Shown here piece after piece: positions 1 to 64,000 of a stretch of 64,000 bases of DNA. The DNA is from Acidobacteriaceae bacterium (GTDB lineage Bacteria; Acidobacteriota; Terriglobia; Terriglobales; Acidobacteriaceae), in the NCBI GenBank assembly GCA_003134995.1, contig PLDC01000019.1, positions 592,517 through 656,516 of the forward strand. The letters are read 5' to 3'. The translations under genes and the position numbers were made by a program. Below the pieces are notes generated by a model. The model searched no databases and was not told the DNA's origin. It saw nothing but the letters and a program-made list of their open reading frames with translations. The first letter of the stretch is position 1; each line of letters opens with the position of its first letter.

Positions 1-1
1 C

Positions 2-706
2 GTAAGCGAAGAAGAGTTCAAGCAGCGGGTGGCGAATGAGACGAGCGCGGCCCAGAGCAACTGCGACTTTCTCGAGTCGGTCGGCTTCAACGTGATTACC
101 GGCGAGAACGACGCGAAGAGCCGGATGGCCGACATCGAGAAATACACAGCCGCATTCCCGAATTCGAAGTTTCAGGATCAAGTCGCGAGCTACGCCATGT
201 ATTCCCTTGGTCAGTTGAACGACCAGACACGGCTAGTGGCTTATGGCGAGAAGACGCTGGCGGCGAATCCCAACTCGCTGGCAGCGCTGTTGTTACTTGC
301 GAACTTCTACGGGGACGACACCAAGCCGGGCAGCGCCGGCAAGGCGATCTCTTATGCGCAGAAGGCGATTGAAGTGGCGAAGCCGGACGCGCCCGACGCG
401 GATAAATCGAGCAAGCTTTCCGGCGGAGTCGCGCACACCATTGTGGGTTATACCTATGCTTTCAAGCAGGACAAGACCTCGGCGGCGATTCCGGAACTGA
501 AGACGGCGGCTGCGTTGCTCAAAGGACAAGACGATCAGCAGTACGCGCGGGCGCTCTATGGACTGGGGTATGCATACGGCAAGTTGAATAAGCTGACAGA
601 GGCCCGCGACGTGCTAACCGAAGCCGTGAAGATTTCGAGTCCCTGGCAGAAGGTTTCGCAAGATTTGCTTGCCAAAGTGAATGCGGCGCGAGCGAAAGGG
701 AAGTGA
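2..706 (+). CDS. TPR-repeat protein, 5' end cut by window
   Basis: The reading frame is open to the left edge, so the gene starts outside the window; a GTG at 29 is only an internal candidate. About 235 residues are visible. Helical repeats of tetratricopeptide type occur across the middle (for example the stretches around YGEKTLAANPNSLAALLLLA and YARALYGLGYAYGKLNKLTE), so a scaffold or protein-interaction role is likely. The C-terminus is basic. The gene converges with the next one, 7 bp away on the other strand. No catalytic motif is visible and the exact role is unknown. Confidence 0.75.
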   Translation, partial: VSEEEFKQRVANETSAAQSNCDFLESVGFNVITGENDAKSRMADIEKYTAAFPNSKFQDQVASYAMYSLGQLNDQTRLVAYGEKTLAANPNSLAALLLLANFYGDDTKPGSAGKAISYAQKAIEVAKPDAPDADKSSKLSGGVAHTIVGYTYAFKQDKTSAAIPELKTAAALLKGQDDQQYARALYGLGYAYGKLNKLTEARDVLTEAVKISSPWQKVSQDLLAKVNAARAKGK

Positions 707-713
707 GGAGCGA

Positions 714-1349
714 TTACGGCTTCACCAAGTCTTCGGATAGCAAGTGCGCCTTCATGGCGAGATTGTGGGCGCGGTCGAGGTCTCCGTCGGCAGCGGCTGA
801 CTTTGACTGCTCCATATACTGCTTGATCTGGCTTACCATTTCTTGTTGGCTGGAGTTGAGCTGGAGTCCGGCAATTTTTTTCAGATTTTCTTCGGTTGCG
901 GATGTAAGTTGGCCGGTGGAGCGTTCGTGCATGGCTTGATCGGCCGGCGTGCCGTTAGAAAATTGGACGGGTGGTTCGGCCGATCCGCCGTTGCGGACAA
1001 CTTTTTTGGGAGGCGGACAGGGCGTTGAGGAAGCAGCAGTGTTTTCTGCGGCCGTTGGCGAAGATGCGGACGCGGAGCAGTTTGGCGTAGTCGGTTTCTT
1101 TCGATGATGAGGTTTCGGAGCGGGTTTGGGTGGATTGGCAGAATCCTGTGCCGGCTGCGTGGTAGTGGTTGGAGTTTGCGCGGGTGGCGCCTGCGATGAG
1201 CCTGCCTGGCTCATAAGACAGACGGCGAGGAGTGCGGCCAGAGTCATTTTCGATATCCGTGGTGCGCGGCGAAACTGCTGGAATTTTACGCTTCGCAAGG
1301 CCGCAGCAGAAGAGGATCGCAGCAGAAATTGGGTTAGAGCAGAAATCAA
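714..1349 (-). CDS. Hypothetical secreted/periplasmic protein, last gene of a two-component operon
   Basis: The ATG at 1349 overlaps the stop of the upstream histidine kinase by 4 bp (ATGA), suggesting translational coupling. A second candidate start at 1247 (MTLAALLAVCLMSQAGSSQ) would give a clean N-terminal signal sequence, so the mature start is uncertain. After the hydrophobic segment comes a Pro/Thr/Ala-rich low-complexity stretch, then a conserved-looking helical C-terminal third (roughly residues 130-211) with many Gln/Lys/Glu. It resembles uncharacterised acidobacterial helical proteins. I do not recognise a function; the neighbourhood suggests an envelope protein linked to the kinase. 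Confidence 0.6.
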   Translation of the reverse strand: MISALTQFLLRSSSAAALRSVKFQQFRRAPRISKMTLAALLAVCLMSQAGSSQAPPAQTPTTTTQPAQDSANPPKPAPKPHHRKKPTTPNCSASASSPTAAENTAASSTPCPPPKKVVRNGGSAEPPVQFSNGTPADQAMHERSTGQLTSATEENLKKIAGLQLNSSQQEMVSQIKQYMEQSKSAAADGDLDRAHNLAMKAHLLSEDLVKP

Positions 1350-3238
1350 GATCCGGGTTCTGACATTGCCGGTTCGACGCGGGATTCGAGCCTATGCTCT
1401 AGGGTCAAACCTGAAACGGCCAGGGGCAGCCGAAAGCGGAATGTTGTGCCCACGCCTTCCTTTGATTCGAATTCCACCGAGCCGTAGTGCCACTGCAGGA
1501 TTTGGTAAGTCTGCGCCAAGCCGATTCCGTTTCCGTCTTTGCGCGTGGTGAAGTAAAGCTCAAAAATCTTATCCTGCACATCCTGAGCAATTCCCACGCC
1601 TTGATCGGAAACTTCTGCGATCACCGCATCTCCCTCGCGGTGCGCGGAGATCGTCAGCAGGCCGCCATTAGGCATGGCCAAAATTCCATTGAGCACTACG
1701 TTGAGAAGAGCCTGCTTTATGAAGTCCAGGTCTGCTTTGATAGGGAGTGCATCGTCGGGGAACTCGCGCTTGATGGTTACGCCATGCTGCTCGGCGTCCG
1801 GAGCGGCAAGCAGCGACACATCTTCTAGCACGCGGCGAAAGTCCACTTCCTCAAGACGAAGTTCGCGGGCGCGCATGAAGTCGACCAGGGTCTGCACCAC
1901 GCGATCGAGGCGATGAATCTCGCTGCCGATGATGTCCATGTGGCGGCGCGTGTCGGGGTCCAGCTGCGACAGCTTGTTCTGCAAGAGCTGCAAGTGGAGC
2001 ACGATCGCGTTGATAGGATTTTTTACTTCGTGAGCAACGCCGCCAGTCACCCGACCGCTGGCAGAGAGTCGGCGTGACATTTCGATTTCGTCTCCGATGC
2101 GGCGGACGGACTCGGCATCGCGCATGATCAGGAGAGCGCCGATCTGAGTGCTCTGCTCCTGCACAAAATCCAAGGAGACCTGGACGCGGCGCCCAGCCGC
2201 GGCAACTGATTCGCGTTGCAGGAGCGGACGCTTGTGCTCGAAGGCGTCGATCACCAGCGTACCCAGCGAAGAATCACGGAAAAAGATTTCGCGCGCCGTT
2301 CTCCCCAGCAGTTCGGAGCGCGGCCTGCCGAGGAATCGTTCAACGGGCGCGCTCACTAGAACTACGCGAGAGTCGCGCGTGAACAGCATCAAGCCATCCT
2401 GCAACTTCGACATGAGCTGGTCCACGTTGTCTTTCAACGCAGAGAAAATCTCGCGACTGTCGCGCATCTGCCGGCCCAGGTTGGCAATCTTCAGCGTGAC
2501 CAGCCCGAGCTCGTCGTATTCCGATTCGTCTCCGGAGAGTTCCTCGGTCGAGCCTTCGCTGACGCTATCCAGATTTCGGCTGATCGCTTTGAGTGGTCCG
2601 AGTGCGACGTTCGACACTCCGGCAGCGAGAAGTAGAGACGCAAATATCGATGCGATTGAGAAATAGAGAGCGTGCATCAGGCGCGGCGTGATTTCACTCT
2701 TGAGGAAGACAGTCGAAACGCCGGTGTGGATGGTGCCAAAAGGCGCTCCGTTGAGTTGCAGCGGGAAGCTCACGTCGTAAACGGTCGCAGGACGGTATAC
2801 CAGGCGAAATTGATCCAAGGTGCGAGCGCGCGTGACCGCGTAAAAATCCGGCCGTGCGGCAATCTGCTTGCCGACCATTTGGGGATTGGTGTGGAGGAGT
2901 GCTTTGCCGTTGGCGTCGACGACCGAAGCATCGTAGATGAAAGGCCAGAGCGCGACCTCGGATTCCAAATTGTTTAAAAGATTGGTATCCATCGGCAGGT
3001 ATTCGGCCAGCGCGCGGCGCACCGCGACCGGGTCATCGGTATCGACGGGCGTGCTGCTTAAATCTGGCAGATCATTTTCGGCGAAGTAGGCCAGTTGCTG
3101 TGTCAGTCGGCTGGCGCTCTCGTAGGCACTCGTGATGCGCTGACGAAGAATCTGCGTGATGTACAGATAGGAGAACGCAGTCACCATCACGGTCACCATG
3201 AAGGTGATGCCAGTCACGATGATGGCTTTGCGTCGCAT
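1346..3238 (-). CDS. Membrane sensor histidine kinase (Cache-like/HAMP/PAS/HisKA/HATPase)
   Basis: 630 residues. TM1 at about residues 7-29, an extracytoplasmic Cache-like sensor domain to about 190, TM2 at about 192-212, then HAMP, a PAS domain, HisKA with the phospho-acceptor in GGVAHEVKNP (about residue 400), and a C-terminal HATPase with the N box (QALLNVVLNG), G1 (DQGVGIA) and G2 (GNGIGLA). It lies directly downstream of an NtrC-type regulator on the same strand (94 bp gap holding a G-rich inverted repeat) and probably phosphorylates it. The signal is unknown. Confidence 0.9.
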   Translation of the reverse strand: MRRKAIIVTGITFMVTVMVTAFSYLYITQILRQRITSAYESASRLTQQLAYFAENDLPDLSSTPVDTDDPVAVRRALAEYLPMDTNLLNNLESEVALWPFIYDASVVDANGKALLHTNPQMVGKQIAARPDFYAVTRARTLDQFRLVYRPATVYDVSFPLQLNGAPFGTIHTGVSTVFLKSEITPRLMHALYFSIASIFASLLLAAGVSNVALGPLKAISRNLDSVSEGSTEELSGDESEYDELGLVTLKIANLGRQMRDSREIFSALKDNVDQLMSKLQDGLMLFTRDSRVVLVSAPVERFLGRPRSELLGRTAREIFFRDSSLGTLVIDAFEHKRPLLQRESVAAAGRRVQVSLDFVQEQSTQIGALLIMRDAESVRRIGDEIEMSRRLSASGRVTGGVAHEVKNPINAIVLHLQLLQNKLSQLDPDTRRHMDIIGSEIHRLDRVVQTLVDFMRARELRLEEVDFRRVLEDVSLLAAPDAEQHGVTIKREFPDDALPIKADLDFIKQALLNVVLNGILAMPNGGLLTISAHREGDAVIAEVSDQGVGIAQDVQDKIFELYFTTRKDGNGIGLAQTYQILQWHYGSVEFESKEGVGTTFRFRLPLAVSGLTLEHRLESRVEPAMSEPGS

Positions 3239-3248
3239 GGGAGAAGCA

Positions 3249-3330
3249 GGGTGCAGGGCTCAGGGCTTAGGGATTAGGGGCACGTGATTACAGCGTCTCC
3301 GATCCCTATCCCCTGGGCCCTAATCCCTAT
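3249..3330. repeat. Intergenic inverted repeat of AGGG(A/C)TTAGGG words
   Basis: The left arm is made of repeated AGGGCTCAGGG/TTAGGGATTAGGGG words; the right arm reads as its complement (GATCCCTATCCCCTGGGCCC, then TAATCCCTA). Together they form an imperfect long hairpin between the regulator and kinase genes. A repeat of the same family lies at 32392-32472 between another gene pair. Confidence 0.75.
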
Positions 3331-3332
3331 TT

Positions 3333-4733
3333 TCAAATCTCCTCTTTCTCGGGCGCTGCGTCCGGGGCGCTGCTGCCGTATTCTTTCAGTTTATTATGCA
3401 AGGTCTTCAGGCTGATGCCGAGGATTTCCGCGGCTTTTGTTTTGTTATTGCTGGTAGATTCCAGCGTCTTGAGGATCAGCATTTTTTCCGCCTCGCCGAC
3501 CGTGGTTCCCACGCCCAGACGCACCGCGTCAGGATCATTGGCGGACGTGCGCACAGGCGCGTGGCCGAATCCGGGAGGAAGATGCTTGGTCTCGATCATG
3601 CCGCTGTCGCAAACAATTACGGCGCGTTCAATGGTATTGCGCAGCTCGCGAACGTTTCCCGGCCAGGAATAATTGTTGAATAGATTCAGCACGGCTTCGC
3701 TTACTGCGGCAACTTTACGCGAGTGCTTCGCGCTCATCTCCGATAACAAAAGATCTACTAGATCGGCGATGTCTTCCTTATGTTCGCGCAGCGGAGGCAT
3801 GTGAATGTTGAAGACATTGAGCCGGTAATAGAGATCGTTGCGCAACTCACCGGCGGCGACAGCGTCGTCCGGAACTTTGTTGGTGGCGGCGAGCACACGC
3901 ACGTCGACTGCGGTTTCCACTTTGCTTCCCAGGCGGCGCAGCTTGTGATCTTCGAGCACACGCAACAATTTTGCCTGCGTTCCCACGGGCATCTCGCCAA
4001 TTTCGTCGAGCAGGATCGTGCCGCCTTCGGCCAACTCGAAGCAGCCGGTGCGCCGTTCCAGCGCTCCGGTGAAGGCGCCTTTTTCGTGGCCGAAGATCTC
4101 GCTTTCGATCAGCGTTTCGGGAATGGCTGCGCAGTTGATGGCGACGAAAGGCCGGTCGCGGCGCGGACTCAGTTGATGAATAGTGCGGGCGACGAGTTCC
4201 TTGCCAGTGCCGCTGGCTCCGGTAATCAGCACGGACGCGGTGCTGGGCGCAACCAGTTCGATGAGGCGAAAAATCTCCTGCATCTTGCGCGATGCTCCCT
4301 TGAGCTGGCCGAGCGAACTGGAATCCCGCATCTTGCGGCGTGCGCTCTCCAGTTCGGAGCGCGTTCCCACCAGCGCGGCTGCGTTTTGCAGCATGGTGCG
4401 CAACCGGCTGGTGTCGATGGGTTTCGTAATGTAGTCGTAAGCCCCCATCCGCATGGCCTGTACCGCGCTGTCGATGGTGCCTTGCGCGGTCACCATGATG
4501 ACTGCCATGGCTTGTGACTGCTCGCCCAGCCGTTCGAGCAGTTCGAGTCCTCCCATGCGGGGCATCTTGAGGTCGCTAACGACAATGGAGGGAGTCCATT
4601 GCGCCGCTTTCTCCAATCCCTCCACTCCGTCGCGGGCGGTTTCTGCCCGGTAGCCCCACGAGGAAACTAACTCGGCAAGGCCCGTGCGCTCGTTCTCTTC
4701 GTCCTCAACGATCAGTACTTTTTCGTGGCTCAT
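3333..4733 (-). CDS. NtrC-family sigma-54-dependent response regulator
   Basis: About 466 residues from the ATG at 4733, which places the receiver domain (HEKVLIVEDEENERTGL) at the N-terminus; an upstream ATG at 4805 would only add an unrelated tail. The receiver phosphorylation site is in VVSDLKMPRMGG. The central AAA+ domain shows Walker A GASGTGKE, the sigma-54 contact loop GAFTGA and Walker B GGTILLDEIGE. The C-terminal Fis-type helix-turn-helix has KTKAAEILGISLKTLHNKL. It activates RNA polymerase carrying RpoN and is probably controlled by the downstream kinase. Target promoters are not identified here. Confidence 0.92.
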   Translation of the reverse strand: MSHEKVLIVEDEENERTGLAELVSSWGYRAETARDGVEGLEKAAQWTPSIVVSDLKMPRMGGLELLERLGEQSQAMAVIMVTAQGTIDSAVQAMRMGAYDYITKPIDTSRLRTMLQNAAALVGTRSELESARRKMRDSSSLGQLKGASRKMQEIFRLIELVAPSTASVLITGASGTGKELVARTIHQLSPRRDRPFVAINCAAIPETLIESEIFGHEKGAFTGALERRTGCFELAEGGTILLDEIGEMPVGTQAKLLRVLEDHKLRRLGSKVETAVDVRVLAATNKVPDDAVAAGELRNDLYYRLNVFNIHMPPLREHKEDIADLVDLLLSEMSAKHSRKVAAVSEAVLNLFNNYSWPGNVRELRNTIERAVIVCDSGMIETKHLPPGFGHAPVRTSANDPDAVRLGVGTTVGEAEKMLILKTLESTSNNKTKAAEILGISLKTLHNKLKEYGSSAPDAAPEKEEI

Positions 4734-5103
4734 CCCTGGGTTCGTGGCCTGCTTCAATGGCTTTCTTCCAACCTGCGGTTCCTTAAAAACCGAGACTACA
4801 ACCATACGCGGCCAGCTTCATTCGGAGCAAGGTCTTGCAGCTATCGGCGACTCTTTGCGCTCAGCCAGCGCACCGGAGAAGCTCAGCCCTGTTATTGTAA
4901 TGTCAAATTGAGACGAGGCAAATGTGGGGGACCCGTTGTCAGATTATGCAATTTTTTTAAATCCTGCTTTCGCTTTAAGATTGCGGTGAGTTAGAATTGC
5001 GAGTTCCCAAAATGGAGTCCAGTTTAAGCTTCTAACACTGCGGTAGGTTTTTTAGCGTGGCCAGGCGCACCAAGGCGCTGCGCGCAAATCATTGGAGGAC
5101 GGA
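4734..5103. other. Intergenic region between divergent genes
   Basis: 370 bp separating the minus-strand regulator operon from the plus-strand OmpA-like gene. It is AT-richer than its surroundings with a T-run near 4955. It must hold both promoters, but I see no convincing -35/-10 pair or sigma-54 (GG-N10-GC) element and no credible gene. Confidence 0.4.
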
Positions 5104-6735
5104 ATGTCACTTTGTTCTAAACTGCGAAAGGGCCAGGTAGCAGTCGGCCTATTGATCGCTTTGGCAGTGTCCCTTTTATCGAGTCCAGCATTGGCGCAAA
5201 GCGACGCGAATCCCAAGTGGGACTTGTTCCTCGGGTATCAGTGGTTGCATCCAGGTGGCAGTGTTCCCACTGCCGGTGGAGACCCGACCGCCCCAACCCC
5301 ATTTGAAGTGCCGGATATGCCCAAGGGCGGCGGTGCCGCCGTTACTTATAATTTTGATCGGCATTGGGGTGGGGAATTCGATTGGGGCACGAATGCCGGT
5401 GGCAACAGCAGCATGCCAGATGCGCACGAGACCACCTTTTCGGTTGGACCGCGCTTCATGGCGCGCACCGACGATGCGAATTTCTTCCTGCATGGGATGC
5501 TGAGCCTGAATCGCTTGAGCGTCAATGGCTTGAATGGAAGTAATGGGATTGGAGCGATCCTCGGCGGCGGCATGGACCTGCCCATCCGCAAATGGTTGGC
5601 ATTCCGCCTGTTTGAAGCGGACTACGTGTGGGCTCGGCACAACTATGCCGATTATGCGTCGGAAGAATTTGCAGATCTACGGCGTCCGTCATTCGAAGGC
5701 GTTCGTCTGCGCACCGGCCTTGTGTTCAGCTGGGGTGGTGCGGTGCCTCTGACGCCGACCGCCGCTTGCACAGTGCAGCCCACAGAAGTGATGGCGGGTG
5801 AGCCGATTACCGCGACTGTCGCCGTTACTAATTTCAATCCCAAGCATACTGTGACGTATGCTTGGACTGGCAATGGCGGCCAGGTCACCGGGAAAGATAC
5901 AACCGCGCAGATCGATACCAACGGCGTGGCGCCCGGCAGCTACACGGTCACCGCTCATGTGACCGATGCCAAAGAGAAGAAGTTCAACGAGGCGAGCTGC
6001 ACGGCTAATTTTACTGTGAAGCCGCTGCCGCCGAAGAACCCACCCTCCATCTCCATTTCTGCCAACCCCACCAGCTTGCAAGGTGGTGGAACGGTTAGCT
6101 TGTCGGCGAATTGCACCAGCCCTGATGGTGTTCCAGTTACCGTCGGCGCTTGGACCGCGAGCAGCGGCAGCGTTTCCGGCAACGGCAACTCGGCTACGCT
6201 GAATACTGGTGGCGCATCACCGGGTACGATCACGGTCGGCGCTACTTGTACTGATTCGCGTGGGCTGGCCACACCAGGCTCGACGCAGGTGACGATAGAG
6301 AATCCTCCGCCACCGCCGCCGAAGGCTTCCAAACTTAGCCAGTGCGACTTCCCGAATAAGATGAAGCCCTGGCGCGTCGATAACACCTGCAAGGCCATCT
6401 TGGATGACGTAGCCAAGAACCTGCAGCAGAACCCCGACGGCAAGCTGGTAATCGTCGGAAACGCAGACCCCGGTGAGAAACGCAAGAATCTGGCGGCAGA
6501 ACGTGCCGTCAATTCCAAGTTCTATCTGACCGAGGGCGAAGCGCAGCAGCACATCGACCCGAGCCGCATCGAAGTGCGCACCGGCAGCGGTGGCACGATG
6601 ACAGCTGAGTACTGGATCGTGCCTCCGGGCGCGACCTTCGATTCGACTGGCACCGAGTCTGTGGACGAATCCAAAGTAAAGAATGTTCCGGATCATCCTA
6701 AGCCGATGGCCAAGAAGAAAAAGAAGGCGATGTAA
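5104..6735 (+). CDS. OmpA-like outer-membrane beta-barrel protein with Ig-like repeats
   Basis: The ATG at 5104 is chosen because GGAGG at 5094-5098 is a strong ribosome site 5 bp upstream. A signal peptide of about 32 residues ends in ALA-QS. Residues about 35-215 look like an 8-stranded OmpA-type barrel (alternating aromatic/polar strands). Two Ig/PKD-like repeats follow (starting CTVQPTEVMAGEPITATV and SISANPTSLQGGGTVSLSAN), then a Pro-rich linker and a C-terminal OmpA-like domain (NADPGEKRKNLAAERAVNSK). The last residues are Lys-rich. Likely an envelope structural or adhesion protein. A strong terminator follows. Confidence 0.85.
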   Translation: MSLCSKLRKGQVAVGLLIALAVSLLSSPALAQSDANPKWDLFLGYQWLHPGGSVPTAGGDPTAPTPFEVPDMPKGGGAAVTYNFDRHWGGEFDWGTNAGGNSSMPDAHETTFSVGPRFMARTDDANFFLHGMLSLNRLSVNGLNGSNGIGAILGGGMDLPIRKWLAFRLFEADYVWARHNYADYASEEFADLRRPSFEGVRLRTGLVFSWGGAVPLTPTAACTVQPTEVMAGEPITATVAVTNFNPKHTVTYAWTGNGGQVTGKDTTAQIDTNGVAPGSYTVTAHVTDAKEKKFNEASCTANFTVKPLPPKNPPSISISANPTSLQGGGTVSLSANCTSPDGVPVTVGAWTASSGSVSGNGNSATLNTGGASPGTITVGATCTDSRGLATPGSTQVTIENPPPPPPKASKLSQCDFPNKMKPWRVDNTCKAILDDVAKNLQQNPDGKLVIVGNADPGEKRKNLAAERAVNSKFYLTEGEAQQHIDPSRIEVRTGSGGTMTAEYWIVPPGATFDSTGTESVDESKVKNVPDHPKPMAKKKKKAM

Positions 6736-6756
6736 CCTTGGGTAGCTAGGTCAAAA

Positions 6757-6790
6757 GGGCCGGTCGGCGATGTCGACCGGCTCGTTTTTT
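6757..6790 (+). terminator. Rho-independent terminator
   Basis: Perfect 8-bp stem GCCGGTCG/CGACCGGC with a 7-nt loop, followed by TCGTTTTTT, 22 bp after the OmpA-like gene stop. Confidence 0.9.
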
Positions 6791-6879
6791 GGAATGTCCT
6801 TCAGTAACCTTGTTGGGGACGGGCTGCCCTGTCAGGCTGGATGCGCATCCAACTCTTTCCCGTAGGGGACGAAACTGCT

Positions 6880-8862
6880 ATGAAATCGACTTGGCTTAAG
6901 CTGCTGGCGATGTTGATGTTCGCTTCCGTATATGCCCTTGGCGTGGGCCGCCAATGGGCCGTTCTGGGGCCGGATGGGGGCGATGTTCGCAGCCTGGCCT
7001 ACGATCCGCAGGATCCCAATCGCGTTTTCCTGGGCACGAGCACAGGCGTGATTTTCGTCTCTGAAGATGGCGGACACAACTGGTTGCGGTTTGCCAAGCT
7101 GGGCAGTGGCGACGACTACGTGCTCGATCACATCGCCATCGATCCGCAGACCTCCAAGACAATGTTTGTTTCGGCTTGGAGCGTTCAGGACCAAAGTGCG
7201 GGCGACATTTTCCGCACCCACGACGGCGGCAAAGACTGGGAAGCTCTACCGGCCATGCACGGCAAGTCAGTGCGCGCCATGGCGATTGCCGCTTCCGACC
7301 CCAAGACCGTTGTGGCAGGCGCGCTGGATGGTGTTTACCGCAGCCGCGACGGCGGGAAAAATTGGGAACATATTTCTGATGCGGGCGTTAAGAATATCGA
7401 GTCGCTCGCAGTCGACCCAAAAAATCCCAATGTGATTTACGCGGGGACCTGGCACCTGGCGTGGAAAACCGCCGACGGAGGCGCCAACTGGCAGCACATC
7501 AACAAAGGCATGATCGACGACTCCGACGTATTCTCCATCATTGTGAGTTCGGCGGATTCTTCGGAAGTCTTTGCCAGCGCCTGTTCGGGCATTTACAAGA
7601 GCACCAGCGCCGGTGATCAGTTTCAGAAGATTCAGGGCATTCCGTTTACAGCGCGCCGCACGCGCGTGTTGAAGCAGGACCCCAGCAACCCGGCCGTCGT
7701 CTATGCCGGAACGACTGAGGGTCTGTGGAAGAGCGTTGATGAGGGCAAGAATTGGAAGAGGGTGAGCAATCCTGAAGTTGTGGTAAATGATGTGCTCATC
7801 GATCCGCGTAACTCACAACGCGTGCTGCTTGCTACCGATCGCAGCGGCGTACTGGCCAGCGACGATGCCACCGCAACATTTACCAGCTCCAACCACGGAT
7901 ATAGCCACCGTTACGTCAGCGCCATCTTGGCCGACAACAAAGAACCCAACACGCTTTACATTGGCCTTGTGAACGACCGCGAGTTCGGCGGCGTGTTCTA
8001 CAGTCATGACGGCGGACAGAACTGGAAGCAGAAGAGCATGGGCCTCGACGGCCGCGATGTCTTCACGCTGAAGCAAGCGAGCAACGGAACGCTGGTGGTC
8101 GGCACTAATCACGGCATGTTTGAACTGCCTTCGGGCACAACGATGTGGCATCCCATCAACGATCTTGTGATCGAAAAAACAGTCACGAAAACCGTGAAGT
8201 TGAAGAGTGGCAAAACCAAGACCGTGAACTCTATATCGAGCACGCACTCGGTTCTTCAAGGCCGCGTGAGCGACACTTATCTTGGATCCACTCGTTGGTA
8301 CGCGGCGACTTCCGTGGGACTCTTCACCAGCAAGGATCAGGGCAAGACTTGGACGGGCGGCGCCATCGCTGGTCAACAGGACGTAGTCTCGGTGCAGGCT
8401 CAGGACGGCCTTCTGGTCGCAGCCACGCGGTCGAGCGTGCTGATTTCGGAAGATGCCGGAGCAGCGTGGCATTTGGCGGCGCTCGCCACCTATCCAGTAA
8501 ATGTTCGCAGCGTAACGGTTTCGCCCGATGGCCAAATTTTCGCAGCCACGCATGAAGGAGCCTTCCACAGCGGAGATTCCGGCCAGAGCTGGAATCACAT
8601 GGTGGCGGGATTGCCCGACAAGGACATTACTTCGTTAACCTACGACGGCAGCCACAAACGCCTGCTCGCAACCAGCGGCCAGACTGGCGTTGTGTTCGAG
8701 AGCAACGATAACGGCAACACGTGGCAGCGCGGACCAGATTCTGGTTTCCCGCTGCGCCGCATCAGCGTAGTGCACGGACGCTACGTTGCGGCAACGCCAT
8801 TTGACGGTGTGATCGCCCAGCCGGAAGACGAAACGCAGAGCGCAAGCGGCGGCTCCCACTAG
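6880..8862 (+). CDS. Secreted BNR/sortilin-type beta-propeller repeat protein
   Basis: The start at 6880 (MKSTWLKLLAMLMFASVYALG) begins a signal peptide; GGGG lies 11 bp upstream. The rest is a chain of BNR/Asp-box repeats with the pattern S.DGG..W (SEDGGHNW, THDGGKDW, SRDGGKNW, TADGGANW, SHDGGQNW, SKDQGKTW, SNDNGNTW), typical of sialidase/Ycf48/sortilin-like propellers. At least ten copies suggest two propellers. No sialidase active-site arginine triad is obvious, so an exported binding or structural role is more likely than hydrolysis. A hairpin terminator follows. Confidence 0.85.
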   Translation: MKSTWLKLLAMLMFASVYALGVGRQWAVLGPDGGDVRSLAYDPQDPNRVFLGTSTGVIFVSEDGGHNWLRFAKLGSGDDYVLDHIAIDPQTSKTMFVSAWSVQDQSAGDIFRTHDGGKDWEALPAMHGKSVRAMAIAASDPKTVVAGALDGVYRSRDGGKNWEHISDAGVKNIESLAVDPKNPNVIYAGTWHLAWKTADGGANWQHINKGMIDDSDVFSIIVSSADSSEVFASACSGIYKSTSAGDQFQKIQGIPFTARRTRVLKQDPSNPAVVYAGTTEGLWKSVDEGKNWKRVSNPEVVVNDVLIDPRNSQRVLLATDRSGVLASDDATATFTSSNHGYSHRYVSAILADNKEPNTLYIGLVNDREFGGVFYSHDGGQNWKQKSMGLDGRDVFTLKQASNGTLVVGTNHGMFELPSGTTMWHPINDLVIEKTVTKTVKLKSGKTKTVNSISSTHSVLQGRVSDTYLGSTRWYAATSVGLFTSKDQGKTWTGGAIAGQQDVVSVQAQDGLLVAATRSSVLISEDAGAAWHLAALATYPVNVRSVTVSPDGQIFAATHEGAFHSGDSGQSWNHMVAGLPDKDITSLTYDGSHKRLLATSGQTGVVFESNDNGNTWQRGPDSGFPLRRISVVHGRYVAATPFDGVIAQPEDETQSASGGSH

Positions 8863-8888
8863 CTCGCGGTTTTCAAACCTAAAACTCT

Positions 8889-8921
8889 CGCGGAGAGCGG
8901 TGACGCTCTCCGCGATTTGTT
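8889..8921 (+). terminator. Terminator hairpin after BNR protein
   Basis: Perfect 10-bp stem CGCGGAGAGC/GCTCTCCGCG with a 6-nt loop, followed by a weak T-rich tail (ATTTGTT). It lies between convergent genes. Confidence 0.7.
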
Positions 8922-8964
8922 ATCGGGCGCCCGATGTTTCTAAGCGAACAGAAGGAAACAAGCG

Positions 8965-9492
8965 CTAGGTCAATTCGTGTTTCCACTCGCTTCTTGGGAG
9001 TTCGTACGACAGGATGACCCGACCGCTGCCGGGAATCTCTTCACGCTTCACGTATTGAAACCCGAACTTCTGCAGGATGCGCTCCGATGTCGAATTGCCC
9101 TTTTCCACGTCAGCCACAACTTTCAGCAGTCCAAGGCGGCCAAATGCAACGGCAATAAAAGCTTCGGCAGCTTCCGTGGCAAACCCGCGACGCCAATAGG
9201 GCCGGGCGAAATAATATCCGAGATGCGCTGACGTGCCGCCTTCGATTGCCCGTAAGCCGCAACAACCTATATATCTTTTTTCGTCCTTGAGAATCGTTGC
9301 CCATAGACCATAGGTTTCTGTAGGCTGCCCGAGATATTGATTCCGAAAACGATCGTGCGCTTTCTCCAAAGGCCAAGGCTGACCTCCCACATACCGCCGG
9401 ACTTCGGGGTCGGTGTGCATGGCAATGAAGTCGGCTTCATCCCCAGGCTCGTGCGGTCTGAAGAGCAGCCGCTGCGTCTCGAGAAAAATCAT
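8965..9492 (-). CDS. GNAT-family N-acetyltransferase (RimJ/RimL-like)
   Basis: About 175 residues from the ATG at 9492 (MIFLETQRLLFRPHEPGDEA); a TTG at 9516 in the same frame would add 8 residues. The acetyl-CoA binding core is visible around YYFARPYWRRGFATEAAEAF (an R/Q-x-x-G-x-A type loop) and the C-terminal ...RILQKFGFQYVKREEIPG is typical of RimJ/RimL-like enzymes that acetylate protein N-termini or small amines. It is a single gene facing the BNR gene convergently. The substrate is unknown. Confidence 0.85.
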   Translation of the reverse strand: MIFLETQRLLFRPHEPGDEADFIAMHTDPEVRRYVGGQPWPLEKAHDRFRNQYLGQPTETYGLWATILKDEKRYIGCCGLRAIEGGTSAHLGYYFARPYWRRGFATEAAEAFIAVAFGRLGLLKVVADVEKGNSTSERILQKFGFQYVKREEIPGSGRVILSYELPRSEWKHELT

Positions 9493-9674
9493 GGCTTGCA
9501 CTCTATCACTGCTCAAAACTCCCCGATCAGTCCCGTGCCGGTCGGGCAGCGATCAGGCAACTTCTACACGGAGGGTTTCCGATCTGTCCCCGCATCTCCT
9601 TGATTCCCTTATCCACGGATCTGGTACTCCATTTGCCACTACCCCAGACCAGAAAGCCGCGAGACCATCATGCG

Positions 9675-10310
9675 ATGAAGAAATTACTCCTATTCCGGCC
9701 CGTCTTCGGACTGCTGTGCCTGGCCTTGGGATTCAGTCTGGGCTGCGGTCACTCCCAGCCGTTGCATCGGGGCGAGTCGGGGTTGGCGGCTAGTAATCAG
9801 AAGCTTCCTTTTCATCCGGAAGCTGGCCAGACCTCCAGCGATGACACCCATCCCGCAGTCTCGCCCGAGCCGAACGCAACCAGCGCGCTGCCTTTCGGAT
9901 CGCACGCGCGAATTTTACCCTCGGGAACTCTTCTGACCGTGCAACTGGAAAACACGCTTTCCGCCGCCAAAGCTCGTGCTGGCGACACATTCCTGGCCTC
10001 CATGGCCGCTCCCCTCGCGGTTGAAGGCGATTCGCTGATCGGGCGTGGCACGGCGGCCACTGGACATATCGAATCCGTGCGTTCGCAGGCCGGTTCGGGC
10101 TACTTCCAGCTGACGCTGAACGCGATCACCGTGGAGGGCAAAGCAATCGTCCTTCAAACTTCGAGCCTATTTGCCAAGGGAACTTTTCGGGATTCTGACG
10201 AGTTTCTGGTGCAGAAAGGCCGTCGTCTGACTTTCCGTCTGACCTCCCCGGTCACGCTGAATGAACCGAAATCGATGGCAAGCCAGTCCTTGGGTTCTCC
10301 TACCGAATAA
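9675..10310 (+). CDS. Putative lipoprotein
   Basis: The start at 9675 (MKKLLLFRPVFGLLCLALG) gives a lipoprotein signal with lipobox SLGC at about residues 22-25. A disordered Ser/Pro linker follows, then a beta-rich domain of about 120 residues beginning RILPSGTLLTVQLENTLSAA. This type of domain is common in uncharacterised acidobacterial envelope proteins. Probably anchored in the outer or inner membrane; function unknown. Confidence 0.7.
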   Translation: MKKLLLFRPVFGLLCLALGFSLGCGHSQPLHRGESGLAASNQKLPFHPEAGQTSSDDTHPAVSPEPNATSALPFGSHARILPSGTLLTVQLENTLSAAKARAGDTFLASMAAPLAVEGDSLIGRGTAATGHIESVRSQAGSGYFQLTLNAITVEGKAIVLQTSSLFAKGTFRDSDEFLVQKGRRLTFRLTSPVTLNEPKSMASQSLGSPTE

Positions 10311-10612
10311 ATATATCTCGTTTATTTCTGCGTATTTCAGCGCAAAATCCAGCGTTTTCAATCTTTTTTACTATTTTATTATTTTCTTCAAACAATAGAA
10401 AATAAGCCACTTGGCGAGTTTTCCACAGGACCTTTCCCATTCTTGCGTGACATCTGACCTTCGCAACAACACGTGAACACTCCTATAGTGGGCCTCGATG
10501 CCGGAAAGCGGCTGGCTGTGCGGCGTAAATGCTCCCATTATGGGAACACTTAGGTATCACATACCCCATCGTAGGCTTCCTTTCGGGAATCGTTCCGCGC
10601 CACAGTAGGACT
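10311..10612. promoter_or_regulatory. Upstream region of the NtrB-like kinase with two short palindromes
   Basis: About 300 bp with an AT-rich first part (10311-10410). It contains TCCCAT-T-ATGGGA (10533-10545) and GGTAT-CAC-ATACC (10553-10565), both perfect, 48-80 bp before the kinase start, plus a possible -10 TATAGT at 10484. These may be operators; no convincing sigma-54 promoter is seen. Confidence 0.4.
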
Positions 10613-11890
10613 ATGAACACTGCAACCCCATTTCCGTGGTCCGATTCGCCAGCCGGAGAGAGCCGGAGCACTGCCTTTCGCACTGCCTTCGAACACGCTC
10701 CCATCGCCGTAGCCCGCTTCAACGCGCAAGGCCTGATCGTCGAGATGAATGCAGCCTTCGAGCGGACGCTGGATCTCGGGTTGGCCAGCCAGCGGCGGTT
10801 GCGGCTCAGCGACATAGTTTGTCCGCAAGACCGCGTGAAAGCTGAGGCGCTGCTGCCTGACCTGCTCGATTCCCCGATTGATGATGCCCGGCGCGACGGC
10901 CTCCGCATGGAAGCTCAAGGCGCAAGCCATGGACAAGCCAGCTTCAAATGGACGGCGTGGCGCCAGCTCGACTTCAAAGGAGGGGACGATCATGCCTTGC
11001 TCATGCTGGAGCGAAAAGACGATGACCGGAGCAACGATGAGCAGAACATCGTCGGACTTCCCGCGCAGGAAAGTATGCTTCAAACCCAGAGATGGGAGGC
11101 CGTCGGCCGCCTGACAGGCGGCGTGGTCCACGACTTCAACAACCTGCTGACCGGCGTCATGCTGTATTGCGATCTGATGCTTTCGAGTCTCGACGCGCGC
11201 GACCGCCGCCGCCGCTACGCAGATGAGATTCGCTCCGCCATCGTGCAAGCCTCCGGCCTGGTGCGGCAGTTGCTCGTCTTTGCCCGGCCGCAGGTAACAG
11301 CGCCAAGCTTCTTGTGCCTGAACGAAGTTGCAGCGGCGATGGGCGATCTGCTGACTCGCTTGATCGGCGAAAACATCGCGCTGAATCTGCATCTCGATCC
11401 TGAATTGGGCTCCATCAAAATCGATCAGGCGCAAGCGCAGCAGATCATCCTGAATCTGGTTCTTAACGCGCGTGACGCACTCCCCAACGGCGGCCGCATT
11501 TCCATCGAGACCAGAAACTGCAAGTTCCAGCCCGTAGCCGGGATCGTGCCGAGCGCGCTCCCGGCCTTTCCCTGTGTCCTACTGGTGGTTGGCGATGACG
11601 GGTGCGGTATGAGTGCCGACACGCGCCAACGCCTGTTCGAGCCATTCTTCACTACCAAAAACGACGGCCAGGGCACCGGTTTGGGATTGACTACGGTCCG
11701 CAGCATCGTTACCACCAATCGCGGGCTCATCCACTTCGAAAGCGAACCTGGCCGCGGCACTCGCGTGATGATCCTGTTCCCGCGGGCATCTCAGGCTGCC
11801 GAAAGCGATCTTCTGGACCCGGCCACTCCAGATTCAGGGCCCGCATCCGCAACATCATTTCAAGAAGTCAAGAAGGAATCACACTTATGA
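10613..11890 (+). CDS. Soluble PAS sensor histidine kinase (NtrB-like)
   Basis: The start at 10613 (MNTATPFPW) follows TAGGA closely; upstream ATGs lack support. There are no membrane segments. An N-terminal PAS domain (about residues 20-135, FEHAPIAVARFNAQGLIVEM) is followed by HisKA with the HDFNN-type acceptor (GGVVHDFNNLLTGVMLYCD) and HATPase (LNLVLNARDALPNGG, GDDGCGMS, GQGTGLGLTTV). Its stop overlaps the next gene's start by 4 bp, so it is cotranslated with its NtrC-type partner. A cytosolic signal is likely. Confidence 0.9.
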   Translation: MNTATPFPWSDSPAGESRSTAFRTAFEHAPIAVARFNAQGLIVEMNAAFERTLDLGLASQRRLRLSDIVCPQDRVKAEALLPDLLDSPIDDARRDGLRMEAQGASHGQASFKWTAWRQLDFKGGDDHALLMLERKDDDRSNDEQNIVGLPAQESMLQTQRWEAVGRLTGGVVHDFNNLLTGVMLYCDLMLSSLDARDRRRRYADEIRSAIVQASGLVRQLLVFARPQVTAPSFLCLNEVAAAMGDLLTRLIGENIALNLHLDPELGSIKIDQAQAQQIILNLVLNARDALPNGGRISIETRNCKFQPVAGIVPSALPAFPCVLLVVGDDGCGMSADTRQRLFEPFFTTKNDGQGTGLGLTTVRSIVTTNRGLIHFESEPGRGTRVMILFPRASQAAESDLLDPATPDSGPASATSFQEVKKESHL

Positions 11891-13308
11891 CGTCAGCCGC
11901 ATTAAGCCACTCCATCGCCACTCCTCAGATCATGGCCGCGAATTTTCTCAACCTTCTCATCGTTGACGATGAACGCTCCATCCGCGACGCTTGCCGCGAA
12001 GTCGCACTCTCCCTGGGCTTCATGGCCCATGTCGCCGATTCCGCCGAACATGCTTACCGCATTCTGCAAACTCAAAGTATCGACGCCGTCTTACTTGATC
12101 TGCGCCTGCCCGGCGCAGGAGGCCTCGAGGCTCTCCACCATATCAAGGCTCAACGCCCCGAGGCTCTCGTGATCGTAGTGACGGGCTATGGCACCGTGCA
12201 ATCGGCGGTGCAGGCCATGAAGAATGGCGCTTACGAGTACGTGACCAAGCCTTTCAGCATCGACGAATTAAAGCTCCTGCTCGAACGCGTTTCGAATCAC
12301 CTCAAGCTGAAGAGCGAAAACCGCATGCTGCGCGAGAAGCTTAAATCCAAGCAGGGATATGGCGGCATAGTCGGTCGCGCCCCTGAGATGGAGAAGCTCT
12401 ACCGCATCATCGCCAAAGCCGCCAACAGCTCCCACCCTGTGCTGATTCTCGGCGAGAGCGGTACCGGTAAGGAAATGGTGGCGCGCTCCATTCATTACTC
12501 CGGGCCATTTCACGACAAGCCGTTCATCCCCGTCGATTGCGGCTCGCTCGTGCCTACGCTCATCGAAAGCGAGCTGTTCGGCTACGTCAAAGGCGCATTC
12601 ACTGGCGCCAATCAGGCCAAGGACGGATTGCTCGCCATCGCTGAGGGTGGAACCGTTTTTCTCGACGAAGTCGGTGAGTTGCCGGTAGACCTGCAGGCTA
12701 AACTTCTGCGGGCGATTCAGGAAAAGGAGATTCGCCCGGTCGGCAGCACTCGCCGCATTCCCATCAACGTCCGCATCCTCGCCGCGACCAACCGCTTGCT
12801 GGAGCAGGCCGTGACCGAAGGCACTTTCCGCCGCGACCTGTATTTTCGCTTGAATGTTCTCAGCCTGCGTATTCCGCCGTTGCGCGAGAGGCGCGAGGAT
12901 ATTCCGCTGTTGATCGCTCATTTCATGGAACGCTCATTGCGCTCCTCGGCACAAGAGAAAATTCTCACCGACGAAGCCGTCAAGGTCATGCTGGCCTATG
13001 ACTGGCCGGGCAACGTCCGCGAGCTGGAAAATTGCCTGGAGCGCACGTGCGCATTTACCAGCGGACCGCTGATCCATGTCCCTGATCTGCCACCAGCCAT
13101 CGCCGGTACACAGGTCGCAGCGCCCTCCAATGGCAACGGCCATGGGCACGCCTTGAACAAAATCGTTCCCATGGCAGAATTGGAGCGGCAGACCATTCTC
13201 AACGCCATCGCAGAACTCAATGGAGACAAGTTGCAGGCGGCGCGCTTGCTCGGCATAGGCAAGACAACTCTCTACCGCAAGTTGAAAGACTACGCCGCCC
13301 AGAGCTAG
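11887..13308 (+). CDS. NtrC-family sigma-54-dependent response regulator
   Basis: 473 residues from the ATG at 11887, inside an ATGA overlap with the kinase stop, with AAGGAA upstream. The receiver has LLIVDDERS and the phospho-site AVLLDLRLPGAGG. The AAA+ domain has Walker A GESGTGKE, the loop GAFTGA and Walker B GGTVFLDEVGE. The Fis-type helix-turn-helix at the C-terminus reads GDKLQAARLLGIGKTTLYRK. It forms a two-gene operon with the soluble kinase and is a paralogue of the regulator at 3333-4733. A palindromic repeat follows and may end transcription. Confidence 0.92.
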   Translation: MTSAALSHSIATPQIMAANFLNLLIVDDERSIRDACREVALSLGFMAHVADSAEHAYRILQTQSIDAVLLDLRLPGAGGLEALHHIKAQRPEALVIVVTGYGTVQSAVQAMKNGAYEYVTKPFSIDELKLLLERVSNHLKLKSENRMLREKLKSKQGYGGIVGRAPEMEKLYRIIAKAANSSHPVLILGESGTGKEMVARSIHYSGPFHDKPFIPVDCGSLVPTLIESELFGYVKGAFTGANQAKDGLLAIAEGGTVFLDEVGELPVDLQAKLLRAIQEKEIRPVGSTRRIPINVRILAATNRLLEQAVTEGTFRRDLYFRLNVLSLRIPPLRERREDIPLLIAHFMERSLRSSAQEKILTDEAVKVMLAYDWPGNVRELENCLERTCAFTSGPLIHVPDLPPAIAGTQVAAPSNGNGHGHALNKIVPMAELERQTILNAIAELNGDKLQAARLLGIGKTTLYRKLKDYAAQS

Positions 13309-13356
13309 ATGGTTTTAGATAGAGCGGGGAATTACACATTTGTCTAGAAAATACGT

Positions 13357-13462
13357 TTGTCATCCCGAGCGAAGCGAGGGATCCTGGTTTCTGCGTTCAG
13401 CGCAATCACAGCCGACGCAGGCAAACACCAAGATCCCTCGCTCGCTCTGCTCGGGATGACAA
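13357..13462. repeat. REP-like palindromic repeat, copy A
   Basis: The left arm TTGTCATCCCGAGCGAAGCG plus AGGGATC and the right arm GATCCCTCGCTCGCTCTGC plus TCGGGATGACAA form a long hairpin of about 30-bp arms with a 45-nt centre. The same arms recur at 13843-13942 on the other side of the GIY-YIG gene. CATCCCGAGC-type repeats are known to be widespread in several phyla. Confidence 0.85.
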
Positions 13463-13490
13463 GGGCCGGAGGGAGCATGAGTGAAGATCG

Positions 13491-13820
13491 ATGAGCGAAG
13501 AGCGGCACTACTTCGTCTACATCATGGCCAACGCTTCGAAAAGGCTCTACACCGGCATGACCAACAGCATCCGACGGCGGGTTCGGGAGCACAAGCTGAA
13601 ACTGACGCCCGGCTTTGCAACGCAATACAACATCACCAGGTTAGTCTATTTCGAAACCTTCGAAGACGTACGCAACGCCATCGAACGCGAGAAGCAAATC
13701 AAGGCCTGGACTCGCGCGAAGCGGGTGGCATTGGTGGAATCGACAAATCCCAAGTGGGACGATTTGTCCCGCGAGTGGGATCAGCCGCAAACATTTCGAT
13801 TTGCGCCAAGAACTGCCTAA
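13491..13820 (+). CDS. Small GIY-YIG nuclease family protein
   Basis: 109 residues. The GIY-YIG signature is clear near the N-terminus: YFVYIMANASKRLYTGMTN (a Y-V-Y...Y-T-G variant) followed by Arg (SIRRRVREHK) and the downstream Glu/Lys segment AIEREKQIKAWTRAKRVALV. This single-domain UvrC-type class usually acts as, or derives from, a DNA endonuclease. The gene sits alone, 29 bp after one palindromic repeat and 23 bp before a second copy, suggesting the three form one unit that may be mobile. Confidence 0.85.
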   Translation: MSEERHYFVYIMANASKRLYTGMTNSIRRRVREHKLKLTPGFATQYNITRLVYFETFEDVRNAIEREKQIKAWTRAKRVALVESTNPKWDDLSREWDQPQTFRFAPRTA

Positions 13821-13842
13821 GGTCATCTTGTACTTTACTAGA

Positions 13843-13942
13843 TTGTCATCCCGAGCAAAGCGAGGGACCTTGGTTTTTGCCGGCAGTGGCAGACGATGAT
13901 CGTGCCGGCGAGAACCAATATCCCTCGCGTGGCTCGGGATGG
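13843..13942. repeat. REP-like palindromic repeat, copy B
   Basis: The left arm TTGTCATCCCGAGCAAAGCG plus AGGGACC and the right arm ending TCCCTCGCGTGGCTCGGGAT pair imperfectly; an inner GCCGGCA/TGCCGGC pair extends the hairpin. It is homologous to the repeat at 13357-13462. Confidence 0.85.
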
Positions 13943-14081
13943 CTAGCGGTAAGATGTCCCCTTATGAAACGAATGCCCCGTCCGCGCCGTTCCTCAGTGG
14001 GAACCGGTCCCTCACCGACTCCTTTAACCCGTGCCTTTTCAACGCGAGCACTCGTGGTGCTTTGCGTGCAATAGAAACCGC

Positions 14082-14567
14082 ATGATCCTACTCATCACCC
14101 CGTCAGCACGTGGCCAAGAGTGCGCGGTCACTCTGAAAGAAGCGATCGGCGAGGAAACCCACTGGGCAGAAAAACTTTCGCAAGCCATTGCCCGGCTCCG
14201 CGAACAGCCCTATTCCGCCGTCGTTCTAGACCAATTCCTTTTGGAAAACGAGCCCGCGGAAAGCGACCAGATGCTTGAACATCTGGGCACGGCTTTTCCC
14301 GTCTATCTCAACTTCGCCGTCAGCGGCATGGAGCGCCTGTTGCGCGACGTCCGCTCCGCGCTTCACCGCCGCAAGCGCGAGGAAATCCAGGCTCGCCGTT
14401 CGGTCGAGCAACAAATTCGCAGCGAGGTGTGCGAGTCGCTCACCGTCATGCTGCTCTCCTGCGAATTAGCCATGGCCGTGCCCGGCATCCCCACCCCGGC
14501 AGCAGAAAAAATCCGCATGATCGACAATCTCGCCCGCGACATGCGCCTCAGGCTGAATGTGAACTGA
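14082..14567 (+). CDS. Receiver-like (degenerate response-regulator) protein
   Basis: 161 residues from the ATG at 14082 (MILLITPSARGQECAVTLKEA). The fold resembles a CheY receiver: a start strand, a conserved Asp in AVVLDQFLLENEP, and later helices, but the acidic pair after the first strand is missing. The C-terminal third (about residues 110-161) is helical and resembles a dimerisation segment. Its ending AEKIRMIDNLARDMR recurs in a diverged fragment at 16805-16890. No kinase or output domain is attached; possibly a phosphorelay or regulatory adaptor. Confidence 0.65.
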   Translation: MILLITPSARGQECAVTLKEAIGEETHWAEKLSQAIARLREQPYSAVVLDQFLLENEPAESDQMLEHLGTAFPVYLNFAVSGMERLLRDVRSALHRRKREEIQARRSVEQQIRSEVCESLTVMLLSCELAMAVPGIPTPAAEKIRMIDNLARDMRLRLNVN

Positions 14568-14600
14568 TTCTTACGAACGCATATCTGTCATGAGAGATTT

Positions 14601-16313
14601 CTACTTCTTCGACAGATGGTTCTTTGCCAACTTCTCCGCCGTTTCCAGCGCGGCCGCTGCTTTCACCTTCACATCGGGTTCCACCCCGGTCCCCTCCCAG
14701 TCGGTTTTTCCGAAGGGATTGATCGGCTTCAGCTCGGGAATGCCCATGCCGAAGTGATCGTCGATGCGATGGAAAACGCTCGCATGCGCGCCACCTCGCG
14801 TTCTCTCGCCCACTAACGTGGCGCGTCTTAGCATCTTCAGGTCGTAGCTGAACTGTTCCGCACCCGACCAGGTCGAAGCCGAGGTCAGCACATATACGGG
14901 CTTATCCGCCAGCCGGTTTCCTTCTACAGGCGACCGCGTCCAGGAGTGCTCTGTCGGACTTTCCCTCGGGCTATACATGTACTCGGGATGGTCGAAGAGG
15001 TAACTGGCAATCAGACCGACCATATTCTCCATACCGCCGCTGTTGTCCCGTAAATCAAAGATGACCGCATCGGCGTGATTCAGAGACGCCATCGCAGCAG
15101 TTGCTGTTTTCTGGCACACAGAGGTGTCAGGGAAAAAATCGAGCTTCAGATAGCCGATATTGTTCGGCAGGATTTCGACTTTTCTGAACATGCAGTTTTC
15201 CTGCTCCATTGCCTTCCGATAACGCGCAAGGTCTTCAGCTGTTTGTTCCGGCGGGTGCTCCGGCAATCTCTCGCGGCTGTATTCCAAAGTGAGGCGCATA
15301 TCATGGCTGGCGTCGGTTATCTGCTTGGTCAGCACATCAGCAAACGCTCCACCGTCCGTCGCCGCGTCGTCGTGGCCATTGCTCTCATGCGTGAGTAGCG
15401 CTTGCGCTGTTTTTTCCGCAACTTCCCGATCGAAGTAGTACCGCTTCAGAGTCGCAATTGTCCGTTCAATCACGCGCCGCCGCTCCGCAGCATTCAGCTT
15501 TACGCCATCCGCCCCGGGAGGGTTCGTTGCGCCCGCGGCACCTTGGGGCTCTGGTTGCCCAGCTTGCGGTTCGGGAGAGCCAGAGCGAATCGTTGGGAAC
15601 GCTGTCGATCGATGGTCGTCACGTCTTTCGTTAGCGGCCCTTAAGCGCGTTCCCGCGATCGCTGGTTTTCCAGAGATCCTCGCGCCTTCGTCCGCAACGT
15701 TCTTAGCCTGCTTCCACGCCACCCCAGACTGCAACCGCTGAGATTTTTCGAACGCGGCCGCACTTTGCGGCCGTTCTCCACCCTCAACCTCCCCGGGGTT
15801 TCCCCGCGATGATTGCGCCGCGTGCGAGACGGGAGCGATCTCGGTTGGGAGGATCGCACGCTGCTGTTCGACGGTGGACGCGTTCTCTTCACGGTCGAGA
15901 GTCGGGAACGGGAGATGACCGGTGTGATTCCAGCTGAATTTCATGGCGAGCAAAGCGGCACTGAGAACTCCAATTGACAAAATCAGACCGTGAATCACTG
16001 CGGTTGGGCGTGGCTTAAAGCTGCCTATCATGTAAAAGCCCGGGACACCATCAAGCGCCGGTGTTGTCGGCCCGGCCACGGCAGGTTTCTGTTGGAATCC
16101 CGGTCGAAAGGCCCACTGTCGGATTAACGAGACAATGCCGTCGCCCACCAGTTTCGCTTCCGTCAGTCTGGCCTTGGCACGATTCCCGGGCACTTCCCTG
16201 GTCCCCTGATCCTTGCTCACTTGATCAAAGATGAGCAGCATCTCGTAGGCAAAGCTTCGCTGGAAATTCCGCGGATGAAGGCGAAGGATCCAGACATACG
16301 TCCTGCGAAACAT
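14601..16313 (-). CDS. Membrane-anchored S41 (C-terminal processing) peptidase with permease-prefix-like N-terminus
   Basis: 570 residues. Residues 1-75 (ILRLHPRNFQRSFAYEMLLIF) look like the short prefix at the N-terminus of acidobacterial PadR-linked ABC permeases. One TM segment follows at about 108-127, then a long disordered Pro/Gly/Ala region to about 275. The C-terminal half is an S41 peptidase: strand NNIGYLKLDFFPD, VIFDLRDNSGGMENM, and the nucleophile region VLTSASTWSGAEQFSYDLK (Ser and Lys expected catalytic). No PDZ domain is obvious. Its start shares one base with the stop of an upstream PadR gene, so they are cotranscribed. An unusual combination. Confidence 0.85.
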   Translation of the reverse strand: MFRRTYVWILRLHPRNFQRSFAYEMLLIFDQVSKDQGTREVPGNRAKARLTEAKLVGDGIVSLIRQWAFRPGFQQKPAVAGPTTPALDGVPGFYMIGSFKPRPTAVIHGLILSIGVLSAALLAMKFSWNHTGHLPFPTLDREENASTVEQQRAILPTEIAPVSHAAQSSRGNPGEVEGGERPQSAAAFEKSQRLQSGVAWKQAKNVADEGARISGKPAIAGTRLRAANERRDDHRSTAFPTIRSGSPEPQAGQPEPQGAAGATNPPGADGVKLNAAERRRVIERTIATLKRYYFDREVAEKTAQALLTHESNGHDDAATDGGAFADVLTKQITDASHDMRLTLEYSRERLPEHPPEQTAEDLARYRKAMEQENCMFRKVEILPNNIGYLKLDFFPDTSVCQKTATAAMASLNHADAVIFDLRDNSGGMENMVGLIASYLFDHPEYMYSPRESPTEHSWTRSPVEGNRLADKPVYVLTSASTWSGAEQFSYDLKMLRRATLVGERTRGGAHASVFHRIDDHFGMGIPELKPINPFGKTDWEGTGVEPDVKVKAAAALETAEKLAKNHLSKK

Positions 16314-16666
16314 CAGGCTCTCCTCGGCCTCGCCGGTTGCAGCCGCATCTTCGCTTCATGAACTACGGCTTCGAGACGCTCAACCTCGGCCGAAAGAACG
16401 GCCTTTCCCAGAGGACTTATCCGGTAGTACCGCCTGCGGGGGTCTTCATCTCCAGCGCGCTCCCCGACGGGCTGCACCAGACGCCGCTCAATCAACTTTT
16501 GCAGATTGTCGTAGAGCGTGCCTGGTCCCAGCTTGTATTGCCCTTCCGATTGGCACGCGACTTCCTGCATAATGCCGTAGCCGTGGCGGTCTTCTCCAGC
16601 GAGTGAAAGAAGGATGTGCAAGGTTGCGGTCGACAAGGGGACGAATTCGCTGACATCTTCTTTCAT
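16313..16666 (-). CDS. PadR-family transcriptional regulator
   Basis: 117 residues from the ATG at 16666 (MKEDVSEFVPLSTATLHILL). The winged helix-turn-helix has LSLAGEDRHGYGIMQEV, GPGTLYDNLQKLIERRLV and RRYYRISPLGKAVLSAE, all typical of PadR. A palindrome and a sigma-70 promoter lie right before the start, suggesting autoregulation and a nearly leaderless mRNA. It is coupled (TGATG) to the S41 peptidase gene. Confidence 0.92.
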   Translation of the reverse strand: MKEDVSEFVPLSTATLHILLSLAGEDRHGYGIMQEVACQSEGQYKLGPGTLYDNLQKLIERRLVQPVGERAGDEDPRRRYYRISPLGKAVLSAEVERLEAVVHEAKMRLQPARPRRA

Positions 16667-16670
16667 AAGT

Positions 16671-16708
16671 CGGATTTCCAATATATCGAAATCCGAGCTA
16701 GTTGGCAA
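16671..16708 (-). promoter_or_regulatory. padR promoter with overlapping operator palindrome
   Basis: On the minus strand -35 TTGCCA (16708-16703), 17-bp spacer, -10 TATATT (16685-16680). The perfect palindrome CGGATTTC-N9-GAAATCCG (16671-16695) covers the -10 box and ends 5 bp before the ATG. Inferred PadR autoregulatory operator. Confidence 0.7.
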
Positions 16709-16779
16709 CGGGAATTCGGAGCATGCATAGCGGTTATGGCACGCCGATGTCTTGCCTGCCGACCTCAATCCAGCAAGGC

Positions 16780-16890
16780 TGCTTCTGCGAAACGGGCCAC
16801 GTCCGTGCCCAAGGTTTCCGGTCTCGGCGCGGAAAAAATCTGCATCATCGATAACCTGGCCCGCGACATGCGCGGACTGATTTGTCGGCC
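16780..16890 (+). pseudogene. Diverged C-terminal fragment of the receiver-like gene
   Basis: The plus strand encodes AEKICIIDNLARDMRGLI, matching AEKIRMIDNLARDMRLRL at the end of the gene at 14082-14567; the DNA is also similar (GAAAAAATC, then GCCCGCGACATGCGC). The remainder of the gene is not recognisable here. A remnant of a duplication, now separated from its relative by the PadR-peptidase operon. Confidence 0.55.
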
Positions 16891-16935
16891 GCTCAATTCG
16901 GAACTCTACATCAGGAAATTACGTAACATAGGTCG

Positions 16936-18462
16936 ATGGGACCTGTTTACGCCAGACTCCGCTCCGACGCCGGCATTCTCCTCCTGCTCGCGATGGTTTT
17001 TGTCGCGCTGCATGTCGCCACCAGCGGCCCCTACGGCTTTCATCGGGACGAACTCGCCACCCTCGATGACGCCCGCCACCTCGACTGGGGATTCGTCGCC
17101 TATCCTCCGCTCACCCCCGCCGCCGGACGCCTCGCGCTCGAGCTCTTCGGCATCTCCACGCTCGGAATCCGAACTCTGCCCATTGTCGCTCTCGCCTTGG
17201 TGGTCGTCCTTTCCGGGCTGATGGCACGCGAATTCGGCGGCTCCCGCCGCGCTCAAATTTTGTCCGCGCTCAGCGTCGCAGTCATTCCCATCGTCACCAT
17301 TCAGACCACGGTCCTGCAATACGTTTCCTTCGACTATCTCTGGGGAGTTCTTCTCACCTATCTCCTCCTGCGCCTGCTCAACACCGAAGAGCTGCGCTGG
17401 TGGCTCCCCATCGGCGCCGCCATCGGGCTGGGCATGCTGACCAAATACACCATGGCGTTTTTCGTCATCGGTTTAGTGGGCGCTTTGCTGGTGACCGGAG
17501 CGTTCGAAAAGAAAATCCGCAGCCAGTTGCTCAGCCCGTGGCTGTGGGCCGGAGCGGCCGTTTCGCTGCTCATGTTCGTGCCGAATCTGATCTGGCAAAT
17601 GCAGCAACACTTCGTCTCGCTCGACATGCTCCGGCACATTCACGCCCGCGACGTGGGCCAGGGGCGCGCCCGCGGCTTTCTGCCCGAGCAGTTGTATGTT
17701 TGCGTAAGCGCATCGCTGTCGCCTCTCGTGTTCATGGGCCTATGGTTCTTCTTCACCGATCGCGGACGCAAATACCGCCTGCTGGGCTGGATGTTCGTTC
17801 TAACCTTCCTGTTATTTCTGGTGGCGCAGGGGCGCTCCTACTATCTCGGCCCGCTGTATCCCATTCTGCTGGCCGCGGGCAGCGTGGTGTGGGAACGCTG
17901 GATCGCAGCCCGCACCCGCACCTGGGTGCTAGCCATGCAAGGCGTGACCTGGCTCTTGGTGGCATCCAGTGCTTTTCTGTCGTTCGCGCTCTTCACGCCC
18001 ATCGCGCCCATCAACTCCGCTCTCTGGAACGCCACCGGCCAACTGCAAGACAACTTCAGAGAAGAAATTGGCTGGACCGACTTGGTCGCGACGGTCGCGC
18101 GAGTCTACCATTCCATCCCCGCCAGCGAACGCGCGGGAACCGGAATCATCGTGGGAAATTACGGCGAGGCTGGCGCCATCAATCTGCTGGGCCCGCATTA
18201 CGGCCTTCCGCCCGTCATCAGCGGAACCAACTCGGCCTGGTACCGCAGCTATCCCCAGAACAATCCGCAAACACTGATCGCCATCGGCTTCAAAGACGAC
18301 TTTCGGCAAGAACACTTCGAGCGCTGCGAGCTGGTCGCCCACAATACGAATCCCTTCGGTGTAATCAACGAGGAGAGCCGCGACCATCCCGACATCTATC
18401 TATGCCATCACCTGCTGCAACCCTGGCCCGAATTCTGGCCTCACTTCCAGTGGTTTGGATGA
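16936..18462 (+). CDS. Glycosyltransferase family 39-like integral membrane protein
   Basis: 508 residues with about 10-12 hydrophobic segments. The first periplasmic loop contains GPYGFHRDELATLDDARHL, matching the Asp-Glu catalytic loop of ArnT/PMT-type enzymes that use polyprenyl-phosphate sugars, and DWGFVAYPPLTP follows as in that family. The C-terminal domain is soluble and probably periplasmic. It lies just upstream of a second glycosyltransferase, so a joint role in envelope glycan or glycoprotein assembly is plausible. Acceptor unknown. Confidence 0.85.
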   Translation: MGPVYARLRSDAGILLLLAMVFVALHVATSGPYGFHRDELATLDDARHLDWGFVAYPPLTPAAGRLALELFGISTLGIRTLPIVALALVVVLSGLMAREFGGSRRAQILSALSVAVIPIVTIQTTVLQYVSFDYLWGVLLTYLLLRLLNTEELRWWLPIGAAIGLGMLTKYTMAFFVIGLVGALLVTGAFEKKIRSQLLSPWLWAGAAVSLLMFVPNLIWQMQQHFVSLDMLRHIHARDVGQGRARGFLPEQLYVCVSASLSPLVFMGLWFFFTDRGRKYRLLGWMFVLTFLLFLVAQGRSYYLGPLYPILLAAGSVVWERWIAARTRTWVLAMQGVTWLLVASSAFLSFALFTPIAPINSALWNATGQLQDNFREEIGWTDLVATVARVYHSIPASERAGTGIIVGNYGEAGAINLLGPHYGLPPVISGTNSAWYRSYPQNNPQTLIAIGFKDDFRQEHFERCELVAHNTNPFGVINEESRDHPDIYLCHHLLQPWPEFWPHFQWFG

Positions 18463-18639
18463 AATTGAGGACGATGTGAAGACAGCCGCCTCAAGCTTGA
18501 CGGCCGAGACCTGCAAAATTTTGCACTCTCCCTCTCAAAAGAAAGTCTTCGAACCGCACCCGATTGGCACTAGAATGGGCTAGCGCCACACTCCGGACCC
18601 CCGCACCACTGCGGCATCCGGCACTCTCCCGGAGGCACT

Positions 18640-19758
18640 GTGCACGTTCTGGTCACTGCCGATACCCTGTCCGGCTCCTGGACCTACACTCGCGAGCTGG
18701 TCACAGGCTTGGTCACGCGCGGCGTCCGGGTCACACTGGTCAGCTTCGGTGAAATCCCACTGCCCGATCAGACCGCGTGGATGGACCTTCTTCACGGCCT
18801 TGAATTTCGCCCCACTGCGTTTCGCCTGGAGTGGATGGACGATGCGCCAAACGACCTCGCCGAATCCTCCGAGTATCTCGCCAACCTGGTGCGCGAAGTT
18901 CAGCCCGACCTGCTTCACTTTCATCAGTTTTGCCACGGCGACCTCGCGGTCGATGTGCCGCGCGTGATCATGGCACACGGCGATCTCATCAGTTGGACCG
19001 AAGCGGTGCACGGTTGCGCGCCGCGCCCCACGCGCTGGCTAAAGTGGTATCGCGATACCATCGTCGGCGGCATTGCTGCCGCGGATGCGGTAGTCGCGCC
19101 CTCGGCCTGCATGCTGAACACCCTGATTTCTACTTACGCGCGCCCGCGCCGCGCCGCCATTATTTATCCCGGACGCAACCCCATCTTCTTCAATCCGTAC
19201 GTCAGCAAAGACGATTCAGTGCTCTCCGTGGGACGCCTGCTCGACGCCGGCAGGCAAGTCTTTCTGCTCACGCAACATGCACATCCGTTTTCGGTATGCA
19301 TCGTAGGCGCGGAGCAAACCGTTCCGCTGCCGCGCATTCCCATCCGCGCCGATGTGAAAGTTTCGACCGACCAGAGTTGCGTCGCCATCCGCGGCGCGCA
19401 GACCGAATCGCAGCTGCGCGCTCTCTACAGCCGGGCCGCCGTCTACGCCGCCACTTCGCGCTATGAGCCGCTGGGCATGGCTCCGCTTGATGCCGCGTTC
19501 TCGCGTTGCGCCATCGTCGCCAACGATATTCCGAGCTTTCGCGAAGTCTGGGGTGACGCCGCTCTCTACTTCCGCACCAACGACGCGCGCAGTCTGGCCG
19601 ACATCCTTCGCCAACTCGATGCCGACCGCGCCCTGCGCCACGCCTATGCCGATCACGCCTACACCCGCGCCCGCGAACGCTTCACTACGAAGCGCATGAT
19701 CGATGACTACCTCGACCTCTACCGCAGCCTGGTTTCCGCCGATTCTCTTGCCGCGTAG
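18640..19758 (+). CDS. Glycosyltransferase family 4/1 (GT-B fold)
   Basis: 372 residues with a GTG start at 18640 preceded by GGAGG at 18631-18635. The N-terminal half (HVLVTADTLSGSWTYTRELV) is the acceptor Rossmann domain; VIMAHGDLISW and DAVVAPSACMLNTL are typical linker features. The C-terminal donor domain shows SVGRLLDAGRQ, YAATSRYEPLGMAPLDAAF (E-x7-E-like motif) and IVANDIPSFREVWGDAALYF. Likely a cytosolic sugar-nucleotide-dependent transferase. The specific sugar is unknown. Confidence 0.88.
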   Translation: MHVLVTADTLSGSWTYTRELVTGLVTRGVRVTLVSFGEIPLPDQTAWMDLLHGLEFRPTAFRLEWMDDAPNDLAESSEYLANLVREVQPDLLHFHQFCHGDLAVDVPRVIMAHGDLISWTEAVHGCAPRPTRWLKWYRDTIVGGIAAADAVVAPSACMLNTLISTYARPRRAAIIYPGRNPIFFNPYVSKDDSVLSVGRLLDAGRQVFLLTQHAHPFSVCIVGAEQTVPLPRIPIRADVKVSTDQSCVAIRGAQTESQLRALYSRAAVYAATSRYEPLGMAPLDAAFSRCAIVANDIPSFREVWGDAALYFRTNDARSLADILRQLDADRALRHAYADHAYTRARERFTTKRMIDDYLDLYRSLVSADSLAA

Positions 19759-19856
19759 ATCCTAAGGTATCTCTCAGCGACTTTAGATTCCGCCGACCCA
19801 ACAATCATTCGCAACGGCACGCCACTCTGTGGCATCTAGTGGTGCAGGAGAAAACT

Positions 19857-20117
19857 ATGGCTAGGAACAAGAAACGCGAACAAGATGAAACCGGACCGGA
19901 TTCCGCCGGTCAGTCCGGCGACATTCAGCAAATGTCGGACGACGCTGAGGCGGATTCCGAAAGCGTTGAAGAATTGCTGGAAGAGGGAAACTCCTTCGAG
20001 GCTGGAATCGTACGGGGAGTGGAGAACGCTAAGGATGCGGACGTTGCTGAGGTGACCACGCACGAAGTTCCGGAAGACGACGTGCCGGAAGAATATTTGG
20101 ACGACGATCGCAACTAA
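19857..20117 (+). CDS. Small very acidic hypothetical protein
   Basis: 86 residues; the ATG at 19857 has AGGAG (19846-19850) 6 bp upstream. After a short basic start (MARNKKREQDE) it is dominated by Asp/Glu (DDAEADSESVEELLEEG, VPEDDVPEEYLDDD). No known domain. Probably intrinsically disordered. It neighbours another small protein; both have good ribosome sites, supporting real expression. Confidence 0.65.
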   Translation: MARNKKREQDETGPDSAGQSGDIQQMSDDAEADSESVEELLEEGNSFEAGIVRGVENAKDADVAEVTTHEVPEDDVPEEYLDDDRN

Positions 20118-20182
20118 AGTTTGATCGCGCCTAACGTCTGATCGCGACCCCAGCACAACTATCTACCGTCAGGAGAAACGCA

Positions 20183-20383
20183 ATGTCACCAAGCATGCAC
20201 AATCGAGCATTAGAACTTCACAACCTCGCGGCCCACGCGCACGCCGCTGCGGCCGTTGCCCACGGCAAGGGAGACCATCTTACCGCGCATGAACTCAGCA
20301 CGCAGGCGCATGAACATTCCGTGAACGCCCTCAAGCTCGCCGAAGAGCTCGCCAACGAAGGCAAAAAGTCTAGCAAACCTTAG
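20183..20383 (+). CDS. Small His/Ala-rich helical protein
   Basis: 66 residues with AGGAG 7-8 bp before the ATG. The sequence is almost entirely helical, with a HxxAAxAHAAAAVAH pattern and a second His-rich helix (LSTQAHEHSVNALKLAEEL). Nine or so histidines in 66 residues could bind metal, but no defined site is recognised. Function unknown. Confidence 0.65.
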   Translation: MSPSMHNRALELHNLAAHAHAAAAVAHGKGDHLTAHELSTQAHEHSVNALKLAEELANEGKKSSKP

Positions 20384-20491
20384 GCGCGGTAATTTATTGA
20401 GTGTAAGAAGCTCTCCGTCAACCTCCTCTACCCGCGTTGCATCCAACGCAATCTACTTTATTCCGAATTGATTTTGTGAGAGAGGGAAAGA

Positions 20492-21493
20492 ATGCCCCAA
20501 TCTTCTAGCGGAACCATTCCTTTGCGAAAGTTTGGCCGCTCCGACGCCAAGATTTCGGCTCTCGGCTTCGGAGGCCATCACTTGGGCGAAGCTCCCGATG
20601 AGAAAACTGCGGTCGAAATCATCCACCAGGCGGTCGATGGCGGAATCACTTTTTTTGACAACTGCTGGGAGTATCGCCGGGGAAAAACCGAAGTATGGAT
20701 GGGCATCGGTTTGAAAGGCCGCCGCGACAAAGTTTTTCTGATGACCAAAACTTGTCCTCACGGCCGAGATGCCAGCCTCGCGCTGCAGATGCTCGAAGAA
20801 AGTTTGCGCCGCCTGCAAACCGATCACCTCGACTTGTGGCAGGTTCACGGGATGGCTTTCGACAACGATGCCGACCTCTTCATTCGCCCGAACGGCGCAG
20901 CCGAAGCGCTTGAAAAAGCCAAGAAGGATGGCAAGGTTCGCTTTGTCGGATTCACTGGCCACCACAATCCGAAGGTTCATCTCGCCATGCTGAACACCGG
21001 CTTTCCCTTTGACTCCGTGCAAATGCCGCTGAATGCTTTCGACGCAAATTTCCGCAGCTTCGAGCAGCAGGTGCTTCCTGAACTGATCAAGCGCGGCATC
21101 GCTCCTCTCGGCATGAAACCGCTCAACGGACACGGCGAAGCCATCAAGAACGGCGCAATTACTGCCGAGGAAGCCCTGCGTTACGCCATGAGCTTGCCCG
21201 TCGCGACTACCATCACCGGCATGGACAGCCTCGAAGTGCTTCATCAGAATCTTCAGATTGCGCAGAACTTTACTCCGATGTCCGAAGCGGAGATGAGCGC
21301 ACTGCGTGACCGCTGCAAACCGGATGCCGCCGACGGCCGCTTCGAACTTTATAAGTTGTCGCTCAAGTTCGATAATCCCGAAGCGCGCCTCGCGCATGGC
21401 TTTCCGCTCGATACGCAGCAATTCGAGGTCAAGGACATGTTTGGAGTCGAGATGAATACCGGTCATCCGTGGCCGGAAAAGAAGTTCCAGTAG
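20492..21493 (+). CDS. Aldo/keto reductase family protein
   Basis: 333 residues, start with GAGGG upstream. The TIM-barrel AKR signature is visible: LRKFGRSDAKISALGFGGHH, the Asp/Tyr region GITFFDNCWEYRRGKTE, catalytic Lys in FLMTKTCPHGRD, and LRRLQTDHLDLWQVHGM. NADPH-dependent oxidoreductase, cytosolic (no signal). It is followed 53 bp later by a paralogue carrying a Tat signal; segments such as LEESLRRLQTDHLDLWQ are identical in both, indicating tandem duplication. Confidence 0.9.
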   Translation: MPQSSSGTIPLRKFGRSDAKISALGFGGHHLGEAPDEKTAVEIIHQAVDGGITFFDNCWEYRRGKTEVWMGIGLKGRRDKVFLMTKTCPHGRDASLALQMLEESLRRLQTDHLDLWQVHGMAFDNDADLFIRPNGAAEALEKAKKDGKVRFVGFTGHHNPKVHLAMLNTGFPFDSVQMPLNAFDANFRSFEQQVLPELIKRGIAPLGMKPLNGHGEAIKNGAITAEEALRYAMSLPVATTITGMDSLEVLHQNLQIAQNFTPMSEAEMSALRDRCKPDAADGRFELYKLSLKFDNPEARLAHGFPLDTQQFEVKDMFGVEMNTGHPWPEKKFQ

Positions 21494-21546
21494 GAACCAT
21501 TTCGCGGAAAGACGATTCTAGGAGAGAACGATTTTAGGAGAAGACG

Positions 21547-22602
21547 ATGAGCGCGAAGGTAGAGTGGAATCGTCGCAGTTTTATCAAAGGTGCAGCCCTC
21601 GCGGGCGCGATACCGCTCATCGCTGGAGGAAGCATGGCGCAACAGAATCAGGATAAGAATCAACGGGAACAAGTTCCCTCTGGCCAGGTGCCGAAGAAAC
21701 CGCTGGGCCGAACCGGCGTGCAGGTTTCCGCGATGGGAATCGGCGGCTATCATCTCGGCTCGGCTGAAACCGATCAGGCCGCCAATGAGATCGTGGCCAA
21801 AGCGCTCGATCACGGCGTGGATTTTTTTGACAACGCTTGGGAATACCATGACGGCCTCAGTGAAGAGCGTCTCGGAAAGGCTCTAAGAGGCAAGCGTCAG
21901 CAAGCCTTCGTGATGACCAAAGTCTGCACCCATGGCCGCGACAAAAAAATCGCCATGAGAATGCTGGAGGAATCGCTGCGCCGCCTGCAAACCGATCACC
22001 TCGATCTCTGGCAGATTCACGAAGTGGTTTACGACAACGATCCCGATCTAATCTTCGCGCCGAACGGCGCAGCCGAAGCGCTTCTCGCTGCCAAACAGCA
22101 AGGTAAAGTTCGCTTCATCGGTTTCACCGGACACAAAGATCCCGAGATTCATCTGAAAATGTTGTCCCATGATTTTCCCTTCGACACGATCCAGATGCCG
22201 CTGAACTGTTGCGACGCAACCTTCCGCAGCTTCGAAACGCGCGTGCTGCCGGAAGCCAATCGGCGCGGCATCGCCGCTCTGGGGATGAAAAGCCTGGGAG
22301 GCAGCGGGGAACTCGTCCGCCACGGCGCCGTAACACCGGAGCAGGGACTTCGCTATGCCATGAGCCTTCCCGTCGCCACCACCATCAGCGGAATCGATAC
22401 TATGCAAGTGCTGGATCAAAATCTTAAGATCGCGGTAAATTTTCAACCTCTTGCCGCCGCAGAGATGCAAGCTTTGCGCGACCAATGCCGCGTCGTGGCC
22501 GCCGATGGCCGCCTTGAACTGTTCAAGATGACCACCAAGTACGACGGGAAGGTTGGGCGCGAACAGCATCATTTTCCCACCACGCAAGAGTTGCCACTGT
22601 AG
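21547..22602 (+). CDS. Tat-exported aldo/keto reductase paralogue
   Basis: 351 residues; AGGAG precedes the ATG. The N-terminus NRRSFIKGAALAGAIPLIAG is a twin-arginine signal (RRSFIK), absent from the upstream copy. The AKR core follows: LGRTGVQVSAMGIGGYHLG, GVDFFDNAWEYHDG, FVMTKVCTHGRD, LRRLQTDHLDLWQIHE. Export of a folded, possibly NADPH-loaded enzyme to the periplasm is inferred. Two perfect hairpins follow the stop. Confidence 0.9.
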   Translation: MSAKVEWNRRSFIKGAALAGAIPLIAGGSMAQQNQDKNQREQVPSGQVPKKPLGRTGVQVSAMGIGGYHLGSAETDQAANEIVAKALDHGVDFFDNAWEYHDGLSEERLGKALRGKRQQAFVMTKVCTHGRDKKIAMRMLEESLRRLQTDHLDLWQIHEVVYDNDPDLIFAPNGAAEALLAAKQQGKVRFIGFTGHKDPEIHLKMLSHDFPFDTIQMPLNCCDATFRSFETRVLPEANRRGIAALGMKSLGGSGELVRHGAVTPEQGLRYAMSLPVATTISGIDTMQVLDQNLKIAVNFQPLAAAEMQALRDQCRVVAADGRLELFKMTTKYDGKVGREQHHFPTTQELPL

Positions 22603-22632
22603 CCGCACCTTAGCGCCCGGCAAAGTGGAAGA

Positions 22633-22684
22633 GCGGCGCTTCAGCGCCGCGTAAGCCTCACTCCTTCGGGGCTTTCAGCCCCCG
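22633..22684. repeat. Double-hairpin repeat (GGCGCTTCAGCGCC / GGGGCTTTCAGCCCC)
   Basis: GCGGCGCT-TC-AGCGCCGC (22633-22650) and CGGGGCT-TTC-AGCCCC are two adjacent hairpins. This pair resembles interspersed repeats frequent in acidobacterial intergenic regions and may also stop transcription of the reductase genes. Confidence 0.65.
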
Positions 22685-22717
22685 TGTTCGCCCTAGCCCC
22701 AATCGACAAGTTTATTC

Positions 22718-22750
22718 TTGACATCCTGTACTGTGTAACATACAGTATGT
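22718..22750 (+). promoter_or_regulatory. padR promoter with overlapping palindrome
   Basis: -35 TTGACA (22718-22723), 17-bp spacer, -10 TACAGT (22741-22746). The palindrome ACATAC-A-GTATGT (22738-22750) covers the -10 box. The predicted transcript start is about 10 nt before the ATG, so the mRNA is nearly leaderless. Probable PadR autoregulation. Confidence 0.75.
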
Positions 22751-22762
22751 GGCATACACTAT

Positions 22763-23113
22763 ATGTCGCCTAGCACAAGTTCCGATACGCGTAACGACGA
22801 TCGCTTCGAGAACCTCCGCCAGGAACTTCGCCGCGGCAGCCTTCCCCTCGCCGTTCTGGCGGCATTGCGCACCGAGCACTACGGCTACACGCTGCGCAAG
22901 ACCCTCGCTAGTCACGGCATGGCCATAGACGAAGGCACGCTCTACCCGCTGCTTCGCCGTCTTGAGACTCAGGGCCTGCTGGTAAGCCAGTGGCGCGAAG
23001 AGGACAAGCGTAACAAGCGCTTCTACCGTCTCTCACCGGATGGCAAGTTGATTCTCAAACAGTTGTCAATCGAGTGGAAGAGCATTCACGCATCGCTGGA
23101 AGACATTTTTTAA
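22763..23113 (+). CDS. PadR-family transcriptional regulator
   Basis: 116 residues. The winged helix-turn-helix is clear: SLPLAVLAALRTEHYGYTLRK, GTLYPLLRRLETQGLLVSQW and KRNKRFYRLSPDGKLILKQL. It lacks the long C-terminal helix of class I PadR. There is no Shine-Dalgarno; the promoter ends about 10 nt before the start. It lies 22 bp upstream of a HAAS-domain membrane protein, an arrangement typical of PadR-HAAS regulatory pairs. Confidence 0.92.
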   Translation: MSPSTSSDTRNDDRFENLRQELRRGSLPLAVLAALRTEHYGYTLRKTLASHGMAIDEGTLYPLLRRLETQGLLVSQWREEDKRNKRFYRLSPDGKLILKQLSIEWKSIHASLEDIF

Positions 23114-23135
23114 TAGCAGTCTCAAGGAGCACGTC

Positions 23136-24107
23136 ATGGCACTCGTTGATCGTTACCTGCAAGCCGTTAAGTTCTGGCTGCCGCGCAATCAAAAAGACGA
23201 CATCATCGCGGAACTATCAGAAGATCTTCGCTCGCAGATCGAAGAAAAGGAAACCGAACTCGGCCATCCACTCACCGACGCGGAGATCGAGCCCATCCTT
23301 AAAAGCTGCGGTTCTCCTATGGCCGTCGCCGGACGCTTCCTGCCGCAGCAATCGTTAATCGGTCCGGCACTGTTTCCCATCTACCGCGTCATCATCCGGT
23401 CGCTGATCCTTTATTTCTTGCTGCCGTGGCTGTTGCTGTGGATGGGCATCGCCATCTTCTCTCCCGACTATCGCGCAGACCATCCCGGCATGGCGCTCTT
23501 TGCAACGCTTGAGCCCTGGTGGCTCGCCTGCACTTGGTCGCTGTTTATCAACACCCTGATCTTCGCCCTTCTGGATCGCTCTCAGTCATATTCGCAACGG
23601 ATCAACGATTGGAACCCGCGTGCGCTTCCTCCGGTGCGCGATCCCAACCGCGTCTCCCGCGGCTCGACCATATTCGAGTTGACTATCGTTGTCGCAACCC
23701 TTGCCGTGTGGGTGCAGCTTGACGTCTTTCATCGCGTCTTCCACTTTTTCGGATTGACCGTCACGCTCTCCTACCGCTGGCCGGAATTTTTCTGGGGATT
23801 AGTAGCGCTCAGCCTGGCTGGCATCGTCGTCTCCGGCCTGAATCTCGCGAAGGCGCGCTGGACGCGCCTGAGCGCCAGCCTGCGTCTCGCGCTCGACTGT
23901 GGCTCCTCGGGATTGAGTTACTGGCTGTTCCGAGCCAACCTGCTGCAATCGCTGAGCGGGAATGACATCCCTTCCACCGAAGCCGCAAGGTTCGTTAGCT
24001 TTCTCAACCAGTGGATGGCAAGGTCAGCTATCTGGGTGCTGGTAGTTGGAGCGATAATTGTTTTCTTCGACATTCGCCGCCTCCGCCGCGTCGACCCAGG
24101 AGTTTGA
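23136..24107 (+). CDS. HAAS/permease-prefix-domain membrane protein
   Basis: 323 residues, AAGGAG before the ATG. Residues 1-75 (RYLQAVKFWLPRNQKDDIIAELSEDLRSQIEE, then a GSPMAVAGRFLP ending) match the HAAS/permease-prefix type module that partners with PadR. Five or so TM helices follow (about residues 85-110, 128-147, 175-193, 213-231, 290-308). No transporter ATPase is nearby. Probably a membrane sensor or regulator controlled by the upstream PadR. Confidence 0.8.
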   Translation: MALVDRYLQAVKFWLPRNQKDDIIAELSEDLRSQIEEKETELGHPLTDAEIEPILKSCGSPMAVAGRFLPQQSLIGPALFPIYRVIIRSLILYFLLPWLLLWMGIAIFSPDYRADHPGMALFATLEPWWLACTWSLFINTLIFALLDRSQSYSQRINDWNPRALPPVRDPNRVSRGSTIFELTIVVATLAVWVQLDVFHRVFHFFGLTVTLSYRWPEFFWGLVALSLAGIVVSGLNLAKARWTRLSASLRLALDCGSSGLSYWLFRANLLQSLSGNDIPSTEAARFVSFLNQWMARSAIWVLVVGAIIVFFDIRRLRRVDPGV

Positions 24108-24255
24108 TCGCTCACGCAACTTCGTCCAGCGTGCTCGTAGCTGTCCACCCGACTCCGTCCTTTTTACGGGATCGACCTATCTCAGATCACCGAGTGAGCA
24201 GAATTGAACAGTCGCACTACGCGGCACCGTTCTACGATCTGCTCGAGGAACATTC

Positions 24256-25368
24256 ATGCCAACCGCCGAACTCGAACATGCGATCTCGCCCGCGACTCCC
24301 ACACCCGATGGCACCATGAAGGCTCTGGTCTATCACGGTCCAGGCAAGTACGGCTGGGAGAATAAGCCGCGCCCGACCATCCAGCACCCATCCGATGTCA
24401 TCGTGCGGGTCACCACGTCTACGATCTGCGGAACCGATCTCCACATTCTCAAAGGCGATCTCCCCGCCGTGACCGATGGCCGTATTCTTGGCCACGAAGC
24501 AATCGGTGTCATCGAGCAGATCGGCGCCGCAGTCTCGGAGTTTCACGTCGGCGACAAGGTCATCGTTTCCTGCGTCACCGCCGGCCTCAAGTGCGACTTC
24601 TGCAAACGAGGCATGTATTCCCATTGCCGCCACGGGGGCTGGATTCTCGGCTGTACCCTGGATGGAACTCAGGCCGAATACGTTCGCATCCCTGAAGCCG
24701 ACGGCAGTCTCTACCACTTCCCGGCCGGCGACGATGAAGAAGCCATGGTCATGCTCAGCGACATTCTGCCCACAGGCTTTGAGTGCGGCGTTCTGAACGG
24801 ACAGGTCAAGCCCGGAGACACCGTCGCGATCATCGGCGCCGGCCCGGTGGGCCTCGCCGTTTTGCTGACCGCGCAATTCTATTCGCCCGCGGCAATTTTC
24901 ATGATCGACCTCGATGACAAGCGTCTCGCGGTCGCGAAGAAGTTTGGCGCAACCACATTGATCAACAGCTCCGATGGCCATGCCGCTCATCAGGTGATGG
25001 AACTCACTGAAGGCGCCGGCGTCGACGTGGCCATTGAAGCTGTCGGCCTTCCCGCTACCTTTGCCATCTGCCAGGAGATCGTCGCGGCCGGCGGCCGCAT
25101 CGCCAATGTCGGAGTCCACGGCAAGCCAGTCGAGCTGCACATGGAAAAACTCTGGGATCGCAACATTGCGATCACCACGCGTCTCGTGGATACCGTTACG
25201 ACGCCGATGCTTCTGAAGGTCGTGCGATCCGGTAAGCTGCAGCCCGCCAAGCTCGTGACTCACCGTTTTGCCATGAACGACATCATGAAGGCGTATGACA
25301 CCTTTGGCAACGCGGCACGAGAGAGCGCGCTCAAGGTGGTGCTCACGAACGGCGAGCCTCGGGGCTGA
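24256..25368 (+). CDS. Zinc-dependent alcohol dehydrogenase (MDR family)
   Basis: 370 residues; GAGGAAC lies about 7 bp upstream of the ATG. Catalytic zinc ligands: Cys in TSTICGTDLHI, the His-Glu pair in GHEAIGVIEQIG. The structural zinc cluster is partly present (VTAGLKCDFCKRGMYSHCRHGG). The NAD(P)-binding Rossmann motif is GAGPVGLAVL. The sequence resembles the isopropanol/secondary alcohol and butanediol dehydrogenase branch. Cytosolic; physiological substrate not predictable. Confidence 0.9.
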   Translation: MPTAELEHAISPATPTPDGTMKALVYHGPGKYGWENKPRPTIQHPSDVIVRVTTSTICGTDLHILKGDLPAVTDGRILGHEAIGVIEQIGAAVSEFHVGDKVIVSCVTAGLKCDFCKRGMYSHCRHGGWILGCTLDGTQAEYVRIPEADGSLYHFPAGDDEEAMVMLSDILPTGFECGVLNGQVKPGDTVAIIGAGPVGLAVLLTAQFYSPAAIFMIDLDDKRLAVAKKFGATTLINSSDGHAAHQVMELTEGAGVDVAIEAVGLPATFAICQEIVAAGGRIANVGVHGKPVELHMEKLWDRNIAITTRLVDTVTTPMLLKVVRSGKLQPAKLVTHRFAMNDIMKAYDTFGNAARESALKVVLTNGEPRG

Positions 25369-25556
25369 GAAGTCTTTGTGCGGTCTCGGTTCGAAGTTTC
25401 AAAGTGGGAATTGCAGCGCAGACTTTTGGGCTCGTCCTTGCGTTCTGCACTTGAGGCGATGACGCGGAAGCCGAAAGATGAGATACAGGCCGATAAGTCA
25501 AATGATTCTCTTACACAGATTCATGACAAGCCCCGGCATCAAGGGAGGACGTGCTA

Positions 25557-26507
25557 ATGCGAATGCCAGCAAGTTTCAGGGCCTCTCGAGTTCTTCTGTT
25601 CTCGACATTCTTTCTTCTCGTCGTCGCCGATGCCTCCGGGCAGGCGAGCCAGCCCGCTCCCGCCAAGAACGCTCAGTCCGCCAGCGCGCCCCCGGCTGCT
25701 GCAGCGTCGGCTGAGGATTCCAAATACGTGGGCGCGGACACCTGCAAAACCTGTCACGAGGAGATCTACAACGCCTGGCAGAAAACGCCGCACTGGAAGA
25801 CCACACTGAATAAGGAGGCCTCGCACCAAGGTTGCGAGGGCTGCCATGGTCCCGGTGCGGAGCATGTGGCGGGCGGCGGCGACACCAGCAAGATATTCAA
25901 TCCTGCGAAGCACTCGGCCAAAGAGGTTGACGCCAAGTGCCTGACCTGTCACGCGGGAACGCACCCGAACTTTGACCGCTCGCCCCACGCCAGGGCGAAG
26001 GTCAGCTGTATTAGCTGCCACAGCGTTCATCAGAGCAAGGAAGAAGATAATCTGCTGAAGGTTTCGCAGCCTACTCTCTGCTTCCAGTGCCACTCCGACA
26101 CCAAGCCGGCGTTCAACATGCCGTTCCACCACAAGGTGAACGAAGGCTTGATCACGTGCAGCGATTGCCACGACGTGCACGGCACCTTCGGAGCCAACAA
26201 CCTGAAGTCCACGGCCGACCAGAACGCGATCTGCACCAAGTGCCACACCGAGACGCGCGGGCCGTTCGTCTATGAACACGTCGCGGTCAAGGCCGAAGGG
26301 TGTGTGGGATGCCACACTCCGCACGGTTCCCAGAATCCCCGCCTGCTGAGCATGCCGGCCATCGCCCCGCTCTGCAACCAGTGCCACAGCGGCGTAGCTA
26401 ACAACACGGTTCACGGAATGGGCGCGGGATCGTCGGAAACCATAACTTGTACGAACTGCCACACCTATATTCATGGCTCGAACATGAATGCGGCGTTCCT
26501 CAGGTAG
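25557..26507 (+). CDS. Decaheme c-type cytochrome (DmsE/MtrA/PioA family)
   Basis: 316 residues from the ATG at 25557, with GGGAGG 8 bp before. A signal peptide covers about residues 1-28. Ten CXXCH heme motifs are counted: CKTCH, CEGCH, CLTCH, CISCH, CFQCH, CSDCH, CTKCH, CVGCH, CNQCH, CTNCH, evenly spread as in MtrA. It is followed by an MtrB/PioB-type porin, so together they should form a periplasm-to-surface electron conduit. No surface cytochrome (MtrC/OmcA) gene is next to it. Confidence 0.95.
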   Translation: MRMPASFRASRVLLFSTFFLLVVADASGQASQPAPAKNAQSASAPPAAAASAEDSKYVGADTCKTCHEEIYNAWQKTPHWKTTLNKEASHQGCEGCHGPGAEHVAGGGDTSKIFNPAKHSAKEVDAKCLTCHAGTHPNFDRSPHARAKVSCISCHSVHQSKEEDNLLKVSQPTLCFQCHSDTKPAFNMPFHHKVNEGLITCSDCHDVHGTFGANNLKSTADQNAICTKCHTETRGPFVYEHVAVKAEGCVGCHTPHGSQNPRLLSMPAIAPLCNQCHSGVANNTVHGMGAGSSETITCTNCHTYIHGSNMNAAFLR

Positions 26508-26612
26508 GGTCATGGATTGCGCCTGGAAAATTGCGGAGGCGCGGGCCGCGTTCCGATTGCGCGTAGGGATTCAAGGTCTCGACGAGCAATGTTTTCGAGT
26601 GAGGCTTTCAAT

Positions 26613-29168
26613 ATGATGAACCCAGGATGGATTTCCCGGCGGTTGAATGAAAAGCATTCTCTTCCGGCAGCCCGATGCATCGTCGGGGGCATGGCCGCAG
26701 CCATTTTGGGCTTGACGGCGGGCACCGCCGTCGCGCAGGCTCCAATATTTGTGTCTCACCAGGCCGCTCCGGAGGGCTACACGCTTCATGAGTCTATCGA
26801 TCTGGGCGGACATGTAGCCAATATCGACGGCAGCGACGCCATGTACGACACTCTAGTTAACGAGCACTCCGGTCCGCGCATACTCGGCGAGACCTATGAA
26901 CTGCACGCGCTGCCGGGCACGAAGAATACCCTGGTCGATCGCTTGAAAGCCTTTGCCAGCGGGCTCGGCGGCGATCCGAACGACATTGCTAAGCTGGACT
27001 TTTCCAAGGGCAAGCTCTACGACTTCTCCGGCTTGTTCCGCCGTGACCAACAGTACTTCGACTACAACCTGCTGGGCAATCCGAACCTTCCGCCCGGCCA
27101 GTCGATTCCCATCGGTCCCGCCGCAACGCCGACGGGCTCCTACGCGTGGCCGCAAGTGACGGAGTCGCCGTTTATGAACAACTCGGTGCGCCGCATGACG
27201 GACACCAAACTTACACTGCTTCCGCTGTCGAAGGTCACCTTCCGCATCGGCTACTCGCAGAACGTCTTCCAGGGTCCGAGCCTGACGCCCAGCGGTTATC
27301 AGGTTGCCGGCGCCTACGACCTGCTGCTCCAGGAGTACCAGCGCAACAGCACGGATGACTGGACGGAATCGGTCGAGTGGAAGCCCGTATCGCGGACCCG
27401 GTTGACCTACGAAGAGCAGGTCACTCACTACAAAGGCGATTCCTATTTCAATATGGCGTCCCAGTATTTCAACCTGCAGGAAGCGGACGGATCCAGGGTC
27501 GCAGTGCTCCAGAACTACGACAATCCGATCAACAAGCCGGTCGGCATCACCTGCAACACCGCCGTTGGAGCCGCCTCAATTTACCCGGCGCAGACTCCGA
27601 ACGGTCTACCCATCGTCGATCCGACGTGTAATGTGATTACCAGCTATTCGCGTTACCAGCCAACCCGCGAAATCTTCCCGACCGAAATCTTCCGGTTCCA
27701 GAGCTCCAGCATCAAGAACGTTACGATGAACGGCAACGTTCGCTACACCAATGCGAACACGAGCCTGCCGAACTACTACGACGACTTCCAAGGTCTGGCG
27801 GGAGCGAGCCGCGAAACCACGTATGCCGGCAACGCCCGCGCCGAGCGGCAAGCGATCGCCGCCGACTACGGCGTCACCTGGCAGGTGCTGAAAAAGCTCA
27901 GCATCTCCGAGCAGATCGATTACTCGAATGTGCACCAGCCGGGAGTTGCCGACATTACGAGTCTAACCAGCGTGACTTCGACTTCCGTACCCCCGACCAT
28001 CAATAGCACGGCGTTAACCACAACGGTGATCAACACTCCGACCACGCCGGCCACAGGCACGTTTGAAGGCAGTCCGGCCGTCGCTACGCCGCTGTTTGAT
28101 TTCTTCGGCCAGAAGTTCATCACGAACAACCTCACAGCGGCGTACGACCTTACGGATCGCGCCACGTTCACGCTCACCTATCACTACCAGGGGCACACCA
28201 TCGGCGAAGGTGCCGCGAACACCACGGGATACCTGTCCGGTAGCTCCAACTTCAAAATCGACGAGAACGGCGGTATCTTCGGCGTCAATTTGCAACCGGC
28301 GAACAACTGGCACATCAACGGTTCGGTCGAGCTTCTGCACGCCGACAATGCCCTCACTCCGGTCGCACCCCGCGACCTGCAGCATTACAGAATTCGCACC
28401 ACTTACCGGCCGCAGACCTGGGCGACGCTCTCCGCCGCCTACAATGACCTCGAGCGCCACAACAATATGAACAATACGGGCACAGCGTCCGTGGATGGCC
28501 CGCTTCAGCATGTCGACCATAGCCGGATCTTGAGTTTGAATGCCGACTTGATGCCGAACGAGCACTACGGGTTCGACATCGGCTATGCCTACAGCGACGT
28601 GTACACGGCGACCCACATCTGCTTCCTGGGCACGGCCTCAAGCCCCACCATACCGGGCGCCGCGACGCCCACAGGCATAGCCTGCCCGTCTCCGGCTCCC
28701 CGCGTGCCGGGGAGTCCTTATACTTTTGGTCCGGCGAAGGACTTCATGAACGCTCCAACACAGTACGCGTCCGTGGCCTTGGCTCTTTCGCCGATCGACA
28801 AGTTCCACGCCAATATCGGCTACCGAATAAGCTCGGTCAACGGCAGCCGCTTTTTCAACGATCCGCGCGATGTGAACGGATCGCTGGTCTCTACCTACCT
28901 GTCGCCTTTTGTGAATCTCTCCTATGCAATGCGAAAGAATCTGATCTGGAAGGGCGAGTATAACTACTTCGGCTACGGCGAGGGTGGTCCTTCGGGAGCA
29001 CAGTATTGCAATCCCTCCAGCACGCTCCCGACGCTGGCTGCGCCGGCTCCGGTCGTGCCCTGCAGCACGCTGCCCAATACTGCGATGAGCGGTCCGGCCT
29101 ACGGGTTCACCGCCCCTCGGAACTTCCACGCAAACAACCTGACCGCTGGAGTGCATTACGAATTCTAA
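26613..29168 (+). CDS. MtrB/PioB-family outer-membrane beta-barrel porin
   Basis: About 851 residues from the ATG at 26613, preceded by GAGG 8 bp upstream; in-frame ATGs at 26589 and 26517-side starts are less supported. A signal peptide with a long n-region ends near TAVAQA. The rest alternates aromatic/polar strands across the whole length, fitting a large (26-strand type) barrel, and ends in Phe (VHYEF), a usual outer-membrane signal. Paired with the decaheme cytochrome 105 bp upstream, it probably sheaths it in the outer membrane. No CXXC at the mature N-terminus is seen. Confidence 0.9.
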   Translation: MMNPGWISRRLNEKHSLPAARCIVGGMAAAILGLTAGTAVAQAPIFVSHQAAPEGYTLHESIDLGGHVANIDGSDAMYDTLVNEHSGPRILGETYELHALPGTKNTLVDRLKAFASGLGGDPNDIAKLDFSKGKLYDFSGLFRRDQQYFDYNLLGNPNLPPGQSIPIGPAATPTGSYAWPQVTESPFMNNSVRRMTDTKLTLLPLSKVTFRIGYSQNVFQGPSLTPSGYQVAGAYDLLLQEYQRNSTDDWTESVEWKPVSRTRLTYEEQVTHYKGDSYFNMASQYFNLQEADGSRVAVLQNYDNPINKPVGITCNTAVGAASIYPAQTPNGLPIVDPTCNVITSYSRYQPTREIFPTEIFRFQSSSIKNVTMNGNVRYTNANTSLPNYYDDFQGLAGASRETTYAGNARAERQAIAADYGVTWQVLKKLSISEQIDYSNVHQPGVADITSLTSVTSTSVPPTINSTALTTTVINTPTTPATGTFEGSPAVATPLFDFFGQKFITNNLTAAYDLTDRATFTLTYHYQGHTIGEGAANTTGYLSGSSNFKIDENGGIFGVNLQPANNWHINGSVELLHADNALTPVAPRDLQHYRIRTTYRPQTWATLSAAYNDLERHNNMNNTGTASVDGPLQHVDHSRILSLNADLMPNEHYGFDIGYAYSDVYTATHICFLGTASSPTIPGAATPTGIACPSPAPRVPGSPYTFGPAKDFMNAPTQYASVALALSPIDKFHANIGYRISSVNGSRFFNDPRDVNGSLVSTYLSPFVNLSYAMRKNLIWKGEYNYFGYGEGGPSGAQYCNPSSTLPTLAAPAPVVPCSTLPNTAMSGPAYGFTAPRNFHANNLTAGVHYEF

Positions 29169-29392
29169 AAACATCCGTTAGCCTTCAGCTTTTCGTGTGG
29201 GGGTGCGCAGTTGCTGGCTTCCAGTTCGGTTACAACGATTACTCCTTCACCCGCATCAGTACGCGGCAGGTGCAAAGCTACAAGGTCCACGTCGGATACA
29301 ACCAGCGCGAACGATGCACGCGACATGCAACCCCGCCGAATGATATCTTTTTAGCCTTACTAGAAACCCGCAAGGTTGGAGGAACCAAACTC

Positions 29393-29623
29393 ATGGCTCA
29401 GGTAAAAATCACAGTCCGTCCGAATGGCCCTTTCCGTGTCGAGGCTCCCGAAGGCTCGATTGAACTCGTCGACGTCAACGGAACTCAGTACGACCTCACC
29501 GGCAAGCCCGCGTTCTCACTCTGCCGCTGCGGCGGTTCGGTGAACAAACCGTTTTGCGATGGCACGCACAGCCGCATAGGATTCCAGGGCGCAGAACTGG
29601 CGGTCAAGAAGGCAGACGGCTAG
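29393..29623 (+). CDS. CDGSH iron-sulfur domain protein
   Basis: 76 residues with GGAGG about 10 bp before the ATG. The C-terminal half holds the 2Fe-2S binding signature C-x-C-x(2)-(S/G)...P-x-C-D-G-x-H: LCRCGGSVNKPFCDGTHS. The three Cys and one His ligate the cluster. The N-terminal half forms the small beta strands common to bacterial CDGSH proteins. Role: redox or cluster transfer; its position after the porin-cytochrome genes is suggestive but may be accidental. Confidence 0.93.
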   Translation: MAQVKITVRPNGPFRVEAPEGSIELVDVNGTQYDLTGKPAFSLCRCGGSVNKPFCDGTHSRIGFQGAELAVKKADG

Positions 29624-29650
29624 CCAGCGGTCCTCTCAGATTGGCGCTCA

Positions 29651-31087
29651 TCAATCTGTTGCCTTTTTCTTCAGCTCCGCCGCTTTGCTTCTTGCATCTT
29701 CTGCCTGTTGCGTCATTCCTTTAGCCTGATAGGCATCGGCGAGCGCATTTTCTAATTCGAAGTCGTCGCCGCTTTCCCGTTCTTTCAGGAAGGCGGCGAT
29801 GGCGTCATCGTACTGCTTCAGTTGTGCCAGCGAAACCCCCAGCCTGTAGTGGACGTCACTAGCCTGCGGAGCGAGTCTAAGCGCGGTTTTATATTCTTCG
29901 ATTGCGGCCGGATGATTTTGCTCGTCCGCCAGAGCCATCCCCAAGCCCACATGGGCTTGGGCGTTATTCGGCTCCTGCTTCAGTAGTTCGGTAAACTCCT
30001 GCTGCGCCTCTTTGGACTTTTCCTGGCTAAGGTAGGCCGCGCCCAGGTTCATGCGGGCTGAAGAATTCTGCGGCTGCATTTGCAACACGCGCTTCAGTTC
30101 ATCTTCACCCTGATCAAGTTCTCCTTTGGCGAAATAGGCACGGGCCAGAGCAGAATGCGCTTGGATATCCGAGGGACGCTCCCGGATTGTTTCCTTCAGC
30201 GCGGCGATCATCTGATCCATGTTTCTTTCTGAAATGCCGGCTCGTCCAAAGTGTGAGGAAAAGCCCCGCCAGCGCTGCACTCCCAAAGCGCTGCCTAGCA
30301 AAGCGAGAGCCACAACAAAAAATATTGCCGCGCGCCGCAGCGGTTTATCGTGCGCTGGGGCGAGGCGCGCGATCATTGCCCCGATGATCAAGCCAACGAT
30401 CAATCCGCCGATGTGGCAGGCGTTGTCGATGCCCCCAACCACCTGCCCAAAGAAAAGGTTGAAGCCGGCAAAGAATAGGAGACTTCTCAACGTACCGCTC
30501 AGCGCGGCCTTTGGCACAGAAAACTCGCCAAGATAGAACGATGCGATGAGCGCGCCAGCAAGCCCGAAAATCGCGCCGGATGCGCCCACGCTAAAAACGT
30601 GAGGGTTCCAACCCACGCTTGCGATGCCCGCCCCAATGCCTGTAGTTAGGTAGATCGCTGCGAAAGTCCACCGTCCATAGAGCGATTCGCAAAGCGCGCC
30701 CAGGTTCCACAGGCACCACATGTTGAAGGCGATGTGCATGAGGCCGCCGTGCAGGAACATGTAGCTCAGCAGCCGCCACCATTGTCCGGAAAGCGTGTAC
30801 GGGCCCACATTGGCGCCCCATAAAAGAACATCGCCGGGAAAGTCCATCACGGTTGAAGACGCGTACGCCGTTGCCAGAAACACCGCGAGGTTGGCGCCGA
30901 AAAGAATCTGAGTGAGGCTGATTGCGGATTCGCCACGCCGCACCCACGGCGTGCGCATGACCGGTTGCGGAGCGTCGTCAACGATTTCGCCGCGCTGGTA
31001 CTTCTCGTGCTGCACACACCACTGGCAGATCTTCTTGCCGAAGGTCAAACCCGGAAGCTGCCGGCCGCATCGAACACAATTTGCCAT
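29651..31087 (-). CDS. Rhomboid intramembrane serine protease with N-terminal zinc ribbon and C-terminal TPRs
   Basis: 478 residues. A CxxC...CxxC zinc ribbon lies at residues 4-25 (CVRCGRQ, ICQWC). Six TM segments follow between about 55 and 275. The catalytic Ser is in SVGASGAIFGLAGA (GASG) and the catalytic His in ACHIGGLIVGLIIG. Three or four TPR repeats fill residues about 310-470. Cleaves TM substrates, with TPRs probably recruiting partners. Single-gene transcription unit. The TPR fusion is known in other bacteria. Confidence 0.93.
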   Translation of the reverse strand: MANCVRCGRQLPGLTFGKKICQWCVQHEKYQRGEIVDDAPQPVMRTPWVRRGESAISLTQILFGANLAVFLATAYASSTVMDFPGDVLLWGANVGPYTLSGQWWRLLSYMFLHGGLMHIAFNMWCLWNLGALCESLYGRWTFAAIYLTTGIGAGIASVGWNPHVFSVGASGAIFGLAGALIASFYLGEFSVPKAALSGTLRSLLFFAGFNLFFGQVVGGIDNACHIGGLIVGLIIGAMIARLAPAHDKPLRRAAIFFVVALALLGSALGVQRWRGFSSHFGRAGISERNMDQMIAALKETIRERPSDIQAHSALARAYFAKGELDQGEDELKRVLQMQPQNSSARMNLGAAYLSQEKSKEAQQEFTELLKQEPNNAQAHVGLGMALADEQNHPAAIEEYKTALRLAPQASDVHYRLGVSLAQLKQYDDAIAAFLKERESGDDFELENALADAYQAKGMTQQAEDARSKAAELKKKATD

Positions 31088-31148
31088 GGATTACTACAAA
31101 GATATCAGCAGTTTGGGCCGCGCGGCGAGAGCGGTCGCGTCCGATCGA

Positions 31149-32387
<1,239 letters not shown>

Positions 32388-32391
32388 AAAA

Positions 32392-32472
32392 GCAGGGTTT
32401 AGGGATCAGGGGCTAGGGGTTAGAATTCAGAGGCTAGCGTCGAACCCTAGTCCCTAATCCCTGCCCCCTGCC
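32392..32472. repeat. Intergenic inverted repeat of TTAGGG-like words
   Basis: Left arm of GCAGGGTTTAGGGATCAGGG type, right arm CCCTAGTCCCTAATCCCTGC type. The same repeat family as 3249-3330, again between two genes of one minus-strand operon; it could modulate expression of the VWA gene after its ATPase. Confidence 0.75.
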
Positions 32473-32473
32473 T

Positions 32474-33970
32474 CTAGTTAAACTGCCTTCTCTGTCGATA
32501 CGGTGGTTCTTCTTTGTCGAAACTTTTCTCGCGCTGCGGTTCCGGCTTCTTCTCTCCGGCTTTGAAGACTCGCTCCTCATTGCGCCCGATGCGCTTGTGC
32601 GCGTGCAGGCCTTCAAGAATAAATTCCGCCGCAGAGACTTGCTGCTCAGCACTTTCTTTCTGCGAAACGCCGAGCGGACCCAGCTTATCGATCAGTCCCT
32701 GAATCTTTTTCAAGTTCTCAAGTGCCTCAACCGCCGAAATTGAATCCGAAAGCTGAATCTCGCCGCCCAGGTCGAACCACTGCACGATCTGCTGCACGTT
32801 GGCGCCGGTGAAATATTCGTCGTACGTTTTCGCAATCGCGGAGCGGATTAGTTCGCGCCCCACAAAATCCGCGCCTTTCATTTCGCCTTCGTATTCCAGT
32901 TCGAGTTTTCCGGTGATGGCCGGAAGCGCAGCGTAAACGTCGCTGACGCGGGGCACCACGAGCCGCTCGTCGTTGCGCAAGGCGCGCCGCTCAGCGTTCG
33001 AGATCACATTCTCCATCGCAGAAATAGGCAGCCGCTGGCTGACGCCCGAGCGCTTGTCAATTTTCTTGTCGTCGCGCGCGGCGAATGCGATGCGCTCGAT
33101 CACTTCCTGAATGTAAGCAGGCAGGTGCATCGAGTGCCCATTGCGACTCGTCCACGCTTCCTGCGCGGTGATGGCAATCCCCTCATCAACCGTTGCCGGA
33201 TAATGCGTGCGAATCTCCGATCCAATGCGGTCTTTGAGCGGAGTGATAATTTTTCCGCGCGCCGTGTAGTCCTCGGGATTCGCGCTGAAGACGATGGCAA
33301 CATCAAGCGGCAGGCGAATGGGATATCCCTTAATCTGCACATCGCCTTCCTGCATGATGTTGAAGAGGCCAACCTGAATTTTTCCGGCGAGGTCTGGCAA
33401 TTCATTGATGGCGAAGATGCCGCGATTGGCGCGGGGCAGCAAGCCATAGTGAACGGTGAACTCACTCGAAAGTTCGTGGCCGCCGCGCGCCGCTTTGATC
33501 GGGTCGATGTCGCCGATCAAGTCGGCAATGGTCACATCGGGTGTGGCAAGTTTTTCCACGTAGCGGTCGTCGGGCGTGAGATAAGCAATCGGCGTGGCGT
33601 CTCCCAGTCGCGCGACTTCCTCGCGGCAACGGCGGCAAATCGGCGCGTACGGGTTGTCGCGAATTTCACAGCCGGCAAGATAGGGCATCTGAGGATCAAG
33701 CAGCGTCGTCAAGGCGCGCAGGATGCGGCTTTTGGCCTGGCCGCGCAGTCCGAGCAGAATGAAATTGTGCCGCGAGAGAACGGCGTTCACGATCTGCGGT
33801 ACAACCGTATCGTCATAGCCCACGATTCCGGGAAAGATGCCGGAGTCGTCATGCCGGCGCAGGCGGGCGATCAGGTTGTCGCGGAGTTCGTCTTTCACGC
33901 GGCGAGTGCGCAAACGTTCTTCGGAAAAATCACTGCGCCGCAATTCGCCCAGCGTGCGAGGAACAGACAT
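32474..33970 (-). CDS. Chelatase/MoxR-like AAA+ ATPase
   Basis: 498 residues. The P-loop is unusual: LLGLRGQAKSRIL, with Ala where the invariant Gly of GK(S/T) normally is, as in the mycobacterial Rv0958-type family. The Walker B equivalent reads IFAINELPDL, with the expected Asp-Glu as Asn-Glu. A Cys-rich insert (AGCEIRDNPYAPICRRC) may bind metal. Sensor and lid regions resemble the BchI/MoxR group (VFSANPEDYTARGKIITPL). Works with the VWA protein downstream; whether it hydrolyses ATP efficiently is open. Confidence 0.85.
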   Translation of the reverse strand: MSVPRTLGELRRSDFSEERLRTRRVKDELRDNLIARLRRHDDSGIFPGIVGYDDTVVPQIVNAVLSRHNFILLGLRGQAKSRILRALTTLLDPQMPYLAGCEIRDNPYAPICRRCREEVARLGDATPIAYLTPDDRYVEKLATPDVTIADLIGDIDPIKAARGGHELSSEFTVHYGLLPRANRGIFAINELPDLAGKIQVGLFNIMQEGDVQIKGYPIRLPLDVAIVFSANPEDYTARGKIITPLKDRIGSEIRTHYPATVDEGIAITAQEAWTSRNGHSMHLPAYIQEVIERIAFAARDDKKIDKRSGVSQRLPISAMENVISNAERRALRNDERLVVPRVSDVYAALPAITGKLELEYEGEMKGADFVGRELIRSAIAKTYDEYFTGANVQQIVQWFDLGGEIQLSDSISAVEALENLKKIQGLIDKLGPLGVSQKESAEQQVSAAEFILEGLHAHKRIGRNEERVFKAGEKKPEPQREKSFDKEEPPYRQRRQFN

Positions 33971-34003
33971 GAAGGAACCCCCGAATACTTTTCTGGATTA
34001 TAC

Positions 34004-34147
34004 GCGGGTAAGCGGGCTTCGGGCGTCGGCTATCGGGCTTCGGGTGTCCGATACCGCGCCTCGGTAAAATGCGAGGCTCTCGCTTCTGGATTCGCTGAAG
34101 CCCGAAAGCCGAAGCCCGGAAGCCCGAAGCCGGAAGCCCGAAGCCCG
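34004..34147. repeat. Inverted repeat of GGGCTTCGGG words
   Basis: Left arm (34004-34044) carries GGGCTTCGGG repeats. The right arm (34096-34147) carries GAAGCCCGAAGCC repeats on the same strand, able to fold back onto the left arm. The LON-domain gene ends at its right border. Confidence 0.8.
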
Positions 34148-34150
34148 CAC

Positions 34151-34759
34151 TTAATGCACATGCCCGTTGCCGCCAGCCTTTTCGCGGGCAGAAGCGGCGC
34201 GGCGAAGGTTGGGAATCAGGGTCTCGAGATAAGAGGTCAGCAGAAGAATTCGTTCTGCTTCCGAGCGAAGCGCGAGAAGTTTCTGCTTGAAATCCAGATC
34301 TAGCGGCAGCGATCCAGCGAGATAGAAAGAGAGCATCGCAGGGTCGGCGCCGGAGAGATCCTGTTGCGCACCGGCGATAGCCAACAATTCAGAATGCAAT
34401 GCAACTGCACGAGCAGAATCTGCCTGCGAGAGACTGCCGGGTTCGTCCGCGATCATGAGAACCTCGGCCTGCAGAAAAGATCGCTCCTGATTGACGCGCA
34501 CCACTTCGAAACGCTTCCGCCCTTCAGCGACCAGGTCGAGGCGGCCATCGGGATACTCCTTCACGACCGTAATGATTTCGGCGGTGCATCCCACGTCGGC
34601 CAGGCCCTGCTCGATCGCGCGCACCACACCAAAGGTGCGGTGCTCGGCGAGGCATTCGCGAATCATTTCTTTATAGCGCGGTTCGAAGATGTGCAGGGGC
34701 AACGGAGTGCCGGGGAACAGGACGACTTCGAGCGGGAACAGGGGTAAAAGGGCGTCCAA
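34151..34759 (-). CDS. LON substrate-binding (N-terminal) domain protein
   Basis: 202 residues. The start LLPLFPLEVVLFPGTPLPLHIFEPRYKEMI is the characteristic opening of the LON N-terminal domain. The body has the PUA-like strands (TVVKEYPDGRLDLVAEGRKRFEV) and a helical C-terminal part. It lacks the AAA+ and protease domains, as in standalone LON-substrate-binding proteins such as YcaC-like/BPP1347-type. Possible role in binding unfolded proteins. Divergent from the SDR gene. Confidence 0.9.
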   Translation of the reverse strand: MDALLPLFPLEVVLFPGTPLPLHIFEPRYKEMIRECLAEHRTFGVVRAIEQGLADVGCTAEIITVVKEYPDGRLDLVAEGRKRFEVVRVNQERSFLQAEVLMIADEPGSLSQADSARAVALHSELLAIAGAQQDLSGADPAMLSFYLAGSLPLDLDFKQKLLALRSEAERILLLTSYLETLIPNLRRAASAREKAGGNGHVH

Positions 34760-34918
34760 GTGATCTCCGATGACGAGTGCGCGGATGCTCGCGAACCATC
34801 GGCGCGAAAAGTAATTCGCGAAAACGATCCGCGAAAAATGACCCGCAAAAATGACCGCGCCGTCCTGATTGTACCTTAGCGCTTGACTTCACAAGTTGCA
34901 TAGGAATAAAAGCGCGCT

Positions 34919-35756
34919 ATGGACCTTGCAGGGGAAATTGTGGTGGTGACGGGCGCCTCCATGGGAATTGGGGAAGCGATCGCTAAGATTTTTGCCGATC
35001 AGGGCGCGAGCGTGGTGATGCTGTCGCGCGATGCCGCCCGCGTGGAAGGGGCCCGCGGCCGTGTGGGGCATGCCGAGCGAACCTTGGCGCTGGCCTGCGA
35101 CGTCAGGCATCGCGAGGATATTGACCGCGCGATCGGCTTGACGCTGCATCATTTCCAGAGAAATCGACGTCTGGATAAACAACGCCGGACATGGACTGCT
35201 CGATTCAGTGGCTCAAATGGATATGGCCGCGTGTCGCGAAATGTTCGACACGAATTTGTTTGGCGCCGTAGCGGCGATGCAGGCTGTGATTCCAGTGATG
35301 CGCCAGCAGAGTGGAGGGCAGCAAGGCCCAGGTCGTCAGGGCGGCGCGCAGGAGAGCGGGGGGCAGAAGAGCATAGGAACGATCATCAATATTTCGAGCG
35401 TCGCGGGGCATATTCCGGTGCCGTTTCACGCGGCGTACAGCGCAACCAAGTGTGCGCTGAATGCCATGGGCAAGGCAGCGAGTGTTGAGTTGAAGAAAGA
35501 TGGAATTCACATTCTCACGGTCTGTCCGGGCCGCGTGCATACGCCGTTTAGCGAGAATGCTGTGCAGGGCCATGAAGTGAAGCGCGTGGGATCAACGCGG
35601 GGCATCAGCGCTGAGCGCGTGGCGCGGGCGACGCTGCAGGGATATTTGAAGCAGAAGAGGGAGGTGATTGTGCCTTGGACGATGCATGTGCCGGTAAAGA
35701 TCTATCAGCTTTTTCCGGGACTGGTGGAGTGGGCAATGGGGAGAATGGCAGGGTGA
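34919..35756 (+). pseudogene. Short-chain dehydrogenase/reductase, frameshifted
   Basis: The first part (from 34919) has the NAD-binding motif VVVTGASMGIGEAIA. The second part (ending 35756) continues in another frame with TIINISSVAGHIPVPF and the catalytic Tyr/Lys in YSATKCALNAMGK. The junction is near 35163-35166: the DNA reads CAGAGAAATCGACGTC. Dropping one A from AAA restores HHFQ-R-IDVWINNAG, a normal SDR core (NNAG motif). So one extra base breaks the gene, either a real frameshift or a homopolymer error. If intact it is a cytosolic NAD(P) oxidoreductase of about 278 residues. Confidence 0.85.
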
Positions 35757-35760
35757 TGCG

Positions 35761-36345
35761 ATGACTGACTATGAGACTTTCCGAGAGAAGCTGCTCTCTC
35801 AGCGGTATCGTGCCTGCGAAATTCCTTCGCGCGATGAGCCAGGCGTTTACGCGCTGTTTCTAACAAGCCAGACGGCGCTTCCCGGCCTCGCCGTCGAGTC
35901 GGACGTCTTGTACATTGGAATGACAGAGTCAAGCCTTAAGGTCCGGAATCACTTCAACCATTCGCAAAGCGGATTTTCTTCGCCTCGTCGGACTCTTGGT
36001 GCCTTGTTGAAGGAGCAGTTGAATCTAACTGCCCTGCCGCGTTCTCCCGGACCATCGGCTAGCAACGTGAAGAACTACCGCTTTTCGGACGAGGGCGAAA
36101 AACGGCTCACCAGATGGATGGACAGCTACTTGACCTACGGGTTATGTCCCGTCAACGCCGATGTCCGCGGGATTGAGGGCCGCCTCATTAGGGAACTTCG
36201 GCCGCCCCTCAATCTTACGAAATGGCGCAACCCCCAGGCCAGTCGATTGAAGGCGCTACGCAAGGCGTCTTCCGACGAGGCTTCGTACTCAAGGAACCGG
36301 AAAGGCGCATCTGGATTTCCCGCCAGCAAACAGAGCGACGACTGA
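35761..36345 (+). CDS. GIY-YIG superfamily nuclease-like protein
   Basis: 194 residues, starting 4 bp after the SDR stop. The GIY-YIG signature is split in the usual way: PGVYALF, then SDVLYIGMTE, an Arg in SLKVRNHFNHS, and the Glu/Asn helix EGRLIRELRPPLNLT typical of the domain. The C-terminal 30 residues are basic and disordered. It is larger and only distantly related to the small GIY-YIG protein at 13491. DNA cleavage is inferred; the biological role is unknown. Confidence 0.75.
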   Translation: MTDYETFREKLLSQRYRACEIPSRDEPGVYALFLTSQTALPGLAVESDVLYIGMTESSLKVRNHFNHSQSGFSSPRRTLGALLKEQLNLTALPRSPGPSASNVKNYRFSDEGEKRLTRWMDSYLTYGLCPVNADVRGIEGRLIRELRPPLNLTKWRNPQASRLKALRKASSDEASYSRNRKGASGFPASKQSDD

Positions 36346-36366
36346 AAATGGCCGCCGACCTTTCAT

Positions 36367-36675
36367 CTACCCCAGTTCCGCCAGCATGGCTTCCATCTCA
36401 CCCTGTGCATGCAAATTTCCAGTGCGGCGCGCTGAAGCGATTCCGTCGGTGAGCATAGTCTTGGCCTCTGCGATGCGGTCGGCCCGCGCCAGTGTCTGCG
36501 CCGCCATAAAGTAACCGGGAGTGTAGTCAGGACTGGCTTTGAGAAGGATGGAGAATTCAGCAAGCGATCGGTCAAAGTCACCTTGCTTTGAATACTCCAT
36601 CGCCAGCCCGTAGCGTGCAAAAGTGTCGTTCGGATTCTGGGTGAGGACGTCGTTTAACGCGGCAATGCGATCCAT
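36367..36675 (-). CDS. Small TPR protein
   Basis: 102 residues consisting of two to three TPR-like helical hairpins (DTFARYGLAMEYSKQGDF, SLAEFSILLKASPDYTPGY, AEAKTMLTDGIASARRTG). Compact, no signal or catalytic motif. Probably an adaptor; partner unknown. Confidence 0.8.
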   Translation of the reverse strand: MDRIAALNDVLTQNPNDTFARYGLAMEYSKQGDFDRSLAEFSILLKASPDYTPGYFMAAQTLARADRIAEAKTMLTDGIASARRTGNLHAQGEMEAMLAELG

Positions 36676-36824
36676 GGTCAGTTCTCGCTTCTCAGTTTAG
36701 ATGAGATTACTACAAAGCATTGCTCCGCTTGTAAATCGTTGTGGCTGTCCTGTGTTGGCTTGCACTGCGGAGATGAGTAGAATGAGCAGTCCTTAACATT
36801 TCATCTTTCATGGAGTGGCCGCCG

Positions 36825-37277
36825 ATGGCGTGTCCGTTTTTCCTGCCGATAGAGAAGTTAGAGAACGGCACTTGGCTGCACGCGGCGCGGCTTCCATTGG
36901 GATGCGGATGGAGCGGCCACTGCACCGCGCCGGGGCATGAAGGTGAAAGCCCTTCGCAGAATGAATTACGGGATTTCTGCAACCTTGGCTATGCGCACGA
37001 TTGCGCGCGCTTACCGCAAGAGCGAGCGTGGGATTCAATCCGCTTTGCCGCTCGAACCGTGTGCGGCGAAAACGCGACCTCCGGACGTATTCACGTTCGC
37101 TACGTATGCGAGCGCGGTCATCGTCCAGCGGAGCATGGGATGTTGGAGTTTGATCCAGTCGCGTCTCAGTGGAGAGAACTCCATCGCGACGGCCGAGTGC
37201 AGCGCATGGCCGAATGTTTTCTCGAGTCCTACGTCGAAAAGAGGAAAAGACGGGAAGTGACGCAGGCCGCAAGTTAG
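36825..37277 (+). CDS. Cysteine-containing hypothetical protein
   Basis: 150 residues from the ATG at 36825, which has GGAG 9 bp upstream; an earlier ATG (36810) lacks a ribosome site. Cysteines are concentrated in the first half (MACPFFLP, GCGWSGHCTAPGH, FCNLGY, HDCARLP) and could ligate a metal or iron-sulfur cluster. The C-terminus is basic. Stops 38 bp before the thioesterase start. Resembles uncharacterised acidobacterial proteins; function not recognised. Confidence 0.65.
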   Translation: MACPFFLPIEKLENGTWLHAARLPLGCGWSGHCTAPGHEGESPSQNELRDFCNLGYAHDCARLPQERAWDSIRFAARTVCGENATSGRIHVRYVCERGHRPAEHGMLEFDPVASQWRELHRDGRVQRMAECFLESYVEKRKRREVTQAAS

Positions 37278-37315
37278 ATCGACTGCCGCTGGCAACTGAA
37301 AGAGGAAAGACGAGT

Positions 37316-37810
37316 ATGAACGAAGAGATGTTGGTGCCCCGGCCGGTGAGAGATTCGCAGTCGGAGATGGCCGAGATTGTTTTGCCCAACGATGCCAATC
37401 CGCTCGGCGCGCTGCTCGGCGGCCGCTTGATGCACTGGATCGATCTCGCGGGCGCAATGGCCGTTCACCGGCATGCGCGCAGTTATGCTGTCACCGCTTC
37501 GGTGGATCACATTGATTTTCTGGTTCCGGTGCGCGTAGGCGATCTGATAATTCTGAAATCGTCGGTGAACCGGGTCTTCCATACGTCGGCGGAAGTCGGC
37601 GTAAAGGTTTTCGTGGAGAACTATATCGCCGACACCGCGCAGCACGTGGCATCGGCCTATCTCACATTTGTGGCGGTTGATCGCGAGGGCCGGCGCTTGA
37701 AGATCGCTCCCGTAATTCCCGAGACTGAAGAAGAGCAGCAGCGTTACGACGACGCAGGGCGCCGTCGCGAGAACCGCCGGTCTGAACTGCGCCGCAAGCC
37801 GAGGCGGTAA
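37316..37810 (+). CDS. Acyl-CoA thioesterase (YciA-like hotdog fold)
   Basis: 164 residues from the ATG at 37316 (MNEEMLVPRPVRDSQSEMAE), preceded by AGAGG. The hotdog signature is clear: VLPNDANPLGALLGGRLMHWIDLAGAMAV (Asn/Asp-x-x-G...GG..L.W.D) and HIDFLVPVRVGD. Hydrolyses acyl-CoA. The C-terminal tail is Arg-rich (RRRENRRSELRRKPRR). Confidence 0.9.
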   Translation: MNEEMLVPRPVRDSQSEMAEIVLPNDANPLGALLGGRLMHWIDLAGAMAVHRHARSYAVTASVDHIDFLVPVRVGDLIILKSSVNRVFHTSAEVGVKVFVENYIADTAQHVASAYLTFVAVDREGRRLKIAPVIPETEEEQQRYDDAGRRRENRRSELRRKPRR

Positions 37811-37821
37811 ATTCGCAGCAC

Positions 37822-37837
37822 TGTGACGGGCGTCACA
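37822..37837 (+). promoter_or_regulatory. CRP/FNR-type palindrome upstream of cydA
   Basis: Perfect TGTGAC-GGGC-GTCACA, i.e. TGTGA-N6-TCACA, with its centre 59 bp before the cydA ATG. This fits the CRP/FNR superfamily consensus; a class-II position would put a -10 near 37860. The same palindrome type precedes comM at 58318-58333. Confidence 0.65.
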
Positions 37838-37888
37838 TCTGAGGTTTGGCGAAAAAGATAGCCTACTCCGTGCCCTTGAGGAATCTTC

Positions 37889-39226
37889 ATGGATAGTGCG
37901 CTTCTGGTTCATCGCATCCACTTCGCATTCACCGTCACCTTCCACTATCTGTTTCCACAACTCACCATGGGTTTGGCGCCGCTGATCGTGGTGCTCAAAA
38001 CGCTCGCCCTGCGCCGTAACGATGAGACCTACAATCAAGCTGCGCGATTCTGGGTCCGGATTTTCGGCATCAACTTTGTGCTGGGCGTAGTAACCGGAAT
38101 TCCCATGGAATTTCAGTTCGGCACGAACTGGTCGCACTTCTCGCGCTTCGCCGGTGGCGTGATCGGGCAGACACTCGCCATGGAAGGCATGTTCGCATTC
38201 TTCCTGGAATCGGCGTTCTTAGGCCTGTTCCTCTATGGGGAGAAACGCCTCAGTGCCCGCGCGCACTGGTGGTCGGCAGTCGCCGTTTTTCTTGGCTCGT
38301 GGCTCTCGGGTTTCTTCATCATCGCGACCGATGCGTGGATGCAACATCCCGTGGGTTACGCCAACACTGCGGATGGATCGGTACAACTCTCCAGCTTCTG
38401 GGAACTCGTTCTCAACCCGTGGGCATGGTGGCAGTACGCGCATAACATGAGCGGAGCTGTGATCACCGGCGCGTTCGTGATGGCGTCGGTGGGCGCGTTT
38501 TACCTGCTGTGGGGGAAATTTCAGAAGCACGCAAGAATTTTCGTGCGCGTCGGCGTGATCGCCGGATTGATCTTCAGCGTCTTGCAATTATTTCCGACCG
38601 GCGACGGTCAGGGCCGCATGATTGCCGAGAATCAACCGGTAACACTCGCAGCCATGGAAGCCCTGTTTGTGACCCAGCCCGGCGCGCCGCTGGTAATCCT
38701 CGGCCAGCCGAACCTCGATGAACGCAAGATCGATAATCCAATTGAGGTCCCAGAAGCACTTAGCTTTCTAACTTATCGCGCGTGGAAAGCCAATGTGCAG
38801 GGGCTCGACGCCTTCCCGCAGAACCTGTGGCCAGACAATGTCGCGCTGCTCTATTACAGCTACCACATCATGGTCGGGCTGGGGACGATTTTCATCGCCA
38901 TCATGCTGGTTGCTGCGTTCCTGTTGTGGCGCGGCAAATTATTTTCAGCCCGCTGGATGCTGTGGATCCTGGTGCTCGCCTTGCCGTTCCCCTACATCGC
39001 CAACACCGCCGGATGGATTACCGCGGAACTTGGCCGGCAGCCCTGGCTCGTGTACGGCCTGATGCGCACGGCTGCGGGATATTCGAAGCTGGTCTCGGCA
39101 GGGAACGGAATGTTTACGCTGCTGGGCTTTATGGGCATGTACATGGTGCTCGGGATTCTGTTTCTGTTTCTAGTGCGCCGCGAAATCGAACAGGGCCCTG
39201 AAGCTGAAGTGAGTACGGGGCACTGA
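37889..39226 (+). CDS. cydA: Cytochrome bd ubiquinol oxidase subunit I
   Basis: 445 residues with GAGGAA before the ATG. Nine or so TM helices. Heme-ligand regions are visible: the first helix His (VHRIHFAFTVTFHYLFPQL), the helix with HNMSGAVITG, and the conserved GRQPW region preceding the Met ligand helix. The short quinol loop indicates the S-type (CIO-like) form. Terminal oxidase with subunit II, reducing O2 to water with quinol. A CRP/FNR-like site precedes it. Confidence 0.95.
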   Translation: MDSALLVHRIHFAFTVTFHYLFPQLTMGLAPLIVVLKTLALRRNDETYNQAARFWVRIFGINFVLGVVTGIPMEFQFGTNWSHFSRFAGGVIGQTLAMEGMFAFFLESAFLGLFLYGEKRLSARAHWWSAVAVFLGSWLSGFFIIATDAWMQHPVGYANTADGSVQLSSFWELVLNPWAWWQYAHNMSGAVITGAFVMASVGAFYLLWGKFQKHARIFVRVGVIAGLIFSVLQLFPTGDGQGRMIAENQPVTLAAMEALFVTQPGAPLVILGQPNLDERKIDNPIEVPEALSFLTYRAWKANVQGLDAFPQNLWPDNVALLYYSYHIMVGLGTIFIAIMLVAAFLLWRGKLFSARWMLWILVLALPFPYIANTAGWITAELGRQPWLVYGLMRTAAGYSKLVSAGNGMFTLLGFMGMYMVLGILFLFLVRREIEQGPEAEVSTGH

Positions 39227-39298
39227 ACTAGCGCTGCCGTCTCGCGGGACGACTCGACATTTACTCGGACCGGATTTAGTCGAATAAGACGAGGACTC

Positions 39299-40342
39299 AT
39301 GGAAACACTATGGTTCATGATCGTTGCCGTGATGGTCGCGGCCTACGTGGTGCTCGACGGATTCGATCTCGGCGCTGGCGCGATTTATCTTAGCGCGGGC
39401 AAAACTACCGACGAACGTCGAAAAATCCTTCGCGCCATTGGCCCGGTTTGGGATGGCAATGAGGTCTGGTTGCTCGCCGCCGGCGGCACGCTCTACTTCG
39501 CCTTTCCGCTGCTTTATGCTTCCAGCTTCAGCGGCTTCTATCTGCCGCTGATGATGGTTCTGTGGCTGCTGATGCTGCGCGGCATCGGCATCGAGCTTCG
39601 CGCCCACATGGAGAATCCGGTCTGGGTCGGCTTCTTCGATCTAATCTTTTGTGTGTCGAGCGCGCTGCTGGCAATTTTCTTCGGCGCGGCGCTCGGCAAC
39701 GTAGTCCGCGGCGTGCCGCTGGGAGCTGACGGATATTTCTTCGAGCCGCTCTGGACCAACTTCCGCGTGGGCGCCGATACCGGAATTCTGGACTGGTACA
39801 CGGTGCTCACCGGCGTAGTCGCACTGGTAACCCTTACTGCGCACGGATCGTTGTATATCGCGGTCAAAACCGATGGCGATCTGAATCGGCGCACGCGCAA
39901 CATTGCCATGTGGGCGTGGCCGCTGCAACTGATCCTGACCATCGTCGCGCTAATCGCAACCTGCTACGTGCAACCCTCCGTTCTCGACAACTACAAGCAA
40001 CATGCCATCGGATACCTGATTCCGGTGCTTGTGTTCGGAAGCCTGGGCACGATGATCTATGCCATTCGCAAACAGAAAGACAAACTTGCGTTCGTTGCCT
40101 CGGCTCTCTACATCGTCGGAATGCTGGTGGGCGCGGCGTTCGCGCTCTATCCCGTAGTGTTGCCGGCCAGCACCGACCCTGCTCACAGAAGCCTGACCAT
40201 CTACAACACCGCCGCGGGCCGACACGGACTTACGGTCGGCCTAACCTGGTGGGCGTTTGGGATGATCCTCGCTCTCGGATACTTCACCCTGCTGTACCGC
40301 ATGTTCCGCGGAAAGGTACGGCTCGAGGGCGAAGGTTACTGA
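39299..40342 (+). CDS. cydB: Cytochrome bd ubiquinol oxidase subunit II
   Basis: 347 residues; GAGGA precedes the ATG, and the gene follows cydA by 72 bp. The N-terminus WFMIVAVMVAAYVVLDGFDLGAG is the invariant opening of CydB, with eight TM helices overall and RGIGIELRAHMENP in the second. It stabilises subunit I. No CydX-sized ORF with clear support is seen after it. Confidence 0.95.
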   Translation: METLWFMIVAVMVAAYVVLDGFDLGAGAIYLSAGKTTDERRKILRAIGPVWDGNEVWLLAAGGTLYFAFPLLYASSFSGFYLPLMMVLWLLMLRGIGIELRAHMENPVWVGFFDLIFCVSSALLAIFFGAALGNVVRGVPLGADGYFFEPLWTNFRVGADTGILDWYTVLTGVVALVTLTAHGSLYIAVKTDGDLNRRTRNIAMWAWPLQLILTIVALIATCYVQPSVLDNYKQHAIGYLIPVLVFGSLGTMIYAIRKQKDKLAFVASALYIVGMLVGAAFALYPVVLPASTDPAHRSLTIYNTAAGRHGLTVGLTWWAFGMILALGYFTLLYRMFRGKVRLEGEGY

Positions 40343-40506
40343 GTTTTCGTCGATATTCGTCGATCTCAACATTTCCACAGGTGCGATGGGCGCTGTGCCG
40401 TCGCGTTTCTTGGCAGTTTATCTTTTGGTTACTCCCCCCTCCCCACCCCCCTCGATATCTGGAATCATGAGGTTAGGCAGGTTTTGGCCCGCAAAATATA
40501 GGCGAC

Positions 40507-40546
40507 AAAGGACTTAGAGGTTAAAATCTAGACAGTAAAGGACTTA
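40507..40546. repeat. Direct repeat AAAGGACTTA (period 30) near left edge of the IS island
   Basis: AAAGGACTTA occurs at 40507-40516 and 40537-40546; the second copy is inside the palindrome CAGTAA-AGGAC-TTACTG. Possible transposon end structure. Confidence 0.4.
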
Positions 40547-40563
40547 CTGGGACGAATATGCAC

Positions 40564-40592
40564 TTGACACACAGAGCCTTTTCCGCTAAAGT
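40564..40592 (+). promoter_or_regulatory. Sigma-70 promoter of the IS1595-like transposase
   Basis: -35 TTGACA (40564-40569), exactly 17-bp spacer, -10 TAAAGT (40587-40592), 26 bp before the transposase ATG. Confidence 0.8.
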
Positions 40593-40618
40593 GTTCCTGT
40601 CTGTTAGAGGGAACACCG

Positions 40619-41620
40619 ATGAACTTGATAGATGTTAGCACCAAGTTGCAAACCGAAGATCAATGCCTAGACTTCATTGAAAAGGTTCGCTGGCCGGATG
40701 GCAAAATTCGATGCGTGCGCTGCGGCACGGACAAGGTTTCGCGCATTACGCGCACCGTCAATCCACGGATCGCCCGGAGCGAGAAAAAGCAAAATAAGCG
40801 CACCCGCCTTTACGCCTGCTTGGAGCCAACCTGCAAGCACAGATTTACTCCCACGGTCGGCACGCTCTTTCACGATTCCCATCTCCCACTGTCAAAGTGG
40901 TTCGCCGCTGTCGCGCTGATCGTCCACGCGAAAAAAGGCATGAGCGCGGCACAGGTACAGCGGCATCTGGGAGTGAACTACCGCACGGCATGGTATATGG
41001 GCCACAGGATTCGCAAAGCAATGGCATCGGGCGAAGGCATCATCGGCGGCGGTTCGGGAGGTTCCAATAGCGGACCCCAGGTTCGGAAATTATCCGGCAC
41101 CGTGGAGATTGACGAAACCTACGTCGGCGGAAAAACCATTCGCAAGAAAGAGCGCGGCAACCAAAAGAGCTACGAGCGCAAGGCCGCGGTGGTTGGCATG
41201 ATTGAGCGCGGCGGCGAACTCCGACTCCGGCACGTCGGCAAGGGCAGCACGACGGCGGCACAAGTTAGGCCGCTCCTGCATGAACTGGTAGACCGCAACG
41301 TTGACCGCGTGATGACGGATGAATCCACGATCTACCCGTTCGCTTTCGATGGCTACTGCGCCAGCAAGCACGAAACGATTGCCCACAAATACGAGTACGT
41401 GCGCGGCGATGTCCACACGAACACGCTTGAATCCGCGTTTTCACTTTTCAAGCGCGGCGTGTTTGGCTCTTTCCATCGCGTCTCGCACAAGCACTTGCAG
41501 CGTTACCTGTACGAGTTTGAATTCCGGTTCAATCGGCGGAAGGCGGCGGATTTATTTGAGGACACGGTCGCTAATTTGGTGGGCACAAAACCGATGGAAT
41601 ACAAGACTTTGGTTTCGTAA
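40619..41620 (+). CDS. IS1595-family transposase
   Basis: 333 residues; AGAGGG before the ATG. The N-terminal zinc ribbon has CVRCGTDKV and ACLEPTCKH. An HTH-like segment follows (SAAQVQRHLGVNYRTAWYMGHRIRKAM). The ISXO2-like DDE/DDN domain shows GTVEIDETYVGGK (first Asp), VMTDESTIYPF (second Asp) and VHTNTLESAFSLFKRGVFGSFH (final N/E region). Full length, so probably functional. It sits at the left of a region with lower-GC small genes, as IS1595 relatives may carry passengers. Confidence 0.93.
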   Translation: MNLIDVSTKLQTEDQCLDFIEKVRWPDGKIRCVRCGTDKVSRITRTVNPRIARSEKKQNKRTRLYACLEPTCKHRFTPTVGTLFHDSHLPLSKWFAAVALIVHAKKGMSAAQVQRHLGVNYRTAWYMGHRIRKAMASGEGIIGGGSGGSNSGPQVRKLSGTVEIDETYVGGKTIRKKERGNQKSYERKAAVVGMIERGGELRLRHVGKGSTTAAQVRPLLHELVDRNVDRVMTDESTIYPFAFDGYCASKHETIAHKYEYVRGDVHTNTLESAFSLFKRGVFGSFHRVSHKHLQRYLYEFEFRFNRRKAADLFEDTVANLVGTKPMEYKTLVS

Positions 41621-41624
41621 CGCA

Positions 41625-41657
41625 CGAACGCCGAAGGTTGACGGCCTTCGGCGTTCG
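41625..41657 (+). terminator. Hairpin after the transposase gene
   Basis: Perfect 13-bp stem CGAACGCCGAAGG/CCTTCGGCGTTCG with a 7-nt loop, 5 bp after the transposase stop. There is no T-run, so it could also be a transposon-related structure. Confidence 0.65.
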
Positions 41658-41677
41658 CAAAACTGAAAGGGCTTGAC

Positions 41678-42124
41678 ATGAAAATCATAGCGTATATCTG
41701 CTGCCCGTTCAAGTCTATCGGGCGAGAATGGATTTGGGTGATGACCGCTTCTACCTTCGCAGCTATTTTGGCGCTTTGGAGTATCGCGGGGATGCCAACA
41801 TTGCCCTACTGGGCGGTGTTTATCATTTTTCTTATTTCGCTTTGTGTTGCTTTTGTGCGTAGCTGGAATCGGGAGCATCGAAAAGTTTTTTTGCTCACAA
41901 GGGAATTCGTAACACCGGAACTTGCCCGTATATTGCAAATTGCCTCAGTGCAGGGCGAGATAGGGTTTTCATCAGAAGACGCTGAACTCAATTTTTATTT
42001 TGAAAAGATCGGAGCGGCGAGTCGAGGAATTGATCGGGAATTCCTAAAAGAAATCGTCATAATATCTAAGCAACGCAAAATTATCATGGCGCGTCCTGCC
42101 ATACAGCCGCGACACAGGCTCTAG
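41678..42124 (+). CDS. Small membrane protein of unknown function
   Basis: 148 residues; AAAGGG before the ATG. Two adjacent TM helices (IWVMTASTFAAILALWSIAG, then PYWAVFIIFLISLCVAFVRSW) are followed by a soluble domain of about 90 residues. The gene is AT-richer than the surroundings, consistent with recent acquisition. Not recognised. Converges with the gene at 42121-42408 with a 4-bp overlap. Confidence 0.55.
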   Translation: MKIIAYICCPFKSIGREWIWVMTASTFAAILALWSIAGMPTLPYWAVFIIFLISLCVAFVRSWNREHRKVFLLTREFVTPELARILQIASVQGEIGFSSEDAELNFYFEKIGAASRGIDREFLKEIVIISKQRKIIMARPAIQPRHRL

Positions 42125-42408
42125 CTTTTGTTTTTCTTCCGGTACTCCCGGTCGTGCTCGTCGGTCAACCGAACTTGCTCCCACTCTTGCGCGGTGAGCT
42201 TCATCGGCGGCGCTTTGGGGAATACCATCGCCAGCTTGACCGGATCGGTTTCCGGGTTTTTCTTCCGCCTGAATCCACGGCGCTCTACATCCTCCCTCGT
42301 TACGGGCGAAGTGTTCACCATCTTGCGGACCACCTCGGTGAACTCGGCTTCATCTACGGGCGGGATTGGCTCCAATTCAGGCGGCGGATTCTGCTTTCCC
42401 TTTTTCAT
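42121..42408 (-). CDS. Small charged hypothetical protein
   Basis: 95 residues from the ATG at 42408 (MKKGKQNPPPELEPIPP), with AGGA just upstream; the frame is open further upstream, but that part reads like a spacer and is antisense to a better-supported gene. Very rich in Lys, Glu, Pro, no domain recognised. Divergent from the gene at 42483. Confidence 0.5.
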   Translation of the reverse strand: MKKGKQNPPPELEPIPPVDEAEFTEVVRKMVNTSPVTREDVERRGFRRKKNPETDPVKLAMVFPKAPPMKLTAQEWEQVRLTDEHDREYRKKNKS

Positions 42409-42482
42409 GTGTTCCTGCTCTGTCACGGAGGTTATCATCTTCCGGTCTGAACTCTCAATTCTTTCCGAAGGAGACACCCGCC

Positions 42483-42719
42483 GTGACACAAAAGGAACAT
42501 CAGTTGATGATAACGATGCTGGCGCAACAGTTCCAAGCCTTGACGCTGATCGTGGAGATTTTACAGTCGAGGGATGTTCTGCAAGGTGACGACCTTGCCG
42601 CGTTCGCTTCTTTGCCGCAAGCGCCTCTGCCCGCGCTTTTTCACGTAGCCGATTCCTATCGGCAAGTAGCTCAATTATTGGGAGTGGGTGATCTTCCAGA
42701 AATGCCACCACATCCGTAA
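42483..42719 (+). CDS. Small hypothetical protein, GTG start
   Basis: 78 residues; GTG at 42483 with AAGGAG (42468-42473) 9 bp upstream, a strong ribosome site. The sequence is helical and amphipathic (MLAQQFQALTLIVEILQSRDVLQ). Function unknown. It sits 74 bp from the divergent gene at 42121-42408, in the same accessory island. Confidence 0.5.
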   Translation: MTQKEHQLMITMLAQQFQALTLIVEILQSRDVLQGDDLAAFASLPQAPLPALFHVADSYRQVAQLLGVGDLPEMPPHP

Positions 42720-42893
42720 CCCACGTCGGATTCTTCGCCCTGTCACGGCCCTTTGATGCTTTCATTTCAACCCCTGTGTGTCAACTGCATACTCCTCCTT
42801 ACTGGCCGCTTGTTGACCAACTCGGCCTTTCCCGTAATTCCTGTCTGTGGAATCTCTGCCCGAGACCATCATGGAACGAAGTTGGGGCTGTGC

Positions 42894-42933
42894 GCAAGGT
42901 CAGATGTCACAACGGGCAAGGTAAGATGTCACA
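42894..42933. repeat. Direct repeat GCAAGGT(C/A)AGATGTCACA
   Basis: Two 18-bp copies at 42894-42911 and 42916-42933 with a single mismatch. They lie right of the IS island and may be transposon end or target remnants. Confidence 0.6.
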
Positions 42934-42996
42934 GTGGGGCTGTGGAAATCTTTTCGGAGGGTTCAGGAATATTAAAGGACCTTGCAAGGCTGCGGC

Positions 42997-43347
42997 TTAC
43001 GCGCGCGCTTCTTCGATTCCGTTCAGCGGAACGATCCGCGCAATGCCTTCCATGACCTTCTTGTTTTGCATCGACTTTTTGAGGTCGAAGGTGGCCTGCA
43101 AGTCCATCCATAGCTCGGGAGAGCCCCCAAAAAGCCGCGCCACCCTGAGGCACATCACGGCGGAGAGAGGCTTGCGCCCTGCCAAAATGGCATGCAGCAT
43201 CTGCCGCGAGACTCCCAAAGCCCTGGCAGTCGCAGTCACAGACAGGCCAACTGACGGCAGGATGTCTTGCTTAATGATTTCGCCGGGATGAATCAGCGGC
43301 AGTCCGTTCCGTCTCTTGATCGCTCCATCCCTAATGGTAGTCTTCAT
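42997..43347 (-). CDS. higA: HigA-family antitoxin
   Basis: 116 residues. LIHPGEIIKQDILPSVGLSVTATARALGVSRQMLHAILAGRKPLS is the HTH of the HigA/VapI antitoxin family. It overlaps the toxin gene's 3' end by 17 bp, in the toxin-first order usual for HigBA, and binds DNA to repress its operon. Confidence 0.92.
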   Translation of the reverse strand: MKTTIRDGAIKRRNGLPLIHPGEIIKQDILPSVGLSVTATARALGVSRQMLHAILAGRKPLSAVMCLRVARLFGGSPELWMDLQATFDLKKSMQNKKVMEGIARIVPLNGIEEARA

Positions 43348-43606
43348 AATCTATATCCAAGGCGCTCTCGCCCATCCAGCCGAAGGTAATGCGATAGTTT
43401 CCTGTCACGCGCAATGTCCAGCGTTTTTCATTGCCGTGCAGTCGGTGGAAGTGAAAGCCGGCGATATTCATGTCCTCCGGTTTTCGCGCCACATCGAGCA
43501 ACTGCAGGATTCGGACGCACTTCCTGGTCTCCCCGGCGCCAATCCGGCGAGTCTTGCCGGAGATATAAAGTTCTTCGAGCCCCTTATGCCGGAAGCCGCC
43601 AATCAC
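43331..43606 (-). CDS. higB: HigB/RelE-like toxin
   Basis: 91 residues; start codon GTG at 43606. RelE/ParE-fold features: MIGGFRHKGLEELYISGKTRRI at the N-terminus and WTLRVTGNYRITFGW with basic residues for mRNA cleavage near the ribosome. The predicted transcript starts right at the GTG, so translation may be leaderless. Operon with HigA. Confidence 0.9.
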   Translation of the reverse strand: MIGGFRHKGLEELYISGKTRRIGAGETRKCVRILQLLDVARKPEDMNIAGFHFHRLHGNEKRWTLRVTGNYRITFGWMGESALDIDYEDYH

Positions 43607-43613
43607 AGCTAAA

Positions 43614-43643
43614 AGTGTAAAACGAATAGTTTACACCTGTCAA
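43614..43643 (-). promoter_or_regulatory. higBA promoter and operator
   Basis: On the minus strand -35 TTGACA (43643-43638) and, 18 bp on, -10 TACACT (43619-43614). The perfect inverted repeat GTGTAAA-N8-TTTACAC (43615-43636) fills the spacer and -10, as expected for antitoxin autoregulation. Confidence 0.65.
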
Positions 43644-43831
43644 GCGCGCTCAAGTGCGTCGATCGCGGCCTCGCGCGTTACGGTAGGAAAATCGTCAAGA
43701 AACTCGTCAAGAGTTTGTCCGCCTTCGATGTAGTCCAGGAGCGCTTGAAACGAACCCGCGTCCCGCGGAAAACGGGCGTACCGCCAAGAAATCTCTGGAT
43801 CGCGTGTGATTACACCATTTGGCGAAGCCAT
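43640..43831 (-). pseudogene. DUF433-family protein with scrambled core (two compensating frameshifts)
   Basis: 63 residues from the ATG at 43831, which has AAGGAG about 8 bp upstream. The ends match DUF433 (ITRDPEI at the front, LLDYIEGGQTLDEFLDDFP and TREAAIDALERA at the back). Between them the frame reads SWRYARFPRDAGSFQ. In the neighbouring frame the same bases read LGGTPVFRGTRV, the normal DUF433 core. One extra T (ATTTCTT) and one missing C (GGTTCGTTT) explain it. The protein is therefore full length but its core is ruined. No DUF5615-type toxin partner is found. Confidence 0.8.
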
Positions 43832-44003
43832 TGGACTTACTCCTTGGGGCAACTCAAAGCTTACTCCAACGGCCTCAGGAAAGCATGGATTGTGTTCCTA
43901 GGTGTCGCAGGGAGCCGCGAGACCTAGGCGCATCCCGGCCTTTGTAAGGGCAATGCCTGGTGATGACGCAAATGAGGGAACGAGTCCTCGACGCAGAAGT
44001 TAC

Positions 44004-44447
44004 CTACCCGAATGCTTCCTTCCCGTCGAATTCCATCCCTGATTTCCGCAGCATTGCCTCAAACTCTCTCTCGTATGATCGTTTCGAATGATGTTCCTGC
44101 TGATGTTCGATGTAATCTATCACCGTGTTTTTGTTGGAACCGCTGACGCTAAACGCGCCATAACCCTCTTGCCAGGCAAAATCTATCCGATGTTCGCGGA
44201 GCCATCGCGACGAGTTTGCCTTTAAGACTTGCACCGCCTTTGCCGCGGCCATATCTGGCGGAAGCACGATCAGCAAGTGCGCATGGTTCGAGATTCCTCC
44301 TGCAGCCAAAATTTGGACCCCATGGTTGCGGCCGATCCCAACGAAATATTTCCAGAGCTTCGGCAGAGTTTCTAGAGGAATAAGATCGCGCCGTTCCTTG
44401 GTACTAAAGACGCAATGGATGAGAATGTTCGGGTATCGGTGTGCCAT
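44004..44447 (-). CDS. tnpA: IS200/IS605-family Y1 transposase (TnpA)
   Basis: 147 residues from the ATG at 44447 (MAHRYPNILIHCVFSTKERR). The HUH motif is GGISNHAHLLIVLPP and the catalytic Tyr follows in NTVIDYIEHQQEHH. The size matches the family. There is no TnpB neighbour. Three hairpins lie upstream (44512-44593). An open frame continues upstream antisense to mrp but is not part of the gene. Confidence 0.92.
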   Translation of the reverse strand: MAHRYPNILIHCVFSTKERRDLIPLETLPKLWKYFVGIGRNHGVQILAAGGISNHAHLLIVLPPDMAAAKAVQVLKANSSRWLREHRIDFAWQEGYGAFSVSGSNKNTVIDYIEHQQEHHSKRSYEREFEAMLRKSGMEFDGKEAFG

Positions 44448-44511
44448 GCCACAAGCTATCCACAGTTTGGACGGCGAGTCTAGGTTGGATATCACTTTAA
44501 GGCTAGGTGCC

Positions 44512-44593
44512 GTCCCTAAACGGGACTCTGCGTATGGTGCGTCGGCTTCCCGGCACTGCCGTGCCGGGCTTTCACATGCCGTGCCTTCGGCAC
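44512..44593. repeat. Three adjacent hairpins upstream of tnpA
   Basis: GTCCC-N5-GGGAC (44512-44526), CCCGGCAC-TGCC-GTGCCGGG (44549-44568) and GTGCC-TTC-GGCAC (44581-44593). Subterminal hairpins of this kind are what Y1 transposases recognise; the exact element end is not defined. Confidence 0.6.
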
Positions 44594-44735
44594 TGGGTTC
44601 GTGCCCGCCGCCGAAGTCCCCGCGATGCCGGTCGCCGCTAAGATCGGGCGCTAGACGCCGACGATCCGATCCCGCCTGTATAATCACGATTGGGTTATTC
44701 CGTATTTCGCAATTCGTCCCTTGGAGTGTGATCCA

Positions 44736-45587
44736 TTGAGTGCACATATGCCGTCTCATCCCGGGCAGGGCGCGCCGGGGCCGCAACCGTTGCCGGGAGT
44801 TGATGCCATTATTGCCGTGGGTTCGGGCAAGGGTGGAGTGGGGAAGACTACGCTTTCGGTAAATTTGGCGGTGGCGCTGGCCAAGATGGGGCATAAGGTG
44901 GGGCTGCTTGATGCCGATGTTTATGGGCCGAACGTTCCGCTGATGCTGGGCGTTAGTGGGCAGCCGAAGATGGTTGGCGAGAACCGCATTGAGCCGCTGG
45001 AGGCGTTTGGGCTGAAGGTGATTTCGGTGGGCTTTCTGAATCCTGGAGACAAGCCGATTATCTGGCGCGGTCCTATGCTGCACCAGATCGTGAAGCAGTT
45101 TCTGGGACTGGTGGAGTGGGGACATCTCGATTACATGGTGATCGACTTGCCGCCGGGGACGGGCGATATCGCGTTGTCGCTGGTGCAGTCGGTGCCGCTG
45201 ACGGGCGCGGTGGTGGTTTCGACTCCTTCGGATGTTTCGTTGCAGGATGCGCGCAAGGCTATTGAAATGTTTCGACAGATGAAGGTTGATCTGGTGGGCG
45301 TGGTTGAGAACATGAGCTTCTTTACTTGTCCGCATTGCAATCACGAGATCGATATCTTCTCGCGCGGCGGCGCGGAAAAAATGGCGCAGCATTTCAGTGT
45401 GCCATTTCTTGGAAGTATTGAGCTTGACCCTGAAGTGCGGAAGTCCGGCGACGGTGGCAAGCCTATCGTGCTTGAAGGCGAGAATTCGCCGCATGCCAAG
45501 TCGATCTTTGAGTTTGCTCGCAGGGTTGCTGCGCGGGTTGGGGAGATTAAGGCTGGCGAGTCGGCTAGTGTGATTTCTATTCAGTAG
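44736..45587 (+). CDS. Mrp/NBP35 (ApbC) P-loop ATPase
   Basis: Start taken as TTG 44736, with GGAG 9 bp upstream (44723-44726); ATG 44748 is an alternative. Walker A has the deviant P-loop GSGKGGVGKTTLSVN, with the Lys after the first Gly. VIDLPPGTGDIALSLVQ is Walker B-like. The CxxC motif FTCPHCNHEI binds the iron-sulfur cluster at the dimer interface. Iron-sulfur carrier/assembly ATPase, cytosolic. About 283 residues, normal length for short Mrp without the N-terminal DUF59 domain. Confidence 0.93.
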   Translation: MSAHMPSHPGQGAPGPQPLPGVDAIIAVGSGKGGVGKTTLSVNLAVALAKMGHKVGLLDADVYGPNVPLMLGVSGQPKMVGENRIEPLEAFGLKVISVGFLNPGDKPIIWRGPMLHQIVKQFLGLVEWGHLDYMVIDLPPGTGDIALSLVQSVPLTGAVVVSTPSDVSLQDARKAIEMFRQMKVDLVGVVENMSFFTCPHCNHEIDIFSRGGAEKMAQHFSVPFLGSIELDPEVRKSGDGGKPIVLEGENSPHAKSIFEFARRVAARVGEIKAGESASVISIQ

Positions 45588-45601
45588 CGGAAATCTTTTA
45601 C

Positions 45602-45632
45602 CACGGAGTTCACGGGGTTGCACGGGGTAACC
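45602..45632. repeat. Tandem CACGGRGTT words
   Basis: Three near-identical units (CACGGAGTT, CACGGGGTT, CACGGGG) lie directly after the mrp stop, of a type common in acidobacterial/verrucomicrobial intergenic DNA. Short. Confidence 0.4.
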
Positions 45633-45644
45633 CTTTTGGATTCC

Positions 45645-46787
45645 CTACGTCTTCTTCAGGAACCGCTTCAGTTGCCACACGTCAGGTGCGCTTCCATCTT
45701 TCAGGATCAACTTCGCCATTGTCTCTCCCAGGGCGGGGCCGTGTTTGAAGCCGTGGCCTGAGCCTCCGCCTAGCAGCCAGACGTTGTTTGTTCGTGGATG
45801 GCGATCGACTATGAAGTGACTGTCGGCGGTTTGTTCGTATTGGCAGACTCGAGTCTCGATCAGCGGAGCGTCTTTCATTGCGGGAAAGCGGAACGTCAGA
45901 TATTCGCGGACTCGTTTGAGCGTAGCTGGGCTTACGACTCGCTCGCCGCTTGTGGGATCGAACGCGGGACCGCGGGTGTCGTCGGCTACTTTAAATCCGC
46001 GGCGATCGCTGCCGGGGATGCCGTAGAAAAAACGGTCGCCGTGGTCGCCCCACACTGGAAGATGATTGTCGGTGAAGCGGGAATCTCCGGCGGGCGTGCC
46101 GAAGAAAAAAATGTCCTGCTTGGTGGAATGGATAATTTTGCCCAGAGTTTTGGGGAACAGCTTGCCCATCCATGGTCCGCAGGCGAAGACGTAGTGATCG
46201 GCTTTGAGTTGCGAGCCGTCGGAGAGCTTCACGCTACGCAGAGGCACGCTTTCTAGTCCATCGGGGGAGACTGCGAGCTGGCGATATGTGCCGCCTTCGG
46301 CGATGAATGCATCGACCACGGATTGGCAACTGGCGCGGGCGTCGAGATATCCGCATTCGGGTTCGAAGATTCCCCAGTGAACGCCGGCGAAGTTGACTTG
46401 CGGCCAGCGCTTTTCCATCTCTCGCGCGGAAAGTTCCGTGAACTTGATGCGAGCGCGATGCAGGGGTGCGATCGAACCGCGCTCGAATGAATCATCGTGG
46501 GTGCTGGCCAGCCAAAGAACACCGGTGCGATGCAAAAACTGGCGTTTCCAACGACGTTCATATTTCTGCCACAGCTTGAGTGCGCGCGCGGCGAGTTCGG
46601 TGTAGGGCTGGTCGGGGCCGTAGGTGCCACGCATGATGCGGGTTTCACCGCCCGAAGAAGCGCGCGAGTTGCCCGGGCCCCATGCGTCTAGCAGAGTGAC
46701 GCGGGCTCCGCGCTCGCGAAGATGAAGGGCGGTCCAACCGCCGAAGGCGCCGGCGCCGATGACAGCGATGTGAGGTTTGGATTTCAT
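45645..46787 (-). CDS. FAD-dependent amine oxidase (sarcosine / N-methyltryptophan oxidase type)
   Basis: About 380 residues from the ATG at 46787 (MKSKPHIAVIGAGAFGGWTALHL); the frame upstream of it is repeat DNA. The N-terminal FAD motif is GAGAFGGWTALHLRERG. The C-terminal part has ETRVCQYEQTADSHFIVDRHP, where the Cys corresponds to the covalent flavin link of MSOX/MTOX, and VWLLGGGSGHGFKHGPALGE closes the FAD site. Oxidises N-methyl amino acids with O2; specific substrate unknown. It converges with mrp. Confidence 0.88.
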   Translation of the reverse strand: MKSKPHIAVIGAGAFGGWTALHLRERGARVTLLDAWGPGNSRASSGGETRIMRGTYGPDQPYTELAARALKLWQKYERRWKRQFLHRTGVLWLASTHDDSFERGSIAPLHRARIKFTELSAREMEKRWPQVNFAGVHWGIFEPECGYLDARASCQSVVDAFIAEGGTYRQLAVSPDGLESVPLRSVKLSDGSQLKADHYVFACGPWMGKLFPKTLGKIIHSTKQDIFFFGTPAGDSRFTDNHLPVWGDHGDRFFYGIPGSDRRGFKVADDTRGPAFDPTSGERVVSPATLKRVREYLTFRFPAMKDAPLIETRVCQYEQTADSHFIVDRHPRTNNVWLLGGGSGHGFKHGPALGETMAKLILKDGSAPDVWQLKRFLKKT

Positions 46788-46819
46788 CTGCAATAGTTTC
46801 GCATGAGGAGCTTCGAGGG

Positions 46820-46862
46820 CCGAGGGCGAGGACGCCCTCGGGACAGCCGGCAAGATGCCGGC
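46820..46862. repeat. REP-like double hairpin (CCGAGGGCG... GCCGGCA...)
   Basis: CCGAGGGCG-AGGA-CGCCCTCGG (46820-46841) and GCCGGCA-AGA-TGCCGGC (46846-46862) follow each other. The GCCGGCATCTTGCCGGC type is an interspersed repeat known in several phyla. It lies between the amine oxidase start and the hrcA promoter. Confidence 0.7.
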
Positions 46863-46917
46863 GCTACTTATGCGACTGCTCGGCTCGAAAGAGGACACCA
46901 CTTCACTTTCGCGGTCC

Positions 46918-46946
46918 TTGACAGGACAATGAGGCGTTCCTAGAAT
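46918..46946 (+). promoter_or_regulatory. Sigma-70 promoter of hrcA-grpE-dnaJ
   Basis: -35 TTGACA (46918-46923), 17-bp spacer, -10 TAGAAT (46941-46946). A 7-bp inverted repeat GCTAAGT-N15-ACTTAGC (46976-47004) lies in the leader. No canonical CIRCE (TTAGCACTC-N9-GAGTGCTAA) is seen. Confidence 0.75.
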
Positions 46947-47051
46947 CCAATCAGGACGCGGGTTTGCGACCTTGGGCTAAGTTTTTGCATCTAAATTACT
47001 TAGCAGGGAGAGCGGATCTGGTTGTAAACCTGTATCATCCCACGAAACGAA

Positions 47052-48092
47052 ATGCCATCTGACCCTAATATCGGCAAGCGCGAGCGCGAAGTTCTGACGG
47101 CGATTGTGGAGACTTTTATTTCCACGGGCGAGCCCGTCGGTTCGCGCACTCTGTCGCGGTCGAGTCGCGAAGGCCTGAGTCCGGCGACGATTCGTAACGT
47201 GATGGCTGATCTTTCGGAAGCTGGATTTCTAGAGCAGACGCATTCCTCCTCGGGGCGCATACCGACCACCGATGCGTACCGGTATTACGTGGAGCAGATT
47301 ACGGGGAAGGCGAAGCTGGCGCCGCAGGAAGAGAGCATGATTTCTGACTCGCTGGCGGGTGTCACGGATGTGCAGGAATTTATGGAGCGGACGTCGCGCG
47401 TGTTGTCGCTGATTTCGCGCAACGTGGGCGTGACCGTGGCGACCAGCGGCGCAAAGAATGCGCTGGAGCATGTTTACTTCTCGCGACTGGGCGATCAGAA
47501 AGTTCTGGCCGTGCTGGTGACGCGTTCGGGATTGGTGCGCGACCGCGTGTTAAGGCTCGATCTGCCGCAGGCGCAACTCGACCTTGCGGCTCGATACATC
47601 AACGAGAATTTTCGTGGCTGGACGATGGAATCGATGCGCGTTGAACTTGCTCGCAGAATTGAGCAGGAACGAAGTGAGTATGACCGGCTGATGAGTTCGA
47701 TCGAGGAACTCTACAAGCAAGGCGCGCTCGCCGGTGAGACGGGCACGCAGATGGTTTTCGTGGAAGGCGCGGCCAACCTGGTGACCGGGCAGGAAGATCG
47801 CAAACGCCTGCAGGAAATGCTGAAGACGCTCGAGGAAAAAGAAAAAGTCGCGAAACTTCTCGGAGCCTATCTCGACGTGAAGCAGGAAGCGGTGCGAGTG
47901 GTGATTGGGCTGGATGATGCGCTGCCGTCGATGCAGAATTTCGTGCTGATTGGAGCGCCGGCGCGGTCTGGGACGGATATGTTTGGATCGCTGGCTGTGA
48001 TCGGGCCTACGCGCATGGATTATCAGCACACCATGACGGCGGTTTCCTACATCGCGCGGCTGTTCGACAAAATCTTGAATGAATCGGAGTGA
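47052..48092 (+). CDS. hrcA: Heat-inducible transcription repressor HrcA
   Basis: 346 residues. The winged helix N-terminus reads NIGKREREVLTAIVETFISTGEPVGSRTLSR, followed by SPATIRNVMADLSEAGFLEQTHSSSGRIPTT, the typical signature. The C-terminal domain is a dimerisation region with NENFRGWTMESMR. Represses heat-shock genes through CIRCE operators in other bacteria. First gene of hrcA-grpE-dnaJ. Confidence 0.95.
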   Translation: MPSDPNIGKREREVLTAIVETFISTGEPVGSRTLSRSSREGLSPATIRNVMADLSEAGFLEQTHSSSGRIPTTDAYRYYVEQITGKAKLAPQEESMISDSLAGVTDVQEFMERTSRVLSLISRNVGVTVATSGAKNALEHVYFSRLGDQKVLAVLVTRSGLVRDRVLRLDLPQAQLDLAARYINENFRGWTMESMRVELARRIEQERSEYDRLMSSIEELYKQGALAGETGTQMVFVEGAANLVTGQEDRKRLQEMLKTLEEKEKVAKLLGAYLDVKQEAVRVVIGLDDALPSMQNFVLIGAPARSGTDMFGSLAVIGPTRMDYQHTMTAVSYIARLFDKILNESE

Positions 48093-48104
48093 ACAGAGTT
48101 GTTT

Positions 48105-48680
48105 ATGGGCAAAGTGAACGGTAAGTTAGAAGCAAAGAATGCGAGTTTGGATCTGGACCACGAGTTGCCGTCCGGCGACGGGGATGAGACTGCGGGCGAT
48201 GCGGGGAGTGTGGAGTCGCTCGGCTCGGAATCGGAATTGGAAAAGGTGAAGGCGGAGCGCGACTCGCTGCTCGACCGGCTGGCGCGCGCGCAAGCAGAGT
48301 TCGATAACGCGCGCAAGCGTGCGGGGAAAGAGCAACAGGAGTCTCGCGATTACGCCATCGCTGATGCGATCAAGTCTCTGTTGCCTGTGATCGACAGCCT
48401 GGAGCGCGCGTTGCAGGTGAAATCGGATGCGGCCGAACTGCGCGGCGGAGTGGAACTGATTTACAAGCAACTGCAGGCTGCATTGGCCAAGCTTTCGGTG
48501 AATGCTATTGTGGCGAAGGGTGAGCCGTTCGATCCGCGATTGCACGAGGCTATCGAACTGGTGGAAACCAGCGATGTGCCCGACCATCAGGTGATCGAGG
48601 AGTTGCAGCGCGGCTACAAGCTTAAGGACCGGCTGCTGCGGCCTGCGATGGTGAGGGTGGCGAAGAATTCTGGAATGTAA
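48105..48680 (+). CDS. grpE: Nucleotide exchange factor GrpE
   Basis: About 191 residues from the ATG at 48105 (a TTG at 48099 adds two). Acidic N-terminal tail, then the long helix LEKVKAERDSLLDRLARAQAEFDNARKRAGKE and the beta domain ending EELQRGYKLKDRLLRPAMVRVAKNS, the characteristic C-terminus. It releases ADP from DnaK. Lies 12 bp after hrcA. Confidence 0.95.
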   Translation: MGKVNGKLEAKNASLDLDHELPSGDGDETAGDAGSVESLGSESELEKVKAERDSLLDRLARAQAEFDNARKRAGKEQQESRDYAIADAIKSLLPVIDSLERALQVKSDAAELRGGVELIYKQLQAALAKLSVNAIVAKGEPFDPRLHEAIELVETSDVPDHQVIEELQRGYKLKDRLLRPAMVRVAKNSGM

Positions 48681-48747
48681 TTTTCCTCTAAGGGCGTTTT
48701 CTCACTGTCTTATCAAGAGTTTTTGATTCATTAGAAAGGCAGCTATT

Positions 48748-49878
48748 CTGGCCACGAACGCAAAACGCGATTACTACGAAGTGTTGTCGGTAAGCCGCAC
48801 GGCGAGCGAGCAGGAATTGAAGAGCGCTTATCGCAAGCTCGCCATGCAGCACCATCCTGATCGCAATCCGAACAATCCGGATGCCGAAGAGCGCTTCAAG
48901 GAGGTCACGGAAGCTTACGCGATTCTGGCCGACTCTGAAAAGCGGTCTCTCTATGATCGCTTCGGCCACGCCGGAGTTGGCAGCGCCGCCAGTTCAGGTG
49001 GTGGGTTCGAGGGCGCGCCGTTCCAGGATTTGGGCGAAATCTTTGGCGAGTTCTTCGGCTTTGGCGATGTGCTGGGAGGAAGTGGACGCCGCCGCAGCCG
49101 CGTGCAGCGCGGCGCGGATTTGCGCGAAGACATAACGCTCGAGTTCGAAGAGGCTGCGTTCGGCACCGAGACGCGCGTCATGGTGCGCCGTCATGAAGCG
49201 TGCGAAGAATGTCGCGGCTCGGGTGCGGCGCCGGGGAAAGGTCCAACCAGTTGCCGTACATGCGATGGGCGTGGGCAGGTTCGCTATCAGCAGGGATTTT
49301 TCAGCATCGCGCGCACTTGTCCTTCATGTCAGGGAACGGGCAATGTGATTACTGATCCTTGCCTGAAGTGCAAAGGCGAAGGGCGGCTTCTGCGGCAGCG
49401 TTCGGTGGATGCGAAAATTCCGGCCGGCGTGGAAGACGGCACGCGCATTCGCTTCACCGGCGGAGGCGAGGCTGGACCTTTCGGCGGGCCGGCAGGCGAT
49501 CTTTACGTGGTGCTGCACGTAAAAGAGCATCCGTTTTTTGTGCGGGAAGGGAACGATCTGCACTGCGCCGTCCCGCTGTCGGTGACGCAAGCCGCCATGG
49601 GCGCGGAGATTCGTGTGCCGACTCTTGAAGGCGAGCACACTCTGAAAGTTCCTGATGGCACGCAGCCCGGCACGACGTTTCGCGTCCGCAACAAGGGCGT
49701 GCCCGTGCTCAACGGGCATGGCAAGGGTGATCTCTACGTGGAAGTACGGGTGCAGATTCCGACTAAGCTGAGCAAACGCCAGAAAGAGTTGTTGCAGGAA
49801 TTGGAAACGACGGCGAAGGTCGACAATCAGCCGATGATGCGCTCGCTGCTGGGAAAAATGAAAGACATGTTTGGGTAA
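48748..49878 (+). CDS. dnaJ: Chaperone DnaJ with non-canonical start codon
   Basis: 376 residues if it starts at CTG 48748 (ATNAKRDYYEVLSVSRTAS), with AAGG 8 bp upstream; an in-frame stop at 48724 and no ATG/GTG/TTG between leave CTG (or ATT 48745) as the only way to include DYYE, the start of J-domain helix I. From GTG 48781 that helix would be lost. Then: the HPD motif in MQHHPDRNP, a G/F-rich region (SSGGGFEGAPF), four zinc-finger repeats (CEECRGSG, CRTCDGRG, CPSCQGTG, CLKCKGEG) and the C-terminal substrate domains. Cochaperone of DnaK. Confidence 0.92.
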   Translation: MATNAKRDYYEVLSVSRTASEQELKSAYRKLAMQHHPDRNPNNPDAEERFKEVTEAYAILADSEKRSLYDRFGHAGVGSAASSGGGFEGAPFQDLGEIFGEFFGFGDVLGGSGRRRSRVQRGADLREDITLEFEEAAFGTETRVMVRRHEACEECRGSGAAPGKGPTSCRTCDGRGQVRYQQGFFSIARTCPSCQGTGNVITDPCLKCKGEGRLLRQRSVDAKIPAGVEDGTRIRFTGGGEAGPFGGPAGDLYVVLHVKEHPFFVREGNDLHCAVPLSVTQAAMGAEIRVPTLEGEHTLKVPDGTQPGTTFRVRNKGVPVLNGHGKGDLYVEVRVQIPTKLSKRQKELLQELETTAKVDNQPMMRSLLGKMKDMFG

Positions 49879-49883
49879 AGCAG

Positions 49884-50022
49884 TTGCCAGTTGCCAGCCG
49901 CCGGTTGCCAGACTTAAGCTCCCTGCCTTTGTTATTCTTACTTCGCTTCGACTTTCAGCCCGATAGTCATTCGCTATGAGCCTTTACTGGAAACTGGCAG
50001 CTGGCTACTGGCGGCTGCCGTA
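49884..50022. repeat. Inverted repeat of GTTGCCAG words
   Basis: Left CAGTTGCCAGTTGCCAGCCG and right ACTGGCAGCTGGCTACTGGC are related in inverted orientation around a 60-nt centre, between dnaJ and rsmE. Another member of the tandem-word inverted repeats of this genome. Confidence 0.7.
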
Positions 50023-50024
50023 AA

Positions 50025-50744
50025 ATGACTCGCCGCCGATTTATTGCTGATGAAGTCTCACAGGATCGCGCTGCATTGGTTGGCGAGCACGCCGACCATC
50101 TTGCGCGCGTGCTCCGTGCCAGCGTCGGACAAGAATTCGATATTGCTACGGGCGCAGCCGTCCGCCGCGGACGAATTACCTCAGTGAAGAACGGCCGCGT
50201 CGAATTCGATCTAGGCGAAGAAGTTTCGGCGGCTAGCCTCTCAGATATCACCTTGGTTCTCGCGATCTTCAAGTTCGACCGCATGGAGTGGGCGATTGAG
50301 AAATGTACCGAGCTGAGTGTCGCACGGATCGTGCCCGTAATCGCGCGGCGCACCGATTCGCATCTCGCCGCAGCCTCGGCAAAGCGGGTCGAGCGCTGGC
50401 AGCGGATCGCGCGGCAAGCTTCGGAGCAATCTCGCCGCACCGCTCCACCGGAGATTTCGGATCCAATCAAAGTTTTGGAGGCGTTGACCCTTTCAGGAGC
50501 TGTGCGAATAGTTCTGGCAGAATCGGAAGACCGACCTTTGCTTCGTGAGGTCGTGAAGCCACAGCCCGCAGAAGAAGGAGTTATTCTCGCGGTCGGTCCC
50601 GAGGGCGGCTGGGCTGACGACGAATTGCAATCGTTCCAGCAGGCCGGATGGATTTCGGCTTCACTCGGCAACACGATTCTTCGCGCCGAGACGGCTGCAA
50701 TTGCCGCTACGGCGATTGTCGCGTCCGTGTTGCACTCGCTCTGA
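50025..50744 (+). CDS. rsmE: 16S rRNA m3U1498 methyltransferase RsmE
   Basis: 239 residues. N-terminal PUA-like domain (TRRRFIADEVSQDRAALVGEHADHLARVLRAS, the HL-xxVLR signature) and C-terminal SPOUT/trefoil-knot domain with LAVGPEGGWADDEL and SLGNTILRAETAAIAA, the SAM-binding knot. Methylates U1498 of 16S rRNA. The gene commonly follows dnaJ-type genes. Confidence 0.95.
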   Translation: MTRRRFIADEVSQDRAALVGEHADHLARVLRASVGQEFDIATGAAVRRGRITSVKNGRVEFDLGEEVSAASLSDITLVLAIFKFDRMEWAIEKCTELSVARIVPVIARRTDSHLAAASAKRVERWQRIARQASEQSRRTAPPEISDPIKVLEALTLSGAVRIVLAESEDRPLLREVVKPQPAEEGVILAVGPEGGWADDELQSFQQAGWISASLGNTILRAETAAIAATAIVASVLHSL

Positions 50745-50794
50745 TTTTTCTTGTTTCCTGCGCGCCGACGATCGGGGTGGTATTCTGAGCCGCA

Positions 50795-53749
50795 ATGGCA
50801 GTCTCAAAATCACAATCTTCCGTGCCGTTTATTCCTGACGATCGCCAGCGCGAGGCGATTGAGCATGTTCACGGGCCGATGCTGGTGATCGCCGGCGCGG
50901 GCACGGGGAAAACTTCGGTTCTAATCAACCGCATCGCGCGCCTTGTCGAGCAGGGACATGCCCAGCCGGAAGAAGTGCTCGCCCTTACTTACACAGTGGC
51001 GGCCGCGACAGAGATGCGCGAAAGAGTTTGCCGGCTGGTGGGCAAGCCGATTCGTGCGACCACCTTTCACGATTACTGTCTCGACCTGCTAAAGCGCGCG
51101 AAAAAAGACTTTGGCGTGCTCGACGAAAAAGACCTGTGGATTTTCTTGCGCAAGAGAATCCCCGACCTTCATCTCGAGCACTATGTTCGCGCCGCCAATG
51201 TAGGGCAGTTTCTCAACGACCTGCTGAATTTCCTAACCCGCTGCCACGACGAACTGGTCACACCGGAAAAATATGCGGAGTACGTTGCACGCCTTGAGCG
51301 CGGCGAGTCGAAGGTTCACCGGGTTGCAAAGTCGAAAGAGCAACTGAGCGACGCTGAAGCGATCGCACGCTGCCAGGAAATTGCCCGCGTATTTTCTACC
51401 ACCGAGCGCTGGCTGCGCGAAGAGAATCTGGGCACGTTCGGACACATGATTACCCGCGCCCACCAGATGCTCACCAGTGACGACAGTCTGCTGGCCTCCG
51501 AGCGAGCGAGCACTCCTTTCATTGTGGTCGACGAATTTCAGGATGCGAACTTTGCGCAAATCGAAATCCTGGCCGCGCTCGCTGGACCCTCCGCAAACGT
51601 CTTCGCCGTCGGCGATCCCGATCAGGCCATCTACCGTTTTCGTGGAGCATCCAGCGCGGCGTTTCATCTTTTCCGCCGTCATTTTCCGCAGACGAAGCTG
51701 GTCTTGCTCGGCAAGAACCGCCGCTCGACCACTCCCATTCTGCAATGTGCTTTCGCCATCGTCGACAAGAACCCTCCCGTGTTCGCAGCCGGTGAACAAG
51801 GCACGCTTGCCTACCGCCGCGCTCCGCTCCGATCCGCACGCGAAGAAAATGCAAGAAAAGAAGGGCAGACGCTGCCAACCTTCCCCGTCGAAGCGATTTC
51901 TTTTGCCGCCAAAGATGCTGAAGCACCGGACGTCGCCCGCATCATCGAGGAAACCAAGCGGCATTCGCGGTGCAAGTGGAAAGACTTCGGCGTTCTCTAC
52001 CGTTCTCACATTCATCGCGACAATGTCGTTCAGCAATTGGCTGAACACGAAATTCCTCTCTCCATTGAGAACATGGACGTGAGTGACACGCCCGAGGTGC
52101 GGGATTTGTTTGCCTGCGTGGCGTCGGTGGTAGACCTGGGGTCCGATGCCAATCTTTTTCGCGCCGCCGCCCTTCCGCAGTTCGATGTTGATCCCGTGCA
52201 ACTGCGGGCTGCCCTACGCACGATTGCCAAGGACTCGAGAGATGGCGTGGTGATTCCTTTGTCGTCGGTGCTAGCCGAAGTGGCCGGTGGGCAGGCCGTT
52301 TTGCGTTGCGTACAGCAGGCGCGTGACGAAGTGAACCGCAAGCACGCAAAAGCGCGCGCGGCTCTGGAGTTGATCGGACGGCAATTCAAGCTCGATCTAG
52401 ATTCGCCAATCCTGCAGGCGGCATTAAAGTTCGCCGCTGATTGGGAAAAGAAGGCAACCACTAAAACCGGCGAACTCGGTGAATGGATCGAGTACCTGGG
52501 ATATTTTCGCGAAGCGGGCGGCGTGATTCCGATGGCGTCAAAAGACGACGAGGACGCGGTTAGCCTGATGACGGCGCACGGCGCCAAGGGATTGGAGTTT
52601 GCTCACGTCTTCATTCTGCGCGCGACCAGCGGTTCGTTCCCTACAGGTTACCGGGAGACGCTGGTGGAGTTTCCGCGTGAGTTGCGCGACCCCGATTCGG
52701 CTGCGGCGGGCGATGACAAGACTCTCAATGAACAAGAAGAGCGCCGGCTTTTCTACGTGGCCATGACGCGGGCTAAAGATTCGCTGCACATTTATGGAAA
52801 GCAGGGAATCGGCCGCGATAAAACTCCCGCCGGCCTGATGCGCGAATTGATTTGTAACGCCGGACTTGGGGCCTCGCTTCGCGCGCGTTCGGCTCTTCCT
52901 TCACAACCCGAACTGATCGAGATCGCGGCGGCAGCGGATCCGGCTCATCCGGCGGGATCGCGGCTGCCCGCCTGGCTTGAGCTTCCGCCCATTGATGGGC
53001 TGGGCGCACGTTTGAGCGCGTCGGCCGTGGAAAGCTATGAGACCTGTCCCTTGCAGTTCAAGTTTGAACGCGAGTGGAAGTTATCGCGCGAGGTGCAGGC
53101 CGCAATGCAATATGGAGCGACCATGCACCGCGTTTTGCGCACATACTATGATTCCGTGCGGCTGGGCAGAAAGAAAACTGATGAGGAACTGCTTCAGCTT
53201 TTTCGCGACGACCTGGCCACAACCGGAATTCAGGATGAGTACCAGCGCGAATTGTATTTAAAGAAGGGGCTGCAGCAGTTGCAAGATTTTCTTGCCGGGA
53301 CGCACTCAACGCCTCCGCCGGATGTTCTGCACACGGAAGAATGGTTCGACGTGCAGATCGCCGGAACGAAGGTTGCCGGACGAATCGACCGCATGGATCG
53401 CGCCGCCGACGGCAGTGTGAATATCGTCGACTACAAAACCGGTAAAGCGCGATCGCAGGAAGATGCGGATGAGAGCCTGCAACTCTCCATCTACGCGATG
53501 GCCGCGTTTGAGAAGTGGGGCTACCGCGTGGGATCGCTAGTCTTTCACAATCTGGAAGGCAATGTGCCGATATTGTCGAAGCGCGCGGAGTTTCAATTGG
53601 CAGAGGCGAGAGACCGGGTGCTGGCTGCGGCGCGCGGCATTGCGGAGGGAAACTTCGAGCCCAAGCTCGACTATCACTGCAACTTCTGTGCGTTTCGTGG
53701 TTTGTGTCCGGCGCGGGAAAAACGTGTTCCGAATCTTGCGAAGAGTTGA
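50795..53749 (+). CDS. UvrD/Rep-type helicase fused to a RecB-like Fe-S nuclease
   Basis: 984 residues. The helicase shows Walker A AGAGTGKTSVLINRI, VVDEFQDANFAQ (Walker B), GDPDQAIYRFRGA and MTAHGAKGLEFAHVFI. The C-terminal PD-(D/E)XK nuclease has GRIDRMDR and NIVDYKTGKA. Cysteines YETCPLQFKFE and CNFCAFRGLC are arranged as in AddB/Cas4-type iron-sulfur nuclease domains. Single-chain helicase-nuclease for recombinational repair. A separate AddA/AddB pair is not present in the window. Confidence 0.92.
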   Translation: MAVSKSQSSVPFIPDDRQREAIEHVHGPMLVIAGAGTGKTSVLINRIARLVEQGHAQPEEVLALTYTVAAATEMRERVCRLVGKPIRATTFHDYCLDLLKRAKKDFGVLDEKDLWIFLRKRIPDLHLEHYVRAANVGQFLNDLLNFLTRCHDELVTPEKYAEYVARLERGESKVHRVAKSKEQLSDAEAIARCQEIARVFSTTERWLREENLGTFGHMITRAHQMLTSDDSLLASERASTPFIVVDEFQDANFAQIEILAALAGPSANVFAVGDPDQAIYRFRGASSAAFHLFRRHFPQTKLVLLGKNRRSTTPILQCAFAIVDKNPPVFAAGEQGTLAYRRAPLRSAREENARKEGQTLPTFPVEAISFAAKDAEAPDVARIIEETKRHSRCKWKDFGVLYRSHIHRDNVVQQLAEHEIPLSIENMDVSDTPEVRDLFACVASVVDLGSDANLFRAAALPQFDVDPVQLRAALRTIAKDSRDGVVIPLSSVLAEVAGGQAVLRCVQQARDEVNRKHAKARAALELIGRQFKLDLDSPILQAALKFAADWEKKATTKTGELGEWIEYLGYFREAGGVIPMASKDDEDAVSLMTAHGAKGLEFAHVFILRATSGSFPTGYRETLVEFPRELRDPDSAAAGDDKTLNEQEERRLFYVAMTRAKDSLHIYGKQGIGRDKTPAGLMRELICNAGLGASLRARSALPSQPELIEIAAAADPAHPAGSRLPAWLELPPIDGLGARLSASAVESYETCPLQFKFEREWKLSREVQAAMQYGATMHRVLRTYYDSVRLGRKKTDEELLQLFRDDLATTGIQDEYQRELYLKKGLQQLQDFLAGTHSTPPPDVLHTEEWFDVQIAGTKVAGRIDRMDRAADGSVNIVDYKTGKARSQEDADESLQLSIYAMAAFEKWGYRVGSLVFHNLEGNVPILSKRAEFQLAEARDRVLAAARGIAEGNFEPKLDYHCNFCAFRGLCPAREKRVPNLAKS

Positions 53750-53780
53750 GGGGCTGCGTGTCGTAGAACTTTCGTACAAA

Positions 53781-53812
53781 AAACTTAGGGGACGCTTTTC
53801 GCGTCCCCTTTT
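53781..53812. terminator. Bidirectional terminator
   Basis: Perfect 9-bp stem AGGGGACGC/GCGTCCCCT (53787-53809) with a TTTTC loop. On the plus strand TTT follows; on the minus strand AAG then TTTTTT follow, so it serves both the helicase gene and the minus-strand mini-ORF. Confidence 0.85.
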
Positions 53813-53828
53813 GACTGCGTACAACTTC

Positions 53829-53870
53829 TTAATGCTTCTTTTTCTTCTTTGCCTTTTTCTTGGTTGCCAT
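53829..53870 (-). CDS. Candidate 13-residue Lys-rich peptide (mini-ORF)
   Basis: ATG at 53870 reading MATKKKAKKKKKH, stop at 53829-53831. AAGGGAG lies 10 bp upstream on the minus strand. It has its own predicted sigma-70 promoter (53938-53966), a 60-nt leader with a small hairpin, and a terminator 20 bp after its stop. Nothing like this is known to me as a defined family; it may be a real short protein, a leader peptide, or an sRNA. Confidence 0.45.
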   Translation of the reverse strand: MATKKKAKKKKKH

Positions 53871-53907
53871 TGTTTCTATTCTCCCTTCCATTTTTCATGG
53901 AAAAATC

Positions 53908-53927
53908 TGCAACGATCATTTGTTGCA
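53908..53927 (-). other. Hairpin in the mini-ORF leader
   Basis: TGCAAC-N8-GTTGCA, a perfect 6-bp stem between the predicted transcript start and the ribosome site. Confidence 0.4.
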
Positions 53928-53937
53928 ACTAATTGAT

Positions 53938-53966
53938 TGTATAGAGTTAATGAAAAATGAAGTCAA
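53938..53966 (-). promoter_or_regulatory. Sigma-70 promoter for the mini-ORF
   Basis: On the minus strand -35 TTGACT (53966-53961), 17-bp spacer, -10 TATACA (53943-53938). Confidence 0.6.
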
Positions 53967-54246
53967 GAAAAAAATGCATGTCGCGAACGAGCGGTGTTGT
54001 ACCAAAGTCACTGCGAGTCGAGAGTGAGCAACAAAATTTCTTCATCACGCAGCGAAACTTCGTCGAGAGCATGCCACAGCAACGCATGAAGAGGTAGCGA
54101 CGGTTCGACGCACGCCTGTCAAACATTCGCGCGCGAATCATCGAATCACAACCGAACTGCAATCCAATCGATTTGCAGAAGTTCATCATTCTCGTGCTCC
54201 GCTGCATCTATAATGAAGAAGCGAAATCTTCGCGGGAGCATGATCA
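53967..54246. promoter_or_regulatory. Region upstream of thiolase, -10 TATAAT
   Basis: 280 bp without a supported gene. A perfect -10 TATAAT is at 54209-54214, 33 bp before the thiolase ATG, but its -35 is weak. An 86-residue minus-strand frame here (53947-54207) lacks domain-like features and overlaps the mini-ORF promoter. Confidence 0.4.
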
Positions 54247-55443
54247 ATGGCGGCTTTCGATGATGTTGTCATCATTTCCGGTTGTCGTACTGCGGTAGGA
54301 AGATTCCAGGGCAGTCTCGCCGATTTGAGTGCGCCGCAACTCGGCGCTGTCGTTGTGCGCGAGGCAGTGAAGCGGGGTGGGTTGAACTCCGATCAAGTCG
54401 ACGAATGCATTATGGGCAACGTTCTTCCCGCGGGCCTCGGACAAAATCCCGCGCGTCAGGCCGCAATCTTCGGCGGATTGTCTCCCGCGACAGGTGCCAT
54501 GACAATAAACAAAGTTTGTGGCTCAGGATTGAAAGCAGTGGCTCTCGCGGCGCAAGCGGTGCAGACCGGAAACAGTTCCATCGTCGTCGCCGGCGGCATG
54601 GAATCGATGACGAATGCTCCTTATCTTCTGCCGCAAGCGCGCAAGGGATACCGCCTCGGCAACGGCAAAGTGATCGACTCCATGGTGCACGATGGCCTCT
54701 GGGATATTTACAACGACTACCACATGGGCATCACTGGCGAGAATGTCGCCGAGAAGTACGGCATCACGCGCGAAGAGCAGGATGAATTCGCCGTCAACTC
54801 CCATCGCAAGGCGATTGCCGCATGGAAGGAATGCCGCTTCAAGTCGCAGATCGTTCCCGTAGAAATTCCCGCGAAGAAAAAAGGTGAAGCTCCAGTACTC
54901 TTCGAGAAGGATGAATCTCCGCGCGAAGATACGACCATCGAAGTGCTCCGTGCATTGAAGCCAGCATTCAAGAAAGACGGAACCGTGACTGCCGGCAACG
55001 CTCCGGGAGTGAATGACGGAGCCGCCGCCGTTGTAGTCACCAGTGCGCAGCGAGCGAAAGAGCTTGGCGCGCAGCCTATGGTGCGAATCGTTGCGCAGGC
55101 CACCAGCGGAGTCGAACCCAAATGGGTGATGATGGCTCCGGTCGAGGCTGTAAGAAAGATCTGGGAGAAGACTGGCTGGAAAAGCGACGACGTTGATGTC
55201 TACGAACTCAACGAAGCTTTCTCGGTGCAGGCGCTGGGCGTGATGCGGGAACTTGGGCTCGATCCCAACCGAGTCAACGTGAATGGCGGCGCAGTTGCCA
55301 TCGGACATCCCATCGGGGCCAGCGGCGCGCGCGTCCTTGTCACCTTGATTTACGAAATGACGCGCCGGAATGCTAAGCGCGGGATAGCCGCACTCTGCCT
55401 GGGCGGAGGCAATGCCGTGGCTATGGCAGTGGAAAGAGATTGA
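54247..55443 (+). CDS. Acetyl-CoA C-acetyltransferase (thiolase)
   Basis: 398 residues; GGGAG upstream. Nucleophile Cys in [16 protein letters not shown], the His in [19 protein letters not shown], and the second Cys in [10 protein letters not shown]. Typical type II thiolase length. Condenses two acetyl-CoA or cleaves acetoacetyl-CoA; which direction is unknown. No partner genes for a PHB or mevalonate route lie next to it. Confidence 0.95.
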
Positions 55444-55505
55444 CCCCGGGCTTCGGGAGCTTAGATGCTGGCGCAATTTTCCGGAGACGAGAGTCGGAAG
55501 CCGGT

Positions 55506-57641
55506 TCAGTTTGACGAAGCCGCGGCGCGCAAGGTAACCGTGAAGACGGCTCCGCCGCCGGGCGCGTTCGCCGCTTCAATGGTTCCGTTGTGTTCCTTCA
55601 TCACCGATTTGCAAATGCTGAGCCCAAGGCCAGTTCCGCGCCCCGGCCGCTTCGTCGTGTAGAACGGATCGAAAATGCTGGGCAGCGTCTCGCCTGGAAT
55701 CCCCGGACCATCATCCTGGAAGCTCGCCCAAACTGACTGCCCTGTATTTCCAAGGCGGATGCGCAGCGTTCCGCGGTCGCGCGCTTCGCGGATAGCCTGC
55801 TCCGCGTTCAGAATCAGATTGAGAAAAACTTGCATCAACTGGTGTGGGTCGCCCTCGACATAAGGCAAGCCGGGTTCGCGCAGAAAGTCCACGGTAATGT
55901 TGTTCTTCCGCAGCGAATAAGCATGCAGATTGAGTGTGCGCTCGACCACCTCTCCAACATTCACGGGAGTCTTTCCGGTCGCCGGCGGCCTCGAAAAATA
56001 AGTCAGGTTGTGAACAATCTCAGCGGCGCGGCGCGCCTGCTGCTGCAGTATGCCGATCTGTTTGCGAGCGGCGTCAGTGGTCTGGCTGTCCTGTAAAAGT
56101 TCGCTCACTCCCAAAATGCTGGTCAGAGGATTGTTCAGTTCGTGCGCCACGCCGCCGATCATCGCGCCCATGGCAGCCAAACGCTCGCTTTGAATGATCT
56201 GCTGCTCCAGCTTCTTTTCCGTCGTGATGTCGCGCACCGAAACAATCACGCCGCCCAGCTTGGCATCGGCGTCAAACAACTGGCTGGCGGAAGCCCGCAT
56301 GGTGCGCCAGCTTCCATCGCGGTGACGGGCGCCATATTCCGCGGATCCAAAAATCCTGATTCCCGAAACCACGTCGTGATACAGCGCCACCAACTCCGGC
56401 GAGTGATCTTCGGTCTCCGAAATCTTTTTGCCCAACAGATCTTCGGGCTCGTATCCGAGCAGGTCGCGCACACGAAAGCTGACGAACGTGTACCGCTCTT
56501 CGAGATCGACCACTAGAATCAGGTCAGGGAAGCTCTCCAGCAGATGCCGCCGGAATTCCTCCTGCTGCAACACCTGCCGCTCCAGCTTTCGCCTTTCCGT
56601 GACGTCGACCAGCGTGCCCTGGTAGCGAATCAGTTTGCCTGCCGCGTTCCACACGGCGCGCGACGATTCCAGAAACATTGCGGATGTCCCATCCTTCTTC
56701 CGCAGCGTGATCTCCCGTGCTCGCACGCCACCCCGATCGTCGGCGGCGCGGCCCAGCACCGGCAGTTCTGCGGCATCCACATTCAAATTTGCCGGGTCAA
56801 GCGCCAGCAACTCCTCCTTCGTGGCGTAGCCCAAAATGCTAACCAGCGCCGGATTGGCGTCGAGCAGTCGGCCTTCCGGCGTGCTGAAGTAAGCGCCCTC
56901 CTGCAGGGTCTCGAACAGTTCGGTGAAGCGAAGCTCTTTTTCATACTGCCCGGTCACATCCCGTCCCAGAACGCTCGCGCCCACCACCTCGCCGCTCTTG
57001 ACGATCGCATTCAGAACGCAATCGAAGTAAAGAGAGCGCGCATCGTTCTTCAATCGCAAGCGCACCGTGCCCGCCCAGTGCCGCTTGTCCAGAAAACGCG
57101 CGAGACCTGCCTCCACACTGCCGCGGTTTGGTTCATCGAGAAAGTCGAAAAACTTCTTTCCCACGATCTCAGCGTAAGGCAGTCTCACAAGGTCGCTGAC
57201 GCTCTTGTTCACGGTGCGTAAAGTTCCGTCCAGAGACACGGCGCAGGCCGCATCCTCGAACGAGTCAATCAGTTCTTTGAAGCTGCGATTCGAGCGCGCA
57301 ATCACATCCGAAAGTTGATCGAGTTGCGCTTCTGAAGGAGCCGCGCCCACGTGTTCCTGCAAATCTTGCAGCAGCACTTTGAGTTCGCTGACTTCCTTCC
57401 GCCGTCCATACGCATAAACCGCCAGAAGAATGGACAAGACCAGTACGCCCAGAGCCATCGGGCCTAAATGGTAAGGCAGGGTTTCCAGCCGCTCCCACGC
57501 AAGGTAGGCGAAGCCCAACGCGAGCAGCACCATGAACAAAAGAATCCAACGCCATAGCTGAGATTCCTCGCGCTCAAGTTTATGCGGCGGGCGGGAATGC
57601 TGAGGCGTACCGGAAGGGGCCTGGGTCATGGGGGAAGTCAC
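55506..57641 (-). CDS. Multi-PAS membrane histidine kinase (orphan)
   Basis: 711 residues (start 57641, alternative ATG 57629). Two TM helices at about residues 29-48 and 62-77, then three PAS domains (about 120-230, 245-355, 370-475), HisKA with GGVAHELNNPLTSILGVSE, and HATPase (LNLILNAEQAIREA, QDDGPGIPGE, GRGTGLGLSI). No response regulator is adjacent, so the partner is elsewhere. Signal unknown; several PAS domains suggest more than one input. Confidence 0.9.
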   Translation of the reverse strand: MTSPMTQAPSGTPQHSRPPHKLEREESQLWRWILLFMVLLALGFAYLAWERLETLPYHLGPMALGVLVLSILLAVYAYGRRKEVSELKVLLQDLQEHVGAAPSEAQLDQLSDVIARSNRSFKELIDSFEDAACAVSLDGTLRTVNKSVSDLVRLPYAEIVGKKFFDFLDEPNRGSVEAGLARFLDKRHWAGTVRLRLKNDARSLYFDCVLNAIVKSGEVVGASVLGRDVTGQYEKELRFTELFETLQEGAYFSTPEGRLLDANPALVSILGYATKEELLALDPANLNVDAAELPVLGRAADDRGGVRAREITLRKKDGTSAMFLESSRAVWNAAGKLIRYQGTLVDVTERRKLERQVLQQEEFRRHLLESFPDLILVVDLEERYTFVSFRVRDLLGYEPEDLLGKKISETEDHSPELVALYHDVVSGIRIFGSAEYGARHRDGSWRTMRASASQLFDADAKLGGVIVSVRDITTEKKLEQQIIQSERLAAMGAMIGGVAHELNNPLTSILGVSELLQDSQTTDAARKQIGILQQQARRAAEIVHNLTYFSRPPATGKTPVNVGEVVERTLNLHAYSLRKNNITVDFLREPGLPYVEGDPHQLMQVFLNLILNAEQAIREARDRGTLRIRLGNTGQSVWASFQDDGPGIPGETLPSIFDPFYTTKRPGRGTGLGLSICKSVMKEHNGTIEAANAPGGGAVFTVTLRAAASSN

Positions 57642-57850
57642 CTGGGTTCCGCGATCAAAGAAGCGCGTTCAAAGAACCACGAACGCCAAAACCGCACACC
57701 CACTCATCGTAATCATATAGACGGGCCGGAACAACCGGGGTTGTTGGAGAAGTTGGTACATCGGTCATGGATTAACCGGACAGAAGGATAGAGAGTGCTA
57801 AGGCCTGTTTTCGACAGCTGTCGAAATGTCTGTGCTGGAATCGAATCGGC

Positions 57851-58138
57851 TTATGCGGGGCCTTCCGATTCAGGCAGGAGACCCGCGACAAATGCTATTG
57901 CAAAATACATGGCTGCATTGGCTAGCGACAGAACCAGCACGATTAGTACTTGATGCGCTGCACTCGCATTTTCTGTCGCCACCAGCCCCAATGAAGCCGG
58001 CCAGAGAATTAAGTACACCATGTCGAGGTCGTAACGCACATGGGCTCCGTTCAAGAGATAGGCGAGCGCTGCCAAGAAAAGCGCTACACCAAATCCGGCA
58101 GCGGCGCAGCGCAGTCCCCACCTAACAGGCCTTTGCAT
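57851..58138 (-). CDS. Small three-TM membrane protein
   Basis: 95 residues with three hydrophobic segments (AAAGFGVALFLAALAYLL, YLILWPASLGLVAT, VLIVLVLSLANAAMYFAIAFV). No conserved motif is recognised, but the size and hydrophobicity pattern are those of common uncharacterised bacterial membrane proteins. It lies divergent from comM. Confidence 0.65.
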   Translation of the reverse strand: MQRPVRWGLRCAAAGFGVALFLAALAYLLNGAHVRYDLDMVYLILWPASLGLVATENASAAHQVLIVLVLSLANAAMYFAIAFVAGLLPESEGPA

Positions 58139-58317
58139 ACACAGTCAATCATATCGAGATTGCCGCGCTTTCGGATGTTACCGTCGGTCTGTCTTAGCCG
58201 GCCAACTGCAACCCAGGCAGCGGGCTAACTGTTGCATATCGCCATTTCACTCATCGGCGTCCCTGGGGCAGCGTCCGTGCCAACCACGGCCCGATTCGGA
58301 CTTTTCCACAGCCCTCG

Positions 58318-58333
58318 TGTGACATCCGTCACA
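58318..58333 (+). promoter_or_regulatory. CRP/FNR-type palindrome upstream of comM
   Basis: Perfect TGTGAC-ATCC-GTCACA, i.e. TGTGA-N6-TCACA, 101 bp before the comM ATG. A TACTCT (58356) or TAGATT (58365) lies at about the right distance for a class-II -10. The same palindrome type precedes cydA. Confidence 0.6.
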
Positions 58334-58433
58334 GCCAAGCCCACTTCCGCCCGCGTACTCTGGCTAGATTCCGGAATCAGGGATTGGTGTGCCGACGGCG
58401 GCACCGACGAAAAACTGTCTCGCCCGGACACAC

Positions 58434-59981
58434 ATGCTTTATAAGACCCTCAGCGCCGCGGTCTATGGCATCGACGCCAACATTATTCAGGTGGAGGTCG
58501 ACTGCTCCGGCATCAAGACCGACCAGGACCACTTTCACACCGTCGGCCTGCCCGACGCCGCCGTGCGCGAAAGCCGCGACCGCGTGCGCGCCGCGCTGAA
58601 GAATTGCGGCTACGACATTCCGCCCACGCACATCACGATCAACCTCGCGCCCGCCGACATAAAAAAAGAAGGCTCAGGGTTCGATCTGCCGATGGCGCTG
58701 GGGATTGTTGGCGCCTACGGCGGGCTCACGCAGAAGACCATTGAAGACTGCCTGTTCATCGGCGAGTTGGGACTCGACGGCGGAGTTCGCGGCATTCGCG
58801 GCACGCTGCCCATCGCCCTCGAAGCCCGCACCCGAAAGATTTCAAAGCTGGTGGTGCCCGAAGCCAACGCTCGCGAAGCCGCCATGGTTGGCGGAGTCGA
58901 TGTCTACCCCGTGCGCTCGCTGCTCGACGTAATCCATTTTGTAAACTCCGGCAACGGGATTCTTCCGCTCAAAGCCGATGGCGATGCGCTGCTGAAAGAG
59001 TCGCAAGAATTCTTCGTGGATTTCAAAGATGTGCGCGGACAGCAAACCGCCAAGCGCGCCATTGAAATCTCCTGCGCCGGCGGTCACAACATATTAATGA
59101 TCGGACCGCCTGGCTCCGGCAAAACCATGCTGGCTAAGCGCATGCCAACGATTCTGCCGACGCTTACGTTCGAAGAAGCGCTGGAGACGACCAAGATTCA
59201 CAGCGTAGCCGGAGTGCTCGACGCCGGCAGCGGACTCGTGGGCAAGCGTCCGTATCGCTCGCCGCACCACACCATCTCCGATGCCGGATTGATCGGCGGA
59301 GGCGTAATTCCGCGTCCCGGCGAAGTCTCGCTCTCGCATAACGGCCTGCTGTTTCTGGACGAGCTTCCCGAATTTCCGCGCAACGTTCTCGAGGTGCTGC
59401 GCCAGCCACTTGAAGATGGATCGGTCACGATAGCCCGTGCCGCGATGGCGCTAACATTTCCCGCGCGCTTTATGCTGGCCGCGGCCATGAATCCTTGTCC
59501 GTGCGGATTTCGCAACGACCGCACCCGCGAATGCCACTGCACCACTCCCATGATCCAGCGCTACATCTCGAAAATCTCGGGCCCGCTGATGGACCGCATC
59601 GACATTCACATCGACGTCCCTGCCGTGAATTACAAAGAGATGCGCTCGACCAACGAGCCGGAAAGTTCGGCGAAAATTCGCGAGCGAGTCATGCGCACCC
59701 GTAAAAGGCAGATCGAACGCTTCGCGTCTTCCAAAGAGAAAATCTACTGCAACGCGCAAATGTCATCCCGCCACATAAGCACCTTCTGCGAACTCTCCGC
59801 GGATTGTGAACGCTTGCTCGAGCGCGCCATGACCCAGCAGGGACTCAGCGCCCGCGCGCATGATCGCATCCTCAAAGTTGCGCGCACGATTGCGGACATC
59901 GAAGACACGCCGCAGGTCGAACCCAAACACATTGCCGAGGCGATTCAGTACCGCTCGCTAGATCGCACGTATTGGACGTAG
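58434..59981 (+). CDS. comM: ComM/YifB-family Mg-chelatase-like AAA+ ATPase
   Basis: 515 residues from the ATG at 58434. The N-terminal Lon-like S5 domain ([58 protein letters not shown]) is followed by the AAA+ core with Walker [16 protein letters not shown], Walker [13 protein letters not shown] and a Cys-rich loop ([16 protein letters not shown]). C-terminal Mg-chelatase lid. ComM promotes recombination of natural transformation DNA by branch migration; a CRP/FNR-like operator precedes it, fitting CRP control of competence genes in other bacteria. Confidence 0.93.
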
Positions 59982-60001
59982 GACTGAGAGCCGAGAACTG
60001 A

Positions 60002-60029
60002 AAAAGCCGGGGAGCGATCCCCGGCTTTT
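60002..60029. terminator. Bidirectional terminator between convergent genes
   Basis: Perfect 12-bp stem AAAAGCCGGGGA/TCCCCGGCTTTT with a 4-nt GCGA loop. The A/T flanks give U-runs on both strands. Confidence 0.9.
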
Positions 60030-60059
60030 CCAGTTCATACGAGCAACTGCCAACTCCGG

Positions 60060-60821
60060 TTAGAGTGGTTTTTGCCGATAGCCAGTCAATCCGAACGATG
60101 CCAGATGGCATTGCCCTTCGACCTCGACCAGGGAGCACCACGGTTCATACGTGTACCCGAAGTAAGACGAGTTCAGGAACAACGAATTCCCAGACTGTGC
60201 GTGCCCGTCGATGTTATTGGTCCCGGACGTTGTGTTCGACAGGAACATCCGGCCTACATAACAGCTGCCGTCCTCGGCTCCGTTCGTGCAAGCCGGGGTG
60301 ATGTTGAACCAATACTCGCCCGCCGTCAGGCTCACAGGTGTGGTCAAGGTGACCAGCACGGTGAACTCGCTCAGCCCGATAAAGACTCGACCGGTGGTCG
60401 CCACGCTAATGGTCCCCGAGCCGGAAGCGATGTCGGTTCCACCACTGCCTGACGATACCCCCGAACGAATGTCATACGTGGCAGTGTTGGGATCGAAATT
60501 CGCGTCTGCCTGTATGTTGAAGAGAATTCCCGTGACCTTCGCCTCGCCCCCAGTGGGAACGTTGAACGAAGCGTAAGTGGAACTCCCGGTTACCAGCAGG
60601 GTGTTCTCATCTGAGAAGCCCTCTGCCGTGCCGGCCGTCGTATCGAGATCGCCGCCGTAGAACAAACATGGTGAGCACAATGTTGGCGGAACTCCCGGAG
60701 GAGCCAGTTGCTTGGGTACGGTACCGTAACCGTTCGGATTGGCCGCAGGAGCCGGCTTTTCCGCCGCCGCTGCTGTGAGTGTGAGTGCTACCAGGGTCAC
60801 TGCAAAGAGTAGTTTTTTCAT
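60060..60821 (-). CDS. Secreted protein, paralogue B
   Basis: 253 residues from the ATG at 60821 (MKKLLFAVTLVALTLTAAAA), a clear signal peptide, with AGGAG 8 bp upstream. Mature part begins with a Pro-rich linker, then LCSPCLFYGGDL and GFSDENTLLV, beta-rich with Gly/Ser/Thr repeats, ending Cys-containing. The ATG shares one base with the upstream paralogue's stop (TAATG). Not recognised; possibly an extracellular adhesive or matrix protein. Confidence 0.75.
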   Translation of the reverse strand: MKKLLFAVTLVALTLTAAAAEKPAPAANPNGYGTVPKQLAPPGVPPTLCSPCLFYGGDLDTTAGTAEGFSDENTLLVTGSSTYASFNVPTGGEAKVTGILFNIQADANFDPNTATYDIRSGVSSGSGGTDIASGSGTISVATTGRVFIGLSEFTVLVTLTTPVSLTAGEYWFNITPACTNGAEDGSCYVGRMFLSNTTSGTNNIDGHAQSGNSLFLNSSYFGYTYEPWCSLVEVEGQCHLASFGLTGYRQKPL

Positions 60822-61588
60822 TAGTTGGCTCCTATCACACCGAACGACAGCCAGTCGCACTGTTCCGAGTTCAGGCCGAAGGTCGAATCACACCAGTTGG
60901 CGTACGTTGCTCCGAAATACGACGAGTTCAAATACATTTGGCCATCCGGCTGCCAGCTCCCGTTAACGGCATTCGTTTCCTGTGTGGTATTGGAAGCAAA
61001 TTGCCGGAATACCGAGCAGCTGCCATCCAGCGTGTTGAGGCACTGGGGTTCCAGGCTGAACCAATATTCCCCCGGCATCAGAGTGACTGTGGGAAACGTA
61101 GACGTGACCGTATATTCATACAGTCCGAACGCAGTTCGGCCTGTTGCAGCCACGGTGACGCTGGCGCTGCCAGTCGATACATCGGTTCCGCCGTTTCCTT
61201 CCGAGATTCCCTGGCGAATGTCATAAGTCGCCGTGAAAGGATCGAAGGCTGCGGTCGCCAGGACATTAAAAAGAATCCCAGTGACGGTGGCATTGGCGCC
61301 GGCAGGAATCGTGATCGCACCATAGGTCTGACTTCCGCCGGAGATGAGCAGTGTATTCTCGTCCGAGAATCCATCTGCGTTAGCGTCGCTTGGGTTGAGG
61401 TCGCCACCATAGAACAAGCATGGATCGCACGACGGGGGAGCTTGCGGTGCACGTGTGCTTTTGTGTACCTGGGCTTTTTTCGACGGATCGCCAACCCGGC
61501 TTAGCACCGGGGATGGCTTTGTATCCGCCGCCGCGGAGAGGGCAATCAGCATCATTACTGACGCTGCTACTAAAAGCAGTCTTTTCAC
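60821..61588 (-). CDS. Secreted protein, paralogue A
   Basis: 255 residues from GTG 61588 with GGAGGA nearby; the signal peptide is VKRLLLVAASVMMLIALSAAA. Shares with the next gene the blocks PCLFYGGDL, GFSDENTLL, ATYDIR, SGNGGTDV-like and GEYWF(S/N), plus conserved Cys (CDPC). Tandem duplicate, translationally coupled. Family unknown. Confidence 0.75.
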   Translation of the reverse strand: MKRLLLVAASVMMLIALSAAADTKPSPVLSRVGDPSKKAQVHKSTRAPQAPPSCDPCLFYGGDLNPSDANADGFSDENTLLISGGSQTYGAITIPAGANATVTGILFNVLATAAFDPFTATYDIRQGISEGNGGTDVSTGSASVTVAATGRTAFGLYEYTVTSTFPTVTLMPGEYWFSLEPQCLNTLDGSCSVFRQFASNTTQETNAVNGSWQPDGQMYLNSSYFGATYANWCDSTFGLNSEQCDWLSFGVIGAN

Positions 61589-62394
61589 TAGTGTTCCTCC
61601 TCTGGGGTCTTTCATACCAACGAGAAACGATTTTTGCTTTCGCCAAAATCGCCCGCCGAGTCTATGCCCTCTTCCTTCTGAATGCAATGGAGAAAAAAGT
61701 ACCTACCTTTGTGAATCCCGCGCTGCGCAGGCCTTTTGCTGCCCTCGTTGAGCTGTAGCCGCCAAGCGGCGCAAGAATGCAACCCAAAGCCTGCCGAGCT
61801 TGCCGAACGGACGCAAGCCTTGGGGGAACGATTTGGGAATGTACAGCCGACATCGCCGCGAAATACACTCCGCCCAATGCGCCAGAGACACAATCCACCT
61901 TTTGTCCGACTGCCGCCGGAGCGCCAACGACAAATTCCAAACCTCGTCACTTCGAATCGAATCCGAAGCGCCGGCGACAGTTGTAGGGAGGAATCTCGTT
62001 CATTTTCCCTGCGCCATCGTCTGCAGCCGACGGAAAAGAACGGCGAATCTCAAACGAGTACCCTCCCGCTTCGGGACCTGTTAACAATCTAGGTACGTAA
62101 AAATGCGTAAAAACTATTGACCTCCCTCTCATTTCCGGGTACATTGGCTTGTTCCACGGACTTCCGAGTCTCTAGGTCTTATTGTGAGACATCTCGGCCT
62201 GTGAGCCCAAATCAGGAAAAACGAGCATCTTCGGAGCCCCGTCAAGCATCTATTCTGGGTAGGAATTGCGCTAACTCCTTTTAAAACCTTAATGGAATCA
62301 GTGGCTTAGGACGGCTTGTGGGGTTCTGGCCAGTTTCCCGAGAGCAGGGACGAACGCGAAATGCCCATACTTAATAAGGAAGGAGCACACAGAC
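61589..62394. other. Intergenic region without a supported gene
   Basis: About 800 bp. Several overlapping frames exist in all directions but none has a ribosome site with domain-like content. The only clear signals are the promoter at 62117-62145 and the long leader that follows. Confidence 0.5.
62117..62145 (+). promoter_or_regulatory. Sigma-70 promoter upstream of the omega-like/rho genes
   Basis: -35 TTGACC (62117-62122), 17-bp spacer, -10 TACATT (62140-62145). Leader to the first ATG is about 243 nt. Confidence 0.65.
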
Positions 62395-62610
62395 ATGCGC
62401 TCTGATCGTGTCTTTGACGCTTTACAGACTTTACGGAATCGTTATATGCTTTGTCAGCTCGCCTCCAAGGCCACGCGAAAGTTCCATCGGCCCAGCACCA
62501 GAATCCAGGAAACGATGAATGGTGTTCTGGACCGCATCGCCGGCAAGGAACGGCAGGAAGTTCTGTCCGAGCCGGAGAATTTTGCTGAGGCACAACGACG
62601 GGCTGCTTAA
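62395..62610 (+). CDS. Small protein resembling RNA polymerase omega subunit
   Basis: 71 residues; AAGGAGC about 9 bp before the ATG. The N-terminal part RSDRVFDALQTLRNRYMLCQLASKATRKFHRP follows the pattern of omega (a short N-terminal helix, NRY.L...A.KA.R). RNA polymerase assembly would be the role. The match is by pattern only, so a different small protein is possible. It precedes rho; a hairpin straddles its stop. Confidence 0.5.
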   Translation: MRSDRVFDALQTLRNRYMLCQLASKATRKFHRPSTRIQETMNGVLDRIAGKERQEVLSEPENFAEAQRRAA

Positions 62611-62618
62611 GGCAGCCC
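62600..62618 (+). promoter_or_regulatory. Hairpin overlapping the omega-like stop codon
   Basis: GGGCTGC-TTAAG-GCAGCCC; the TAA stop lies in the loop. No U-run follows. The 62619-62750 stretch is C/U-rich, as in rut-type Rho loading sites, suggesting an attenuation region before rho. Confidence 0.4.
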
Positions 62619-62750
62619 TGTCCGCCTGCCTCCTTGAAGTAGTACTTTTGGATCCTGTATTTTTGGATTTTGTCTTCCCTGAATACCCTCCTTTGAAAAT
62701 CTCCCGCAGTCACTAACGAATCACTCTTAGTGCACGGGTTTAGGTGAATC

Positions 62751-64000
62751 ATGACCATTGCTGAACTGAAAGAAAAGAACATCACCGAGCTGACCAAGAT
62801 CGCAAGGACCTTGGAGCTCCCCGGCGCCAGCGGGCTCCGCAAGCAGGATCTCATATTTAAGATCCTGCAGGCGCAAAGCGAAAAAGAAGGACACATCTTC
62901 GCCGAAGGCGTCCTCGAGATTCTGCCCGACGGCTACGGCTTCCTCCGCTCGCCCGATTACAACTACCTCCCCGGTCCGGACGACATCTATGTCTCCCCGT
63001 CGCAAATTCGCAAGTTCGATCTGAAAACCGGCGACACCATCAGTGGACAAGTCCGCCCGCCGCACGAAGGCGAAAAATATTTCGCGCTGGTCAAAATCGA
63101 AGCCGTCAACTTCGAATCGCCCGACGAAGCCCGCAACAAAATCCTCTTCGACAACCTGACGCCGCTGTATCCGCAAGAGCGCCTTAAGCTCGAAACCACG
63201 CGTGAGAACTCAAGCGCGCGAGTAATGGATTTGCTCACACCTCTCGGCAAAGGCCAGCGTGGACTCATCGTTTCTCCGCCGCGCGCCGGCAAGACCATGC
63301 TGCTGCAAAACGTGGCCAACTCCATCACCACGAATCATCCCGAAGTAGTTTTGATGGTTCTGCTGATTGATGAGCGTCCCGAAGAAGTCACCGACATGCA
63401 GCGCTCGGTCAAAGGTGAAGTGATCTCGTCGACTTTCGATGAGCCCGCAGCTCGGCACGTGCAAGTCGCAGAAATGGTGATCGAAAAGGCGAAGAGATTA
63501 GTCGAGCATAAACGCGATGTTGTGATCCTGCTCGATTCCATCACGCGCCTCGCCCGCGCCTACAACACGATCGTTCCACCCAGCGGCAAGGTTCTCTCAG
63601 GCGGCGTCGACTCTAACGCTCTGCAGCGCCCGAAGCGTTTCTTTGGCTCGGCCCGCAACATTGAAGAAGGCGGCTCGCTCACCATCATCGCGACCGCGTT
63701 AATCGACACCGGTTCCCGCATGGACGACGTCATCTTCGAAGAATTCAAAGGCACCGGCAATTCCGAAATCATCCTGGAGCGTAAACTGGTCGACAAGCGA
63801 GTATTCCCAGCAATCGACATCCAGCGCTCAGGCACGCGTAAAGAAGAGTTGCTCATCCCCCGCGAAGACTTGAGCAGAATCTGGGTCCTCCGCAAGGTCC
63901 TCAACCCATTGTCGCCCGTAGAAGCCATGGAACTCCTCATCGACAAGCTGAGCAAGACCAAGGGAAACGCCGAGTTCTTATCAAACATGAGTTCGCTGTA
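62751..64000 (+). CDS. rho: Transcription termination factor Rho, 3' end at window edge
   Basis: 416 codons are visible and the window ends in TA, probably the first two bases of the stop. The N-terminal Rho helical domain starts [18 protein letters not shown]. The CSD-like RNA-binding domain follows ([20 protein letters not shown]). The ATPase has the P-loop region [15 protein letters not shown], the Q/R-loops ([31 protein letters not shown]) and the usual C-terminus EFLSNMSSL. Hexameric RNA helicase that ends transcription. Confidence 0.96.

Follow-up and report, generated by a model that had tools for sequence, protein, structure and literature searches.

REP palindromes are among the most common repeats of bacteria, and they have been split into two superfamilies, GTAG and CGTC (Di Nocera, De Gregorio, Rocco 2013; PMC3733652). 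The GTAG REPs have a candidate enzyme, the RAYT (TnpA-REP) tyrosine transposase, and the REPtrons that combine the two are characterized by tagged hairpins, inverted doublets (REPINs), an enzyme gene bracketed by its own repeats, and many doublets without a gene (PMC3733652, PMC3116915). The CGTC REPs carry the tag CGTC, often TGTC or CCTC, have AT-starting stems of 8-9 bp with loops of 4-5, and occur mostly as HH dimers; Novosphingobium aromaticivorans, Azospirillum lipoferum and Sinorhizobium meliloti were named as carriers (PMC3733652). These REPs "apparently lack a dedicated transposase", and two suggestions were made for this, an early loss of their REPtrons or mobilization by other transposases (PMC3733652).

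The closest described relatives of the protein studied here are small GIY-YIG proteins. The UPF0213/COG2827 proteins (E. coli YhbQ, B. subtilis YazA; PDB 1zg2, 1ywl) are related to it in sequence and fold and are of similar size; YhbQ and YazA are regarded as host genes. Caulobacter crescentus has three small COG2827 genes, one of them with an SOS box, for which a role in repair was proposed (PMC1839093). Slx1 is likewise a GIY-YIG protein, a branched-DNA nuclease according to PDB entry titles, and differs in being eukaryotic, in having a zinc-finger domain and in acting with a partner, Slx4 (PMC7017083). Free-standing GIY-YIG homing genes are known in phages as small selfish genes that spread by cutting gene-less sites. 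Their targets are specific genes, and to our knowledge no repeat family brackets them.

In the window, meaning the whole stretch of 64,000 nucleotides of Acidobacteriaceae DNA that was analysed, a small stand-alone GIY-YIG nuclease gene (13491..13820, + strand, 109 aa) is located between two palindromic elements without assigned strand, one upstream at 13357..13462 and one downstream at 13844..13943. The gaps between gene and elements are 28 bp (upstream) and 23 bp (downstream). Each element is a REPIN-like doublet formed by two inverted half-sites of one hairpin. The first half-site of the upstream element (13358..13383, + strand) reads TGTC-ATCCC-GA-GC-GAA-GC-GA-GGGAT-C, with a TGTC tag, an ATCCC..GGGAT hairpin and a GCGAAGC core; a 48-nt spacer separates it from its inverted partner (13432..13461, - strand), which has the TGTC tag and a core longer by 4 nt. 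The downstream element has one half-site at 13844..13869 (+ strand; TGTC tag, GCAAAGC core) and an inverted partner at 13918..13943 (- strand) with an altered tag, GCC being in place of GTC. Both elements are long imperfect palindromes with arms of 25 and 39 nt and complementarity of 88% and 85%, and as single-stranded DNA they fold far better than shuffled sequences, with z values of -8.5 (upstream) and -8.9 (downstream). The flanking genes at 11602..13308 (+ strand) and 14031..14567 (+ strand) served as synteny anchors. The left one, which we take to encode a sigma-54-type response regulator, is given as the longest ORF, and its true start is probably further in.

The core CATCCCGAGCGAAGCGAGGGA has four matches in the window when up to 3 mismatches are allowed, all inside the two elements, with a chance expectation of 0.00. 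The genome of the window (5.62 Mb) has 101 half-sites, 45 forward and 56 reverse, compared to 0 for a reversed control pattern; many of them form +/- pairs about 72 bp apart, as seen from the listing without counting. With the only two family elements of the window flanking a single gene, and with 101 half-sites in 5.62 Mb, the arrangement is far from chance. Only one of the four GIY-YIG domain matches in this genome, that of the window, is a small stand-alone gene, the other three being in open frames of 709, 307 and 287 aa. The sequence-only reading had claimed a 109-residue GIY-YIG gene lying 29 bp and 23 bp from homologous hairpin repeats. The placement between repeats held, as the two elements are related doublets and the only members of the family in the window; the distances held approximately, the first being 28 bp by measurement.

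Other inverted repeats unrelated to the REPs are also carried by the window, and a cluster of GC-rich inverted repeats of the GCCGAAGCCCGAAGC type at 34012-34148 has no relation to them. Elsewhere in the same genome (C19:32290-35313), two lone REP doublets about 1 kb apart bracket a housekeeping gene, which we take to be sucD. Two-sided flanking without a nuclease therefore does happen.

The 109-aa protein matches the Pfam GIY-YIG domain with E=1.3e-14 (54.7 bits against a cut-off of 22.6). No other domain was found in it by Pfam, and all NCBIfam matches were far below cut-off. Its Y10, Y20, R30, E67 and N86 are all in place, and we take them to equate to the catalytic residues of UvrC. In an alignment of 63 homologues (62 of the 76 intact ones from the database scan described below, plus the window protein), four of these residues, Y10, R30, E67 and N86, do not vary, and Y20 reaches a conservation of at least 90%. 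This conservation shows that the active site is retained while the genes themselves come and go. The structure model of the window protein has a mean pLDDT of 89.7. Foldseek comparison to the PDB yields UPF0213 BH0048 as the best match (E 1.2e-4), followed by Slx1-Slx4 (E 0.012 and weaker). The two UPF0213 structures, 1zg2 and 1ywl, were also recovered when PDB sequences were searched with a profile. With GIY-YIG as the only domain by Pfam and GIY-YIG proteins at the head of the fold-match list, the protein is not an HUH Y1 tyrosine transposase.

The repeats beside the gene were compared to the description of the CGTC superfamily. A TGTC start is present in 3/4 window half-sites, the fourth being the one with GCC for GTC, so the tag is as described; the stem begins with AT at the 5' side in 4/4 half-sites and ends with AT at the 3' side in 3/4; and both elements are inverted doublets. 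In the window type, a stem of 5 bp is followed by a 2-nt mismatch, a further 2 bp and a loop of 3 nt, and the tail differs from CCA. The 8-9 bp stem with a loop of 4-5 and a CCA tail is present in Rhizobium, Shinella and Azospirillum. The two-part stem, together with a GNA triloop or longer cores, is shared by many of the repeats seen here in Acidobacteriota and others, and goes beyond the published description (PMC3733652).

Plasmids provided a further set of loci. Nuclease homologues were found in 34 plasmid records, of which 12 regions were examined, 9 of them alphaproteobacterial; 8 of these 9 were widened to 40 kb after their near flanks had been read, and the sample is biased accordingly. 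Counting hairpins with a CGTC, TGTC or CCTC tag, a perfect stem of at least 7 and a loop of 3-9, we found 17 in the 4000 bp beside the gene and 17 in the remaining 303,783 bp, a 76-fold difference. Tagged REPs are present on at least one side at 7/8 of these loci and on both sides at 6/8; R. tumorigenes has them on one side only, and the one miss is Sphingomonas paeninsulae, with no tagged REP beside its nuclease gene. The alphaproteobacterial sites start with CGTC, TGTC or CCTC, although it should be mentioned that the tag was part of the search, and the stems in Novosphingobium and Sphingobium start with GC and AC rather than AT. All three named carriers of CGTC REPs, N. aromaticivorans, A. 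lipoferum and S. meliloti, have tagged REPs beside nuclease genes. We class the repeats in the CGTC/TGTC superfamily, of which the window type would be a structural variant, and put the nuclease forward as the candidate dedicated enzyme of this superfamily.

Homologues of the nuclease are present in 127/200 genomes of the bacterial family, with up to 9 copies each, and in 34/45 genomes of the genus, where some are fragments or have in-frame stops. Flanking was evaluated in 40 other genomes of the family, each contributing one region of at most 20 kb, and at loci from a scan of 84,980 species genomes in which the best 80 of 556 confirmed loci were kept. Both samples are biased, the family loci having been taken as the best-scoring listed matches, one per genome, away from contig starts. 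After removal of 4 duplicates (scan loci L202, L222, L236 and L247) and 4 loci with a flank <100 bp, these 120 loci gave 112 distinct ones. A REP-like palindrome is found within 250 bp of the gene on at least one side in 97/112 loci and on both sides in 72/112. The corresponding values are 90/993 and 8/993 for control ORFs of the same loci, and 22/315 and 1/315 for small control ORFs of 75-160 aa. The pattern extends to scan loci without an Acidobacteriota label (37/47 on at least one side, 25/47 on both, with controls of 27/260 and 3/260), and 18/23 named phyla have a locus flanked on at least one side, 16/23 on both. The other 5/23 named phyla, represented by one locus each, showed no flanking site. 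At 15/112 loci no site was detected by the regular expression within 250 bp; three family loci that it missed (L092, L095, L104) have variant palindromes on both sides, as judged by eye.

Site density gives the same picture. Compared between the vicinity of the gene and distances above 1 kb, it is 5.00/kb versus 0.081/kb in the family set, 4.81/kb versus 0.112/kb in the genus loci and 4.44/kb versus 0.082/kb in the scan set, i.e., ratios of 43 to 62 times. The nearest REPs at the 72 two-sided loci are oriented (+,-) in 46 cases, (+,+) in 14, (-,-) in 8 and (-,+) in 4. Because the looser regular expression was written after the loci had been seen, a test independent of any motif is important. 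In this test, the upstream 250 bp were aligned locally to the reverse complement of the downstream 250 bp, with 5/80 scan loci left out for short flanks. An inverted-repeat score of at least 16 was reached by 28/40 family loci and 40/75 scan loci compared to 7/852 control ORFs. Direct repeats are also frequent (58/115 loci with a score of at least 16, for which there is no control), as expected when each side can carry a whole doublet. A stricter hairpin scan, with 6/80 scan loci left out for short flanks, found sites on at least one side at 53/74 scan loci and on both sides at 36 (controls 25/353 and 5/353). The same scan was positive on at least one side at only 13/40 family loci, and on both at 7 (controls 20/466 and 2/466), as their stems or spacings mostly fall outside its pattern. 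It is noted that the 4 duplicates are still included in the motif-free, strict-hairpin and site-density analyses, in the inspection by eye of the missed loci, in the comparison that covered sucD, and in the analyses of left-right matching and triplet covariation presented below. The comparison of flanking with the genomic background, which had been named beforehand as a check, thus came out in favor of the association by the REP-like sites, and the motif-free test agrees. The bracketing of small GIY-YIG genes by REPs is real and general across many phyla.

Genomes with several copies allow the two sides of each gene to be compared. G123 has 8 paralogues and G082 has 7, of which 7 and 6, respectively, are usable in having sites on both sides by the looser regular expression. 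The left-right REP similarity in G123 is 0.840 within the same locus versus 0.339 between loci, with 2/5040 permutations as high; in G082 it is 0.836 versus 0.303, with 1/720 permutations as high. The REP subfamilies differ mostly from paralogue to paralogue in both genomes. Two G123 copies, L144 and L145, have a common subfamily, and the other G123 copies diverge to varying degrees. Of the 7 sites of this common subfamily in G123, 4 bracket the two nuclease genes; G082 has 6 sites of it, with 2 of them around one gene. The matching is shown for these two genomes, and it is the strongest argument against a mere common preference of gene and repeats for intergenic DNA.

The stems of the REPs vary and yet keep their pairing. 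Fixed anchors that include the 5' AT and do not require pairing picked out 288 sites at 106/120 loci. Complementary variable triplets in the stem were found at 234 of these sites, whereas 1000 shuffles gave a mean of 55.4 and a maximum of 72. The sequences are related, so this covariation is only indicative in number. Short-type sites were collected from every fetched locus, whether or not they lie next to the gene. Of the 161 distinct ones, 154 have a complementary inner 2-bp stem and 133 a GNA triloop; the flanking GA pairs are fixed by the pattern. GCGAAGC, set within a GA/GA mismatch, is the most common REP core in the fetched loci. It belongs to the GC-GNA-GC (GCGNAGC) type of DNA mini-hairpins, which are extraordinarily stable, and standard DNA energies give no credit for this stability. 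Under standard DNA parameters, minimal REPs of three types folded no better than shuffled sequences (z of -0.31, 0.45 and -0.54); a Rhizobium REP did fold better (z -4.4), as do the whole window elements. The hairpin assignment therefore rests on covariation and not on energy. As for a known RNA family, Rfam gave 9 matches, all to miRNA-precursor models and every one below the gathering score, and this possibility was rejected.

Across the 200 family genomes, the number of half-sites is higher where the gene is present, with a median of 21 (n=127) versus 6 (n=73) without it (Mann-Whitney p 3e-6; Spearman 0.33, a moderate correlation). It should be mentioned that relatives are not independent, so that p is indicative, that some genomes are incomplete, and that the half-site pattern covers only part of the REP variety. 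None of this pattern is found in 7/127 genomes with the gene, and 13/73 genomes without a detected gene have at least 30 half-sites. The suggestion of the sequence-only reading that the nuclease may spread or maintain the repeats is supported, tempered by these 13 genomes, and the causal step itself is not shown.

The presence of the gene is polymorphic between relatives. The left neighbor of the window gene was strongly matched in 36 congeners, and all 29 congener loci that were fetched (L106-L134) keep both neighbors without the nuclease. At this spot there is a lone doublet and no gene in G206, one half-site in G236 and a degenerate trace in G220; in the window itself, divergence has made the boundaries of this locus indistinct. 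The genus homologues nearest to that of the window (78-88% identical, 7 genomes) sit at other sites. A second position was followed through coaD, which was matched in 39 genomes with 30 loci fetched. The nuclease lies just upstream of coaD in 4/30 (G205, G201, G209 and G218), with REPs beside it, and recA was detected upstream in two of them. In 18 other congeners recA and coaD are within about 0.7 kb of each other with no nuclease between. The recA-coaD site without the gene has a lone doublet in G082, single clear half-sites in G202 and G214, and a tiny fused palindrome, seen by eye, in G143; most other gene-less congeners show no repeat at this site. The coaD site of the window's own genome is not comparable since no recA was detected beside it.

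Similar states are found in other bacteria. Sphingobium TomMM7A has a REP-gene-REP arrangement between fnrL and a regulator, while at the fnrL spot TomTYG64 and TomTYG74 have no gene and one fused palindrome, and TomTYG72 has neither. Comparison of the loci (L301-L303 with L273) indicates that the fused palindrome corresponds to the outer halves of the two REPs, and it may resemble either an excision scar or an intact pre-insertion site. A unit is located between sufB and sufC in Azospirillum lipoferum 4B and is absent from this position in A. oryzae, A. ramasamyi and strain B510. The check for empty sites is thus also in favor, with 29/29 congeners at the window locus, 18 at recA-coaD, and the Azospirillum and Sphingobium relatives. 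The gene-less and gene-bearing states fit both insertion into a lone REP and deletion between REPs, and the direction is unresolved. No target-site duplication was seen, and exact ends were not established, at the compared sites. These comparisons show a gene that is polymorphic between relatives, multi-copy, patchy and sometimes broken. A protein tree by phylum was too poorly resolved (8/74 inner branches starred) to prove transfer between phyla.

The sufB-sufC interval of Shinella sp. PSBB067 is also occupied, by a nuclease other than that of A. lipoferum 4B and flanked by inverted REPs of its own. In two orders of alphaproteobacteria, this intergenic spot is taken by two distinct nuclease units whose REPs differ.

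Compared to the known systems, the nuclease units resemble REPtrons in their tagged hairpins and inverted doublets and in having an enzyme gene bracketed by its own repeats, alongside many doublets without a gene. Unlike REPtrons, they use a GIY-YIG enzyme unrelated to the HUH Y1 transposases, and their repeats belong to the CGTC/TGTC rather than the GTAG superfamily. The unit would work like a REPtron and yet is none, as its enzyme is not a RAYT. With the CGTC superfamily the nuclease-flanking repeats share the CGTC/TGTC/CCTC tag, the AT-starting stem and the inverted doublets; no dedicated enzyme for these REPs was reported in PMC3733652, and the nuclease is here the candidate. The analogy to REPs and RAYT transposases that had been drawn from the window letters has held as a close one, given the fit of the repeats to a superfamily without a known enzyme in 2013. 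With the free-standing homing genes the unit shares a small nuclease gene and the existence of gene-less sites, here the lone REP, cutting of which is inferred. We found no earlier link between GIY-YIG proteins and REPs in the part of the open-access literature that was screened; most subscription papers and preprints were outside this search. In a REP survey of 2025 (PMC12306157), CGTC occurs a single time, within the reference list, and words starting with "nuclease" or "GIY" are absent.

We propose that a widespread selfish unit, about 0.5 kb long, is represented in the window by one copy. It would consist of REP hairpins, a small GIY-YIG gene and REP hairpins, and in it the nuclease would be to CGTC/TGTC REPs what the RAYT transposases are to GTAG REPs. 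It is likely that the nuclease is a dedicated partner enzyme spreading or maintaining these REPs, though evidence for cutting, binding or movement is lacking at both the biochemical and the population level. The enzyme may recognize its cognate REP as a hairpin, either in the single strand at a replication fork or in an extruded cruciform, and would nick close to the tag. Repair from a REP-gene-REP copy would then carry the unit into a lone REP site in a homing-like step; alternatively, repair may duplicate short REP doublets as non-autonomous passengers. Recombination between the flanking REPs would delete the gene and leave a lone or fused REP. Hairpin nicking, homing-like copying and the mobilization of gene-less doublets are all inferred, and we would not yet bet on the detailed nick-and-homing route. 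A bolder reading, for and against which we see the evidence as balanced, is that of a class of minimal bacterial mobile elements of about 0.5 kb whose sole protein is a structure-selective GIY-YIG nuclease. The CGTC/TGTC REPs would be the ends of this element and its gene-less derivatives, with an origin independent of RAYT; it would be spread over at least 16 phyla, counted as those with a two-sided locus, and would have built one of the two great REP superfamilies, each nuclease lineage reading its own hairpin.

A different view is that the REPs serve only as a landing pad. They would be spread by something else. The nuclease gene would be a free-standing homing gene merely using REPs as places to settle, or general recombination between repeat copies would move it; its enzyme could cut REPs for the insertion of its own gene without serving the repeats. 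The lone REPs without a gene at orthologous sites (G206; G082 and G202 at recA-coaD; TomTYG64 and TomTYG74) are in line with this view, as are the 13/73 genomes with at least 30 half-sites and no detected gene, and free-standing GIY-YIG homing genes do exist in phages. However, where one genome has several paralogues, the REPs on the two sides of a copy match, and they mostly change from one paralogue to the next; one of these subfamilies has few other sites in its genome. A hitchhiker would be expected mostly in the commonest REPs. With a single inverted REP on each side, moreover, the gene replaces the spacer of a REP doublet. We regard the landing pad as unlikely.

Even less probable is a host repair enzyme, a structure nuclease serving the cell by removing REP hairpins from the replication fork, with the adjacency explained by recombination at hairpin-rich spots or by REPs regulating the expression of the nuclease. 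The nearest folds, UPF0213 and Slx1, and the three COG2827 genes of C. crescentus, one of them with an SOS box, and their proposed repair role (PMC1839093) speak for it. Against it are the up to 9 copies per genome and the lack of a detected gene in 73/200 family genomes, the fragments and in-frame stops among the genus copies, and the absence of the gene from the same site in relatives. Copy number, gaps, broken copies and absences together make the pattern of a mobile gene and not of a housekeeping one. It remains that REPs could gather in any intergenic space, for example at terminators, and that small mobile genes could do the same. The 8/993 control ORFs flanked on both sides, and sucD bracketed by lone doublets, show that such coincidences occur. 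Two-sided flanking at 72/112 loci versus 1/315 for ORFs of 75-160 aa in the same loci, the match of the two sides within genomes, and the 43- to 62-fold excess in site density next to the gene over distances above 1 kb all but exclude this explanation; plain chance as the cause of the flanking is ruled out by the control ORFs.

Returning to the partner-enzyme reading, the association makes the nuclease the strongest candidate to date for the partner enzyme that a large REP family has been missing. It is a small, easily expressed candidate enzyme for the CGTC REPs, and since its cognate DNA can be read from its own flanks, the question becomes testable at the bench. If true, this reading would account for the scattered distribution and the multiple copies of small "UvrC-like" GIY-YIG genes, and it advises caution against annotating small GIY-YIG genes as repair genes by default.

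Several loci show further arrangements of gene and repeats. In two family genomes (L087 in G161 and L104 in G018) a tandem pair of nuclease genes is found about 0.3 kb apart. A regular REP array accompanies the nuclease gene on plasmids of Photobacterium sp. GJ3 (L275) and Rhizobium sp. CIAT894 (L266) and at L085, with the appearance of a REP-spacer unit possibly amplified beside the gene. On plasmid p1 of Planktothrix agardhii, a REP-bracketed nuclease 62% identical to that of the window is located between an MmeI-type restriction gene and drmA (DISARM).
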